Assembly: GCA_002069765.1 (NCBI GenBank)
Contig: MWBZ01000024.1
Span: 1-47,690 of the forward strand
From: a bacterium ADurb.Bin243
GTDB taxonomy: Bacteria > Muiribacteriota > UBA9980
Length of the DNA stretch: 47,690 nt
Direction: 5' to 3'
Under the pieces are notes generated by a model. The model was not told the DNA's origin. It saw only the letters and a list, made by a program, of their open reading frames with translations, and made no database searches. Positions within the stretch are counted from its first letter, which is position 1; every line of letters starts with the position of its first letter. The position numbers and the translations under genes were made by a program. Of this stretch, positions 1 through 47,690 are shown one piece after another.

Positions 1-3000
1 CGGCATAATGAACGCATTAGGCCACTATTTTCATCTGCTGTCCTATTATTTTACCTTTAAGGCCATCGTTGAAACCAATCTTAAATCTCCTTTCAACGCA
101 ATGTTTTACGAACTTTCAAAAATGTTTTACGAGCTTTCAAAAACGAACGAAATATTGATCAAAGAAGCCAGGGAAAAAAAGGCGGCCGAAGAAAAGCTCT
201 TCGACAGCGAAACGAAGCTGAGATCTCTTTTTGATAACATGACCAACCCCATGCTGTTTCATAAAGCGATTTTCGACGAAGACAACAAAGTAACCGATTC
301 TTATATCATCGACCTTAACCCCGCGTTTGAAAAAACTTTCGGCGTAAAAAAAGGCGAAGTCGCAAATAAGCCCCTCAAACAATCCATCCCGGCACTTTTC
401 AACGAAGAACTCGACCTCATAAGCATTCTCGGCATAGTAATAATCAGCGGCGAAGAAACTCAATTCGAATACTATTCGTCAGAGCTGGGAAAATGGTTTT
501 TCATTTCTGTTTTTCGCACCAAGGCCAATTACGCCGCTACGATTTTCAACGATATAACTCATCAGAAAAAGATAGAAGACATGCTGTCCGAGTCGCAGCG
601 CTTCTTTAAATCGACCTTCAATTCACTTGGAAGTGCAGTATCCATAATAGACGAAAAAGGGATGCTTATTTCCGCCAATAATTCCTGGCGTCAACTATCC
701 AGACAGGAAGCTTTCTTTAAAAATCCCTGCAACGTGGGAGAAAATTATATCCAGCTATGCGAATCCTCCTTTAATAAAGGATACCCGGATGCAAAATCCG
801 TCAGAGAACAGATCGTTAGAGTAATTCGCGGCGAATCCGAAGAATCGATAGAAGAAATTTACGATTTCATAAACGAAAAAAGCGTTTGCTTTCAGGTCAC
901 TATCAAGCGTTTTGAAGGCAGCGGACCTGTAAGGCTTTTGATTATCTATGAAAATATAACGGAACGCAAAAAATCCGAAAACGTACTGGTAAGAATGAAT
1001 CAAACTTTTTTGAGCCTCACTTCAAACTCCGATAAAAACATAAAAATTCTTACCGATATTTGCGGCGAATTGTTCGAAACCACGTCGCTTTATAATAAAA
1101 TTTCAAACGGCCAGATTAAAACCGCGTTTTCGTATAACGTCCCGCCCGATTACAACCCTATCGACCGCGCGGAAGGGCATATCTGCACCGACGTTATAAG
1201 CGAAAGCGCTTCGCGCCCGGGAGTCAGATATATCGATAATCTTGATAAAACCAAATATTTTAACAGCGACCCGAACGTTAAGCATTATAACCTAAAAACA
1301 TATCTCGGAAAACCGGTCTTTTGCAATAACGCCTGCGCCGGAACGCTTTGCGTGGTTTACGACAGAGACGTGGAAAACGATCCTGGCAATAACAGAATTT
1401 TAGAAATTATAGCGACCGCCATAGGCATAGAAGAGGAACGCAAGCTGGCGGGCGAAAAATTAAACCAGATGTCGCGGGCGATAGAGCAGAGCGCAAGCAC
1501 TATAGTTATTACCGATATTAAAGGCAATATAGAATACGCCAATCCAAAATTCACCAGAACCACGGGCTATTCGCTCGAAGAGGCCAGGGGAAGCAATCCC
1601 AGAATTTTAAAATCCGGCGAAATGTCCGCCGAAGATTATAAGAACCTCTGGGAAAGCATTTCAACCGGCAAAGAATGGCGCGGCGAGTTCCATAACAAAA
1701 GGAAAAACGGGGAACTCTACTGGGAGTACGCAACCATATCTCCGCTTAGAAATCTCGAAGGCGAAATCACTCATTATCTGGCGGTTAAAGAAGATATAAC
1801 CGAGCGTAAACTCATCGAACTCGAACTCGCCAAAGCCAAAGCTGCGGCGGAATCCGCCAATCAGGCGAAAAGCGAATTTCTGGCCAATATGAGCCACGAA
1901 ATAAGAACGCCCATGACGAGCGTAATGGGAATGGCAGAACTGCTTTTAGACACCAATTTAAGCGAAACACAAAAAAAATATTCGCATCATATACATGAAT
2001 CCGCAAATTTACTGCTCACTATAATCAATGATATTCTTGATTTTTCAAAAATAGAAGCCGGTAAAATGACTATCGAAAACATCGATATGAACCTGAGTTC
2101 ATTGATTTCCAATCTTTCCGAAATGATGGGAGTCAAAGCGCTTGAAAAAAATTTAATACTTTCGACCCGCATAAGCGAAGAAATTCCCGAGAATTTAAAA
2201 GGCGATCCGGTCAGAATAAGGCAGATTTTATTAAACCTGCTCAATAACGCCATAAAATTTACGAAAAAAGGCTCCGTCACTCTGAATGTCAGCCTGATAA
2301 GCGCCGGCGAAAAAGACGCGGAAATCAAATTCGAGATCACCGATACCGGAATAGGAATGACGCCCGAAGCATTGAACAATCTTTTCAAACCTTTCGTCCA
2401 GGCGGATTCTTCGACGACGCGAAGATACGGCGGAACAGGACTCGGGCTATCCATTTGCAAAAGGCTGGTAGAAATGATGAAAGGCACGATCGGCGCCGTC
2501 AGCAAAGAAAACGAAGGCTCCACTTTCTTTTTCACCATAAGACTTGAAAAAAGTGTCACGCAGGACGCGCCAGCCGCTGCCGAAGACGGAATTCAGCCGC
2601 CCGCTCAAAAGAAAACGGCGCTCAAGGATTTTAACGCCGTTGCAACGGAAAATATTTCGATCCTTCTGGCGGACGATAATCCCTCCAATCAGAGGGTTCT
2701 GCTCCTTCAATTAAACAAGCTGGGATATAAAAAAGTGCATGTGGCCGGAGACGGCCGCGAAGCCGTCGAAATGTGCTCATCCGAGGCTTATTCGTTGATA
2801 CTGATGGACTGCCAGATGAACGTTATGGACGGCTTCGAAGCCACGAGAATAATCCGCGCCAAAGAGGCCGGCCAGGACAGGCACACTCCTATAATAGCCC
2901 TCACCGCCGACGCGATGAGCGGCACGCGCGAAAAATGCATCGCCGCCGGCATGGACGACTACATAACCAAGCCTATAGGCATTTCTCATCTGCAAAATGT

Positions 3001-3028
3001 TTTAAATAAATGGCTATTAAAATTTTAA
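1..3028 (+). CDS. Hybrid sensor histidine kinase, 5' end cut by window
   Basis: Sensor kinase that phosphorylates its own histidine and passes phosphate to an attached receiver. Numbered from the ATG at 8: PAS-like region about 65-190, second PAS about 195-320, GAF-like about 335-480, third PAS about 485-600, dimerisation/phosphoacceptor segment with MSHEIRTP (His630), ATPase domain with N box (LLNLLNNAIKFT), G box (DTGIGM) and GGTGLGLS, then a receiver (about 883-1000) with Asp889/890, phosphoacceptor Asp934 and Lys988. The first 35 residues resemble the end of a MASE3-type membrane sensor segment followed by the usual linker, and the frame is open to the window edge. I therefore infer the gene begins upstream with a membrane domain and that the ATG at 8 is internal. 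No dedicated output protein lies beside it; the next gene converges from the other strand. Confidence 0.93.
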   Translation, partial: GIMNALGHYFHLLSYYFTFKAIVETNLKSPFNAMFYELSKMFYELSKTNEILIKEAREKKAAEEKLFDSETKLRSLFDNMTNPMLFHKAIFDEDNKVTDSYIIDLNPAFEKTFGVKKGEVANKPLKQSIPALFNEELDLISILGIVIISGEETQFEYYSSELGKWFFISVFRTKANYAATIFNDITHQKKIEDMLSESQRFFKSTFNSLGSAVSIIDEKGMLISANNSWRQLSRQEAFFKNPCNVGENYIQLCESSFNKGYPDAKSVREQIVRVIRGESEESIEEIYDFINEKSVCFQVTIKRFEGSGPVRLLIIYENITERKKSENVLVRMNQTFLSLTSNSDKNIKILTDICGELFETTSLYNKISNGQIKTAFSYNVPPDYNPIDRAEGHICTDVISESASRPGVRYIDNLDKTKYFNSDPNVKHYNLKTYLGKPVFCNNACAGTLCVVYDRDVENDPGNNRILEIIATAIGIEEERKLAGEKLNQMSRAIEQSASTIVITDIKGNIEYANPKFTRTTGYSLEEARGSNPRILKSGEMSAEDYKNLWESISTGKEWRGEFHNKRKNGELYWEYATISPLRNLEGEITHYLAVKEDITERKLIELELAKAKAAAESANQAKSEFLANMSHEIRTPMTSVMGMAELLLDTNLSETQKKYSHHIHESANLLLTIINDILDFSKIEAGKMTIENIDMNLSSLISNLSEMMGVKALEKNLILSTRISEEIPENLKGDPVRIRQILLNLLNNAIKFTKKGSVTLNVSLISAGEKDAEIKFEITDTGIGMTPEALNNLFKPFVQADSSTTRRYGGTGLGLSICKRLVEMMKGTIGAVSKENEGSTFFFTIRLEKSVTQDAPAAAEDGIQPPAQKKTALKDFNAVATENISILLADDNPSNQRVLLLQLNKLGYKKVHVAGDGREAVEMCSSEAYSLILMDCQMNVMDGFEATRIIRAKEAGQDRHTPIIALTADAMSGTREKCIAAGMDDYITKPIGISHLQNVLNKWLLKF

Positions 3029-3070
3029 AAAGAAATTTATAAGCGGACTGAACCGTATATTTAGTTTAAA

Positions 3071-3484
3071 TTAATCGGCGTGCTTTTTAGGTTTTTTATA
3101 ATCTCCGCGGCACAGCTCTTTAGGATATTTTTTTACGTTTTTTTCTACTTTATTGATTATAGCGCTCGATAGATCTATTTTTAAAACGTTAGCGAGCGAA
3201 AGGCAGTACAATATTATATCGGAAATTTCATCGCACGCTTCTTTATATAGCGGCGATTCTTTATTTACGGCCATGGCCTCTTCGTTTTTAATCCACTGAA
3301 AAAGCTCCATCAGTTCGGCCGCTTCGATAGCGATAGACATCGAAAGGTTTTTAGGATCGTGATATTTGTCCCATTCGCGTTCCCTCACGAAATTTTTCAT
3401 GACGCTCTTAAGCTCCGCGATAGTGGTGGTTTCGTCTCCGGGCGCCCGCCCTTCGTTTTTATGTAAATCTTTATCGGTCTTCAT
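3071..3484 (-). CDS. MazG-like nucleotide pyrophosphohydrolase
   Basis: All-alpha NTP pyrophosphatase of 137 residues, the size of the short dCTPase/MazG-like family that hydrolyses non-canonical or excess (d)NTPs to the monophosphate and PPi. Metal-binding signatures are visible: EAAELMELFQW (Glu54 and Glu57) and the downstream E-x2-D in DEISDIILY (Glu86, Asp89). The C terminus is a short Lys-rich tail. Its ATG shares one base with the stop codon of the upstream DedA gene (TAATG at 3482-3486), so the two are almost certainly translationally coupled. Exact substrate cannot be read from sequence; dCTP is the commonest for this size class. Confidence 0.85.
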   Translation of the reverse strand: MKTDKDLHKNEGRAPGDETTTIAELKSVMKNFVREREWDKYHDPKNLSMSIAIEAAELMELFQWIKNEEAMAVNKESPLYKEACDEISDIILYCLSLANVLKIDLSSAIINKVEKNVKKYPKELCRGDYKKPKKHAD

Positions 3485-4125
3485 TAATTTTCGTCACCTT
3501 GCTTTACCGTTTTTTTTTCGAGCCACGCTTTTACGAATTCGTAAATAATAGGCAGAATGGAAATAAAAATAACTATCGGTATAACAATTTTAAGAGGGAA
3601 TCTGTTTCCGATATAATAGCCTATCATCGACATGCTCGTTATCCAGCTGACTCCGCCGGTTATATTGTAAATAGCGAATTTTGAATAATTCATCTGGGCC
3701 ACGCCCGCTATAAAAGGAGCAAAAGTCCTTATTATAGGTACGAACCTGGCGAGAATTATAGTTTTTCCGCCGTATTTTTCATAAAATTCCTTTGTTTTGA
3801 TAAGATGGCTTTTTTTAAAAAACATCGAATCTTCACGGGTGAAAATTTTAGGCCCTATTTTATAGCCGAGAGAATAGCCTACCGCATCGCCTATGACGGC
3901 GGCAATACATAAAACTATAATCATCGTAGCCAGGTCGAGATGCCCGCGTGCGGCGATAACTCCGGCCGTTACAAGAAGCGAATCGCCCGGGAGGAAAAAT
4001 CCTACCAGTAATCCGGTTTCACTAAAAACTATAACGGTTAACACGGTAAGACCGCCCCACGAAATCAACTGGTCAAGGTTTTGCGTGGACAGGTGAGTGA
4101 AAAAAAATTGAATGGCTTCAATCAT
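3484..4125 (-). CDS. DedA family membrane protein (VTT domain)
   Basis: Integral inner-membrane protein of 213 residues with the DedA pattern: an N-terminal hydrophobic segment, the conserved FLPGDSLL loop, GDAVGYSLG, and the re-entrant region ARFVPIIRTFAPFIAGVAQM, then C-terminal membrane helices. DedA/VTT proteins act as lipid scramblases or flippases (for example undecaprenyl phosphate or phosphatidylethanolamine) and maintain envelope integrity. I chose the ATG at 4125 because GAGG lies 8 bases upstream; a GTG at 4143 would add six residues but has no ribosome site. Coupled to the downstream MazG-like gene by a one-base overlap. The lipid moved is unknown. Confidence 0.9.
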   Translation of the reverse strand: MIEAIQFFFTHLSTQNLDQLISWGGLTVLTVIVFSETGLLVGFFLPGDSLLVTAGVIAARGHLDLATMIIVLCIAAVIGDAVGYSLGYKIGPKIFTREDSMFFKKSHLIKTKEFYEKYGGKTIILARFVPIIRTFAPFIAGVAQMNYSKFAIYNITGGVSWITSMSMIGYYIGNRFPLKIVIPIVIFISILPIIYEFVKAWLEKKTVKQGDEN

Positions 4126-4196
4126 TAAGAGTACCTCAATCACATTAATTTATTGTAAAACGTTTTGCCTTACGCTAAAACCTTAAACAATACGAA

Positions 4197-4225
4197 GCGT
4201 GCGCCCTAATTTCGGGGCATAACGC
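4197..4225. other. Hairpin in the 195-nt gap upstream of dedA
   Basis: GCGT and GCCC pair with GGGC and ACGC across a small internal loop and an 8-base top loop. The rest of the gap 4126-4320 is AT-rich and contains two near-copies of TACGCTAAAA (about 4171-4181 and 4221-4230). There is no U-run after the stem on either strand, so it is not a clear rho-independent terminator, and I could not place a convincing promoter for dedA in this gap. Confidence 0.3.
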
Positions 4226-4320
4226 TAAAATAAATTTCGGCTTTAAAATAAATAAAATTATAAGCGGACCGCCTAAATATTATTTATTTTAAAGCGCGAA
4301 TATCCAAAATGCCGGAAACT

Positions 4321-5607
4321 TTATATTACGAATCTTTCAAAAGTTACGTCGCGGGTTTCTACGCCCAGCTTCGATACTTTAAACGGCACGTTGGGGTATA
4401 ATATGGCGTATTCTTCGCCCCAGTAAAGCGCCGTAGCTATGCGGCCGACCGCGTCGCATTTCATAATGCCGGAGCCGGAGTCGCCGGAAACTATAACCAG
4501 ATCACGCATCGGCTTGAATATATACGGGTTCTTATCTATAGTGTTATAAGCGTAGGAACCGGCGATCATGCTTTCGAGACGGGCGTTTTTAAACTGCGGG
4601 AAAACTTCTACCAGAACGGGCAGAATGCTGTTTTCATAATAATCGCGCTCGGGTTCGCAATCAAAATTAAAAGCGCGGCCTATATTATCGGCGCATCCGA
4701 CGTAGATGCACTCTTCGCGCGGCTCGGCTTTTATATATATGCCGGCCTTTTGAATTATGGTAAAAGGAAGCATATTAAGGTCGTTAAAGCCTGGGCAGTT
4801 TTTAATAAGCGGCTCGAGCGAGCTGCCTTTTACCTGGAAAAGCTGACGCTTTTTAGGTTTTATATGGGCGTCGAGGCCAATGGGATCGAGCAGTTCTTTA
4901 GCCCACACGCCGGCGGCTATGATGGTGGTTTTGGCGTAAAATTCGCCGTTGGTGGTGCGGACTCCGGCTATCTTCGGCTCCTGCCATACCAGAGGTTCTC
5001 CGGGAATATCGAGCTTTTCTTCGGGCTCTAAAATAAGCGATTCGACCTTGGTATTAAATTTAGTTATGCCGCCGAGCTTTTTAAATTCGTTTTCATAATA
5101 CGAAACTATTGCGCCGGGATCTATTGAACCGCATTTTTTACCCAGAAGGCCGCTTTTAATTCTTGAAAGCCCCATCATCTGGCATTCGTCGGACGAGTAA
5201 TTATCTATATTCAAGCCAGGTATCGCGCGAAGTTCTTCAGCGAATAAAACCGAAAAATCTACGCCGTTTTCTTTCATGGCGTAAATGGCGTCCTGCGATT
5301 TTTTAAACTTGTCGTCAGTCATTAGCCACAGATAACCGCACATTTTAATATTAAGGCCGAAGCCCTTTTTTTCGATATCTTCAAATTTATTTATTGAGGT
5401 GTTAGTCAATATAACGTTTTCAGGCGATGAAAAAGTATTTCTTATTCCGGCGGCGGATTTACAGGTATTGCCTTCGCCCGCTCCGCCTTCGCGGTCGATG
5501 ACCATAACGTTTAAAGCCCTGTCAGTCTGTTTTAAGTAAAAAGCGGTCGCCATTCCAAAAACTCCGGCGCCCACTATAATAACATCGTATTTCATGTTGT
5601 CCGACAT
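4321..5607 (-). CDS. FAD-dependent amine/amino-acid oxidoreductase (DAO family)
   Basis: Flavoprotein of 428 residues. The N-terminal dinucleotide-binding fold has GAGVFG followed by an acidic strand end (VMVIDRE), and the C-terminal part carries VVSGDSGSGIMKCDAVG, the glycine-rich FAD contact of the DAO (glycine/D-amino acid/sarcosine oxidase-like) family. Such enzymes oxidise secondary amines or amino acids and may pass electrons to O2 or a quinone. The ATG at 5607 is preferred over the one at 5616 because GGGGA is 8 bases upstream of it and runs into the other. No partner dehydrogenase subunit or amino-acid gene is adjacent, so the substrate is open. An 86-nt gap separates it from the upstream gene. 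Confidence 0.85.
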   Translation of the reverse strand: MSDNMKYDVIIVGAGVFGMATAFYLKQTDRALNVMVIDREGGAGEGNTCKSAAGIRNTFSSPENVILTNTSINKFEDIEKKGFGLNIKMCGYLWLMTDDKFKKSQDAIYAMKENGVDFSVLFAEELRAIPGLNIDNYSSDECQMMGLSRIKSGLLGKKCGSIDPGAIVSYYENEFKKLGGITKFNTKVESLILEPEEKLDIPGEPLVWQEPKIAGVRTTNGEFYAKTTIIAAGVWAKELLDPIGLDAHIKPKKRQLFQVKGSSLEPLIKNCPGFNDLNMLPFTIIQKAGIYIKAEPREECIYVGCADNIGRAFNFDCEPERDYYENSILPVLVEVFPQFKNARLESMIAGSYAYNTIDKNPYIFKPMRDLVIVSGDSGSGIMKCDAVGRIATALYWGEEYAILYPNVPFKVSKLGVETRDVTFERFVI

Positions 5608-5702
5608 TTTTACCATCCCCTATCGATTTATAAAAATATAGCCGTTTACAGGCCTGTTTTTTATTATTTATGTCTAAAACGCCTTCTGTAGAGTGTAATA
5701 AC

Positions 5703-7010
5703 TTATCTACCGGCGCCGGCGTCTTTACGATCAGAAACGAACATTCCGCCTAAAATATTCGCCGCTACAATGCCAAAAATTATTCCGAGAATAGCGTGCT
5801 CGAAATAAATCCCCAGCGCCATGCCTATTAAAAATCCATTAAAAATAAAACCGCCCTGAATATCTTTGCGGTTACCATAATAAATATCGCTTATAAGCGA
5901 GCTCAGGAAAAATCCGATTAACGCTCCGGCCACGATGCCGGCGCCCTCCGCTAAATTAGCGCCGATTATCATGCATACGAACATCGAAAAACAACCGAGC
6001 GCGCAGCCCGGCTCTTTTTTTTCGGCCGGTTCAGCCAGACGCGGCCCTGTTTCGTTAGCGTCAGGCGGTTTAAAATTCTCCGGCCTGTCTGCGCCGCTTT
6101 CTGTCCCGGCGTTTTTGAGGTTATTTAAAACGTCGTCCGACGGAGGTTCTTCATATCTTCTGACGTAAGGTTTTTCGGGCTGGGATTCAAGGCGCGTGGC
6201 TATCAGAAGCCCCACCGCAAGGCCGATAGCGGCGCCAACCGGCCCCATGATCCCGGCGCCCGCGAAAAAGCAAAACAGGCCGAAAGGGATGCCCCAGCTG
6301 AAGGGTGCGTTTTTTTTACCGTCGCGCCCTATATGCTGGCCGTATGTTTTGTATTCGGCTCTATACGCGTCCCGCGCGGGTTGATTATTTTGCGAAGGCG
6401 GCTGCTGGTAAACATTTCCGGCGCCGTACGACGCGTTCGAGGAATAATTTTCGCCCTTAAATTCAGCCTGATTTTGCCTGCGCCTGGAATCGTCTTCACT
6501 CGCGGCCGTTTTCTGGCGCCGCGCGCCGTCTTTTCTTGAATCGTCCGTTCCGGCGGAAGCGCGCGACATTTTTTTCGGCGGGTTGATTATGGCATGAAAT
6601 TCATTTATCTTTTCTTCGATAACGTCGAGTTCGTTTCTGCTGATTTTAGTTCGCTTATCGCAGACGGCTTCGAAGTATTGATAAACATCGTTAAACCGCT
6701 TCTGAAACTCGAATTCGATATCGGAAGAAGAATAATTCCGGTAATTTTTAATTTTTTGATTATAAAGCGCGATAACCGCTCTTGTGCGTCTGACAAGTTC
6801 GACGGCCCTTCCGGAGCCGTCTTTAGGGCCCTGCCTGGCCAGCATTACGAATTTCGGATATACGTTCACATTCCAGAAATCTAAAAAAACATCGAAAAAT
6901 CTGCGATCGTTCGCGTTTAAAATTTCAAGCTCCGGAATTTCAGATATTTCCTCGCTTAAAATTTCGAAATTTTCATTTTCATTATCCGTTATCTGTCTCA
7001 TAAGCGGCAT
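5703..7010 (-). CDS. Hypothetical glycine-zipper membrane protein
   Basis: I do not recognise a family. The 435 residues fall into four parts: an acidic, probably alpha-helical cytosolic N-terminal domain (about 1-150); a polar, disordered Gln/Asn/Arg-rich linker (150-240); a Gly/Ala-rich membrane hairpin (about 243-277) followed by a Pro/Glu-rich linker; and a C-terminal block of about four membrane helices rich in small residues (about 345-425). The glycine-zipper helices resemble those in DUF456/TMEM-type and channel-like proteins, but this is only composition. It has its own consensus promoter (7063-7091), so it seems to be separate from the haem operon. The ATG at 7010 has only a weak ribosome site; Met4 is an alternative. 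Confidence 0.75.
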   Translation of the reverse strand: MPLMRQITDNENENFEILSEEISEIPELEILNANDRRFFDVFLDFWNVNVYPKFVMLARQGPKDGSGRAVELVRRTRAVIALYNQKIKNYRNYSSSDIEFEFQKRFNDVYQYFEAVCDKRTKISRNELDVIEEKINEFHAIINPPKKMSRASAGTDDSRKDGARRQKTAASEDDSRRRQNQAEFKGENYSSNASYGAGNVYQQPPSQNNQPARDAYRAEYKTYGQHIGRDGKKNAPFSWGIPFGLFCFFAGAGIMGPVGAAIGLAVGLLIATRLESQPEKPYVRRYEEPPSDDVLNNLKNAGTESGADRPENFKPPDANETGPRLAEPAEKKEPGCALGCFSMFVCMIIGANLAEGAGIVAGALIGFFLSSLISDIYYGNRKDIQGGFIFNGFLIGMALGIYFEHAILGIIFGIVAANILGGMFVSDRKDAGAGR

Positions 7011-7062
7011 CTCTTATTGTTATCGGCGGCCTTCTGCTTGCGGCGGGCCTTAATTATGTATG

Positions 7063-7091
7063 ATAATACCAGAAAAGATAGTTAACTTCAA
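7063..7091 (-). promoter_or_regulatory. Sigma-70 promoter for the glycine-zipper gene
   Basis: On the minus strand TTGAAG and TATTAT are separated by exactly 17 bases. Transcription would start near 7056, giving a leader of about 45 bases that contains a GC-rich stretch (GGCCCGCCGC and GGCCGCC) just before the gene at 7010. Confidence 0.7.
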
Positions 7092-7127
7092 TAAAAATAT
7101 TTAAAAATTTAGGCCTGAATTCGAGAT

Positions 7128-8033
7128 TTATCTTAAAAGCGCCAGCGTTATTATGGCGACCGCAAGACAGATAAAAGCGTCTCTTAAAAAATACCACATA
7201 CGCCAGAGTATCAGATCGGCTGACGCGGCCCCCAGGGCGACTCCGAAAATCCCTCCCAGGATAGCTCCGCCGGTACTGGCTTCGTTGGGAGTTCCGAATG
7301 CGAACATGCCTATAATCATGGATATAAATGCGAAAAAAATACAAAAAAATAGTTCGGCGGCTTCGGCGCCGGGCATTTTCTGCCCGGCTTTTTTAAGTTC
7401 TTTTACTTTCGGGACCTTGCCGTTAACCGCTTCCGGCTTCTTTTTGCGGCTTTTTTTCACTTCGGCCGCAGGCGCGGCTTTCGGAACGGCCATATCGCCG
7501 CAGGCGGCGGCCTCGTGCCTTCGTTTTTCAGCGTAAAGAGCGGCAAGAGATTTTATCACGCTTTCGAACCCGGGAAGGTCCGCTTTTGAAATACATCCTT
7601 CGGCAGCCAGCTTATCTATATAATCGATTTTGACCTTAAAATCTTCGTATAAATAAAACGGGGCGTCCTGAGGCATTTTATAAGATATAACGCCGCAGGC
7701 GGCAGCGACGGTGTTTTTAAAATTTAAAAGTTCTTTGAGGCATTCGCAGGCGCCTTTTTTATCGTTATTCTCGGCCAGAAAAGCGAATCGGGAATATATG
7801 CAGCCGGAAAAATAATCGTTTAAAAGGCAGTAAATCCGCGAGTCCAGTTTTCGAAGAAATTCGAGCCCCTCCATCTTCGATATTTCCAGGCATAAAAGAT
7901 CGAAACATTTTATTTCGCCGCCTTCTGCAAACGCCGAATCGTAATTTTTCAAAAGCCCCGCTGCGGCTTCGGCCTTATAAGAAGCTTCGGCGGCGGAAGT
8001 TTTTTTTGATTTTTTACGGGGAGTTTTTTCCAT
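7128..8033 (-). CDS. Hypothetical membrane protein at the end of the haem operon
   Basis: A 301-residue protein of unknown family. The first 15 residues are Lys-rich; about 20-170 looks like a soluble helical domain with several cysteines; about 175-225 is a basic Lys/Ala/Pro linker; and the C terminus holds three hydrophobic segments, the middle one glycine-rich (TGGAILGGIFGVALG). The layout (helical domain, charged linker, glycine-rich membrane end) is like that of the next gene downstream (5703-7010), although residues are not clearly alignable. Its ATG lies 3 bases after the hemA stop, so it is cotranscribed with hemA and may serve the membrane side of haem or cytochrome c handling. That role is inferred from position only. 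Confidence 0.75.
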   Translation of the reverse strand: MEKTPRKKSKKTSAAEASYKAEAAAGLLKNYDSAFAEGGEIKCFDLLCLEISKMEGLEFLRKLDSRIYCLLNDYFSGCIYSRFAFLAENNDKKGACECLKELLNFKNTVAAACGVISYKMPQDAPFYLYEDFKVKIDYIDKLAAEGCISKADLPGFESVIKSLAALYAEKRRHEAAACGDMAVPKAAPAAEVKKSRKKKPEAVNGKVPKVKELKKAGQKMPGAEAAELFFCIFFAFISMIIGMFAFGTPNEASTGGAILGGIFGVALGAASADLILWRMWYFLRDAFICLAVAIITLALLR

Positions 8034-8036
8034 GCG

Positions 8037-9335
8037 TTACTCTTTTCGGGAAGGCTTTTTTTCTCCGCAGCCGTTTTCGCTATCTAAATTAAAAAAGCAT
8101 TCGAAATTTTTTATGCAGGCGTGTATTTTACTTTTATCCGGGCAATTAAGGGCGCGGGCGATAGGGCCGCCGCATATCCTGTTTATTATAGCCTGCTTGA
8201 GAGCGTTAAGCGATTTATCTTTATTTTTGAAGTCTTCAGGCAGTTTTCGCACAAATTTATCCAGTTCGGTTTCCACTATTTTTTCGACATTCGAACGGAA
8301 TTTTTCTATAAAAGGTTTTACCGAACGGCCTTCATACCAGTCTAAAAAGCGGCCGGCCTCGGCGTCGATCAGTTTAGCGGCGGCGGCGGCGGCTTTTTTT
8401 CTTGCGGAAACGTTTTCGGTTATAATTGCGCCTATATCGTCGATATTAAAAAGTTTTACGCCTTTAATCGAGGATATTTCAGGGTCTATGTCGCGCGGCA
8501 CGGCGATATCGATAATTACCTGGCGCCTGCCCCGAGTTTTAGCCGCGGCGGCTTTATATTTATCGTATTCCACTATGAAATGCGGCGAATCGGTGGAAGA
8601 AATTATAATATCGTAATCACGGATTATTTTATAAAGCGACGAAAAATCGAAAGATTCCGAACCGTATTTTTCGCCCAGCGCAAAAGCGCGTTCCATTGTG
8701 CGGCTTATGACCGCGGCTTTTTTTATTCCGCTTTTTATGAGGCATTCCATAGAAAGCTCCGCGGTCTCACCAGCCCCTATTATAAGCGCGGAAAAAGACG
8801 AAAGATCGCCCAGCTCGTTTTTAGCGGCCGCCACGGCCGCGCTGCTGACGGAGGCGCAGCGCCTGCCGATAGCGGTTTCGCTGCGGGCCATTTTTCCGGT
8901 TTTAATGGCCTGATGAAAGAGTTTATTGAGCATATAGCCGGTCGTCCGGGCTTCGCACGCCGAAGAATACGCGTGTTTTACCTGCGAAAGTATCTGGGAT
9001 TCGCCTATTATCATTGAATCCAGCCCGGAGGCAACGCTGAAAAGGTGGCGCGCGGCGGCGGCGTCGAAAAGCGTGTAAAAGCGTTCGTCGGCGCGGACGG
9101 AAAGCGTCTTGAAATATTCGGCCACGGCCTTGATTACCAAAGCGCCGCCGCTTCTGGCTTCGATCGAGCAATAAAGCTCGAACCGGTTGCACGTGGACAA
9201 AAGCACGCACTCCCTGACGCCGGCGCGTTCGATGAAATAGCGCAGGGCGGAGCCGACCTGCGATTTTGGCACGGCCAGTTTTTCACGCTCTTCTATGGAT
9301 GAGTTTTTATAGTTTAATCCGATCAAACAAAGCAT
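8037..9335 (-). CDS. hemA: Glutamyl-tRNA reductase
   Basis: Reduces glutamyl-tRNA(Glu) with NADPH to glutamate-1-semialdehyde, the first committed step of C5 tetrapyrrole synthesis. The 432 residues are full length. LLSTCNRFE carries the catalytic Cys49; GLDSMIIGESQILSQVK is the family signature; the NADPH fold starts at LIIGAGETAEL (about 185); IDIAVPRDIDP follows; and a C-terminal helical dimerisation domain ends in a short polar tail with cysteines. It sits downstream of ccsA (17-nt gap) and upstream of a small membrane protein (3-nt gap) on the minus strand. Placement with ahb and cytochrome c genes indicates that the operon's product is haem for c-type cytochromes. hemL, hemB, hemC and hemD are not in the window. 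Confidence 0.96.
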   Translation of the reverse strand: MLCLIGLNYKNSSIEEREKLAVPKSQVGSALRYFIERAGVRECVLLSTCNRFELYCSIEARSGGALVIKAVAEYFKTLSVRADERFYTLFDAAAARHLFSVASGLDSMIIGESQILSQVKHAYSSACEARTTGYMLNKLFHQAIKTGKMARSETAIGRRCASVSSAAVAAAKNELGDLSSFSALIIGAGETAELSMECLIKSGIKKAAVISRTMERAFALGEKYGSESFDFSSLYKIIRDYDIIISSTDSPHFIVEYDKYKAAAAKTRGRRQVIIDIAVPRDIDPEISSIKGVKLFNIDDIGAIITENVSARKKAAAAAAKLIDAEAGRFLDWYEGRSVKPFIEKFRSNVEKIVETELDKFVRKLPEDFKNKDKSLNALKQAIINRICGGPIARALNCPDKSKIHACIKNFECFFNLDSENGCGEKKPSRKE

Positions 9336-9352
9336 CGCGCTTACAGCCTTTA

Positions 9353-10387
9353 TTAAAAATTTCCGTAGGAATGCAGCCCGCTCAATAGATAATTAACGCC
9401 GAAATAGGTGAATAAAGTGGATATAAAACCCAGCGCGGTAATATAAGCCGCGGGCCTTCCTCTTAAATTAACGTTGTATCTGGCATGCAGATACGCCGCG
9501 TAAATAAACCAAGTTATCAACGCCCAGGTCTCTTTCGGGTCCCAGCTCCAGTACGCGCCCCATGCCCTCTGCGCCCATATAGCTCCAAAAACCAGCGCGC
9601 CGAGGGTGAAAACCGGAAGGCCGAACCCTATCGCCCTGTAACTTATATCCTCGAGCGTTTCCGCCGGAGGCGACATTAATATTATCACATTTTTAAGAAA
9701 ATAAAAAGCCGCCGCGCCCGCAAAAAAAATAAAAACCGGAACGGTTATAAGCAGGCTTTTATCGGCTAAAACGGAGCGCTTGATTAAAAGCGCCGTCACG
9801 AAATACGAAATCACCGAAATAAAAAGCGCGGAATTCAAAGTCACGAATGCCGTATGAAAAGTTTCCCGGCGGCCCGGGCTTTTTTCGCCGCACGGCTTTA
9901 TAATATAAAGAAGCGCGGCCACATACGAAAGCGCGAAAGCGGCCTCGCCCACGAAAGTGACCAGGACATGAAGCACCAGCCAGTAGCTCTGCAGCGCCGG
10001 CACCAGCGGCTTTATATCGCGCGGGAGCACAGATGCGACGGCTATCATGGTAAAAGCGATGCTTATTACAAACGGCCCGAGCGCCTTTGTTTTATAGCCG
10101 TACTCGATCCAGACGTAAAAAAGCGCTATCAGCAGTGAAAATACCGAAAGCGATTCGAACATATTGGACATCGGCGCATATCCGGCCTTCTGCGATCTCA
10201 AAAGAAGCGCCAGGGCGTGGCTGATTATGCCCGTCCACAAAAAGGACGCGCTGAATAAACCGGGTTCTTTCTTCCGCCAGAATAAAATGTAAAAATATAA
10301 AAACGCGCAGATGAAATATGAAAAGAATGCCGTGCTGAAAGCTATTTCATCGAGCATCGAACCCGCGTTCAATAATTTTTCCGTCAT
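9353..10387 (-). CDS. ccsA: System II cytochrome c assembly protein CcsA/ResC
   Basis: Multi-helix inner-membrane protein of 344 residues with the tryptophan-rich haem-handling loop WGAYWSWDPKETW (residues 276-288) and conserved histidines near it (His140, His301 in YLHAR and His339 in GLHSYG). CcsA with ResB/Ccs1 exports haem and ligates it to CxxCH motifs of apocytochromes on the outer face of the membrane. The ATG is preceded by GAGG at 7-base spacing. It follows resB closely and precedes hemA, matching the common resB-resC order. CcmC/CcmF share the tryptophan loop, but the adjacent ResB makes System II the right assignment. Confidence 0.93.
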   Translation of the reverse strand: MTEKLLNAGSMLDEIAFSTAFFSYFICAFLYFYILFWRKKEPGLFSASFLWTGIISHALALLLRSQKAGYAPMSNMFESLSVFSLLIALFYVWIEYGYKTKALGPFVISIAFTMIAVASVLPRDIKPLVPALQSYWLVLHVLVTFVGEAAFALSYVAALLYIIKPCGEKSPGRRETFHTAFVTLNSALFISVISYFVTALLIKRSVLADKSLLITVPVFIFFAGAAAFYFLKNVIILMSPPAETLEDISYRAIGFGLPVFTLGALVFGAIWAQRAWGAYWSWDPKETWALITWFIYAAYLHARYNVNLRGRPAAYITALGFISTLFTYFGVNYLLSGLHSYGNF

Positions 10388-10408
10388 CTTAAAACCTCAT
10401 TGTTACGA

Positions 10409-11965
10409 TTATTTGCCCGCCGCGTCTTCGAATTCAAAAAGACGCGCGAAACCGGCAGCGAAATCCGGGCAGTCTTTATTTGTAACCGCGCCGGCGATAA
10501 TATTTTTACGCGACGCATCGAATGAATACCATATCCTTTTTCGGCTTATATTAAACGACATAAAAAGCCCGCACGTGATCAGAAAGCAGCCGAACCACAC
10601 AAGGCCGGCCCCGGGATCGTAGTTTATCTGAAGCCCGCTTCCCTCGCGCCCGGAGATTTCGAGATTTTCTATATCGATAGTAAAACCGCATCCCGATTCA
10701 TTAAGCGTAGAATCGGCGAACCCTTTGATATTTTTAAAAAGCCAAACCTGTTTCGTTCCGTTCGCAAGCGAATCGGTCATTACCAACTTAACGGCGGGGT
10801 TATCGGCCGTGTCGCCGGCCGAATAAATTTCGCGGCTTTCGGGATCGAAACGGAAATCGGGCACAAACGAAGCCAGCCTGAACTTATATTTACCGTCCTG
10901 CAGGCTTTGTTCATCGCCTACATTTTTAAATTCGAGCGTCTCGGACCGGGCCGGGCCTGATTTTTGATTATAAACAGCCGTGAGGATTAATTTTTTAATC
11001 CTGTCCTGCGCTTTATAATAAGAAGACTGATAAATATCGACTCCTTTATATCTGAGCGGCGAATTAACGGATATGACGCCGCTGAATTTTTCAGTTCCTT
11101 CGTCGATTAAGGTAAAGCGTGTGTTCCAGTTTTTAACGTGCGCTTCGGCGGTATCCGGGGAAGCCGCCGGAAAGTACTCGGTAGTAAAATCCGTCACCTT
11201 AAGGCTGAATAATTCTTTGCCGCGCTCCGCTTCGAGTTTTTTCAAAAGTTCGCCCGCGGCGGTATGCGAGTCGGAGCCGGTTTCGCGCGAACGCGCCACC
11301 AATTTTTCGAGCTCGTTTCTTAAAAGCTGATAACGCGCGGCGGGAACTTTGTAGGTATCGCCGGGGTAAAGCCGGGCATAAGTTTTATAGCCGAAAATAT
11401 TGCCGATCATAGCTCCGGCTATTATAACGATAATGCTCAGATGCACCAGCTGCTCGCCTATGAAAAAATACCTGCCGGATTCGGCGTAACCGGCGGTTCC
11501 GCTTTCAATAGTTTTTGTATAAAGCCTGTAACCGGCCATTTTTAGTTTTTTTTCAAAAGCGGCCAGGCGGCCGGCGTCAAAATCCTCGACGGAGCAAATA
11601 TATTTCAAGCCTGCGATATGTTTTTCCGGCGAAGTTTCACCTGTATAAGACAGGGCTCGCACCCGCCCTTTGAGCCGCCTGATAGTGCAAACGAAGATAT
11701 TGAGGCATAAAAAAGCGACGGCGAAATAAAAGATAAAAGAATGATAGATATCGTTAAGCGAAAAAAGAAAAATCAAATTCGCGAAGCCACCGTAGCGCTC
11801 GATATAAAAAGAATAAGGCTTCATCTGCGGCAGAAACGTGCCGGCGGAACAGATCAGAGACACCAGAGCGATAAGGGCCACTGCCAGCCTGACCGAGCTG
11901 AAAATATTCGCGGCCGCGCTTAAAAAGCCGCCCGTACTTTTTTGCGTAGAAGTTTCCGCGCTCAT
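10409..11965 (-). CDS. resB: Cytochrome c biogenesis protein ResB (Ccs1)
   Basis: Partner of CcsA in System II cytochrome c maturation, 518 residues. Two membrane helices near the N terminus (about 22-42 and 80-100), a third at about 170-192 (LSIIVIIAGAMIGNIFG), a large extracytoplasmic domain (about 195-455) and a final membrane helix (about 462-482, GLVWFGCFLITCGLFMSF) give the expected ResB topology. Family-like features include LICSAGTFLPQ early and SPLRYKGVDIYQSSYY in the soluble domain, a typical ResB segment. Upstream is the ahbB-ahbD fusion (30-nt gap) and downstream is ccsA (21-nt gap). No thioredoxin-like ResA gene is beside them. Confidence 0.93.
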   Translation of the reverse strand: MSAETSTQKSTGGFLSAAANIFSSVRLAVALIALVSLICSAGTFLPQMKPYSFYIERYGGFANLIFLFSLNDIYHSFIFYFAVAFLCLNIFVCTIRRLKGRVRALSYTGETSPEKHIAGLKYICSVEDFDAGRLAAFEKKLKMAGYRLYTKTIESGTAGYAESGRYFFIGEQLVHLSIIVIIAGAMIGNIFGYKTYARLYPGDTYKVPAARYQLLRNELEKLVARSRETGSDSHTAAGELLKKLEAERGKELFSLKVTDFTTEYFPAASPDTAEAHVKNWNTRFTLIDEGTEKFSGVISVNSPLRYKGVDIYQSSYYKAQDRIKKLILTAVYNQKSGPARSETLEFKNVGDEQSLQDGKYKFRLASFVPDFRFDPESREIYSAGDTADNPAVKLVMTDSLANGTKQVWLFKNIKGFADSTLNESGCGFTIDIENLEISGREGSGLQINYDPGAGLVWFGCFLITCGLFMSFNISRKRIWYSFDASRKNIIAGAVTNKDCPDFAAGFARLFEFEDAAGK

Positions 11966-11995
11966 TTAGTCTTTCTTTCCCGCCGCAAGGACGGA

Positions 11996-13537
11996 TTATT
12001 TTTCCGGCTCGTAGCCGCAATAAGGTTCTTCACCGAAACAATCGCCATTTGAAGCGAGCGCGCGGGCCCTGCAGCCGCCGCATACCTTTTTATAGGCGCA
12101 CTTTCCGCATTTACCTTTTAAAAGCGAAAGGTCGCGAAGCTTTATAAAAAAATCAGAATTCGTATAAATTTCGCTGAATTTTTTCTCGCGTATATTTCCG
12201 GCGGCTATCGGCATATAACCACAGCCCTGAACGATTCCGCAGGCGGAAACGAAAGCGAAGCCGCTGCCGGCAAGACAGCCTCTTGTTTTAGCGTCCATGC
12301 CGAAGTTGCGCTCGGTTATTTCGAGGCCGTCCGCGCGGGCGCGTTCGCGCATTATCCTGTAATAATGAGGCGCGCAGGTGGCTTTTAAATTTATCCTTGC
12401 GCCGATTTCGCGTTTTTTGTCGTAAAACCAGTTCAGCAGGCGCTCGTATTCGGCCGCCGAAATTTCTTCGCCTTTCATATTTTCCGCGCGGCCCGTGGGC
12501 ACCAGCATGAAAATATGTATGGAAGACGCACCGAGAGTTTCCGCCAGGCTGAATATGTCGTCTATTTTACCGTAGTTGTGCCTGGTAACGCTTATATTGA
12601 TCTGGATTTTTATCCCGGCGGCCTTAAGAAGTTCTATGCCTTTAAGGCTTTTTGCGAAAGCGCCTTCCACGCGACGGAATTTATCGTGCTCCGCGGCGTC
12701 GGGGCCGTCTATGCTCACGCTGGCGGCTGATACGCCGCAGGCGGCAAGGCGCGCCGCTATTTCTTCGGTAATCATCGTGGCGTTGGTGGCGAGGACTTTG
12801 TTAATGCCGAGCGCGGCTGCATATTCGAGTATTTCAAAAAAATCGGGCCTGATAAGCGGCTCACCGCCGCTCATTATAAGAACGGGCTTACCCGGCATCG
12901 CGGCTATGTCTTTTAAAAATTCGAAACATTCCGCGGTGCTCAGTTCGTTTTCGGAGCGTTCCATTGTAGAGCACGCCCGGCAGTGAACGCATTTAAGATT
13001 GCACGCGGCGCTCATTTCCCAGGCGATGAGGCGCGGCGAAATAGCCGGCACGCGGGCAGTGTCGCTAAAATATATCATATTTTCCTTTTTTAATTCACTT
13101 ATGCTGTAAAGCAGTTTATAAGAAGAAGCGCCTGAGCGGGCGGCGATTTTTTGCGCAACGGCCTCGCACTCCGATTTTTCATGTCCGTGAACCATGGCGT
13201 ACAGGTTGTACGGCCAATTTCCGGACTTCGCCCTTTTATAGCAATGGCTGACTTCGGCGAAAGAAGCGGCATATTCGCCCGCCGCATCTATTTTATCGGC
13301 ATCCACGTTAAAAACGCACATGGCGTTGGCGGAGTAGCCGATTTTTCTCTGCCGGAGTATCGCGGCCATGCGTCTTATGCGTTTTTCTTCGGCCAGCGAG
13401 CGAAGCGCGCCCACCGTTTCCGATTCGCTCATGCCCAGTTCCGACGCGATTTTTTCAAACGGCCGCGCCGTTATTTCAATTCCGCCCGCGACTATATTAA
13501 TTAATTTTTTTTCCGTTGCAGTAAGTTCCCGCGTCAT
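11996..13537 (-). CDS. ahbB-ahbD: Fused siroheme decarboxylase subunit AhbB and radical-SAM haem synthase AhbD
   Basis: One 513-residue protein appears to join two enzymes of alternative haem synthesis. Residues about 1-150 form an AsnC/Lrp-like AhbB domain with a winged-helix start, RIRRMAAILRQRKIGY and the signature HCYKR...NWPYNLYAMVHG. Residues about 165-513 are radical SAM: PRLIAWEMSAACNLKCVHC supplies the CxxxCxxC [4Fe-4S] site (Cys179, 183, 186), then MSGGEPL, and a C-terminal auxiliary-cluster region with CGKCAYKKVCGGCRARA and a terminal Cys. The HCRA after the cluster favours AhbD (coprohaem to haem) over the AhbC/NirJ type, but this is a judgement by eye. I start at the ATG at 13537, which overlaps the ahbA stop as ATGA and has GGAG 7 bases upstream; a GTG at 13543 would sit on that GGAG. 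Confidence 0.88.
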   Translation of the reverse strand: MTRELTATEKKLINIVAGGIEITARPFEKIASELGMSESETVGALRSLAEEKRIRRMAAILRQRKIGYSANAMCVFNVDADKIDAAGEYAASFAEVSHCYKRAKSGNWPYNLYAMVHGHEKSECEAVAQKIAARSGASSYKLLYSISELKKENMIYFSDTARVPAISPRLIAWEMSAACNLKCVHCRACSTMERSENELSTAECFEFLKDIAAMPGKPVLIMSGGEPLIRPDFFEILEYAAALGINKVLATNATMITEEIAARLAACGVSAASVSIDGPDAAEHDKFRRVEGAFAKSLKGIELLKAAGIKIQINISVTRHNYGKIDDIFSLAETLGASSIHIFMLVPTGRAENMKGEEISAAEYERLLNWFYDKKREIGARINLKATCAPHYYRIMRERARADGLEITERNFGMDAKTRGCLAGSGFAFVSACGIVQGCGYMPIAAGNIREKKFSEIYTNSDFFIKLRDLSLLKGKCGKCAYKKVCGGCRARALASNGDCFGEEPYCGYEPEK

Positions 13538-14028
13538 TCGCACGCTCCGCCGCGCCCGGCTTTCAAATCAAATCCGACCTTTATTTTATATGTTTTTTCG
13601 GAAGGCAGGAAAAGGTAATCATCGACAGCGAGTTTCGATTTTATTTCTTCGAGGGTTTCGATTATTTTCTTTTCGTTCTCCTCGGTAACGGTGAACCATA
13701 TATTATAAGAATCGTCGTCCCGAAGGTAGTTGTGAGTGACTGATTTATATGAGTTAATCAGGCATGCGGCCTTTTCTATATCGTCCGGCGCAACATTCAC
13801 CGCCGCGAGAGCGCTTTTATATCCAAGCGCGGCCGCATCGAAGATAGGCCCGATCCGCCTGATATATTTTTTTGAATATAACGACTTTATATGTTCGATA
13901 GTTTCTTCTTCGCTTACATTATTTCCGGCGTCGCGAAGGCGCGAGGCGATAGCTTCGAAGGGCCTTTCGCACAAGGGCAGTTCGTTTTGTATAAGTTCCA
14001 GTATTTTAATTTCTAATTCGGTTAACAT
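13534..14028 (-). CDS. ahbA: Siroheme decarboxylase subunit AhbA
   Basis: AsnC/Lrp-like protein of 164 residues: N-terminal winged helix (about 5-60, including PFEAIASRL and KYIRRIGPIFDAAALGYKS) and a ferredoxin-like domain with the AhbA/NirD-type motif VTHNYLRDDDSYNIWFTV. With AhbB it decarboxylates siroheme to 12,18-didecarboxysiroheme. It has the same fold as the N-terminal half of the following fusion gene but keeps HNYLR where AhbB has HCYKR, as in known AhbA/AhbB pairs. First gene of the operon; the 4-base ATGA overlap with the next gene implies fixed subunit ratio. GAGGG precedes the ATG. A related nitrite-reductase haem d1 role (NirD/G/H/L) is possible, but no nir gene is present. Confidence 0.88.
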   Translation of the reverse strand: MLTELEIKILELIQNELPLCERPFEAIASRLRDAGNNVSEEETIEHIKSLYSKKYIRRIGPIFDAAALGYKSALAAVNVAPDDIEKAACLINSYKSVTHNYLRDDDSYNIWFTVTEENEKKIIETLEEIKSKLAVDDYLFLPSEKTYKIKVGFDLKAGRGGACE

Positions 14029-14064
14029 AAACCCTCATAAAAATAATTAAACGGCATTCTTAAC

Positions 14065-14093
14065 TTGACCAAAACACTTATGTATTATATTAT
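14065..14093 (+). promoter_or_regulatory. Possible plus-strand promoter in the divergent region
   Basis: TTGACC and TATTAT are separated by 17 bases on the plus strand, about 180 bases before the pseudopilin operon at 14275. If used, it gives a long leader and overlaps the start of the ahb transcript, so the two divergent units would interfere. Confidence 0.4.
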
Positions 14094-14096
14094 TTT

Positions 14097-14125
14097 ATAT
14101 TATCAAGAATTATTGATATTGTCAA
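14097..14125 (-). promoter_or_regulatory. Sigma-70 promoter of the ahb-res-hem operon
   Basis: Minus-strand TTGACA (14120-14125) and TAATAT (14097-14102) are 17 bases apart. Transcription would begin near 14090, leaving a leader of about 60 bases before ahbA. The spacer holds most of a palindrome, listed separately. Confidence 0.7.
14101..14118. promoter_or_regulatory. Palindromic operator candidate in the ahb promoter
   Basis: TATCAAGAA and TTATTGATA form an 18-bp inverted repeat with 16 of 18 bases symmetric. It covers the spacer and part of the -10 of the minus-strand promoter, a position where a bound protein would block RNA polymerase. The half-sites TATCAA/TTGATA are in the opposite order to an FNR box (TTGAT-N4-ATCAA). 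The binding protein is unknown. Confidence 0.45.
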
Positions 14126-14174
14126 TTAAATACAACAGATTTTTTATATTTTTTGTTTTTAACGCATTATTTTA

Positions 14175-14209
14175 TTTACAAATCTTGTTTTTTTATGATA
14201 AAATATAAT
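14175..14209 (+). promoter_or_regulatory. Candidate proximal promoter of the TPR/pseudopilin operon
   Basis: TTTACA (14175-14180) with TAAAAT (14199-14204) at 18-base spacing, and an overlapping perfect TATAAT at 14204-14209 without a good -35. The remainder of the 246-nt gap 14029-14274 is very AT-rich with no reading frame that looks real. Confidence 0.4.
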
Positions 14210-14274
14210 TCATCAATTTTCACAAATATTTTTATTATTACTTTTAGCTTTTAGCGAAATTTTGGAGGCCGGCC

Positions 14275-14838
14275 TTGAATGAAAGCGCACGCAATATAGT
14301 AATAATATCGGCCGTAGTGATCGCGCTTGCGCTCGCATTTCTTTTTATGCGCTCAAAAAAACAGCACGATTACGATTACGGCCTCATAACGGAAAACCGC
14401 GGCGCGGAAAAGCGGAACGCCGGAAATACTCCTAAAACCGCAGCGAAGAAAGAACGCGAAGACGGAAAACCCCAATACGCCGACGCGGCGTCTATAAGAA
14501 TAGCCAATTTCGTGCCTCCAAAATCTCTTGAAAATGTATATAATTCGCTGCGTTCGGGCCAGGTAGATAAATCGCTGTCTGAAATAGACGCCATGGAAAA
14601 AGGAATATTGTCGCCCGAAGAAAAAATCGTAGTCAATTATACCAGGGCGCAGATTTTTTTTACTTATAAAGACTTCAAGGTGGCAAGGCAGATGTTCGAA
14701 AAATTTATCGCCGAAAACCCCACTCATCCCCTTGTTGAAAATGCCCAGAACACGATAAATTTTATAGATAACTACGACAAACACATGGAGCAGTATAAAA
14801 AGTTCGAAGATGAGATTAAGAAAACCGGCGGCCAATAA
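14275..14838 (+). CDS. Membrane-anchored TPR-like protein
   Basis: 187 residues: a single N-terminal membrane helix (about 8-25) followed by a basic, disordered linker (26-85) and a helical domain (about 85-187) with a TPR-like segment (FKVARQMFEKFIAENPTHPL) similar to YbgF/outer-membrane assembly repeats. Probably exposed to the periplasm as an adaptor. The start is TTG at 14275, supported by GGAGG 6 bases upstream. The next gene starts 29 bases inside its 3' end, so it is cotranscribed with two pseudopilin-like genes and may be a pilus or type II secretion accessory protein. Confidence 0.8.
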   Translation: MNESARNIVIISAVVIALALAFLFMRSKKQHDYDYGLITENRGAEKRNAGNTPKTAAKKEREDGKPQYADAASIRIANFVPPKSLENVYNSLRSGQVDKSLSEIDAMEKGILSPEEKIVVNYTRAQIFFTYKDFKVARQMFEKFIAENPTHPLVENAQNTINFIDNYDKHMEQYKKFEDEIKKTGGQ

Positions 14839-15265
14839 AGGCCTTACATTCACTCAGGTATTGATAGCCATAGTATTGCTGAGCGTAACCGTAATACCGG
14901 TAGCTTCGGTTTTTTTCGTGTCCAACCGCAACGTCGAAAAAGGCGGCGCGCTGCTCGACGCGACTATTATCCTTCAGTCCATAATAGACACCGTTAAAGA
15001 CGATAAATTCATTTTTGATAATAAAGGTAAATCGATAAACTTTCCGGACCCTAAATATCCCGCCCTGGAAATCGAAAAAAATTTTCTGGAGCGCTATAAA
15101 GCGAGCGGAGTTATAAAAATAGATCAGGCCGAGGGGCACAACGACGCCGCACTGGCCGAATTAAGCGTGACTCTTTACTGGAATGAAAACGGCGTCAAAC
15201 GCGAAACGTCCGTAAACACTTACGTCGCCAATATCAACGACGTAAAATTTTTAAAAGTAGAGTAA
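14810..15265 (+). CDS. Pseudopilin-like protein with Gln at the conserved Glu5
   Basis: 151 residues with a short basic leader, a prepilin-peptidase-like site (NKG before LTFTQVL) and one hydrophobic helix of about 20 residues, then a small soluble domain. This is the layout of type II secretion/type IV pilus minor pilins (GspI or PilV-like). The fifth residue after the cleavage glycine is normally Glu (GFTLIEV); here it is Gln16, codon CAG at 14855-14857. The gene overlaps the previous one by 29 bases and ends 5 bases before the next. Most likely a minor pseudopilin partnered with the following protein. Confidence 0.8.
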   Translation: MRLRKPAANKGLTFTQVLIAIVLLSVTVIPVASVFFVSNRNVEKGGALLDATIILQSIIDTVKDDKFIFDNKGKSINFPDPKYPALEIEKNFLERYKASGVIKIDQAEGHNDAALAELSVTLYWNENGVKRETSVNTYVANINDVKFLKVE

Positions 15266-15270
15266 GTATT

Positions 15271-15978
15271 ATGCGCATTATCTGCGGCAGGCCGTTTCCG
15301 GAAGCGCCGTTAAAAAACGCGGGCGGTTATACTCTGGTTGAAATAATGATAGCCATGGCTATAGCCGCGCTTCTCATGACGAGCGTATTCTACGCTTTCA
15401 GCCAGAACATGGACTCATGGCACCGCGGAGAAAAAAAGCTCGCGCTGCAGTCGGAAATCTCGACTATAATGTATCGCATTTATTATGATTTAAAACGCAT
15501 CAACCCGGCGATATATTACGATCAGAACTTCGATCTCTGGGTTTCGGGCGAAAAATTCAAGGAAGCCAAACCCAACGAGGTGGAGCTCATAGACGAAAAC
15601 CAGAACAGGCAGGACGGTTTTGAACGCATTAAATTCAAAATTTTTATGGTAGAGCCTTTCGCTAAAAGCCAGGTAATCGAGTTTTATTTAAAAAAAGACC
15701 CCGATTCGATCGAAACTAAATATATAAAAAATAAATACGGTTCGGCTAACGTTTTAATACGCCTTTGCGACGGCGATGAAACTATAATCTCCGAACACGT
15801 CGAAGAGCTTAAGTTCAAAAAGGAGCCGTCAAGAATATCTACGCTTAACGTCCACGTCAAGGTAAATATGCCGCCCGAATACAGGGCCGAAAAGCGTACG
15901 GACTTCATAGACCTTAAAGTCAAATTCGACAACGACCATATAACGCTTCGCGAAGCCCTGGCTTCTACGGCTAAATAA
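15271..15978 (+). CDS. Pseudopilin, GspJ/PilW-like
   Basis: 235 residues. The prepilin signal NAGGYTLVEIMIAMA, with Glu five residues after the cleavage glycine, leads into one hydrophobic helix; the following stretch LALQSEISTIMYRIYYDLKR is typical of GspJ/PilW-type proteins, which form the tip complex with GspI and GspK. The soluble domain is about 190 residues. It is third in an operon with a TPR anchor and another pseudopilin. No GspG, GspK, ATPase or secretin gene is nearby, so whether this serves secretion or a pilus cannot be decided here. Confidence 0.87.
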   Translation: MRIICGRPFPEAPLKNAGGYTLVEIMIAMAIAALLMTSVFYAFSQNMDSWHRGEKKLALQSEISTIMYRIYYDLKRINPAIYYDQNFDLWVSGEKFKEAKPNEVELIDENQNRQDGFERIKFKIFMVEPFAKSQVIEFYLKKDPDSIETKYIKNKYGSANVLIRLCDGDETIISEHVEELKFKKEPSRISTLNVHVKVNMPPEYRAEKRTDFIDLKVKFDNDHITLREALASTAK

Positions 15979-16081
15979 AAATTAATAACTAAAGTTTAAA
16001 GCGCTGTTGGCCTCAATTAATTAATTTTAAAAACGATATTAAACTGAAATATTTTTAAATGACAACATCCGGGAGTACGTT

Positions 16082-16870
16082 ATGGAATATACTGTAAAAT
16101 TACCTGCATTCGAAGGCCCCTTCGACCTTTTATTTCACCTTATAGAAAAAGACAAGCTCGATTTGAACGATATACCTTTAGCCAAAATAACCAGCGGATA
16201 TCTGGCAATGATCGAAACGATGCAAAAATTCGATATCCATATAGCCGGAGAGTTTCTTGTCATGGCCGCCTCGCTTTTAAGGCTGAAATCGCTTTCGCTT
16301 CTGCCTAAAGCCAACGAATACGACCGTTACCTCAACCCGCCGATGCCCGGCGGCGATTTCGATCTTCCTGAAAACGAAGAAGACTCGACGCCTTTTTACT
16401 TCGAATCGCAGGAAGACATGGTCAATAAGCTTAAGGAATATAAAGTTTATAAAGATATGGCCCATAAGCTTCGCGAGTGCGAATCGGTCAACAGCCGCAT
16501 AATCTTCAAGCAGGTAAAACTCGAAACCAAAACCAGCCTTCTAACCGACGACCTTAATATATATAATCTGGCCGAAGCTTTTAAAAACGTAATAAATAAC
16601 ATAAAAGATAAAAAATTTCAGCGCATAGTCGTCGAAAAAGTATCCGTAGAAGATAAAATAGACCAGATTTTAAAATTCTTAAACGAGATCAACGAAATTA
16701 CGACTTTTTCAAAACTGCTGGAATTCAGCGAATCACGGCATGAAACGGTAATGACCTTCCTCGCCGTTTTAGAACTGTCGAAACTTCAGAAAGTCGCGGT
16801 CGAACAATGCGATAACTTCTCTGAAATCGTAATTAAACCTAATTACATGGCGCAGTCAGCCGCCGCTTAA
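16082..16870 (+). CDS. scpA: Segregation and condensation protein A (kleisin)
   Basis: 262-residue kleisin subunit bridging the SMC heads in the bacterial condensin. The family opening FEGPFDLLFHLIEKDKLDLNDIPLAKIT is well conserved, followed by FLVMAASLLRLKS, and a C-terminal winged-helix ending with VTFLAVLELSKLQKV, which binds an SMC head. GGGAG lies 6 bases before the ATG. scpB follows after 13 bases; smc itself is not in the window. The 103-nt gap before it contains no promoter I trust, so it may be read partly from the pseudopilin operon. Confidence 0.95.
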   Translation: MEYTVKLPAFEGPFDLLFHLIEKDKLDLNDIPLAKITSGYLAMIETMQKFDIHIAGEFLVMAASLLRLKSLSLLPKANEYDRYLNPPMPGGDFDLPENEEDSTPFYFESQEDMVNKLKEYKVYKDMAHKLRECESVNSRIIFKQVKLETKTSLLTDDLNIYNLAEAFKNVINNIKDKKFQRIVVEKVSVEDKIDQILKFLNEINEITTFSKLLEFSESRHETVMTFLAVLELSKLQKVAVEQCDNFSEIVIKPNYMAQSAAA

Positions 16871-16883
16871 GGGGTTTGATAAA

Positions 16884-17681
16884 GTGAAAAACGAACACCT
16901 GATAATAGAGGCTTTACTTTTCGTATCGCCGGCGTCTCTGCCTTCTTCGAAAATCGCGGAAATACTGAAATTAGAGACTAAAGAAGCCACCAGAATAATA
17001 GAAGAATACGGCCAGATACTGCAAACCCGCCAGACCGCGTTTCAGCTTATAAAAGATCCCGACGGGTTCCGCCTCGGAACGAAGCCTGAATTTTTTCAAT
17101 ACATAGAAATGCTCGTAGCTCCCAGGGAAACCAAGCTTTCCTATCAGGCGCTCGAAACGCTTTCGGTAATAACTTTCAAGCAGCCGATAACCAAGCTCGA
17201 AATAGAAAAGGTGCGCGGCATCAATTCCGACGGAATAATTAATATGCTTTACTCGCGCGGGCTCATAAAGGTCGTCGGCGTCAAAAAAATAGCCGGAAAT
17301 CCTAAACTATACGGAATTTCAAAAGATTTCTTCAAATATTTCGGCATTAAAAGCATGAGCGAGCTTAAAAACTACCTCAAATCCATCGAAATCGATACCG
17401 CGAAACTCGACGCTCTTCTGTCAGAAGACCGCGAAGAGGGCGCGAATATAATATTCGAAGACCCCAACCAGGAATCCTTCGATTTTAACGACAACGATAT
17501 CAAGATAAACCCTGAAACCGACCGTGAAGCGGACCGGGACTCTTTTGAAAACACCGCTCCCGCAAACCAGCCGGAACCCGACATCGCCGATACAAGCACA
17601 ATTGAAGGCCAGGGCGAAAGCGGCGAAACGGCCGTCGAAGCATTTACCGCGGAGGAAGCGGACGAAGAACGCTCAAAGTAA
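16884..17681 (+). CDS. scpB: Segregation and condensation protein B
   Basis: Dimeric winged-helix protein that binds ScpA in the SMC complex. Residues about 1-165 are the two conserved winged-helix domains, with QALETLSVITFKQPITKLEIEKVRG and LIKVVGVKKIAGNPKLYGIS typical of ScpB. Residues about 190-265 are an added acidic, disordered tail rich in Asp/Glu/Asn, which is longer than in most ScpB proteins. The start is GTG at 16884 with AAGGGG about 10 bases before. Forms a two-gene unit with scpA; after it a 171-nt gap holds the promoter of the next gene. Confidence 0.94.
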   Translation: MKNEHLIIEALLFVSPASLPSSKIAEILKLETKEATRIIEEYGQILQTRQTAFQLIKDPDGFRLGTKPEFFQYIEMLVAPRETKLSYQALETLSVITFKQPITKLEIEKVRGINSDGIINMLYSRGLIKVVGVKKIAGNPKLYGISKDFFKYFGIKSMSELKNYLKSIEIDTAKLDALLSEDREEGANIIFEDPNQESFDFNDNDIKINPETDREADRDSFENTAPANQPEPDIADTSTIEGQGESGETAVEAFTAEEADEERSK

Positions 17682-17783
17682 AATCGGTAAGCGGTCTTAA
17701 TATAACGCGGCCGTCTGATAAAACGCCTGAAAGCCCTCCAAAATCAAGATAAAATAAGTCAATTAAATTTCAACAGAATTTAG

Positions 17784-17812
17784 TTGACTATTTTTTTTTT
17801 ATGTTATATTAT
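17784..17812 (+). promoter_or_regulatory. Strong sigma-70 promoter for the Cys-rich secreted protein
   Basis: TTGACT and TATTAT are separated by 17 bases, nearly all of them T in the first half. A start near 17819 would give a leader of about 35 bases containing AAAGGGG 8 bases before the ATG at 17853. Confidence 0.75.
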
Positions 17813-17852
17813 GGGAACTACCAAAATTTTATTAGTGAAAGGGGTAATTTAC

Positions 17853-18953
17853 ATGTCCAAAAAAAGCTCTGCCATTTTAATGTTAGTGGTAGCTTTAATT
17901 TTTTCGGCGTACGTTTCATTAGCACAGGCTTGCGATAAACCCATCGAAAACGATGGCAAATGCAAATGCTATCTGACTGTCAAAGTTCCCAAGCACAAAA
18001 TGACCCTGGGAAAAGAACAGAATGCTAATGACCCCATATTATTCGTTAAAAACGAAACTCCCAAACCGGCCGTTATCGTTTTCACAAAATGCTCCGAAGT
18101 AGTCCGCGAAATCTGCGTAAAACCTTGCGCTGAAGAAACGGTTATCATGGAAGCCGGAAAAATGAAATATGAAATCAGCGGCTGCCCTGAAATAGGCGTC
18201 GTAAAAGGTTCCCATACCTTCGTAAAAGGCAACAACTACAACTGGGTAATCAACGCTAAATTAGCCGGTTATAACACCATAACCAAACAGATATGCGAAT
18301 GCGAACCCGTTTGCAAACCTGTTTGCAAAAAAATGGAAAAACCCGTTTGCGGCATGAAACATCACAAATGCTTCTGCGGCGAATGCAAACCCGTTTGCGA
18401 ACCCGCGGTTAATTGCGTTCCCGTAATAAAAGTAAAACCCGTCGCCGCTCCCGCTATCAGCGCGCCGGTAGAAGTAAAACCCGTAGTTTGCGAACCAGTA
18501 TGCAAACCTGTATGCGAACCCGTTTGCAAAAAAATGGAAAAACCCGTTTGCGGCATGAAACATCACAAATGCTTCTGCGGCGAATGCAAACCCATGATGG
18601 ATTGCGCTAAACAGTCTAAAAAATTCTTCAACCACAAACCCTGCCTTATGAACCTCGAACCCGTTAAACCGGCAGAAGCTCCTAAAGTAGAAGAAAAACC
18701 CGCCGAAGTAAAACCCGTTGAAGTAAAAGTAGAAAACGCTTACATCGAAATGATCAACGCTACCGATGAATGCGTTACCTACCTGGTCAGCGGCCCCGGC
18801 GTTTCCAAAAAAGTAGATCTTAAACCCTGCCAGAACGTGGCTTTAGAAGTCCTTCCCGGAAAATATGCGGTAGTCGCAAGCGTTAAAGGCGTTATGTCGC
18901 CCATGCAGACGCTCGTTTTAGCTGCCGGCCAGAAAGTGGAAGTTAAATACTAA
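17853..18953 (+). CDS. Secreted Cys-rich repeat protein with duplicated beta-domain
   Basis: 366 residues, family not recognised. A Sec signal peptide (about 1-26, ending LAQA before Cys27) is followed by a beta-rich domain (about 35-140), a Cys/Pro/Lys-rich middle (about 148-300) and a second beta-rich domain (about 300-366) with PEGA-like ending LPGKYAVVA...LAAGQKVEV. The two end domains look related (ILFVKN...KPC...EAGKMKYEI versus YIEMIN...KPC...LPGKYAVVA). The middle has two copies of a module with C-x3-C pairs and CGMKHHKCFCGEC, which could bind metal or form disulfides. About 29 cysteines are present. It is monocistronic, with a near-consensus promoter, strong ribosome site and terminator, suggesting abundant expression. 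Likely cell surface or periplasm. Confidence 0.85.
   Translation: MSKKSSAILMLVVALIFSAYVSLAQACDKPIENDGKCKCYLTVKVPKHKMTLGKEQNANDPILFVKNETPKPAVIVFTKCSEVVREICVKPCAEETVIMEAGKMKYEISGCPEIGVVKGSHTFVKGNNYNWVINAKLAGYNTITKQICECEPVCKPVCKKMEKPVCGMKHHKCFCGECKPVCEPAVNCVPVIKVKPVAAPAISAPVEVKPVVCEPVCKPVCEPVCKKMEKPVCGMKHHKCFCGECKPMMDCAKQSKKFFNHKPCLMNLEPVKPAEAPKVEEKPAEVKPVEVKVENAYIEMINATDECVTYLVSGPGVSKKVDLKPCQNVALEVLPGKYAVVASVKGVMSPMQTLVLAAGQKVEVKY
18321..18392 (+). repeat. 72-bp exact direct repeat, copy 1
   Basis: Identical over 72 bases to 18522-18593, offset 201 bp (67 codons, in frame). It encodes the VCKKMEKPVCGMKHHKCFC module of the secreted protein. Perfect DNA identity within a coding gene points to a recent duplication or ongoing gene conversion. 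Confidence 0.97.
18522..18593 (+). repeat. 72-bp exact direct repeat, copy 2
   Basis: Second copy of the repeat at 18321-18392. Flanking bases differ on both sides, so the identical tract is exactly 72 bases. Confidence 0.97.
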
Positions 18954-19008
18954 TTAGAGCCCGCAAAGCTTTATAAAAATTTAAGCGGACAGCATATCCG
19001 CTATAAAA

Positions 19009-19041
19009 AGGGGCCGTCTTTACAGGCGGCCTCTTTTTTTT
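19009..19041 (+). terminator. Rho-independent terminator after the Cys-rich gene
   Basis: AGGGGCCGTC pairs with GGCGGCCTCT (10 bp, two G-U pairs) around a TTTACA loop and is followed by eight T. It lies 56 bases after the stop codon and ends the single-gene unit. Confidence 0.88.
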
Positions 19042-19086
19042 GCAAAATCAGCCCGAACTCCCTTAAGTTTATAAAAAACCTTTTTC

Positions 19087-19116
19087 TTGATTTACGATTA
19101 TTAAAAATGTTATAAT
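19087..19116 (+). promoter_or_regulatory. Sigma-70 promoter for the membrane SpeE-like/TPR gene
   Basis: TTGATT and a perfect TATAAT are separated by 18 bases, 36 bases before the TTG start at 19152. It begins just after the preceding terminator, so the gene is an independent unit. Confidence 0.75.
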
Positions 19117-19151
19117 AAATTGTTTTTTTATAATATGCGCGGGGGATTAAA

Positions 19152-22100
19152 TTGACTTTTAAAAACTTTATACTGTATTCTATCTTTTTTATTTCGGGAT
19201 TTTGCGGGCTGTGCTACGAAATTCTCTGGTGCCGGGAATTCAATCTCATACTCGGCCACACCACCTACGCCACGGCGATGGTATTAACCGCTTTCATGTC
19301 CGGCCTCGCCGCGGGTTCTTACTTTTTCGGACGGGCTGCCGACCGCGCTAAATCCAGCCTTGCGCTTTACGCCTACATCGAACTGGCCATAGCTTTTTAC
19401 GCAGTCTTTTTTTACCGCCTCATAGAAGTTTATAAAAATTTTTATATATTCGTTCATCCTTATATTTCTCATCCGGCTTCAGACCTTGCTTTCAAGCTTT
19501 TTTCGTCGTTCGCCCTTATAATAATTCCAACAACGCTTATGGGCGCGACGTTTCCGGTCATGGCCAAGATAATAATAGAAAATATGGAAGCGAGGGGCAG
19601 GCAGATCGGGCTGATATATTTTTTTAACAGCGCCGGCGGGGCCCTCGGCTGCTTTATATGCGGCTTTTATCTTCTATACAACTTCGGCTCGGAGTTCGGG
19701 CTTAATATAATTTGCGCGCTCAACATTCTATGCGGCGTCCTGGCTCTCGCCGTCAAAAATTACTATTCGCCGGCCGGAGAAATCCCGGCCGCAGGCGGCG
19801 TTTCACCCCTGACCGCAGAAGACGGCCCCGCAAAAGTCTCGGCCGCGCCGGCTGATGCGCTTCCGATTCCCGGAAGCTTTAATTATATATTCATCTTCAC
19901 CCTGCTTTCCGGGTTTATTTCGATGCTCCTGGAAGTCAGCTGGACGCGCTTTTTAATACTTATCATTGGCTCGTCCACCTACTCTTTTTCCATGATGCTC
20001 TCCGTTTTTATTTTCTTTCTGGCCGCGGGTTCGCTGGCGGTCTCTTACTTCGTCGACAGGCTCGGCGATCCCATGCTCGCATTCGCCCTCTGCGAATTTT
20101 TTATAGGGCTTTATATTCTAGCCACGCTTCCGTTTTACGAAAAACTGCCGCTGCTTTTTATCAACCTTAATAACTCTATCGGGGTGTCGTATTACATTTA
20201 CATGTCGCTTAATTTAATCTTTTGCCTTATCGTTATGGCCGTTCCGGCGCTGCTATTCGGCGCGTCTTTTCCGCTGGCCGCAAAAAGCGTAGAAATGAAT
20301 TACTCCAATAACGCGTCTGAAATAGGAAAACTTTATTCATACAATACGATCGGTTGCATTCTCGGCTCTTTTCTTGCGGGAATAGTGATCCTCCCGTCCG
20401 CCGGGTTTAAAAACTCCATAGAACTGGCTATTGCCATAGCGTTTCTAATTTTTATATGGGCCTCGTCACTGCCTCGCCGCATTAAATCGTCTATTGCGAT
20501 GATTTCCGCGCGCGGCGTGAACATTATGCGCGCCGTAGCGGTAATTTTAATAGCCGCGCTCTTTTTCCTGCCGGCATGGGACCATAAAGTGCTTAATATC
20601 GGAAGTTTTTACCGCACCCGCGGCCTTAACGAAGCGGCGATAACCCAGCTGGCCAATTACAATAAAGTGCTGTATTATAAAGAAAGCATTTCGGCCACGG
20701 TTTACGTTATAGAAGATACCAGGAACGGCCTTAAATATTTAAAAATCAACGGCAAAACCGACGGCTCGACGATGCGTTACGATATGCTCACGCAGAGCTT
20801 TCTGGCGCTGCTTCCGCTGGCAAAGGTCAAAAGCGCCAAAAATATATTGATAATAGGCCTGGGAACGGGCGCCACGCTCGCGGCCGCGTGCAAATTCAAA
20901 GAAGCCGAAAAAATCACCTGCGTTGAAATAATTCCTGAAGTTATCCAGGCCGCGAAACACTTCGATGAAAGTTACGACGCATATAAAAACGACCCCAGGG
21001 TTTCCATAGTGGTAAACGACGCCCGCAGCTTTCTTCTCACGGCGCGTGACAGGTTCGACGTGATAATTTCCGAGCCTTCTAATCCCTGGATCAGCGGCAT
21101 AAGCTCCCTTTTTACAACCGATTTCTTCTCGCTTTGCCGTTCGCGCCTTTCGAAAGAAGGCGTTATGCTGGCATGGATACAGGCTTATGAAAGCTCGCCG
21201 CCCGTTTTTAAACTCGCTTTAAGGACTTTCAGAAGCGTTTTCAACGACGCGTCTTTATGGTTTAACGCTAATTACGACGTTTTTGCGCTCGGTTCGGCGG
21301 ACGGCGCCTGCGGCTCGATCGACGAGCCTTTCGCTTATTATCAAAAGCTGCAATCGCTTCCTGCGCTTAAAGCATTTCTGGACGCAAGCGGCATAAAAGA
21401 CCCTTTGACATTTTCGTCGCTGCGCCTGATGACTTCGCCGCAGCTAAAAAAATACGTAGGGGACGGCATTTTAAATTCAGATAATTTTCAGATGATAGAA
21501 TACGAAGCTCCCGTGAATCTTTACAGCGAGGAGCGCGTAGCGCTCGACTACAGAACATACGCCGACAACCTGGGCGACGCCATCGAATACTGCCGCCGGA
21601 GCACCGATGAAACGCGGCTTAATGAAATGATGAGAAACGCCGCGCTGTTTCTCGGCCACGACTTCGTCGAACCCAGGACCATAATCTCTCTGGCAGGCCT
21701 TATCATATCCAATAACGCGGCCGATGAAAAAATCTATCACTTAAAAGCCGTCTCATGCGCGCGCATAAAATCTTTCGATAGCGCCATAGAAGCTATTACA
21801 AAAGCCATTGATAAAAAACCGGCCGACGAAACTTATTTAAAGCTCAGGGCCGGCTGGTCGCTGCTTCTTGCCGCTAACGGCGTCAGTAAAGGCGTTTCCG
21901 CGCTTCTTGAATCGGCGCGGGCCGACTACGAAAAAGCCGCCGCGCTAAATCCTGTAGACGCCGAAGCCTGGCGCGGGCTTATAACGGCCGCGCGCATTTC
22001 ACGCGACGGAAATTATCTCGTTCAAACGGCTAAAAAGGCTTTTGAAATCAATAAGACCGACGGCCTGACGCTCCTGGATTTAGCCGCCGAAAAGCTCCTG

Positions 22101-22241
22101 GAATTTAACGAATATAGCGCCGCGGCCGAACTCTATGATTTCGCTTTCGCGCGCTCCACGACGCCGCACGAAAAAGCTTTCATAAAAGCCCGAATCGAAG
22201 AATGCGCGTATTTAAAAACCGGCGAAAACGAGCCCAGGTAA
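19152..22241 (+). CDS. Membrane spermidine-synthase-like protein with C-terminal TPR region
   Basis: 1,029 residues. Residues about 1-470 are polytopic membrane (12 or more helices in two similar halves, each starting with a GF-x-(S/G)-x2-x-E-(I/V)-x-W pattern: FCGLCYEILWCREF and FISMLLEVSWTRF). Residues about 500-790 are a Rossmann methyltransferase fold of the spermidine synthase type (LIIGLGTGATLAA, TCVEIIPEV, NDARSFL). The motif SEPSNPWISGISSLFT replaces the catalytic D-x-x-D loop of true spermidine synthases. Residues about 820-1029 are TPR-like helices. The start is TTG with GGGGGA 6 bases upstream. Function unknown; polyamine synthesis is doubtful. Converges with ddl after 46 bases. 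Confidence 0.85.
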   Translation: MTFKNFILYSIFFISGFCGLCYEILWCREFNLILGHTTYATAMVLTAFMSGLAAGSYFFGRAADRAKSSLALYAYIELAIAFYAVFFYRLIEVYKNFYIFVHPYISHPASDLAFKLFSSFALIIIPTTLMGATFPVMAKIIIENMEARGRQIGLIYFFNSAGGALGCFICGFYLLYNFGSEFGLNIICALNILCGVLALAVKNYYSPAGEIPAAGGVSPLTAEDGPAKVSAAPADALPIPGSFNYIFIFTLLSGFISMLLEVSWTRFLILIIGSSTYSFSMMLSVFIFFLAAGSLAVSYFVDRLGDPMLAFALCEFFIGLYILATLPFYEKLPLLFINLNNSIGVSYYIYMSLNLIFCLIVMAVPALLFGASFPLAAKSVEMNYSNNASEIGKLYSYNTIGCILGSFLAGIVILPSAGFKNSIELAIAIAFLIFIWASSLPRRIKSSIAMISARGVNIMRAVAVILIAALFFLPAWDHKVLNIGSFYRTRGLNEAAITQLANYNKVLYYKESISATVYVIEDTRNGLKYLKINGKTDGSTMRYDMLTQSFLALLPLAKVKSAKNILIIGLGTGATLAAACKFKEAEKITCVEIIPEVIQAAKHFDESYDAYKNDPRVSIVVNDARSFLLTARDRFDVIISEPSNPWISGISSLFTTDFFSLCRSRLSKEGVMLAWIQAYESSPPVFKLALRTFRSVFNDASLWFNANYDVFALGSADGACGSIDEPFAYYQKLQSLPALKAFLDASGIKDPLTFSSLRLMTSPQLKKYVGDGILNSDNFQMIEYEAPVNLYSEERVALDYRTYADNLGDAIEYCRRSTDETRLNEMMRNAALFLGHDFVEPRTIISLAGLIISNNAADEKIYHLKAVSCARIKSFDSAIEAITKAIDKKPADETYLKLRAGWSLLLAANGVSKGVSALLESARADYEKAAALNPVDAEAWRGLITAARISRDGNYLVQTAKKAFEINKTDGLTLLDLAAEKLLEFNEYSAAAELYDFAFARSTTPHEKAFIKARIEECAYLKTGENEPR

Positions 22242-22287
22242 AAGGGCCGCGCTCCGCCGGTTCTGCTCATTTAATGTTTTTTTAAAA

Positions 22288-23523
22288 TTAATCTACTTTA
22301 AGCCTGCATTTATAATCGAAAAGCTCTATAGCGTAATCTATAAGATGCTCGACTATCTGTTTGTAGCTCACTCCAGAAGCCTCGAACATTTTAGGGAACA
22401 TCGAAATAGAAGTGAATCCCGGGATCGTGTTAATTTCATTCACTAAAAGCTCTCCGGTTTTTTCGTCGAGAAACAGGTCCACGCGCGAAAAACCTTTGGC
22501 GTCAACGGCGCGGTAAGCGGCTATCGCCAGGTCTTTAGCCTCGTCGAGCTTCTTTTTAGGCAGTTTCGCCGGTATATTGAATCTGGCCTTTCCGTTTTTA
22601 TACTTGTCGTTATAATCGTAAAAATCGGCCGCCGGCAATACTTCTCCCGGTTCCGCCACCATCAGCTCGAAATTGCCCATAATAGCCACTTCTATTTCAC
22701 GCACTTTATGGCCCTGTTCCACGATAACTTTATAATCGTACTGGAGCGCTTTTTCGATTGCCGCTTCCAGGCCGGACGCCTTATCCACTTTGGTTATGCC
22801 CACGGAAGAACCGAGGTTTGCCGGTTTTACAAAATAAGGCGGTTCGAGAGACTTTTTAACGGCGCCGATAATTTCTTTTTTATCGCTTAAATAATCATGA
22901 GCGGTAAAATGGGCGAAATTGACGATCGGCAGTTCGTAAGCCATAAAAAGGTTTTTCATGGCGATCTTGTCCATGGCGCAGGCCGAGCCGAGAACTTCAG
23001 CGCCTACGTAAGGTATTTCAGCCATTTCAAAAAGGGCCTGCGTTTTTCCGTCTTCGCCGAAAGGGCCGTGAAGTACTGGAAAAGCGATATCTATATGGAG
23101 CGCTTCGATAGCGCCTTCTTCTTTTTCGTCTATTATCCAGAGGTTGTGGCTTACGTTAGGCTGCGAAATAAATACCGCATGCACGCCTTTTTTTATTATT
23201 TCAGCCGGTTCCATAGAGCCTTTAAGGTAAACGAAATTTCCCTGCTTCGTGATGCCTACCGGAATTATATTATATTTTTTAGTGTCTATGGCCGCTATTA
23301 TGCTCTTAGCCGATACGAGCGACACATCGTGCTCGGACGACCGTCCTCCGAAAAACACGCCTATATTGATTTTTTCCTTACCGGCGGCCTTATGGCCGGA
23401 GCAGGCGCAGCCGGCACCGCATGAATCGTGCGCGGTTTTTTTGGCTTTGCTTTTAGCCGGGCTTTTCGCTTTGCTTTTTACCGTTTCCGAAGGTTTTTTT
23501 GTTTTTTTTGATGTAACTGCCAT
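22288..23523 (-). CDS. ddl: D-alanine--D-alanine ligase with basic, Cys-containing N-terminal tail
   Basis: ATP-grasp ligase (411 residues) making the D-Ala-D-Ala dipeptide for peptidoglycan. Catalytic body starts near residue 51: GVFFGGRSSEHDVSL, FPVLHGPFGEDGKTQ, YFVKPANLGSSVGI, the loop DFYDYNDKY typical of D-Ala-D-Ala (not D-lactate) enzymes, and NEINTIPGFTSISMFP. Before it is a tail of about 50 residues: Lys/Ala/Ser/Pro-rich (resembling a histone H1 tail) then SCGAGCACSGH, a compact cysteine cluster. Standard Ddl starts directly at the GG-x-SxEH strand. The ATG at 23523 has GGGAG 7 bases upstream; an earlier in-frame ATG at 23565 lacks one. No mur genes are adjacent. Confidence 0.94.
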   Translation of the reverse strand: MAVTSKKTKKPSETVKSKAKSPAKSKAKKTAHDSCGAGCACSGHKAAGKEKINIGVFFGGRSSEHDVSLVSAKSIIAAIDTKKYNIIPVGITKQGNFVYLKGSMEPAEIIKKGVHAVFISQPNVSHNLWIIDEKEEGAIEALHIDIAFPVLHGPFGEDGKTQALFEMAEIPYVGAEVLGSACAMDKIAMKNLFMAYELPIVNFAHFTAHDYLSDKKEIIGAVKKSLEPPYFVKPANLGSSVGITKVDKASGLEAAIEKALQYDYKVIVEQGHKVREIEVAIMGNFELMVAEPGEVLPAADFYDYNDKYKNGKARFNIPAKLPKKKLDEAKDLAIAAYRAVDAKGFSRVDLFLDEKTGELLVNEINTIPGFTSISMFPKMFEASGVSYKQIVEHLIDYAIELFDYKCRLKVD

Positions 23524-23640
23524 AGATATTCTCCCGTTCTTAATTTTATTTGCCGCAAGGCACACTTCTATGTTACTTATCGTAATAAAACTGATTTTTT
23601 TTATATATATTATATTTTCCGGCGCCGGCCCGGCATAACC

Positions 23641-23688
23641 ATTAAAATAAAAAGAAGCCGTCCCGTGTTATTTTCAGGACAGCTTCTT
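23641..23688 (-). terminator. Rho-independent terminator after the STAS gene
   Basis: AAGAAGC-x-GTCC pairs with GGAC-x-GCTTCTT, 11 bp with one mismatch, followed on the minus strand by TTTTTATTTTAAT. T-rich sequence also flanks it on the plus strand, so it could act in both directions, but only minus-strand genes approach it. Confidence 0.82.
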
Positions 23689-23728
23689 ATATTTTTTTAT
23701 CTTTTTTATTTATTAAGCCGTTTCAGTA

Positions 23729-24064
23729 TTAAGAAAGGGCCTCGACTGCCGCCGCGACGTTTTCGTAAGCCTCTACGATGTTATCTACTTTGGTGGTTTT
23801 CAAAACTTTTTTAACGAAGTCTTTAACCAGGCAAAGGCAGATATCGCCCGAGTACTTTCTGAATTTTATAAGCGCCGCGAGTATGACTCCCAGGCCTACC
23901 GACGATATCACGTTGGTTTTATCGAGATTTAAAATAACCTTTATTTTATTAGACTGAAAAAGCTTATCAAGGGCGTCTTTTAATTTCATTGAATCTTCGG
24001 CGAAAATATCGCCCTCAACATTTAATATGGTTATGTTATTTATGGTTTCGAGTTTTATTTCCAT
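23729..24064 (-). CDS. STAS-domain anti-sigma factor antagonist-like protein
   Basis: 111-residue single STAS domain. The phosphorylation loop reads NVISSVGLGVI, with Ser55 at the position phosphorylated in SpoIIAA-type antagonists (usual DSSGLG). In known systems the unphosphorylated form binds and sequesters an anti-sigma kinase or a switch protein. No RsbW/SpoIIAB-like kinase or PP2C phosphatase gene is adjacent, so the partner is elsewhere. GGAGGGG lies 9 bases before the ATG. It follows the secreted protein gene by 49 bases and shares its promoter and the terminator at 23641-23688. Confidence 0.88.
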   Translation of the reverse strand: MEIKLETINNITILNVEGDIFAEDSMKLKDALDKLFQSNKIKVILNLDKTNVISSVGLGVILAALIKFRKYSGDICLCLVKDFVKKVLKTTKVDNIVEAYENVAAAVEALS

Positions 24065-24113
24065 TAAAAGAAACCCCTCCGTTAATTAATATAAAGATCT
24101 CTGGCAGGGTCGA

Positions 24114-24887
24114 TTATTTTACGATATCCATAACGAGATCTACAAGCACTTTTGTAACGATAGGCTCGGTTTTGCCTTCGATAACCTGGTTGGTAACGGA
24201 ACCGAAAGTGCCCGTTACGGCGTTTTTAACGATTTTGCCTTCTTTGAAAGCGAAGAAGATCTGGCCGGTGGCGTTAACGTCTAACTGGGAAACTACGCCG
24301 CCTTTGGAAGCTTCAGAAACGACTTTCGATTTGATGACCACGCAGTCCATGCCCTGAACTTTTTCGAATTTGTCGACGGTGTAGGTCATTTTTAAAGTGG
24401 TAGGTATCTGATCGGTAGCGGGAAGAACGGTTTCCCAGCTTTTGCCTACGTCTACGGGTTCAGCGGGGAAAGCGAGCTGCATCTGCTGCATGGACATTTC
24501 GGATTTTAAGCCCTGAGCCGATATGATTTTTCCGGAAGGTTCCATGTGAAGAGTGAAAACCTGTTCGGCCTGTTTGTTGATAGCCGCGTCAGCGGGAGTT
24601 CCGTTAACTATCGTTTTAACGTTTTCGATAGCCGTGAGTATATACATAACGTTCTTTTCGTCTCTGTCGATAACTCTCTGAACAAGATTCATTTCGGTGT
24701 CGGTGTCCATTTTTTCAACTTTACCGAGCGCGCCGATGGAGGTGGTGGTTTTCATTTTCATTCTGTATTTGGTGGTATCGCCTTTTTTGAGGTCGTACTG
24801 CAATTTAACGCCGGCCGCAAAAGCGTCACCAGTCAATGAAAGAACGAACGTTAAAATTAAACCTGCAACTAATAACCTTTTAAACAT
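24114..24887 (-). CDS. Secreted protein of unknown function (DUF6263-like)
   Basis: 257 residues with a clear Sec signal peptide (about 1-24, cleaved after AFA). The mature part is mostly beta-strand, beginning with LQYDLKKGDTTKYRMKMKTTTS, and has the shape of secreted proteins annotated as DUF6263 (a clam-like beta domain with VGKSWE in the middle). No catalytic residues are obvious. Promoter and ribosome site (AAGGAGGAG, 9-base spacing) are near consensus, suggesting high expression. Its partner downstream is a STAS regulatory protein, an odd pairing between an exported and a cytosolic protein. Confidence 0.8.
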   Translation of the reverse strand: MFKRLLVAGLILTFVLSLTGDAFAAGVKLQYDLKKGDTTKYRMKMKTTTSIGALGKVEKMDTDTEMNLVQRVIDRDEKNVMYILTAIENVKTIVNGTPADAAINKQAEQVFTLHMEPSGKIISAQGLKSEMSMQQMQLAFPAEPVDVGKSWETVLPATDQIPTTLKMTYTVDKFEKVQGMDCVVIKSKVVSEASKGGVVSQLDVNATGQIFFAFKEGKIVKNAVTGTFGSVTNQVIEGKTEPIVTKVLVDLVMDIVK

Positions 24888-24933
24888 ATGAATAAACTCC
24901 TCCTTCAGAGTCGTATAAATTTGACATATTAAT

Positions 24934-24962
24934 ATGATACCTTAACGAAGGCTAAATGTCAA
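24934..24962 (-). promoter_or_regulatory. Consensus sigma-70 promoter for the secreted protein/STAS unit
   Basis: Minus-strand TTGACA and TATCAT are 17 bases apart. Transcription should start near 24927, about 40 bases before the ATG at 24887. Confidence 0.85.
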
Positions 24963-25018
24963 CGCTTTTTTTGACACGGCTTTCGTTTTTTTGCTCCCGT
25001 TTTGGCCCCGCTTTATTT

Positions 25019-25783
25019 TTAATTTTCCTCCTCGCTTTCCTCGGTCAATTTCAAAAACACTTCTTCGAGGTTTTTTCCAAGAACATCCGACTGCTCTTTG
25101 TTATCGGTATATTTTTTTATTTTGTCGACTTCGTCGAGCGCGATGATTTTGCCGTGAAATATTATGGCGATCTTCGAACAGACTTCTTCGGCGACCGCCA
25201 GCGTATGAGTCGATAAAAAAATAGTTCCGCCGCTTTCCGATATTTCACGAAATATCTGTTTTACGACTTTGACGTTTTTAGGGTCGAGGCCTATCATGGG
25301 TTCGTCCACTATTAGAAGTTCGGGCTTATGTATAAGCGCCGAAGTGAACACCAGTTTCTGACGCATGCCATGGGAGTATGTTTCGATAAGCGCGTCGGCG
25401 TCCCTGAAAATATTGAACCGCTTCAAATACTGCGACGCGATCTGCCGGGTCTCTTCCCAGTCCCTTTCGAATATATCGGAGACGAACCTTAAAAATTCCC
25501 AGCCCGTTAATTTTTCATATACGTTAGGCGTGTCGGGTATGTATCCCATTACCCTGCGGGCGTTTTTAAAGTTAGTCTCGCTGGCCAGAAGGTCCTGCCC
25601 GTTCATTATGATTTCGCCGGAAGTAGGCTTTAAAAGCCCGGTCAGCATTTTTATAGTGGTGGTTTTCCCGGCGCCGTTAGGGCCTAAAAAACCGAAAATT
25701 TCGCCCCGTTCGATATTGAACGAAACGCCGTCAACCGCGGTAAAGTCACCGTACTTTTTCGCCAGATTTTTCACTTCGAGCAT
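25019..25783 (-). CDS. ABC transporter ATP-binding protein
   Basis: 254-residue ATPase of an ABC-2 type exporter: Walker A GPNGAGKTTT, Q-loop region GYIPDTPNVYEKLT, signature YSHGMRQKL (a variant of LSGGQ), Walker B LLIVDEPMIGLDP and switch His in STHTLAV. The C-terminal about 35 residues are acidic. It begins immediately after the stop of the permease gene (no gap), so the two form one exporter. Substrate unknown. No convincing terminator follows before the next promoter at 24962. Confidence 0.94.
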   Translation of the reverse strand: MLEVKNLAKKYGDFTAVDGVSFNIERGEIFGFLGPNGAGKTTTIKMLTGLLKPTSGEIIMNGQDLLASETNFKNARRVMGYIPDTPNVYEKLTGWEFLRFVSDIFERDWEETRQIASQYLKRFNIFRDADALIETYSHGMRQKLVFTSALIHKPELLIVDEPMIGLDPKNVKVVKQIFREISESGGTIFLSTHTLAVAEEVCSKIAIIFHGKIIALDEVDKIKKYTDNKEQSDVLGKNLEEVFLKLTEESEEEN

Positions 25784-27535
25784 CTATACCTTAATCTCCT
25801 CATAATAATTGACCATTTTATCGGCCGCGAGCCGCCTTGGAACCACATAACCTATAAAGCTGAACGCTATAAGAATCGAAGTCGCCATAAAAAGCATTAA
25901 ATATTCCCAGACGTTAAACGCCGAAAGGCTGAAATTATACCTTGAAAAAAACTCGAAATACATTATTACCGCTTCGAAAGCGAGCAGAACTCCCGCATAT
26001 GCCGCGCAAATTATCATGGCGACGAAGCCTCCGAAACTGGCCGGAATTTCAGAAACCGAAGCGTCGAGAACCGGAAAAATTATTCCTATATAAAGGTTAA
26101 AATGACATATAAAATAAGTCAGCACGATCGTATCGAAATAAGAAAGCAAAAGAAGCGAAGTTTTTATAGACATAAAATAATTTGAAAGCGCGCAAAGAAT
26201 AAGCGCGAAGCTCATCATGGGAATCAGGCTCGTATAAAACTTTAGCCTCAGATATTTTTTTAGATCGACAGGCGAAGTTTTAACTATATAAAAAGCCCTG
26301 CCTTCAAGCGAAAACACTGGAAATACGAACCTTATGGCGTAAGATGTCACTATAAGAGAAATTACGCCTATATTGGCGAATCCGAACATATCCACTATAT
26401 CCGCCGGAAGCGTTTTAGTGGCCACAGGCATCAGCGTGATGTTATAAAGATAAAACGCCGTCACAACTATCATCATGAATACCTGAACCACCAGCGTCTG
26501 CGTCCTTAAGAACGTTTTGACGTCTTTATCCAGTATAGAGGCGAGCCCGCGGGGAAGGATATTTAAAAAGCGGCGGTAAATATAATTTAAGAGGTTTACA
26601 AGCGGATCGAATATGAAACCAAAAACCTTCGATTCCATTCCGTTCTTGCTTTCCTGTTCCTGCTGGTATTTAAGATAGCTTTCATGGTATGTAAAACGCG
26701 CCATAGCAAAGCATACCGCCATGCATAAAAAAGCCGAAGCGTAAGCCGCCGCCAGATTAATATAAAAAAATTTGCCGTATCCGCCGTTAAATATCGATTC
26801 TATAACAAAGCTCATCCACGAAGACGGGAAATTTTCGAATTTAGGCGCGCTGGACGAAAGCAGATAATTGGCGAATATTTCGAGTTTTTCGAGCGAGAGG
26901 AGTTTTTCGGGCTCCAGCGCGCGCAGCATCACTATCAAAAAAGCGAAAAAGAATATCAGAAGGTAATAAATTACTTTTCTCGCCTGGTTTACCGGAAACA
27001 TCTTAGATATGGCAAGCGAAACGAAACACCCTATGGCCGCCGGCATTAAGTAAAAAAACGGCGTCGCGGCCGCCAGCGCCTTTAAAAACGACGCGAACGA
27101 AGCTGTCTGGTAGGAATTATTGAACGCGAGCAGGAGCGTCACGAAAATAATATATGCGCTGGTCACGGAAAAAAAAGACGTTTCCATGAATTTGGCCGCG
27201 AATATCTGGGTGTGCGAAACCGGCATCGAGAATAATAGTTTCAGGTCGCGCGAGGTGAACAACGTGGACATGGACGATATCATAGAGCTCAATATCAGCA
27301 TGCAAAAAAAAGAAAAACACGCCATATTCAAAAGATAGCCTTTGAGCGGCGCAGCCAGAAGCGGCAGCGAATCTATCTTTTGAAGCGTTTTATGGGCGCC
27401 GTAGTAAGAGCCGCCTATGACGGCCGCGGCCGTAAGCAAAATCATCGCCAGCGAAAAAGACGATATGGCCTTATAATAATTCTTATAAGACCATATTTTA
27501 GGGTTGATGATATTTATTATTTTACTTGTCGCCAT
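25784..27535 (-). CDS. ABC-2 type permease, large polytopic
   Basis: 583 residues with about 12-14 hydrophobic membrane segments, no ATPase domain. The segment STLFTSRDLKLLFSMPVSHTQI is characteristic of the ABC-2 permease families with DLxLLxxxPxS after the second helix, where the permease contacts the ATPase. It is twice the usual half-transporter size, so one copy may contain two permease units. The ATPase gene follows without a gap. The HEAT-repeat scaffold gene lies 51 bases upstream on the same strand, so all three may share a transcript. Confidence 0.88.
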   Translation of the reverse strand: MATSKIINIINPKIWSYKNYYKAISSFSLAMILLTAAAVIGGSYYGAHKTLQKIDSLPLLAAPLKGYLLNMACFSFFCMLILSSMISSMSTLFTSRDLKLLFSMPVSHTQIFAAKFMETSFFSVTSAYIIFVTLLLAFNNSYQTASFASFLKALAAATPFFYLMPAAIGCFVSLAISKMFPVNQARKVIYYLLIFFFAFLIVMLRALEPEKLLSLEKLEIFANYLLSSSAPKFENFPSSWMSFVIESIFNGGYGKFFYINLAAAYASAFLCMAVCFAMARFTYHESYLKYQQEQESKNGMESKVFGFIFDPLVNLLNYIYRRFLNILPRGLASILDKDVKTFLRTQTLVVQVFMMIVVTAFYLYNITLMPVATKTLPADIVDMFGFANIGVISLIVTSYAIRFVFPVFSLEGRAFYIVKTSPVDLKKYLRLKFYTSLIPMMSFALILCALSNYFMSIKTSLLLLSYFDTIVLTYFICHFNLYIGIIFPVLDASVSEIPASFGGFVAMIICAAYAGVLLAFEAVIMYFEFFSRYNFSLSAFNVWEYLMLFMATSILIAFSFIGYVVPRRLAADKMVNYYEEIKV

Positions 27536-27586
27536 TTATTTATCGCCATTATCCGCGCCGGTATCGAAACCGGCCGGCGTTAAAAG

Positions 27587-30500
27587 TTAAAAAGTCGGGA
27601 ACTTAACCGGATTCTTAGCCATAATTTTATCCAGGGCCGCGCTGGCCATAGTCCTGACCGACTTATGCTGGTCCATCTGGGACATTTTCAGAGGTATTAC
27701 CGCGCGGATATCGCCGATTTCGCCGAGAGCGATGGCCGCTTTTTCACGCACCGTCCTGTTTTTATCGCGCAGAAGCATAACTACCGGTTCTACCGCGAGC
27801 CTGGATTGCATCTGGCCGAGTATTTCGGCGGCGTTTTCACGCATGAAACTGTTGTGATCGGATAGAGCCGCTATTAAAGGCTTTTCAGCCGAATGATATC
27901 TGAGTTTCGAAAGCACCACAGTAGCCTGCTGGCGTATATTTTCCTCGGCGTGCTTCAGGGCTTCTATCATATGCGGAACCGATCTGTCGCCTAAATTTTT
28001 AATGCTTTCGAACGCCTTGATCCTGACTAAGGAATTAGCGTCGGTGAGCATATTAAGCAGAGGCACGACCGCTGCGAGGGAACCGATCTTACCGAGGGCT
28101 TCGACGGCCTGGCGGCGTACGTTTTCGGACTGGTCCGAAAGCGATTCTATAAGCGATTCGCCGGCGCGCTGGTCTTTTATATTGCCGAGGGTAAATATAG
28201 CAGCTTCCCGGACCTTTTCGGAAGCGTCTTTGAGCAGCCTTAAAAGGTTCATGGGCACGCGGTTATCTTTAAGCTTGCCGAGGGCGTTTATCGCGCTGAT
28301 CCTGACGGCCTCGGAAGAGTCTTTAAGCGCCTGGGTAAGCGGCTCGAGCGAGCGGGCGGAGTTGAGCCCGCCCATTATTTTCACGGCTATTTCGCGCACG
28401 GAGTCGGACTGGTCGCGAAGCATTTTAGCGAGTGGATCGACGATGGATTCGCCGCCGATTCTGCCCAGAGCTTCTATAACCGTTTTTCTGACTTCTTCGC
28501 TGGCGTCGTTTATCTGAGTTATAAGAACGTTAATGGATTTCGCTTCGCCGATTACGCCGAGAGTGTACGCAGCCGCTTGCTTTATATATGCCGAAGGCTC
28601 GGTTATAAGCCTTTGAAGATTGGTGAGCAGGCGGTCGTCGGAGACGCGTTTAAGCGAAAATGCCACGGTTTTGTAACTGACCTGCGATTTTTCGTCTTTG
28701 AGTATATCCAGCAGATTTGTAACCGATTTAGGTATGCCGATAAGGCCGAGCGCATAAACTATATACTGCTTGGTTTGTAAATCCGCGGATTTATAAGCCG
28801 CCATAAGAGCGTTTACCGTATTTTCGTCGCCTATCACGCCCAGAAGTTCGCAGCAGTTTTTGGCGATAGCGGGGAATATTTCAAATATGAGCTGGTTGCG
28901 GGGTTTGTCCATATCGAGCTTTTTGATATCGCGCTCGTTAAGCGTGTTTATAATTATAGAGACGAGATGTCCCGCCGCGCGTTTATCTTTATAAACGTAT
29001 AGCGTTCTGGCAATGGCGAAGCGGTTCCATGAAAGGGCTTCTTTTAATATGATATCTTCTTCGCAAAGTTTGAGGATATGTTCGTCTATAGCCGCCAGGG
29101 CGTCCATTACGACGCCGGCCATGCCTTTCGACGAATGGTCGACGAGGCTTATCAACGGCATTATGGCGCGGCTGTTTCCGATTTTTCCGAGTATCCTGAC
29201 TACTTTGTGCTGGATAACGGCGTTGTCTTTTTCACGCGAGTCGTCGAAGATATCGAGTATCTTCAAAAGATCCGTAACGGCCATATCGCCGATTTCTATC
29301 AATGCCCAGAGCGCTTTTTCGGATACATTTTCGGCGGCGTCGCCCAGGCAGCTTATAAGCGGGCCTATGGACTGCGGATCGTTGAGACGGCCGAGGGCCT
29401 CTATGGCGCCGATTTTAACTTTTTCATTGGGATCGCTCAAAACCTTTATAAGCGGTTCCACCGACGCGGCCGATTTTGTCTTGCCTATCGCCCACACGGC
29501 TTTTTCACGGACGTCTTCGTTTTTATCCAGAAGCATTTTAACGAGTATCGGAATGCACGCTTCATCGGCTATTTCACCGAGAGAGGCGGCGGTTTTAAGC
29601 CTGATATCGTCGTCCGGATGCTGGGCCGAGGAATTGAGATATTCTATAGCCAGCGGGCTCTTGATCTTTCCAAGAGCTTCTATGGCGGAACCTTTTATTT
29701 CGGGGTTCTGGTGCGAAAGCAATATGCAGAGCTTATCGACGGCCTTCGAAGAGCCTATTTCGCCGAGCGAAAAAGCCGCTATTTTCTGGAGGCTTTCATA
29801 CTCGGAATCCAGCTGTTCAATAAGCGCCGAAACTACGCTGTCGGAATGCATTTTTGAAAGCGCCATGCACGCCGAAACCCTTATATTCATTTCCGGATCT
29901 TTAAGCATTTCAATAAGGTAATCCAGGGTGGAATCGTTTTCGAGACGGCCGAGCGCTTCCGTGGCGGCTAGTCTTACCTGAGCCGAAAGGTCGCGCAGGG
30001 AGCCTATGAGGTTTTCGGTGGCCACCGAATCTCCTATTTCGCCGAGACTCTTGGCCGCTATATATCTTATGTCTTCGGAATCGTTATTTAAAAGCTTGCA
30101 GATCGGGTTTACCACCTTGCTGCCGCCGATCTTGCCGAGCGCCTCGCAAGCGCAGTAAACAAGGTCTTCGTCCTTGTTTTTGAGAAGTTTTATCAAAACT
30201 TCCGAAGCCTGGTCCGAACGGATATTTCCAAGGCATTTAACTATGTTGTAGCAGATGTCTATGTCGTCGGTTTCCGTGGTGAGCGCCCTTAAAAGCGGTT
30301 CGACGGCGAGCGGGCTCTTGATTTTTCCGAGGGCGTCGATTACGGTTTCCTTGAGGTCTTTATCGTTCTGCGAAAGAAGTTCGACGAGCGGAATAACCGC
30401 TTTTTCATCCGCCATATCGCCGAGGCGTTCTACAATTTCATGCTTTTCTTCCTGGCTCTGGGCCGCGGCGAGGGATTGAATGAGCTCTTCGACGCTGGCT

Positions 30501-33145
30501 TTCTTTTCTTCTTTAAGCTTCTGCTCGGCCGTAACCGTCTGGGCCTGAATTTCTTCGGCTTGAGGCTGAGCGGACTCTTCAAGCGCTTCGGGTTCCTCTT
30601 CCGAAAGCATATCTATAAGTGCCATTTTGCCGCCTTTAGCCTGTTTAGCGGGCTGGACGGCCGGTTGTACTGCCGCCTGCTGGGGCTGTTGCGGTGGCTG
30701 CTGAAGCGAAACGGAACCGGTAGACGGCGTTTCATCGATAGTTTTTATTGTAGCCGCGGGTACGTCCAGGGTAAATCCGCCCATAGCGGGTTGAGAAGCG
30801 GGCTGCTGGGCCTGAACTTGAGGCGCGGCGGCCTGAACCAGCTGCTGCTTGGCCTGCGGTTCGGCAACCGGAGGCGCGGAAATATCCAGGTTGAAATCGA
30901 AGGCGACAGGCTTTTCGGCCGGCTTTGCCTGCGTTTTTTGATCTACGGCTTTTTTAGGCTCGTTAGAAATAATCAAATCATCGAGCGAGCTGTCCAGCTC
31001 GGTAACATCGCCGAACTGAAAATCGGGCGCCTTTGAAGCCGGAGGCGCGGACGCCGCCGCCGGCTGCGTTTTGGCCGCCGACACGGGTTCGGGAGCGGTC
31101 GTAGCGTTTCCGAGCAGGTCGTTTAACGAAAGGCTCGCTCCCGTAGAAACAGGTTGGGCTGCAGAAACAGGCTTTTTCGCTTCAGCCGAAGGCGAGGCGA
31201 GGTCGAGGCCGCCGCCGAATATATCGGTGACGTCGCGTATTTCGGAAAGTATTTTCGGCGTTTCCTTTTTGACTTCCTTTGGCTTTTCGCTCTGCTCGAT
31301 CAGCTCGGAAAGCAGGTCGTCAGACGGCGCTTCTATGTCGAGATTGAGGTTTTTTAAAGGGTCGAAATCCGCTTGCGGCTCTTTGGCTTTAGCGGCAGGC
31401 GGTTTTGACGCCGCGGAAGGCGGCCCCACTATTTCGTCCAGGCTGAATTCTTCTTCTTTTTTGGCCGGAGCGGGGGCTTTTTTATCGGGCATTTTAGCGG
31501 TAACATTGACCTGCGGAGGAAGCAGCTCGTCCATGTTTATGTCGTCGAGACCGTCGAGGGAAATTTCGCTCCCTTTGGCCGGCGGCTTTGCTTTTGACGC
31601 AGGAGGCTTGGTTTCAGCCTTTGGAGGCTGGGGCGCTTCGCTCAGTAAAAGATCGCCGAGATCGAGGCCCATATCGTCTTCGGCAGCGGCCGCCTTTGCG
31701 GCGGGCTTGACTTCCGGCTTGGCCGCAGGTTTGGTTTCGGGTTTAGCTTCGGCCTTTGCAACCGGTTTGGCTGCCGGTTTAGCCGAATCGATAAGCAGGC
31801 CCGCGAAAGGATCGTCTTCGGCGCCCGCGCCGCCGCCGAGTATATCGGCGAGGTCGAGGTCCATATCGTCCGCCGGTTTTTTAGCGGCGGTTTTGCTTTC
31901 GGGTTTCGCCGCAGGTTTGGCTTCCGGTTTTTTGGCCGAAGCGTCGTCCAGAAGTAAATCGCCGAGATCGAGACCGAGATCGTCTTCGGCAGCGGCCGCC
32001 TTTGCGGCAGGCTTGGCCGAAGGCTTAACTTCAGTTTTGGCCGCGGGTTTGGCTTCCGTTTTTTTGGCCGAAGCGTCGTCCAGAAGAAGATCGCCGAGGT
32101 CGAGACCGAGATCGTCTTCGGCGGCGGCCGCCTTTGCGGCGGGTTTGGCTTCCGGTTTGGCCGCGGGTTTAGCATCGGGTTTCGCCGCGGATTTTGCGGT
32201 TCCGCCCATCAGTTCCGCCAGCATGTCGTCGTCGCCGGCCATATCTATGCTGCTCTCATTCATGTCGAGCTTGAGGTCTTTGCCGAGATCTGAAAAAATA
32301 TCTTCTTCTTCTTTTTTGGCCGCCGACGCTTTTGCTGCAGGTTTTGTTTCCGCTTTAGCCGCCGGTTTCGCCGAAAGGCCCGCCAGCGGGTCGGAAGAAT
32401 CGAGGCCCAGCAGGTCGAGATCGAGATCTACTTCATTATCGGCCAGCACCGGTTTTTCTTTTTTGGCCGCCGGTTTGGCATGCGAATCGGCTTTTTTATC
32501 TTTTTCTTTTTGCTTGTTCGCCATTATATTGTCTATGTCTTCGGCCGCCATAATTTCGAGGCCGTCGAATTCGCCGAGATCGAAAGATTCTTCTTTTTTG
32601 GCCGCCGGCGCAGGAGACTTAGCGGCAGACTTGGCGTCGGATTTTTTAGGCTCGGCCCCGCCTCCCAGTTCCAGGTCGAGGTCGGCGAAAATATCATCGC
32701 TCGGTTTTTTAGCGGCGGGTTTTGCGGCGGGTTTCTTGGCGTCGGTCATGGTGCCCAGTTCCGCGAAAATGTCGTCGTTGTCCGCAGGTTTAGCTTTGGA
32801 ATCTTTAGGTTTTGAGCCGGAAAGGTCTTCGAATATGTCCTGATTTCCAGCGGCGGCTTTACCCTTCGACTTGGCGTCGGAAGAAATGCCGAGCTCTTTA
32901 AATATCTGATCGTCGTCCATGTTAAGGTCGATATCGATATCTTTTGAAGCGCCTTTTGCGGCGGGTTTTTTGGCGCCGCCCGAAGCCGACGGTTCGTCGG
33001 TTTTAAGCTGGTCTAAAAGGCTGTCCAGATCGAGATCGCCGCCCGAAGCGGCCGCCTTTGCCTTTGCTTTTAAAGGCGCGCTGCATTCGGAGCATATTTC
33101 GGCCTTATCGTCGTTAGCGACGCCACACGTCTTACAGAGTATCAT
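27587..33145 (-). CDS. Zinc-ribbon, motif-string and HEAT-repeat scaffold protein
   Basis: 1,852 residues, family of the whole not recognised. Residues 1-25 are a zinc ribbon (CKTCG...CSECS). Residues about 36-800 are Lys/Ala/Pro linker holding some 18-20 short acidic-hydrophobic motifs such as DDIFAELG, QDIFEDL, DDLGLDLGDLLL, SLNDLLG and SLDDLII. Gln/Pro-rich sequence follows to about 890. Residues about 895-1850 are roughly 28 HEAT (PBS lyase-like) repeats of about 31 residues, for example DSVREIAVKIMGGLN and SENVRRQAVEALGKIG. No signal peptide or membrane helix, so cytosolic. It looks like a multivalent scaffold: motifs offer repeated docking sites, HEAT repeats a long binding surface. ATG at 33145 has GGAGG at 4-base spacing; an earlier in-frame start lacks a site. 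Confidence 0.9.
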   Translation of the reverse strand: MILCKTCGVANDDKAEICSECSAPLKAKAKAAASGGDLDLDSLLDQLKTDEPSASGGAKKPAAKGASKDIDIDLNMDDDQIFKELGISSDAKSKGKAAAGNQDIFEDLSGSKPKDSKAKPADNDDIFAELGTMTDAKKPAAKPAAKKPSDDIFADLDLELGGGAEPKKSDAKSAAKSPAPAAKKEESFDLGEFDGLEIMAAEDIDNIMANKQKEKDKKADSHAKPAAKKEKPVLADNEVDLDLDLLGLDSSDPLAGLSAKPAAKAETKPAAKASAAKKEEEDIFSDLGKDLKLDMNESSIDMAGDDDMLAELMGGTAKSAAKPDAKPAAKPEAKPAAKAAAAEDDLGLDLGDLLLDDASAKKTEAKPAAKTEVKPSAKPAAKAAAAEDDLGLDLGDLLLDDASAKKPEAKPAAKPESKTAAKKPADDMDLDLADILGGGAGAEDDPFAGLLIDSAKPAAKPVAKAEAKPETKPAAKPEVKPAAKAAAAEDDMGLDLGDLLLSEAPQPPKAETKPPASKAKPPAKGSEISLDGLDDINMDELLPPQVNVTAKMPDKKAPAPAKKEEEFSLDEIVGPPSAASKPPAAKAKEPQADFDPLKNLNLDIEAPSDDLLSELIEQSEKPKEVKKETPKILSEIRDVTDIFGGGLDLASPSAEAKKPVSAAQPVSTGASLSLNDLLGNATTAPEPVSAAKTQPAAASAPPASKAPDFQFGDVTELDSSLDDLIISNEPKKAVDQKTQAKPAEKPVAFDFNLDISAPPVAEPQAKQQLVQAAAPQVQAQQPASQPAMGGFTLDVPAATIKTIDETPSTGSVSLQQPPQQPQQAAVQPAVQPAKQAKGGKMALIDMLSEEEPEALEESAQPQAEEIQAQTVTAEQKLKEEKKASVEELIQSLAAAQSQEEKHEIVERLGDMADEKAVIPLVELLSQNDKDLKETVIDALGKIKSPLAVEPLLRALTTETDDIDICYNIVKCLGNIRSDQASEVLIKLLKNKDEDLVYCACEALGKIGGSKVVNPICKLLNNDSEDIRYIAAKSLGEIGDSVATENLIGSLRDLSAQVRLAATEALGRLENDSTLDYLIEMLKDPEMNIRVSACMALSKMHSDSVVSALIEQLDSEYESLQKIAAFSLGEIGSSKAVDKLCILLSHQNPEIKGSAIEALGKIKSPLAIEYLNSSAQHPDDDIRLKTAASLGEIADEACIPILVKMLLDKNEDVREKAVWAIGKTKSAASVEPLIKVLSDPNEKVKIGAIEALGRLNDPQSIGPLISCLGDAAENVSEKALWALIEIGDMAVTDLLKILDIFDDSREKDNAVIQHKVVRILGKIGNSRAIMPLISLVDHSSKGMAGVVMDALAAIDEHILKLCEEDIILKEALSWNRFAIARTLYVYKDKRAAGHLVSIIINTLNERDIKKLDMDKPRNQLIFEIFPAIAKNCCELLGVIGDENTVNALMAAYKSADLQTKQYIVYALGLIGIPKSVTNLLDILKDEKSQVSYKTVAFSLKRVSDDRLLTNLQRLITEPSAYIKQAAAYTLGVIGEAKSINVLITQINDASEEVRKTVIEALGRIGGESIVDPLAKMLRDQSDSVREIAVKIMGGLNSARSLEPLTQALKDSSEAVRISAINALGKLKDNRVPMNLLRLLKDASEKVREAAIFTLGNIKDQRAGESLIESLSDQSENVRRQAVEALGKIGSLAAVVPLLNMLTDANSLVRIKAFESIKNLGDRSVPHMIEALKHAEENIRQQATVVLSKLRYHSAEKPLIAALSDHNSFMRENAAEILGQMQSRLAVEPVVMLLRDKNRTVREKAAIALGEIGDIRAVIPLKMSQMDQHKSVRTMASAALDKIMAKNPVKFPTF
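31640..32150 (-). repeat. Imperfect about 135-bp coding repeats in the scaffold gene
   Basis: Three copies encode AKAAAAEDD(L/M)GLDLGDLLL, near 31648-31700, 31960-32010 and 32090-32140. The last two also share the following DDASAKK and a Lys/Pro/Ala linker, with a period of about 135 bp (45 residues); differences are mostly synonymous. This indicates growth of the motif string by tandem duplication. Confidence 0.8.
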
Positions 33146-33221
33146 TTTTCCTCCCTCACACACCTAGCGGAAAAAATATAATTTAAAATAAAAATTTCAC
33201 ATAACGAAAAATACGAACCTG

Positions 33222-33506
33222 CTATGCAGATTCTTCCTCATAGAATTTATTATCGATCAAATTACACAAATCATTAATTATTTTTTCTTCGTCTTCGAGC
33301 GAATCGCCCCGCGCGGTAATCACGATAGATTCGCCAATCCCCGCGCAAAGCATCATCACTCCGAGAATACTCTTTCCGTTTACTTCTATGTCGCCCTTTC
33401 TTACAGATATACTGCACTTCGACTTATTGGCCTGTTCGACGAATAAGGTTGCCGGACGAGCGTGCATACCGGAAGTATTTTTAATTTCACATTCCCGCTC
33501 GATCAT
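33222..33506 (-). CDS. HPr-like phosphocarrier protein
   Basis: 94-residue HPr. The active-site motif GMHARPA carries His15 (phosphorylated by Enzyme I) and NGKSILGVMML carries Ser46, the target of HPr kinase/phosphorylase. Keeping both implies that a regulatory HPr kinase exists in the genome. No Enzyme I, HPr kinase or PTS permease is in the window. It lies between a ROK sugar kinase (upstream, 93-nt gap) and the HEAT scaffold (downstream, 76-nt gap). A TATAAT at 33540-33545 without a clear -35 could be its promoter. In genomes without sugar PTS, such HPr proteins act as regulators. Confidence 0.93.
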   Translation of the reverse strand: MIERECEIKNTSGMHARPATLFVEQANKSKCSISVRKGDIEVNGKSILGVMMLCAGIGESIVITARGDSLEDEEKIINDLCNLIDNKFYEEESA

Positions 33507-33599
33507 TTTTATACGTACCTACCCTCTTAGCCATATATAATTATAGCTTTTTTTTTATTTTTATAATAATAGCAAAAAAATATAAGAGGCCGGCGCCGT

Positions 33600-34610
33600 T
33601 TAAATTCCGGCGAGCCCCTTTTCGTTAAGAACCAGATATATGGCGCCCATAGAGCCGGCGTCGTTACCGAGATTGCTTACGGTTATCTCCAGGTCGCGCA
33701 GCGAAACTTTAGGCGCTTTTTTAAACACGGTTTCGATAACGGGCTTAACCAGAGTTTCGCTGGCGGCCGAAAGCCCTCCCGATAAAATAATTTTATTCGG
33801 ATTGAATATGTAAATCAGGTTGATAAGCCCGATAGCGGTAAATTCTATCTGCTGATTGACCGCGCTTTTGGCAATAGGGTCTCCCCTTCTGGCCGCTTCG
33901 AATATCAGCTCGCAATTAAGCTTGCTCAGATCGTTAGAGCAAAGCTCGAATATGATAGACGGAATTTTAGAACGCTGATTTTTATTTATGGAAAGAAAAT
34001 TTAAAACGCGGGCCACCAGAGCGGAAGCCGAGCCGTACTTTTCCCAGCAGCCGTAATTCGAGCATCCGCACTGAGCGCCGTTAAAATCGATCGTCATATG
34101 GCCTATTTCAGCGGCATTATTGTTTACGCCCCGGAGCAGTTTTCCGTTTACGACGATGCCGCCGCCTATACCTGTTCCCAGAGTCACGCAAACGAAATCT
34201 TTGACTCCGCGCCCGGCGCCGAGCCAATATTCGCCCAGGGCGGCAAGGTTGGCGTCGTTATCTATGTAAACGGAAAGCCCGGCGGTTTCTTCCAGCTTTC
34301 CTTTTACGTCCACATCGTTCCATTTAAGGTTGGGGGCAAAAATGACTTTCCTAAAATCGGCGTCGACAGTGCCTGGGCAGCCTATGCCGCAGCCGATGAC
34401 ATCTTCGCGCGCGTGGCCGTTAGATTTAATCAATTCGTCGATTTTCTTCGCTATATCGCTTAAAATGACGTCCGCCCCGTGAGACACTCTGGTGGGAATT
34501 TTGTCGCGCATTATTATTTCGCCGTTGGAGCGCGCATAAGCGAACTTAACGAAAGTGCCGCCTAAATCTATTCCAATGACGAATTTTCCGCCCGGACCGT
34601 TTTCGCTCAT
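33600..34610 (-). CDS. ROK family sugar kinase (glucokinase-like)
   Basis: 336 residues, full length. The phosphate loop GIDLGGTFVKFA, catalytic-base region YIDNDANLAALGEYWLGAG, GTGIGGGIV, and the ROK zinc motif GH...CGCSNYGCWEKYGS are all present. ROK kinases phosphorylate glucose, N-acetylglucosamine, N-acetylmannosamine or fructose; no DNA-binding domain is present, so this is an enzyme rather than a repressor. AGGAT precedes the ATG by 6 bases. The Kdo transferase gene ends 26 bases upstream, so it may be part of an envelope-sugar operon. Confidence 0.92.
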   Translation of the reverse strand: MSENGPGGKFVIGIDLGGTFVKFAYARSNGEIIMRDKIPTRVSHGADVILSDIAKKIDELIKSNGHAREDVIGCGIGCPGTVDADFRKVIFAPNLKWNDVDVKGKLEETAGLSVYIDNDANLAALGEYWLGAGRGVKDFVCVTLGTGIGGGIVVNGKLLRGVNNNAAEIGHMTIDFNGAQCGCSNYGCWEKYGSASALVARVLNFLSINKNQRSKIPSIIFELCSNDLSKLNCELIFEAARRGDPIAKSAVNQQIEFTAIGLINLIYIFNPNKIILSGGLSAASETLVKPVIETVFKKAPKVSLRDLEITVSNLGNDAGSMGAIYLVLNEKGLAGI

Positions 34611-34636
34611 AAAAACATCCTGTTTATTAAAATAAA

Positions 34637-35983
34637 TTACATAAGACCTATTAAATTAAGCATTATGATAACAAAATTTAACGAACTTTGCAAGCATAAA
34701 ATAATTTTATCAGCCGCCCCCGTGCGCCTGGTTACCTCGTTAGCTGCAAGACGCGCCAGCTCTTTATAACCAGTTTCCGGCAGCTCCAGAAGCCGCTTTA
34801 TTTCGCGCGCCAGATCGTCCGTATCTCTTACGAGAATGCCGGCTCCCGATTCGAGAAAACCGGCCGACATCTCTTTAAAATTGTGAGTATGGGGCCCGAA
34901 TATGACGGGCTTTTCAAAAACCGCGGCCTCCAGAAGATTGTGGCCGCCGGTATCCACGAGGGAACCTCCTATAAAAACCGCTTTAGCCATGGCATAGGTC
35001 TTTACCAGTTCCCCTACGGTATCCAGAACCATGATGTCGCCGGCCGGTTTTGAGCCGGATTTTATGAGATCGCTTCTTTTTTCGTACCTGACGCCTTTTT
35101 TATCCATATATTCATATAGCTGGCCTATTTTATCGAATTTACGCGGCGCTATTATCATTTTAAGCCCGGAATGCGTTTTTTTTACGGCCGTGTAAGAATC
35201 CACGACTATCCGGTCTTCCTGAGGATGAACCGAACCGGCCACAAAAATTAAATCGCTTTCGGCATAACCGAATTTTTCGTAAATCGCCCTTCTGTCCGCC
35301 GACATATAAGCGGTTATTTCGTCGTATTTTATATTTCCGGCCACGCTGACTCGTTCCGGCACTGCGCCCGCGAGTATTATCCTTTCGGCGTCAAGCTTGG
35401 ACTGCATCAGGCAACGGGTTATAAGGGAAAAAACCGGCCTGAATACGAACGAGTATTTTAAATAACTCGCGTACGAACGGTCGGAAATTCTGCCGTTAAT
35501 AATAAAAGAAGGTATGCCCTTCTTTTGCATTATGTTTAAAAAATTAGGCCACACTTCCGTTTCAGTAAGGACCACGGCCTTTACGTTAAAACGCGCCATG
35601 AAACGATAAATCGAAAAGTGGAAATCCATCGGAAAATACATCACGGCGTCGGCGCTTTTACATTTCTCGCAAGCGACGGCGAAGCCGGTTTCGGTAGAAA
35701 CCGTGAACAATAACTTATAATCAGGAAAAGCGGTTTTTATTTTTTTTTGAAATTCTATAGTGGCAAGGGTTTCGCCGACAGAAACAGCGTGGAGCCATAT
35801 GGTTTTGTCGCCGGGCGCGATCCCCGGCGAGGCGTCTATAATAAACCCCAGGCGCCTCATAAGGCTTTTGCGGTATTTTCCGGTTTTAAAAATTCTGTAC
35901 GCTATAAAAGGCGAGCAGAGCGCGGCGGCGCAGAGCGCTGAATACAAAATTAAATTATAAACTAAAATGCTTAAAATCCTCAA
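34637..35983 (-). CDS. waaA: 3-deoxy-D-manno-octulosonic acid transferase
   Basis: Adds Kdo from CMP-Kdo to lipid A precursor at the cytoplasmic face of the inner membrane, 448 residues. N-terminal hydrophobic anchor (about 5-28), then the GT30 signatures IWLHAVSVGET, AVVLTETEVWPN (with the catalytic Glu) and INGRISDRSY. The C-terminal domain has GSVHPQED and FIGGSLVDTGGHNLLEAA. The start is TTG at 35983, the only option that keeps the full membrane anchor. This gene is direct evidence of a lipopolysaccharide-bearing outer membrane. The C terminus ends in an extra hydrophobic stretch after the expected domain. Confidence 0.94.
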   Translation of the reverse strand: MRILSILVYNLILYSALCAAALCSPFIAYRIFKTGKYRKSLMRRLGFIIDASPGIAPGDKTIWLHAVSVGETLATIEFQKKIKTAFPDYKLLFTVSTETGFAVACEKCKSADAVMYFPMDFHFSIYRFMARFNVKAVVLTETEVWPNFLNIMQKKGIPSFIINGRISDRSYASYLKYSFVFRPVFSLITRCLMQSKLDAERIILAGAVPERVSVAGNIKYDEITAYMSADRRAIYEKFGYAESDLIFVAGSVHPQEDRIVVDSYTAVKKTHSGLKMIIAPRKFDKIGQLYEYMDKKGVRYEKRSDLIKSGSKPAGDIMVLDTVGELVKTYAMAKAVFIGGSLVDTGGHNLLEAAVFEKPVIFGPHTHNFKEMSAGFLESGAGILVRDTDDLAREIKRLLELPETGYKELARLAANEVTRRTGAADKIILCLQSSLNFVIIMLNLIGLM

Positions 35984-36010
35984 AGCGATTATCCGTTCTA
36001 TTCAAGACTG

Positions 36011-36052
36011 TTAAAAAGCATAAAGACCTGCCTTGAATACAGGCAGGCCTTT
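36011..36052 (-). terminator. Rho-independent terminator after the flavin-barrel gene
   Basis: On the minus strand AAAGGCCTGCC pairs with GGCAGGTCTTT (11 bp, one G-U), followed by ATGCTTTTT. It lies 14 bases after the stop at 36066 and separates this gene from waaA. Confidence 0.85.
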
Positions 36053-36065
36053 AGCGCGAATTTTA

Positions 36066-36695
36066 TTATTTTTTAACCGCAACGGTCAGAGTTTCGGTTT
36101 TAAAAGTTTTTGAGTCGTTAAATTCGATGGTTAAAGGGCTGAATTTTATCACGCAGTAGTTTGGATCGTCGGGGCCTTTAAAATAGTTCGCTATTCCGGG
36201 GCTCCAGAACGCTTTTTTAGTCCTGGCGTCGGTGCAAACCGTTGCGGCCGCCGAAACTGTAATGTAATCGGACATTTTAGCGTGATCTTTAAGTATGGAT
36301 ATGCTGACGTTTTTATTTGACTTTATGTGGGCCACCTTTTTAGAATTGACATAAGTGGCCGAAGCGAGTTCGAGGCCGTCGTTTCTCATCAACATGATGC
36401 GGACATAAGGCTTTTTGTCTGCGCCGACGGTGGCTACGGCAGCCAGCATCGCTCCGCCTTTCATTACCGCGATTATGCGGTCTTTAAGAGAAGCATTTTT
36501 TTTTGCGGCAGGGGCCGCTTTAACTGCGGGAGCCGTTTTTTTGACAACAGGTGTTTTTTTAGCCGCCGGAGCTGTTTTTTTAGCCGCAGGTTTTTTTGCG
36601 GGTGCCGGTGACTTTTTAGCTACGGTTTTCTTTGCGGCTGCAGCGGTTTTTTTGACCGCCGGAGCTTTTTTAGACTCGTTCGCCTGTTTTTTCAT
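36066..36695 (-). CDS. Flavin split-barrel protein with histone-H1-like tail
   Basis: 209 residues. About 1-68 is a Lys/Ala/Pro tail with repeats of KKTA and PAAKK, like eukaryotic H1 tails and bacterial AlgR3/HctB-type proteins. About 70-209 is a pyridoxamine-phosphate-oxidase-like barrel (general stress protein 26 group): MLAAVATVGADKKPYVRIM, then AFWSPGIANYFKGPDDPNY, the family's usual closing motif. Such barrels bind FMN, F420 or haem. The tail could bind DNA, RNA or polyphosphate. The ATG at 36695 has GGAGG at 5-base spacing; upstream in-frame ATGs would absorb that site. Single-gene unit with its own promoter (36727-36755) and terminator. Confidence 0.88.
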   Translation of the reverse strand: MKKQANESKKAPAVKKTAAAAKKTVAKKSPAPAKKPAAKKTAPAAKKTPVVKKTAPAVKAAPAAKKNASLKDRIIAVMKGGAMLAAVATVGADKKPYVRIMLMRNDGLELASATYVNSKKVAHIKSNKNVSISILKDHAKMSDYITVSAAATVCTDARTKKAFWSPGIANYFKGPDDPNYCVIKFSPLTIEFNDSKTFKTETLTVAVKK

Positions 36696-36726
36696 TATTG
36701 CCTCCATATAATTTAGGGTTGGTATT

Positions 36727-36755
36727 ATTTTATCACAAAAAATGTTCAAATACAA
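36727..36755 (-). promoter_or_regulatory. Sigma-70 promoter for the flavin-barrel gene
   Basis: Minus-strand TTGTAT and TAAAAT are 17 bases apart, about 30 bases before the ATG at 36695. The remainder of the gap 36756-36832 shows only a GC-rich palindrome (GCGCCGGCGC) without a U-run. Confidence 0.65.
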
Positions 36756-36832
36756 AATATTTTTGGCCGCAAACGCTCGTTTTTTTATTTAAAGACAGAC
36801 CGAAATTTTTTCATGCCTGCGCCGGCGCCCCG

Positions 36833-38107
36833 TTAATAGCTTACCCAGCCGCCGTTTGCGCCGTCCGCATCGCTCGCCGTAGGATCATACATTTCATCGC
36901 CGTAGCACTGCGTCATCTTATGCGCCATTTTTAAAAATTCGTCCCACCTGAACCCGCAAAATTTAATGGTGTTGTAACATGTGTTGAAATGGTAGGTAGG
37001 AAAGTATATCGACATACCGGAAGCGTTTCTCGTCGCGGTTCCCGAAGTCGCGTTTTCGAATACGGCTTTTTGATAGGCCATCAGCACAAGCCTTGCGCGT
37101 TCGATTATTTTTTCATTTTTCGAATTTTCGATAATGCGTTTCATAAGATGCCCTATATCTACCGACGTGCGATCGTAGAATTTCTGCGCGCCGTTCAGCG
37201 CCGCTTTCACGGAAGCGATTTCAGCGCTATCGCCGGCCGATTCTATATAAGCTTCGGCTAATAAATCAACGGCTTCGGCCAGTTCGCCAACGCGCGAGCA
37301 ATCCACGGAAGACATCGCCGTGCTGTTTTTACTATCGTTCTTATAGCTTTCGCAGAAAGCCTGGGGAATCATTGAAGCGAATTCCTTAGGGCTTATCTGC
37401 GGATTTTTCATCAGAGGCCCGAAAATCATTTCATAAGGCCAGCCCGGGCCGGGTATGTTTTCTTCGGAAGCCACGACGAAATTAACGAAATCCTTTATTT
37501 CGTAATTCACTTCAAGCATCTGCATCAGGCAGGCGTCCGTGCCGAATATGTCGAGGCGCTTTCCGAGGATCGTGCAGATCATCTGCATAGCCGCGCCAAG
37601 TTCCTTATTTGAAAGGTTGTGGCCGGATTGGTCGTCGTAAGAAATTCCGCGGAAATCGGCCGATTTTTTCTTTTTCTTCCAGCCGTAACCATGATTTTGA
37701 ATGATAAGCATATATTTTCCGGCCGGATAATTTTCATGGGACCATTTTACGAATTTAACGAGCTCTTTCATATCGCCCATATCCACTTCGCCGAGTTCTT
37801 CGAGTTTTTTACAGCTGAAGCCCCAGTCGTCCGGCGCGCTCTCCGAAGAGCGCTCCGTCACGCAATAGCGTCTGGCGGGCTTATCCAGACGGTCAATTTC
37901 GACTACCACGTTAACGCTTTCTGAAGTCCCGGCGCGTTGCATTTCAATGACGTCATTTACAAGGTCTGCGTCGAGGTTGTTGTCGGCGTTCGAATACACC
38001 ATTATCGTCCACTTTTTAGCGGAAGCCTCCGCGGAATGAGCATAAGTCAGTGGTACATTGGATAACAAAAGAACCGTCAACAATAAAACACTTAATTTTT
38101 TAATCAT
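36833..38107 (-). CDS. Clostripain-family (C11) cysteine peptidase, secreted
   Basis: 424 residues with a Sec signal peptide (about 1-25). The caspase-like fold is recognised by WTIMVYSNADNNLD at the start of the domain and the catalytic dyad IIQNHGYGW (His139) and FGTDACLMQMLEV (Cys193). C11 peptidases cleave after Arg or Lys and mature by self-cleavage. No second chain or dedicated secretion gene is adjacent. The C terminus is Asp/Asn/Gly-rich. It is expressed from a perfect consensus promoter (38137-38165) and faces a divergent gene at 38243. Confidence 0.92.
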   Translation of the reverse strand: MIKKLSVLLLTVLLLSNVPLTYAHSAEASAKKWTIMVYSNADNNLDADLVNDVIEMQRAGTSESVNVVVEIDRLDKPARRYCVTERSSESAPDDWGFSCKKLEELGEVDMGDMKELVKFVKWSHENYPAGKYMLIIQNHGYGWKKKKKSADFRGISYDDQSGHNLSNKELGAAMQMICTILGKRLDIFGTDACLMQMLEVNYEIKDFVNFVVASEENIPGPGWPYEMIFGPLMKNPQISPKEFASMIPQAFCESYKNDSKNSTAMSSVDCSRVGELAEAVDLLAEAYIESAGDSAEIASVKAALNGAQKFYDRTSVDIGHLMKRIIENSKNEKIIERARLVLMAYQKAVFENATSGTATRNASGMSIYFPTYHFNTCYNTIKFCGFRWDEFLKMAHKMTQCYGDEMYDPTASDADGANGGWVSY

Positions 38108-38136
38108 AAAGATCTGCCTTTCTATCAGTTTTTCAT

Positions 38137-38165
38137 ATTATAACCGCATTAAGCGGGTTTGTCAA
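38137..38165 (-). promoter_or_regulatory. Perfect-consensus sigma-70 promoter for the C11 peptidase
   Basis: Minus-strand TTGACA, 17 bases, TATAAT. The spacer contains an imperfect inverted repeat (AACCGC-ATTAA-GCGGGTT on the plus strand), a possible operator. Start near 38130, leader about 23 bases. Confidence 0.9.
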
Positions 38166-38182
38166 ACTTTTAACGTAAATCA

Positions 38183-38211
38183 TTGACTTTGCCTTAATTT
38201 TATGATACTTT
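38183..38211 (+). promoter_or_regulatory. Weak promoter candidate for the second SpeE-like gene
   Basis: TTGACT followed at 17 bases by TACTTT, about 30 bases before the ATG at 38243. It lies 17 bases from the divergent peptidase promoter, so both polymerases would compete for this DNA. Confidence 0.4.
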
Positions 38212-38242
38212 TTCCTTAAACCATTATAAAAAAGGAAGTCAA

Positions 38243-39886
38243 ATGACAGGCGATAACAACGAAAAACCGGCGCAATTAACCGCCGCGGATACTTTCGAGC
38301 ACAAACCGCTATCCTTATATCTTTTATGGTCCGTGTTCATAACGGGCGCGGGCGTCATGGCGGCCGAAATGGCCGCTCCGCGCCTTCTTGCGCCTTCCTT
38401 CGGCGCGAGCCAGCTCATATGGACTAACATAATAGGAACCATTCTTACCGCTTTAACCCTGGGGGCTTTCGCCGGCGGAAAGCTGGCCGACCGCTGGCCG
38501 TCGGAACGCTCTTATGCTTTAGTTCTCGTAATTTCGGGAGCTTCGCTAGCCGCCGTACCGCTGATATCCAGGCCTTTTTTAACATGGGCGTCTTCCGCTC
38601 TTTTTGAAATGAAGATAGGCCTTTTTCTGATATCCCTTTTTTCCGTCAGCGTATTTTTCGCCCCTCCGGTCTTCCTGCTCGGAATGCTCGGCCCGTGGGC
38701 CATAAAGATAGCGGGCTCCGCAAGAAGCGACCTGGGGAGCGTCGCCGGCGTTATAGCCGCATTTTCAGCCGCGGGCAGCATCGCCGGAACTTTTCTGACT
38801 TCCCTTGTTTTTTTGCCCGTCTTCGGCACGCGCGCCACCATTCTTTTTACGGCCGCCCTGATCGCTTCCACCGGCGCATGGAAGCTGCTAGCCTATAAAG
38901 GCCGGTTTAAAACGGCAGACGGCGAAGAAGAAAAAAGGCAGACGGACGTTTTATCGCTGATTATTCTTTTTCTGGGCGTAATTTGCGCGGCGCCGCTTTT
39001 TTTAAAAGGCTCCCTGGGGCCGGTTAAAAGTACCTCCGGCCAGCTTCACGAAACCGAAAGCGCATACCAGTATGTAGAAGTCGTTAAAAGCGCCTCCGGC
39101 AGAAAGTTTTTATTGTTAAACGAAGGCGTCAGCTGCCACTCGATATTGCCGGCAAAAGGCTTTCTCACAGGCGGATGCTGGGATTATATCTGCGCGCTTC
39201 CCATGCTTGCCGCCCCGGCGCCGCGGCCGCTTCGCGTGCTGATACTCGGCCTCGCCGCCGGCACCATAGCGCGTGAAATAGACCATTTTTACGGCAATTC
39301 AAGAGCTATCGAGATTGAAGGGGTCGAAATAGATCCGGCCGTCATCGAAGCGGGCAGGCGTTTTTTCGGCCTGGAAAAAATACCTTCGCTCACCATCCGG
39401 GCCGCGGACGCGCGCTTTTTTTTAAAAACCGCCCGCAAGGAATACGACCTGATTATCGCCGACGCTTTCCTGCAGCCTTACATACCTTTTCACATGATAA
39501 CCCGCGAATTTTATGCCGAATGCCTGCAGCGCCTTTCGGCGGACGGTATTTTCGCCATAAATCTCGGCGCAAAGCGCGGCGATTCGGAGCTTAGCGACGC
39601 GTTTGCGGCCACGATGAATTCCGTTTTTCCGTTCGTTCATCGCGTAACGGTCGATAACGAAGAAACGCCTTTCGATAATCATATTTTCACGGGCTCAAGG
39701 CGGGACGTTTCGCCCGCGGGCATTAAAAACCCGCCGCACGGCCTCGAGCGAGTCCTCGAAAAGCTCGTTTCGGCATGGCGCGAATTGCCTCAAAATACCA
39801 ACGGGCTCGTTTTTACCGACGATCGTTCGCCAATAGAAATGCTCACGGAGCGGCTGATCATCAAAAGCGCTTTCGAGCGCCGATAA
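38243..39886 (+). CDS. Membrane spermidine-synthase-like protein
   Basis: 547 residues. About 25-260 holds roughly seven membrane helices of the type fused to spermidine-synthase domains (AGVMAAEMAAPRLLAPSFG, then GAFAGGKLADR). About 275-520 is a Rossmann domain: LILGLAAGTIARE, GVEIDPAVIEAG, AADARFFL and IIADAFLQPYIPFHM. The usual spermidine-synthase loop with two Asp (D-x-x-D) is DAFLQ here, with only the first Asp, so aminopropyl transfer is uncertain. It has no TPR extension and is clearly different in sequence from the gene at 19152. AAGGAAG precedes the ATG. Likely cotranscribed with the next two secreted-protein genes. Confidence 0.87.
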   Translation: MTGDNNEKPAQLTAADTFEHKPLSLYLLWSVFITGAGVMAAEMAAPRLLAPSFGASQLIWTNIIGTILTALTLGAFAGGKLADRWPSERSYALVLVISGASLAAVPLISRPFLTWASSALFEMKIGLFLISLFSVSVFFAPPVFLLGMLGPWAIKIAGSARSDLGSVAGVIAAFSAAGSIAGTFLTSLVFLPVFGTRATILFTAALIASTGAWKLLAYKGRFKTADGEEEKRQTDVLSLIILFLGVICAAPLFLKGSLGPVKSTSGQLHETESAYQYVEVVKSASGRKFLLLNEGVSCHSILPAKGFLTGGCWDYICALPMLAAPAPRPLRVLILGLAAGTIAREIDHFYGNSRAIEIEGVEIDPAVIEAGRRFFGLEKIPSLTIRAADARFFLKTARKEYDLIIADAFLQPYIPFHMITREFYAECLQRLSADGIFAINLGAKRGDSELSDAFAATMNSVFPFVHRVTVDNEETPFDNHIFTGSRRDVSPAGIKNPPHGLERVLEKLVSAWRELPQNTNGLVFTDDRSPIEMLTERLIIKSAFERR

Positions 39887-39948
39887 CGCTTTAAAACAGC
39901 CTTACGGCCTGCTTAATTATAAATTTTAAAACGAAAAGGGGGAATGAA

Positions 39949-41214
39949 ATGGATAACAAGTTCAGGTGCCTCATTATAATGTTTATTTTATTTCAGATTT
40001 TCACGTCGGGCCGCTCCGCCGCCCTGTGTGAAACCGCCGCGGCGGACGCAGACTGTTATTTTTACGGCGATAAATATCTGCAAAAAATCGCTGACGCAAG
40101 CTCCGACCCGTTTTTAAAGGCGATGGAAGCCGTCGTTCCCGATGCCGTAAACGCGCTCACTATTTTAAAAAACGCCGGCGGCTCCATAAAAGATGGCGAA
40201 CTCAAAGGCGCGCTGAAAGCGTTTTGCGTTTCTTTTAAAATCCGCGAATCGGAGCCGCGGGGTATAAATTTTTATATCACGCTCGACTGCGCCGCGGGCG
40301 AGGTGGCGAATATGCTTTCCAGGCTTGCGGGCGCGGGGCCGGCCGCCAATAAATACTCTCTTCCCGGCGGCTTTTACGCACTCGCGATAAATCCGCAATG
40401 CGCCTTTATAACCAACGACGAAAAAATCGAATCTTCGGCCGCGGCCGCCAAAGCCGATTCCGCCATAGTCGAACTTTCCTCGGGCGAGGGCATAGAAGAA
40501 AAAACCGTAATATATAAAACGAAGTTCGTTTCGGACAAAATAACGGCTTATATAAATAAGAGCATGCTGTCTTTGCTCGACAAAGTTTATGAAAAAACCG
40601 AAAAATTCGAACTTGACGTCATTGACGAAGATAACGCAAGATTCAGCGTTTCTTTCCCCGATGAAGAGTCGCTCGCCTCTAACTATGAAGTTATAGTGGG
40701 GTATAAGGATATTTTCACCGCGATGACAGCCGCCAATTCGGAGTTTGAAAAACTCAACCAGACGAGACGAAACGCAAAATTCAGCGCGGAATTTTCAGGC
40801 GATATGAGTATGTTTTTCAAGGAAATGTCTGAACTTTCAAGCAAAATCACCCACCGGCTCGAAGGCAAAAAACTTATTTTCAATGTTCCCATGCTAAAAA
40901 AATACGGCGAACTGAATTCGAAAATGATGAACCTCGAAAAGAAAGCTCAAACGAAGCAGGCCGAAAATCCTCTGAAAAGATGCAATTCGAATATGAAAAC
41001 GCTCGAAGGAGCGGTAGAATTGTTCGCCATGGAAAATCCGAAAATTGAAAAACCCGTCACGATCGAAGCTCTCACGGGCGGAGGTTATTTGCATAAAGCG
41101 CCGCAGTGCCCTGAAGGAGGTTCTTACAATATAGAGTGCAAAATAAATAATAACACTCTGGAATCTTTCAAAATAAAATGCGGCAAACATGGTAATCTTG
41201 ACGAAATGATGTGA
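39949..41214 (+). CDS. Secreted protein with pilin-like C-terminal domain
   Basis: 421 residues, no family recognised for the main body. An N-terminal signal peptide (about 1-24) precedes a mixed alpha/beta region with acidic and Ala-rich patches. The last about 75 residues (CNSNMKTLEGAVELFAMEN ... PQCPEGGSYNIECK ... CGKHG) match the pattern of the globular part of competence/type IV pilins, including the paired cysteines and closing Cys-x-x-His-Gly, but without a prepilin signal. AAGGGGG lies 7 bases before the ATG. Its stop overlaps the next gene's GTG as GTGA. Role unknown. Confidence 0.8.
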   Translation: MDNKFRCLIIMFILFQIFTSGRSAALCETAAADADCYFYGDKYLQKIADASSDPFLKAMEAVVPDAVNALTILKNAGGSIKDGELKGALKAFCVSFKIRESEPRGINFYITLDCAAGEVANMLSRLAGAGPAANKYSLPGGFYALAINPQCAFITNDEKIESSAAAAKADSAIVELSSGEGIEEKTVIYKTKFVSDKITAYINKSMLSLLDKVYEKTEKFELDVIDEDNARFSVSFPDEESLASNYEVIVGYKDIFTAMTAANSEFEKLNQTRRNAKFSAEFSGDMSMFFKEMSELSSKITHRLEGKKLIFNVPMLKKYGELNSKMMNLEKKAQTKQAENPLKRCNSNMKTLEGAVELFAMENPKIEKPVTIEALTGGGYLHKAPQCPEGGSYNIECKINNNTLESFKIKCGKHGNLDEMM

Positions 41215-42551
41215 TAAGTATGATGAAAATAATATATTCAAGGTTCATAATCGTTATTCTTTGCGCGCTTTTAATTGCCCCGGCCGCTTTATCCACGGCC
41301 GGCGCGGCTGAAAAACCCGGAACTAAAATCAAAGTATATGAATCGGCTTTAAATATCAGCCGCCTCTTCGATACCGAAGAAATAAACTGCGCAGTAAAGT
41401 ATTTAAGCGAAACGGACGAAGCCGCCCTTAAAATAATCGAAGAAAAAACCGCCGGCGGCGGTGCCGCCTACGAAGTGATATTGACGCTCGGACGCGGCCT
41501 TCAGGAAATGTTTAAGCCTCTAACGCCCGCGGAAAGCGATTTCCTGGTTAAAAATTTCAACTATTCGGCGCTGAGGCAATCCGTAAAGCTTATCGCGGCG
41601 GCGGCGAAATTCCTTTCTTATAAGGGAAAAACGTCGGCGGCAGGCAGGGCGCTTTTTGCCGCCTGCATGATGAGCATACATTTTGAATCGGCGGCTGAAG
41701 CTGCGCGCGATTCGGAATTAAGCCCGCTGGTGACAAAAATGGTGTCGATCGCCTGCCAGAAAATCTGTTTTGAAACCCTTATAGTAAACGTCCTGGAATG
41801 CGAATCCGCCGGGAATTATTTTTCTAATTTTTACAAAACGCTCGAGTATATAAACAAATCGCAATTTTCGATACAAAAAACGCTTGGAAACGAACGCTCG
41901 AACATAGAAAAAATAATCAGGCTCTACGCTTCTCTGGACGCCGAAAAAGTAAAAGAGCTCAAAGAAGGCGCGATTTATCCTCCCGAAGTTTATTCCATCC
42001 TGGCGGCCGAAATCAAAAAATCGCCGTTCGCGATGAAAGTGGCAAGATTATATACCGACGAAGCCATAGCTCAGGTTTCCGAAATTTTTTCGAAATACGG
42101 CGAAGCCGCAAAACTTCCGTTTAAAGACGCTTTTAAAGCGCTGGAAGAGGCCGATAAAAAACTGACTTCCGGCGGCTATAATAATTTTTTCACGATGGTA
42201 AGCATTCCGAATTTCAACCGCGCCAATACTATGATAGCCCGCAATCATGCTTTTTTAGCGATGGCTCAAACAGCGGCGCTTTTGAAGCTTTATAAAAACG
42301 CGAACAAAAAATTTCCCGACGCATTAAGCGCCTGCGCGGCGGCGCCGGCGGGCCTTAAACTTCCGAAAGACCCTTTCACGCAGGAAGATTTTAAATACGT
42401 AAAACTTCCGCACGGCGGATTTATATTAATTTCAGCCGGAGCCAATATGCTTATAGACGGCAAATACGAAGGCGGGTTCGATCCGAAAGATTTCCGGCTC
42501 GGCTCTTCCGACGACATAGTCATGACCGAAAATTCGATAACCTCGAAATGA
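41211..42551 (+). CDS. Secreted protein with pilin-like C-terminal segment
   Basis: 446 residues, no family recognised for the main body, which is nearly all alpha-helical (about 35-345). Signal peptide about 1-34 if started at GTG 41211; ATG codons at 41220 or 41223 are alternatives and none has a strong ribosome site, so translation probably depends on coupling to the upstream gene (GTGA overlap). The C-terminal part (MAQTAALLKLYKNANKKFPD ... LPKDPFTQEDFKYV ... GGFILISAG) is the pattern common in exported proteins: a helix, K(F/Y)P, LPKDPFT and a final strand as in type II secretion pseudopilins. Converges with rlmB, leaving 3 bases between stop codons. Confidence 0.78.
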   Translation: MISMMKIIYSRFIIVILCALLIAPAALSTAGAAEKPGTKIKVYESALNISRLFDTEEINCAVKYLSETDEAALKIIEEKTAGGGAAYEVILTLGRGLQEMFKPLTPAESDFLVKNFNYSALRQSVKLIAAAAKFLSYKGKTSAAGRALFAACMMSIHFESAAEAARDSELSPLVTKMVSIACQKICFETLIVNVLECESAGNYFSNFYKTLEYINKSQFSIQKTLGNERSNIEKIIRLYASLDAEKVKELKEGAIYPPEVYSILAAEIKKSPFAMKVARLYTDEAIAQVSEIFSKYGEAAKLPFKDAFKALEEADKKLTSGGYNNFFTMVSIPNFNRANTMIARNHAFLAMAQTAALLKLYKNANKKFPDALSACAAAPAGLKLPKDPFTQEDFKYVKLPHGGFILISAGANMLIDGKYEGGFDPKDFRLGSSDDIVMTENSITSK

Positions 42552-42554
42552 CGA

Positions 42555-43301
42555 TTATTTGCCGGCGATACCCTGCCTGGCGTATTCATACGCTATGATG
42601 CCGGCCGTGACCGATACGTTAAGCGAATCGAAATCGGCCTGCATCGGTATTTTTACGAGCCCGTCTATCTTCGACTGGCTCTTGCCGGAAAGGCCCTCGC
42701 CTTCGTTGCTGAGTATTATGGCATAACGGCCCTTTTTAAGATCGTAATCGAAAACGTTCTTTTCCGCGTTCATTTCGCAGCCGAGCACCTTAAAGCCGGC
42801 GTTTCTAAGCGAGGATATAGCGTCGAATATGCCTTCGGACATGATTAACTTAGAATGAAAAACCGCGCCGGCCGAAGTTTTAGCGACAGTGGCATTGATC
42901 TTGGCGGACCTTTTTTCGAATATCACGCAGCCGGAAACGCCGAGCGAAAAAGACGAACGAAGGATCGCGCCCAGATTGTGCGGATCGTGAATGCAATCCA
43001 GGATAAATAAAAAAACGTCCTCGCGCTTTTCAATTTCTTTGAGATAGCTTTGAATGCCGGATATTTTAATCCCGCCGAAAGACGCCGCGATTCCCTGATG
43101 ATCGGGGCTCGCGCACATTTTTGTGAGCTGTTCCCGGGTTACGTAGTTATATTTGATGAGTTTTTTCAGTTCGCGCATTTTCGTAAGGACTTCCCTGAAA
43201 AAAGGCTTTTTGGCCGGCGAATTTTCCATGTAAAACTCGCCGATTTCATATGAGCTTTTAAGAAGTTCCATTACGGCGTTTTTTCCAAAAATATATTCCA
43301 A
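42555..43301 (-). CDS. rlmB: 23S rRNA/tRNA 2'-O-ribose methyltransferase (RlmB/TrmH family)
   Basis: 248-residue SpoU-class enzyme that methylates a ribose 2'-OH with SAM through a knotted fold. An N-terminal substrate domain opens with MEYIFGKNAVMELL, as in RlmB; motif 1 is DCIHDPHNLGAILRS, motif 2 LSNEGEGLS and motif 3 SLNVSVTAGIIAYE. RlmB targets G2251 of 23S rRNA; assignment is by family resemblance. The start is TTG at 43301. It follows cysS by 56 bases, a frequent neighbour arrangement (cysS-rlmB). Confidence 0.92.
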   Translation of the reverse strand: MEYIFGKNAVMELLKSSYEIGEFYMENSPAKKPFFREVLTKMRELKKLIKYNYVTREQLTKMCASPDHQGIAASFGGIKISGIQSYLKEIEKREDVFLFILDCIHDPHNLGAILRSSFSLGVSGCVIFEKRSAKINATVAKTSAGAVFHSKLIMSEGIFDAISSLRNAGFKVLGCEMNAEKNVFDYDLKKGRYAIILSNEGEGLSGKSQSKIDGLVKIPMQADFDSLNVSVTAGIIAYEYARQGIAGK

Positions 43302-43357
43302 AATTTTTATATTCCTTTCATGCCGTTTATCTGCTTAACGGCCTCTCGTAGACGACG

Positions 43358-44824
43358 TTATTTTTTTTCGATATGAAATCTGGTGCCTTCTTTTGTGTCC
43401 TCTAAAATCACGCCGAGCGATTTGATTTCGTTGCGGACGTAATCGGCCATCTTATAATTTTTTTCGCCTTTGAGCTCGGAGCGTATTTTGATAAGCACCT
43501 TTATAAGTTCTTCAGCAAGGCCTTCGGCGGCCGCGGCAGTTTTATTTTCCGCGAGGATATATTCTTCGTCCGCGATGGCGAGAAGGTCTATGTATTTCAT
43601 AAAAATAGAATAAACGTAGGCCGCCGAAACTGACTTTTCGCTCATTTCAGACGCGAACATCGAATTGAATATCGAAATATACTGAAACATCGCGCCTATG
43701 GCTCCCGCCGAATTGAAATCGTTTTCCATAAACTCGTTGAACTTAGCCTCGAAATTATCGGCTTCAGAAAGCGCAGCGGAATTGACGCCTTCACGCATCG
43801 AAGATAAATCTTTTCGCGCGCCGGCGAGGCCGCCCGCGAGCTGCCTCATCTTTTTCATGAATTTAATAAGGGTGGAAAGGCTTTTCTCAAGCTCCTGCAT
43901 CTTTTCGAGCGTAAAATTTATGGGGCTCCTGTAATGGTTGGACAGTATGAAGTAGCGTATCACGAACGGCGAAAACTTTTCCAGCAGGGCCGATATCGTG
44001 AAAAAATTGCCGAGCGACTTGCTCATTTTTTCCGAATTGACGTTTACGAGGCCGTTATGCATCCAGTATCTCGCGAAAGGTTTTCCGGTTTTGGCTTCCG
44101 ACTGGGCTATTTCGTTTTCGTGGTGCGGAAAGGTAAGGTCCAGCCCGCCGCCGTGTATGTCGAAAGTATCGCCGAGGTAATGGCCGCTCATGGCGGAGCA
44201 TTCAATGTGCCAGCCGGGGCGGCCTTCGGCCCACGGACTTTTCCAGCTGATCTCGCCGGATTTGGCCGCTTTCCAGAGGCAGAAATCGTGAGGGTTTTTA
44301 AGGCGGGCGTCCACGGCGATGCGCGCGCCGGCAAGCATGTCTTCGAAATTACGTTTCGACAATTTGCCGTACTGCTCGAATTTAGACACTTCGAAATAAA
44401 CCTCGCCGTCTACGACATATGCGAATCCGCGTTCTATGAGCGCCTCGATGAATTTGATTATGTGGCTGATATGCTCGGTAGCCTTAGGATATATAGAGGC
44501 GCGTTTTATCTTCAGCGCGTCCATATCGACGAAGTATTTGTCTATATAGCGGCTTGAAATCTCCAGTGCGTCTTTATTTTCGAGCCGGGCGCGGTTGATT
44601 ATCTTGTCGTCCACGTCGGTAAAATTGACGATCATCGTCACTTTATAACCTTTATATTCGAAGTATTTGCGGATAACGTCAAAGCAGATCGCCGCGCGGG
44701 CGTGGCCTAAATGGCATTCGTCATATACGGTGACGCCGCAGACGTACATCTTTACTTCGTTTTCTTTTAAAGGCATGAAATCGGTCATTTTAGCCGATAG
44801 GGTGTCGAATAGTTTGATGGGCAT
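43358..44824 (-). CDS. cysS: Cysteinyl-tRNA synthetase
   Basis: Class I synthetase of 488 residues, full length. Zinc-ligand Cys29 in [13 protein letters not shown] motif as HLGH (residues 38-41), zinc and substrate residues in [10 protein letters not shown] and [13 protein letters not shown], and [10 protein letters not shown]. The C-terminal DALR and anticodon-binding domains follow, ending with [20 protein letters not shown] precedes the ATG. First gene before rlmB on the minus strand; essential housekeeping function. Confidence 0.97.
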
Positions 44825-44897
44825 TTTAAAATTCCTTTCTATAATGCAATTTTATTTTCTTAATTCAAACGCAAAAATTTCACGAATATAATCGCCG

Positions 44898-45464
44898 TTA
44901 AAAATCGGTCGCTCTTTTTTTAGCGGTTTTAGGTCCTTCCGGCCGGTTAGCGGGTTTACCGGCCGCGTCCGCCGAAGTTTGAGAAGCGCCGTCCTTAGGC
45001 TGCTGCGAAGGTTTAACGCTGGTACATTCGGGTATAAGCTTTTCGGCCTCTTTAGCCAGCTTGCCGCGAGGGTTTATCTCGACGACCTTGTTAAAGTGCT
45101 CCACCGCCAGCGCGCCGTCGCCTTTTTCTTTATAAGCTTTAGCCAGATTGAAATGGGCCTGTATATCGCTGGGAACCAGCTGCAGCTCTTTTTCATACAT
45201 TTCAGCCGACTGCTCGAAATTTTTATTTTCAAAATATACTTTTCCGAGGAACGAAATGATTTCTACGTTTTTAGGCTGCTGCTTGTGCGCGGCCTGAAGC
45301 TCTTCTATCGCGCCGTTGAGGTCTTTATTTCTGTAAAGCTCTTTTCCGCGGGTATAATGCTTATTATTTCCGCAGCCGCAGCCGGAGGCAAATAACGCCA
45401 AAAAGAAAAAAACGGATAAAATCAAAAACCTGAAATAAACAGCTCTGAAATCATTTTTTTTCAC
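44898..45464 (-). CDS. TPR lipoprotein
   Basis: 188 residues: a signal sequence with a lipobox-like end (FASGC, Cys29) predicts a lipid-anchored periplasmic protein. Three TPR units follow (about 37-140; KELYRNKDLNGAIEELQAAH, GKVYFENKNFEQSAEMYEKE, AKAYKEKGDGALAVEHFNKV), then a Pro/Ser/Lys-rich tail. The start is GTG at 45464 with GGAGG 6 bases upstream. Probably an assembly adaptor, like PilF/PilW-type lipoproteins that help secretin formation, but that specific role is a guess; pseudopilin genes do lie nearby (47202). Confidence 0.85.
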   Translation of the reverse strand: MKKNDFRAVYFRFLILSVFFFLALFASGCGCGNNKHYTRGKELYRNKDLNGAIEELQAAHKQQPKNVEIISFLGKVYFENKNFEQSAEMYEKELQLVPSDIQAHFNLAKAYKEKGDGALAVEHFNKVVEINPRGKLAKEAEKLIPECTSVKPSQQPKDGASQTSADAAGKPANRPEGPKTAKKRATDF

Positions 45465-45507
45465 CTTTATCCTCCCGTCCCTTCGATGCTTCGAGAATAA
45501 AAAATTT

Positions 45508-47205
45508 TCAATAAATAGCGTATCTTACCGTAAAAAATTCGTTATCGCCGCTCACGAAATATTTTTTCCTTATTTCGGCGGTCAATTTGGCGCGGTCCAC
45601 GCCGGAAAAATCCTCTTTTTTCACCTGATGAAAATATACTCCGCGCGCTTCCTTTAAAAATTTAACGCGCCTTCCTTCTACCGGAAAAACTGCCGAAATG
45701 GAATCTACGTCGATATTGTTACCTTTGTGATTAAAAGTTTCTATCATAAGTTTTCTTTTCTTTACAATGTAGCGGGCTTTAGCCCTGAATTCGTGGGAAA
45801 AGCAGTAAGCCTCTCCGAAAAGGCTTACGGGAGCTATTCTGAACATTTTAGCCGGATCTTCGAAATCTTTATAAATAAAAAGCGTCGTCCCCGCGGTCTT
45901 TTTATACCCCACGACGGCCACGGCCTTAGCCGAATGATAAAGCGGAACGCCTTTCATATAAAATGAAATTCCGGCAAGCACGATGCCGTGGGTTTCGAGC
46001 GCCGAAACGAGCGTTTCAGAGCTGCCTTCGTGGCCGCGGAAAAGTTCTATATATTCTTCACCCATATAAAACTTGTTGTTTTCATCGATGCTGTATATCT
46101 TTTTTCGGTCCGCCGCATCTTCCGCCGAGGCCGTTTCGGGTAAAACCAGCACTGACGCATAAGCTTCGAGCGATTCCGGAATTTTTTCGCTTACGAAAAG
46201 CGGATCTTTCATATAGCTCGAAAACTTGAAAAAGCCCGACTCGCTTTCGGCGCGCTTAACGTAAATCATTTCTACCGCGCGCGGATCGATTCCAAAGGCC
46301 GGCTTTTCGGATAAAAAATCGCGATAACGCTCGAAAACAATTTCATTGGAGCATGAAGCGGCTATATGCCACCAGTCGGCGCAATAAGCGGCGGCATAAG
46401 AAAACGATTTAAGCGGAATGAACTCGCCTATTTCGCTGCCGGCAAGCGACAGCATCGTCATTTTTCTTTTCCCTATGGATTTAGACGGCATTTCAGCCAG
46501 ATAATCTATCGTCTTAAAGTCGGCAAGGGCTTCCTGCCCCGCCGGAATGCCGCAGAGTTCAACTAAGTTCTGATGGCGGTCGTTTAAATAATAAGGGAAA
46601 TAATCGGGCCTGTCCGCGGCCGCAACGGGCGCAAAACTGGACGGTATTGAGTAATTGGCCGCGGCGATCTCTTTCCATTCGCGGGATGTAAGAAAATAAC
46701 GCGACCCGGAAGCGTTTGAGGCCGGCGGAAATAAAAGCCGCCCGGAAGAATCAAGGTATATAAAACGGGCCGTATAATCGCCGGCGATAAGCGGCAATTC
46801 GTAAGCCGAAACGGCGCCGTCGATCTCGATGGCGCGAGCTTCGCCGATCTGTTTTACATCTGAATAAAACGATTGAAAATGCTCGCGGCCCTGAAGATAT
46901 TTCTGCAAAGGCGCGCACGAGTCCGCAATTTTTTTGAGATGGGTTTTGGCCGCGGCCGCAAGCGCTATATTATCGACCGGCGCAGGCGCGGGAACGCGGG
47001 CCGGTTCGGGGGCCTTTTTCTTTGGATTTTCCGCGCCGGCCGCCGGTTCGAGCGGTTGCCACGGCGCGAATAAAATAAAAAAAGAAAGCGCCATAACATG
47101 TAAAACGCGGGCCGCATCTAAAAACGTTCCGCGCCGGCCGTTCAAAAAGAAAAAAATATTCAATTTTGTTAATATTCTCATTCGATAAAAATTCACGGTC
47201 TTCAC
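45508..47205 (-). CDS. Exported protein, possible degenerate papain-fold domain
   Basis: 565 residues, no clear family. A basic start, one hydrophobic segment (about 34-50), a Pro/Ala linker and a large soluble domain. By eye, AAAYCADWWHIAAS (Cys275) and KAVAVVGYKK...TLFIYKDF (427-447) recall the Cys-helix and the GHAVxVVGY...WIVKN strand of papain/C39-like peptidases. If so, the usual catalytic His position is Lys427 (a His is three residues earlier, at 424) and the usual Asn is Asp447. The GTG start at 47205 overlaps the stop of the upstream pseudopilin gene as GTGA and has no ribosome site, so it is likely translationally coupled. The fold assignment is weak. Confidence 0.7.
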   Translation of the reverse strand: MKTVNFYRMRILTKLNIFFFLNGRRGTFLDAARVLHVMALSFFILFAPWQPLEPAAGAENPKKKAPEPARVPAPAPVDNIALAAAAKTHLKKIADSCAPLQKYLQGREHFQSFYSDVKQIGEARAIEIDGAVSAYELPLIAGDYTARFIYLDSSGRLLFPPASNASGSRYFLTSREWKEIAAANYSIPSSFAPVAAADRPDYFPYYLNDRHQNLVELCGIPAGQEALADFKTIDYLAEMPSKSIGKRKMTMLSLAGSEIGEFIPLKSFSYAAAYCADWWHIAASCSNEIVFERYRDFLSEKPAFGIDPRAVEMIYVKRAESESGFFKFSSYMKDPLFVSEKIPESLEAYASVLVLPETASAEDAADRKKIYSIDENNKFYMGEEYIELFRGHEGSSETLVSALETHGIVLAGISFYMKGVPLYHSAKAVAVVGYKKTAGTTLFIYKDFEDPAKMFRIAPVSLFGEAYCFSHEFRAKARYIVKKRKLMIETFNHKGNNIDVDSISAVFPVEGRRVKFLKEARGVYFHQVKKEDFSGVDRAKLTAEIRKKYFVSGDNEFFTVRYAIY

Positions 47206-47690
47206 TTGGTGTATATTTTTGTCTGGATATTATCGTTCCAGCCCTTCTGGTTTATATAATTATTGTCGAAGCGGCTTTCGACGGTGGTTATTAAAGTGAG
47301 TTCCTCGCTTCTGATATGGGTTTCGGCGGCGCTCACGCCCACTTTTATTATGAGCTGAAAGTATTTCAGGCCGTTTAAAGTATAAGGGTTGATCTGAAAA
47401 TCAACTACTTTCAAGGCTATGACTTTATTTTCGCTTTTAGCCAGCGCCGACTGCGCGTCCCGTTCTACGAGCCTGTAAACCTTTCCCTCACTTTTTTTAA
47501 AATCGTAAGTAACCTTTTCAACCAGGGGACGGCCCTGCACCAGCTCGCTATTGAACTTTAAAAACGACCATGTGTCGTCGAGCTTGTTGACTACAGGCAT
47601 CGCCGCGCCCGTTTCGTCTTTTACGATTTTACAAGACTGCAAAAGGTCCTGCCTGATCATTTCGATCAATTTCTGCCCTTCGTGCTGCAG
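47202..47690 (-). CDS. Pseudopilin-like protein (GspJ/PilW type), 5' end cut by window
   Basis: At least 162 codons remain; the frame is open to the window edge, so the apparent TTG start at 47669 is probably internal. The first visible residues (LQHEGQKLIEMIRQDLLQSC) match the region right after the membrane helix in GspJ/PilW-like proteins, and resemble LALQSEISTIMYRIYYDLKR in the gene at 15271. I infer that the prepilin signal and helix lie beyond the window. The remainder is a beta-rich domain. It overlaps the next gene by 4 bases. Confidence 0.75.
   Translation of the reverse strand: MQHEGQKLIEMIRQDLLQSCKIVKDETGAAMPVVNKLDDTWSFLKFNSELVQGRPLVEKVTYDFKKSEGKVYRLVERDAQSALAKSENKVIALKVVDFQINPYTLNGLKYFQLIIKVGVSAAETHIRSEELTLITTVESRFDNNYINQKGWNDNIQTKIYTK

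Follow-up and report, generated by a model that had tools for sequence, protein, structure and literature searches.

Analysis of a 47,690-nucleotide stretch of DNA from bacterium ADurb.Bin243 (GenBank assembly GCA_002069765.1, contig MWBZ01000024.1; hereafter the window) revealed a giant HEAT-repeat protein that is single-copy, vertically inherited, specific to its phylum (Muiribacteriota) and kept phylum-wide, and whose long disordered arm is under motif-wise purifying selection in this genus. We consider it probable that this protein is a cytoplasmic scaffold whose motif arm docks client proteins. Few bacterial scaffolds are known to work through arrays of short linear motifs, most of them from proteobacteria. 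Here evolution itself separates motif, spacer and solenoid over about 40 genomes, such that the rules of a docking arm (the residues that count, the freedom of the spacers and the changes in motif number) can be tested directly, and an uncultured phylum gains a candidate core organising protein together with a concrete lead into the phosphotransferase system (PTS).

Architecture of the gene and its product

The open reading frame lies exactly where the first-pass annotation had placed it, and the combination of a zinc ribbon with HEAT repeats that was described there was confirmed (Table 1). The zinc ribbon of the window protein (CKTC...CSEC, residues 4-21) scored 22.9 bits against the Pfam model Zn_Ribbon_1, just below the cut-off of 25, which the orthologues of families f4 (37.2 bits) and f3 (33.2 bits) exceeded. 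Its four cysteines were present in every complete orthologue, with the first knuckle in f6 taking the form CxC. The HEAT body matched Pfam HEAT_2 with E = 1.1e-146 and its repeats reached the last 10 residues of the C-terminus, while AlphaFold2 placed 59 helices over residues ~869-1844 at a pLDDT of ~90, giving 29-30 HEAT-like pairs, slightly more than the roughly 28 repeats counted at first. The HEAT_2 match together with the tandem antiparallel helix pairs places the protein in the HEAT-repeat superfamily. An open reading frame of 590 aa on the opposite strand (31071-32843) overlaps the motif-arm region and seems to owe its existence to the Lys/Ala/Pro codons of the arm.

Table 1. Coordinates in the window of the giant HEAT gene, its parts and its upstream neighbour.
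Feature	Position	Strand	Basis
Whole gene: zinc ribbon, motif arm and HEAT solenoid, 1852 aa	27587..33145	-	Open frame with ATG at 33145 and stop at 27587; ATG kept in 3 genus orthologues
Zinc ribbon, residues 1-25, Cys 4, 7, 18, 21	33071..33145	-	Pfam Zn_Ribbon_1/DZR; CxxC...CxxC pattern; AlphaFold2 pLDDT ~83
Disordered motif arm, residues 26-870, 22 acidic/hydrophobic islands with Lys/Ala/Pro linkers	30536..33070	-	Motif enrichment; selective conservation; predicted disorder with helices on islands
First island DLDLDSLLDQL, residues 37-47	33005..33037	-	Invariant in the genus; predicted helix 40-49
Islands DDIFAELG and DDIFADLDLEL, residues 122-165	32651..32782	-	Strict form of the DDIFx[DE]L motif, almost absent from other genes of the genus genomes
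Tandem duplicate of a 132-nt island-plus-linker unit (DLGLDLGDLLLDDASAKK...)	31898..32161	-	Direct repeat, 86% identical
HEAT solenoid, residues 871-1852, ~30 repeats	27590..30535	-	Pfam; alignment of 29 orthologues; AlphaFold2
Irregular central solenoid segment, residues 1335-1460, family signature	28766..29143	-	Separates the phylum from 342 other genomes
HPr (ptsH) gene, same direction, 76 nt upstream of the giant HEAT gene	33222..33506	-	Pfam PTS-HPr, 8.2e-25

A motif array above chance and under selection

Islands rich in Asp/Glu and Leu/Ile/Phe/Met recur along the arm (22 islands of 6-24 residues, between residues 37 and 851, with a mean centre spacing of 38 residues), close to the initial count of 18-20 motifs over about 760 residues. 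The islands carry a net charge of -116 over 305 residues, and the linkers, rich in Ala/Lys/Pro, carry +64 over 540 residues. Comparison with composition-preserving shuffles of the arm revealed that DDIFx[DE]L occurred 5 times against 0.03 expected, DLDL-like pairs 18 times against 1.4, and all motif classes combined 31 times against 3.0 (z = 16.7), with 90% of the Leu, Ile, Phe and Met residues having an acid within two residues as opposed to 56% in the shuffles (maximum 70%). The excess of DIFx[DE]L (6 observed, 1.03 expected, 0 of 2000 shuffles) and of DLDL (19 observed, 7.9 expected, p = 0.0005) survived when residues were shuffled inside each island only, which indicates that residue order counts beyond island composition.

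A DNA-pattern search of the genus genomes found DDIFx[DE]L almost confined to the giant HEAT gene, with 2 isolated matches elsewhere, in 2 of the 4 genomes, which argues that the motif multiplied within one protein; the idea that it is common to many proteins of the genome was rejected on the same observation. A search of the window's own genome with the arm as a whole gave no further match, although low-complexity filtering may mask some. The tandem duplication of a 132-nt unit of motif and linker indicates that the array grew in part that way in this genus.

Selection on the arm was evaluated in an alignment of four genus members, with the islands delimited solely by composition in the window protein. 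Invariant columns made up 71% of the islands and 43% of the linkers, and within islands Asp (91%), Phe (100%), Ile (83%) and Leu (82%) were mostly invariant, whereas Asp in linkers was invariant at only 33% of its positions. Gapped columns accounted for 1% of island and 12% of linker columns, and 63 of the 69 insertion columns fell outside islands. Between the closest pair of genus members, dN was 4.6-fold lower in islands (0.018) than in linkers (0.083) at a similar dS (0.59 and 0.64), yielding dN/dS of 0.03 for islands, 0.13 for linkers and 0.03 for the HEAT body; these ratios come from that pair only because dS is near saturation in the others. Motif counts were nearly equal across the genus (31-34 under the widest motif definition). 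In this genus, purifying selection acts on the arm motif by motif, and the view of the first-pass annotation that its motifs look selected rather than random was borne out by the orthologue comparison: the islands are kept, the linkers drift and gaps lie almost exclusively in linkers, and the outcome it had named as speaking for drift, motifs varying as freely as their linkers, was absent among the genus orthologues. Random low complexity was rejected by the arm shuffles, the within-island shuffles and the orthologue comparison. Part of the contrast between islands and linkers could reflect slower change of Asp, Phe and Leu as residues, an explanation weakened, on the few genus sequences compared (n = 4), because Asp in linkers lacks such conservation.

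Conservation across the phylum

A search with the full-length protein recovered the orthologue in nearly all genomes of the phylum. One copy of the architecture is present in each of 36 of the 40 phylum genomes, and the 4 genomes without the protein are 70-84% complete. A signature profile of the irregular solenoid segment gave 82-199 bits and one strong place in each of these 36 genomes (the match in G037 is broken into two parts). None of 342 genomes from beyond the phylum scored above 38.6 bits, and the similarity there was generic to HEAT repeats only; a homologue outside the phylum was rejected on this evidence. The HEAT body was colinear over ~970 aa in 29 orthologues, with 29-38% identity outside the genus and a nearly fixed length, the genus studied here having two short insertions, and members of each family clustered together in an unrooted tree. 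In the f2 orthologue (G004:C73; L017, L042) a single stop in the HEAT body leaves two frames, of 984 and 404 residues, which could come from a faulty assembly or reflect a gene that is truly divided.

Complete orthologues all start with a zinc ribbon followed by an acidic arm, and in most families a DL-rich counterpart of the first island lies just after the ribbon. The arm spans 832-849 residues in this genus versus 391-469 in the other orthologues, and carries about 6-34 motifs across the phylum. Motifs were enriched over shuffles in nearly all orthologues (z 2-18), with one f3 orthologue at background (z 0.6). DDIF-type motifs, present in f1, f3, f4, f6 and f7, were counted 72 times in forward and 12 times in reversed orientation, with a forward excess in each family, so the motif is directional. 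DLDL occurs in f1, f4 and f5, and the f5 arm consists almost wholly of symmetric DLDL alternation, without the directional DDIF. A third motif, [DE]LLPP (e.g. YEDLLPPKL), runs in one direction only in f1, f4, f6 and f7, where it is carried by the window protein and the arms of L016, L018, L035 and L038, and is perhaps a second docking motif with a partner of its own.

Linker chemistry differs between families. Lys and Arg together make up 10-14% of the arm in f1, f4 and f7 and 1-6% in f3, f5 and f6, with acidic islands set among lysine-rich linkers in the window protein and, less strongly, in f4 and f7. Elsewhere the linkers shift from Lys/Ala/Pro to Ser/Thr/Asn/Gly or Ala/Pro, and motif enrichment stays. 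Because the motifs persist while linker chemistry changes, the conserved feature is a class of acidic/hydrophobic docking-like motif, kept as its number and subtype vary by family, and neither the charge-block pattern nor an exact motif count.

Predicted structure

Within residues 1-400, AlphaFold2 predicted a folded zinc ribbon and short helices, the longest of 20 residues, that coincided with the islands, such that helix covered 53 of 171 island residues (31%) and 18 of 204 linker residues (9%; Fisher p 6e-8); the alignment behind the model had four sequences, so these helices are to be read as propensity, not fold. The model of residues 653-1852 left the arm disordered (pLDDT ~30) and the last motifs undocked on the solenoid, and intramolecular docking is thus absent from this model. 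The solenoid is net acidic, with a charge of -7 to -44 in the orthologues checked, and its C-terminal part holds a conserved arginine ladder and a net positive charge. Fold matches in the PDB were giant solenoids (CAND1, karyopherin-beta2 and SF3B1) at query-normalised TM scores of at most 0.27, with alphaRep as a local match; kinship with CAND1, karyopherin or SF3B1 was rejected, the solenoid type alone being in common.

Gene neighbourhood and a possible PTS link

All four genus genomes show the order ROK kinase, HPr, giant HEAT gene, ABC permease and ABC ATPase, the last two lying directly downstream in the window at 25784-27535 (-; PF16949) and 25019-25783 (-). In f2 and f4 an enzyme I gene lies directly upstream and overlaps the start of the giant HEAT gene by 26-32 nt, and in four f5 genomes it lies 150-220 nt upstream, preceded by HPr and EIID in three of them. 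Counted by family, an HPr or enzyme I gene is the immediate upstream neighbour in four, with overlap in two. GH57 shares the cluster with the HEAT orthologue in f2, f4, f6 and one f5 genome, and GH57 and/or ROK sugar genes recur there in f1, f2, f4, f6 and one f5 genome. Most other f5 genomes have RecJ-ComFB upstream (the pair adjoins orthologues L044, L045, L047, L050, L053, L054, L056, L058, L068 and L070), f3 has GlmS-GlmU in that place (named by eye from the sequence), and in G016 both upstream cluster types flank the orthologue. In cyanobacteria, ComFB has been reported to act as a receptor for c-di-AMP with links to pili and competence (PMC12313861). The genome analysed here has an enzyme I-like gene elsewhere, on contig C41. 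The recurring sugar and PTS neighbours suggest an ancestral ROK-GH57-HPr-EI-HEAT locus, and we infer from them a possible link to sugar-phosphotransfer control, a lead that is strongest where the genes overlap.

Comparison with known systems

The polar landmark proteins HubP/FimV possess a long unstructured cytoplasmic region, with acidic repeats that differ from species to species in number and sequence, and after it a docking domain that is an alpha-solenoid of TPR type (PMC12918733). The outline of this comparison, drawn already in the first-pass annotation, is apt, given a disordered region with 22 acidic islands followed by a solenoid, but the parts differ: a zinc ribbon is present, and the Pfam scan found no LysM domain; no transmembrane segment was seen, the top 19-residue hydropathy being 1.47 (in HEAT helices) and 0.66 in the N-terminal arm; a ~30-repeat HEAT solenoid stands where HubP/FimV has the short C-terminal TPR of FimV type; and the motifs are well conserved within the genus, in contrast to repeats that vary between species. 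PomY of Myxococcus xanthus, a multivalent assembly factor, likewise joins bacterial HEAT repeats to a disordered region (PMC10307791), but it begins with a coiled coil where our protein has a zinc ribbon and then an arm predicted to be disordered apart from short helices, and it has six HEAT repeats followed by a C-terminal disordered region, whereas here the disordered region is N-terminal and the ~30 repeats are C-terminal. TmaR, which retains PTS enzyme I in condensates in E. coli (PMC12539622), is a possible functional parallel only, the link here resting on gene neighbourhood.

PBS-type HEAT proteins (CpcE/NblB, YibA and alphaRep) share the repeat unit and gave the best local NCBIfam and PDB matches, but their lengths and partners differ and all matches lay below the NCBIfam cut-offs; the closest models, for phycobilin lyase and NblB, reached 226.9 bits against an equivalog cut-off of 300 and 188.2 against 330, both summed over repeats. 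Acidic activation domains of eukaryotic transcription factors form a helix on binding. They resemble the arm in using clusters of acidic and hydrophobic residues as short docking motifs (PMC10550315), but here the array is bacterial, long and carried on a HEAT protein in which no DNA-binding domain was found. Literature joining Wallbacteria and the HEAT repeat was not found, nor, in the literature searched, was a bacterial scaffold of this zinc-ribbon, HEAT and disordered architecture. The protein belongs to neither HubP/FimV nor PomY and is best filed as a multivalent bacterial scaffold type, a family of its own.

A probable docking scaffold and its alternatives

Of the readings considered, a docking scaffold is the best-supported, with selection on the islands, the directional DDIF, motif enrichment despite linker change, the predicted helices on islands, the colinear solenoid, the near-exclusivity of the motif to this gene and the tandem duplication all in its favour. 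The multivalent docking platform proposed at the outset therefore stands as a probable reading, although its last motifs are undocked in the AlphaFold2 model and the HEAT body is net acidic. In such a scaffold, the motifs would act as docking peptides, each becoming a short amphipathic helix as it meets a groove common to one or a few clients, so that many weak contacts add up, while the solenoid would hold a larger, geometrically fixed partner and the zinc ribbon would contact or position the assembly. Motif number would be adjustable through tandem duplication of motif and linker, so that the arm may tune valency and not be a fixed structure. The array could also act through solubility, spacing or electrostatics, roles that ask little of the sequence; the f5 arm is built of symmetric DLDL without DDIF and one f3 member lies at background.

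A specific form of the docking scaffold would have the protein dock or sequester enzyme I and HPr, or be governed by them, with a TmaR-like logic. The position of HPr just upstream in the four genus genomes, that of enzyme I in f2, f4 and four f5 genomes, the recurrent GH57/ROK genes with the ancestral locus they suggest, and the binding and inhibition of enzyme I by TmaR condensates in E. coli (PMC12539622) point this way, but the adjacency is missing in most f5 genomes and in f3, co-transcription does not prove contact and slow decay of gene order in the phylum might account for the adjacency that is seen, leaving it an unlikely form. We regard as unlikely a phylum-defining hub that organises enzyme I, HPr and other clients on helix-forming acidic peptides, gains valency by duplication of motif and linker and, as a bacterial cytoplasmic organiser, shares no ancestry with known landmark or condensate proteins. 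Were the acidic islands instead to attract the lysine linkers, the arm might phase-separate by charge patterning with clients secondary, as the opposite net charges of islands and linkers, their sticker-and-spacer pattern and the lysine- and arginine-rich arms of f4 and f7 would allow; yet motifs persist in the lysine- and arginine-poor arms of f3, f5 and f6, and the PomY disordered region with HEAT repeats gave no condensates in vitro without its coiled coil (PMC10307791), so we find this improbable. Charge-block condensation as a conserved function was rejected, linker lysines not being phylum-wide, and the phase-separating scaffold also suggested in the first-pass annotation is not favoured in that role. 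The motifs could also bind the groove of their own HEAT solenoid as a lid that a client displaces, and arm and solenoid are indeed always one chain with an arginine ladder and positive charge near its end, but the undocked, disordered arm of the model and the net negative solenoid in the orthologues checked render this decidedly improbable. Family differences in arm length (391-849 residues) and motif number, together with internal tandem repeats, would fit a drifting low-complexity spacer that merely separates the zinc ribbon from the HEAT body, a notion contradicted because the genus comparison shows conserved islands between unconserved, gap-bearing linkers; with a directional motif as well, we hold it very improbable indeed.

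Other HEAT frames and nearby genes

A second giant HEAT open frame, of 2656-2678 aa, recurs in several phylum genomes (G003:C36, G004:C22, G006:C2 and, outside the window, the genome analysed here at G000:C32:34282-35601). That genome (5.0 Mb) is strikingly HEAT-rich, with 143 HEAT_2 matches over dozens of open frames. Elsewhere in the window, 36833-38107 (-) encodes a clostripain-family (C11) peptidase, and 19152-22241 and 38243-39886 (+) encode two proteins with spermidine-synthase domains, one of which has a weak MFS-like match at its N-terminus.
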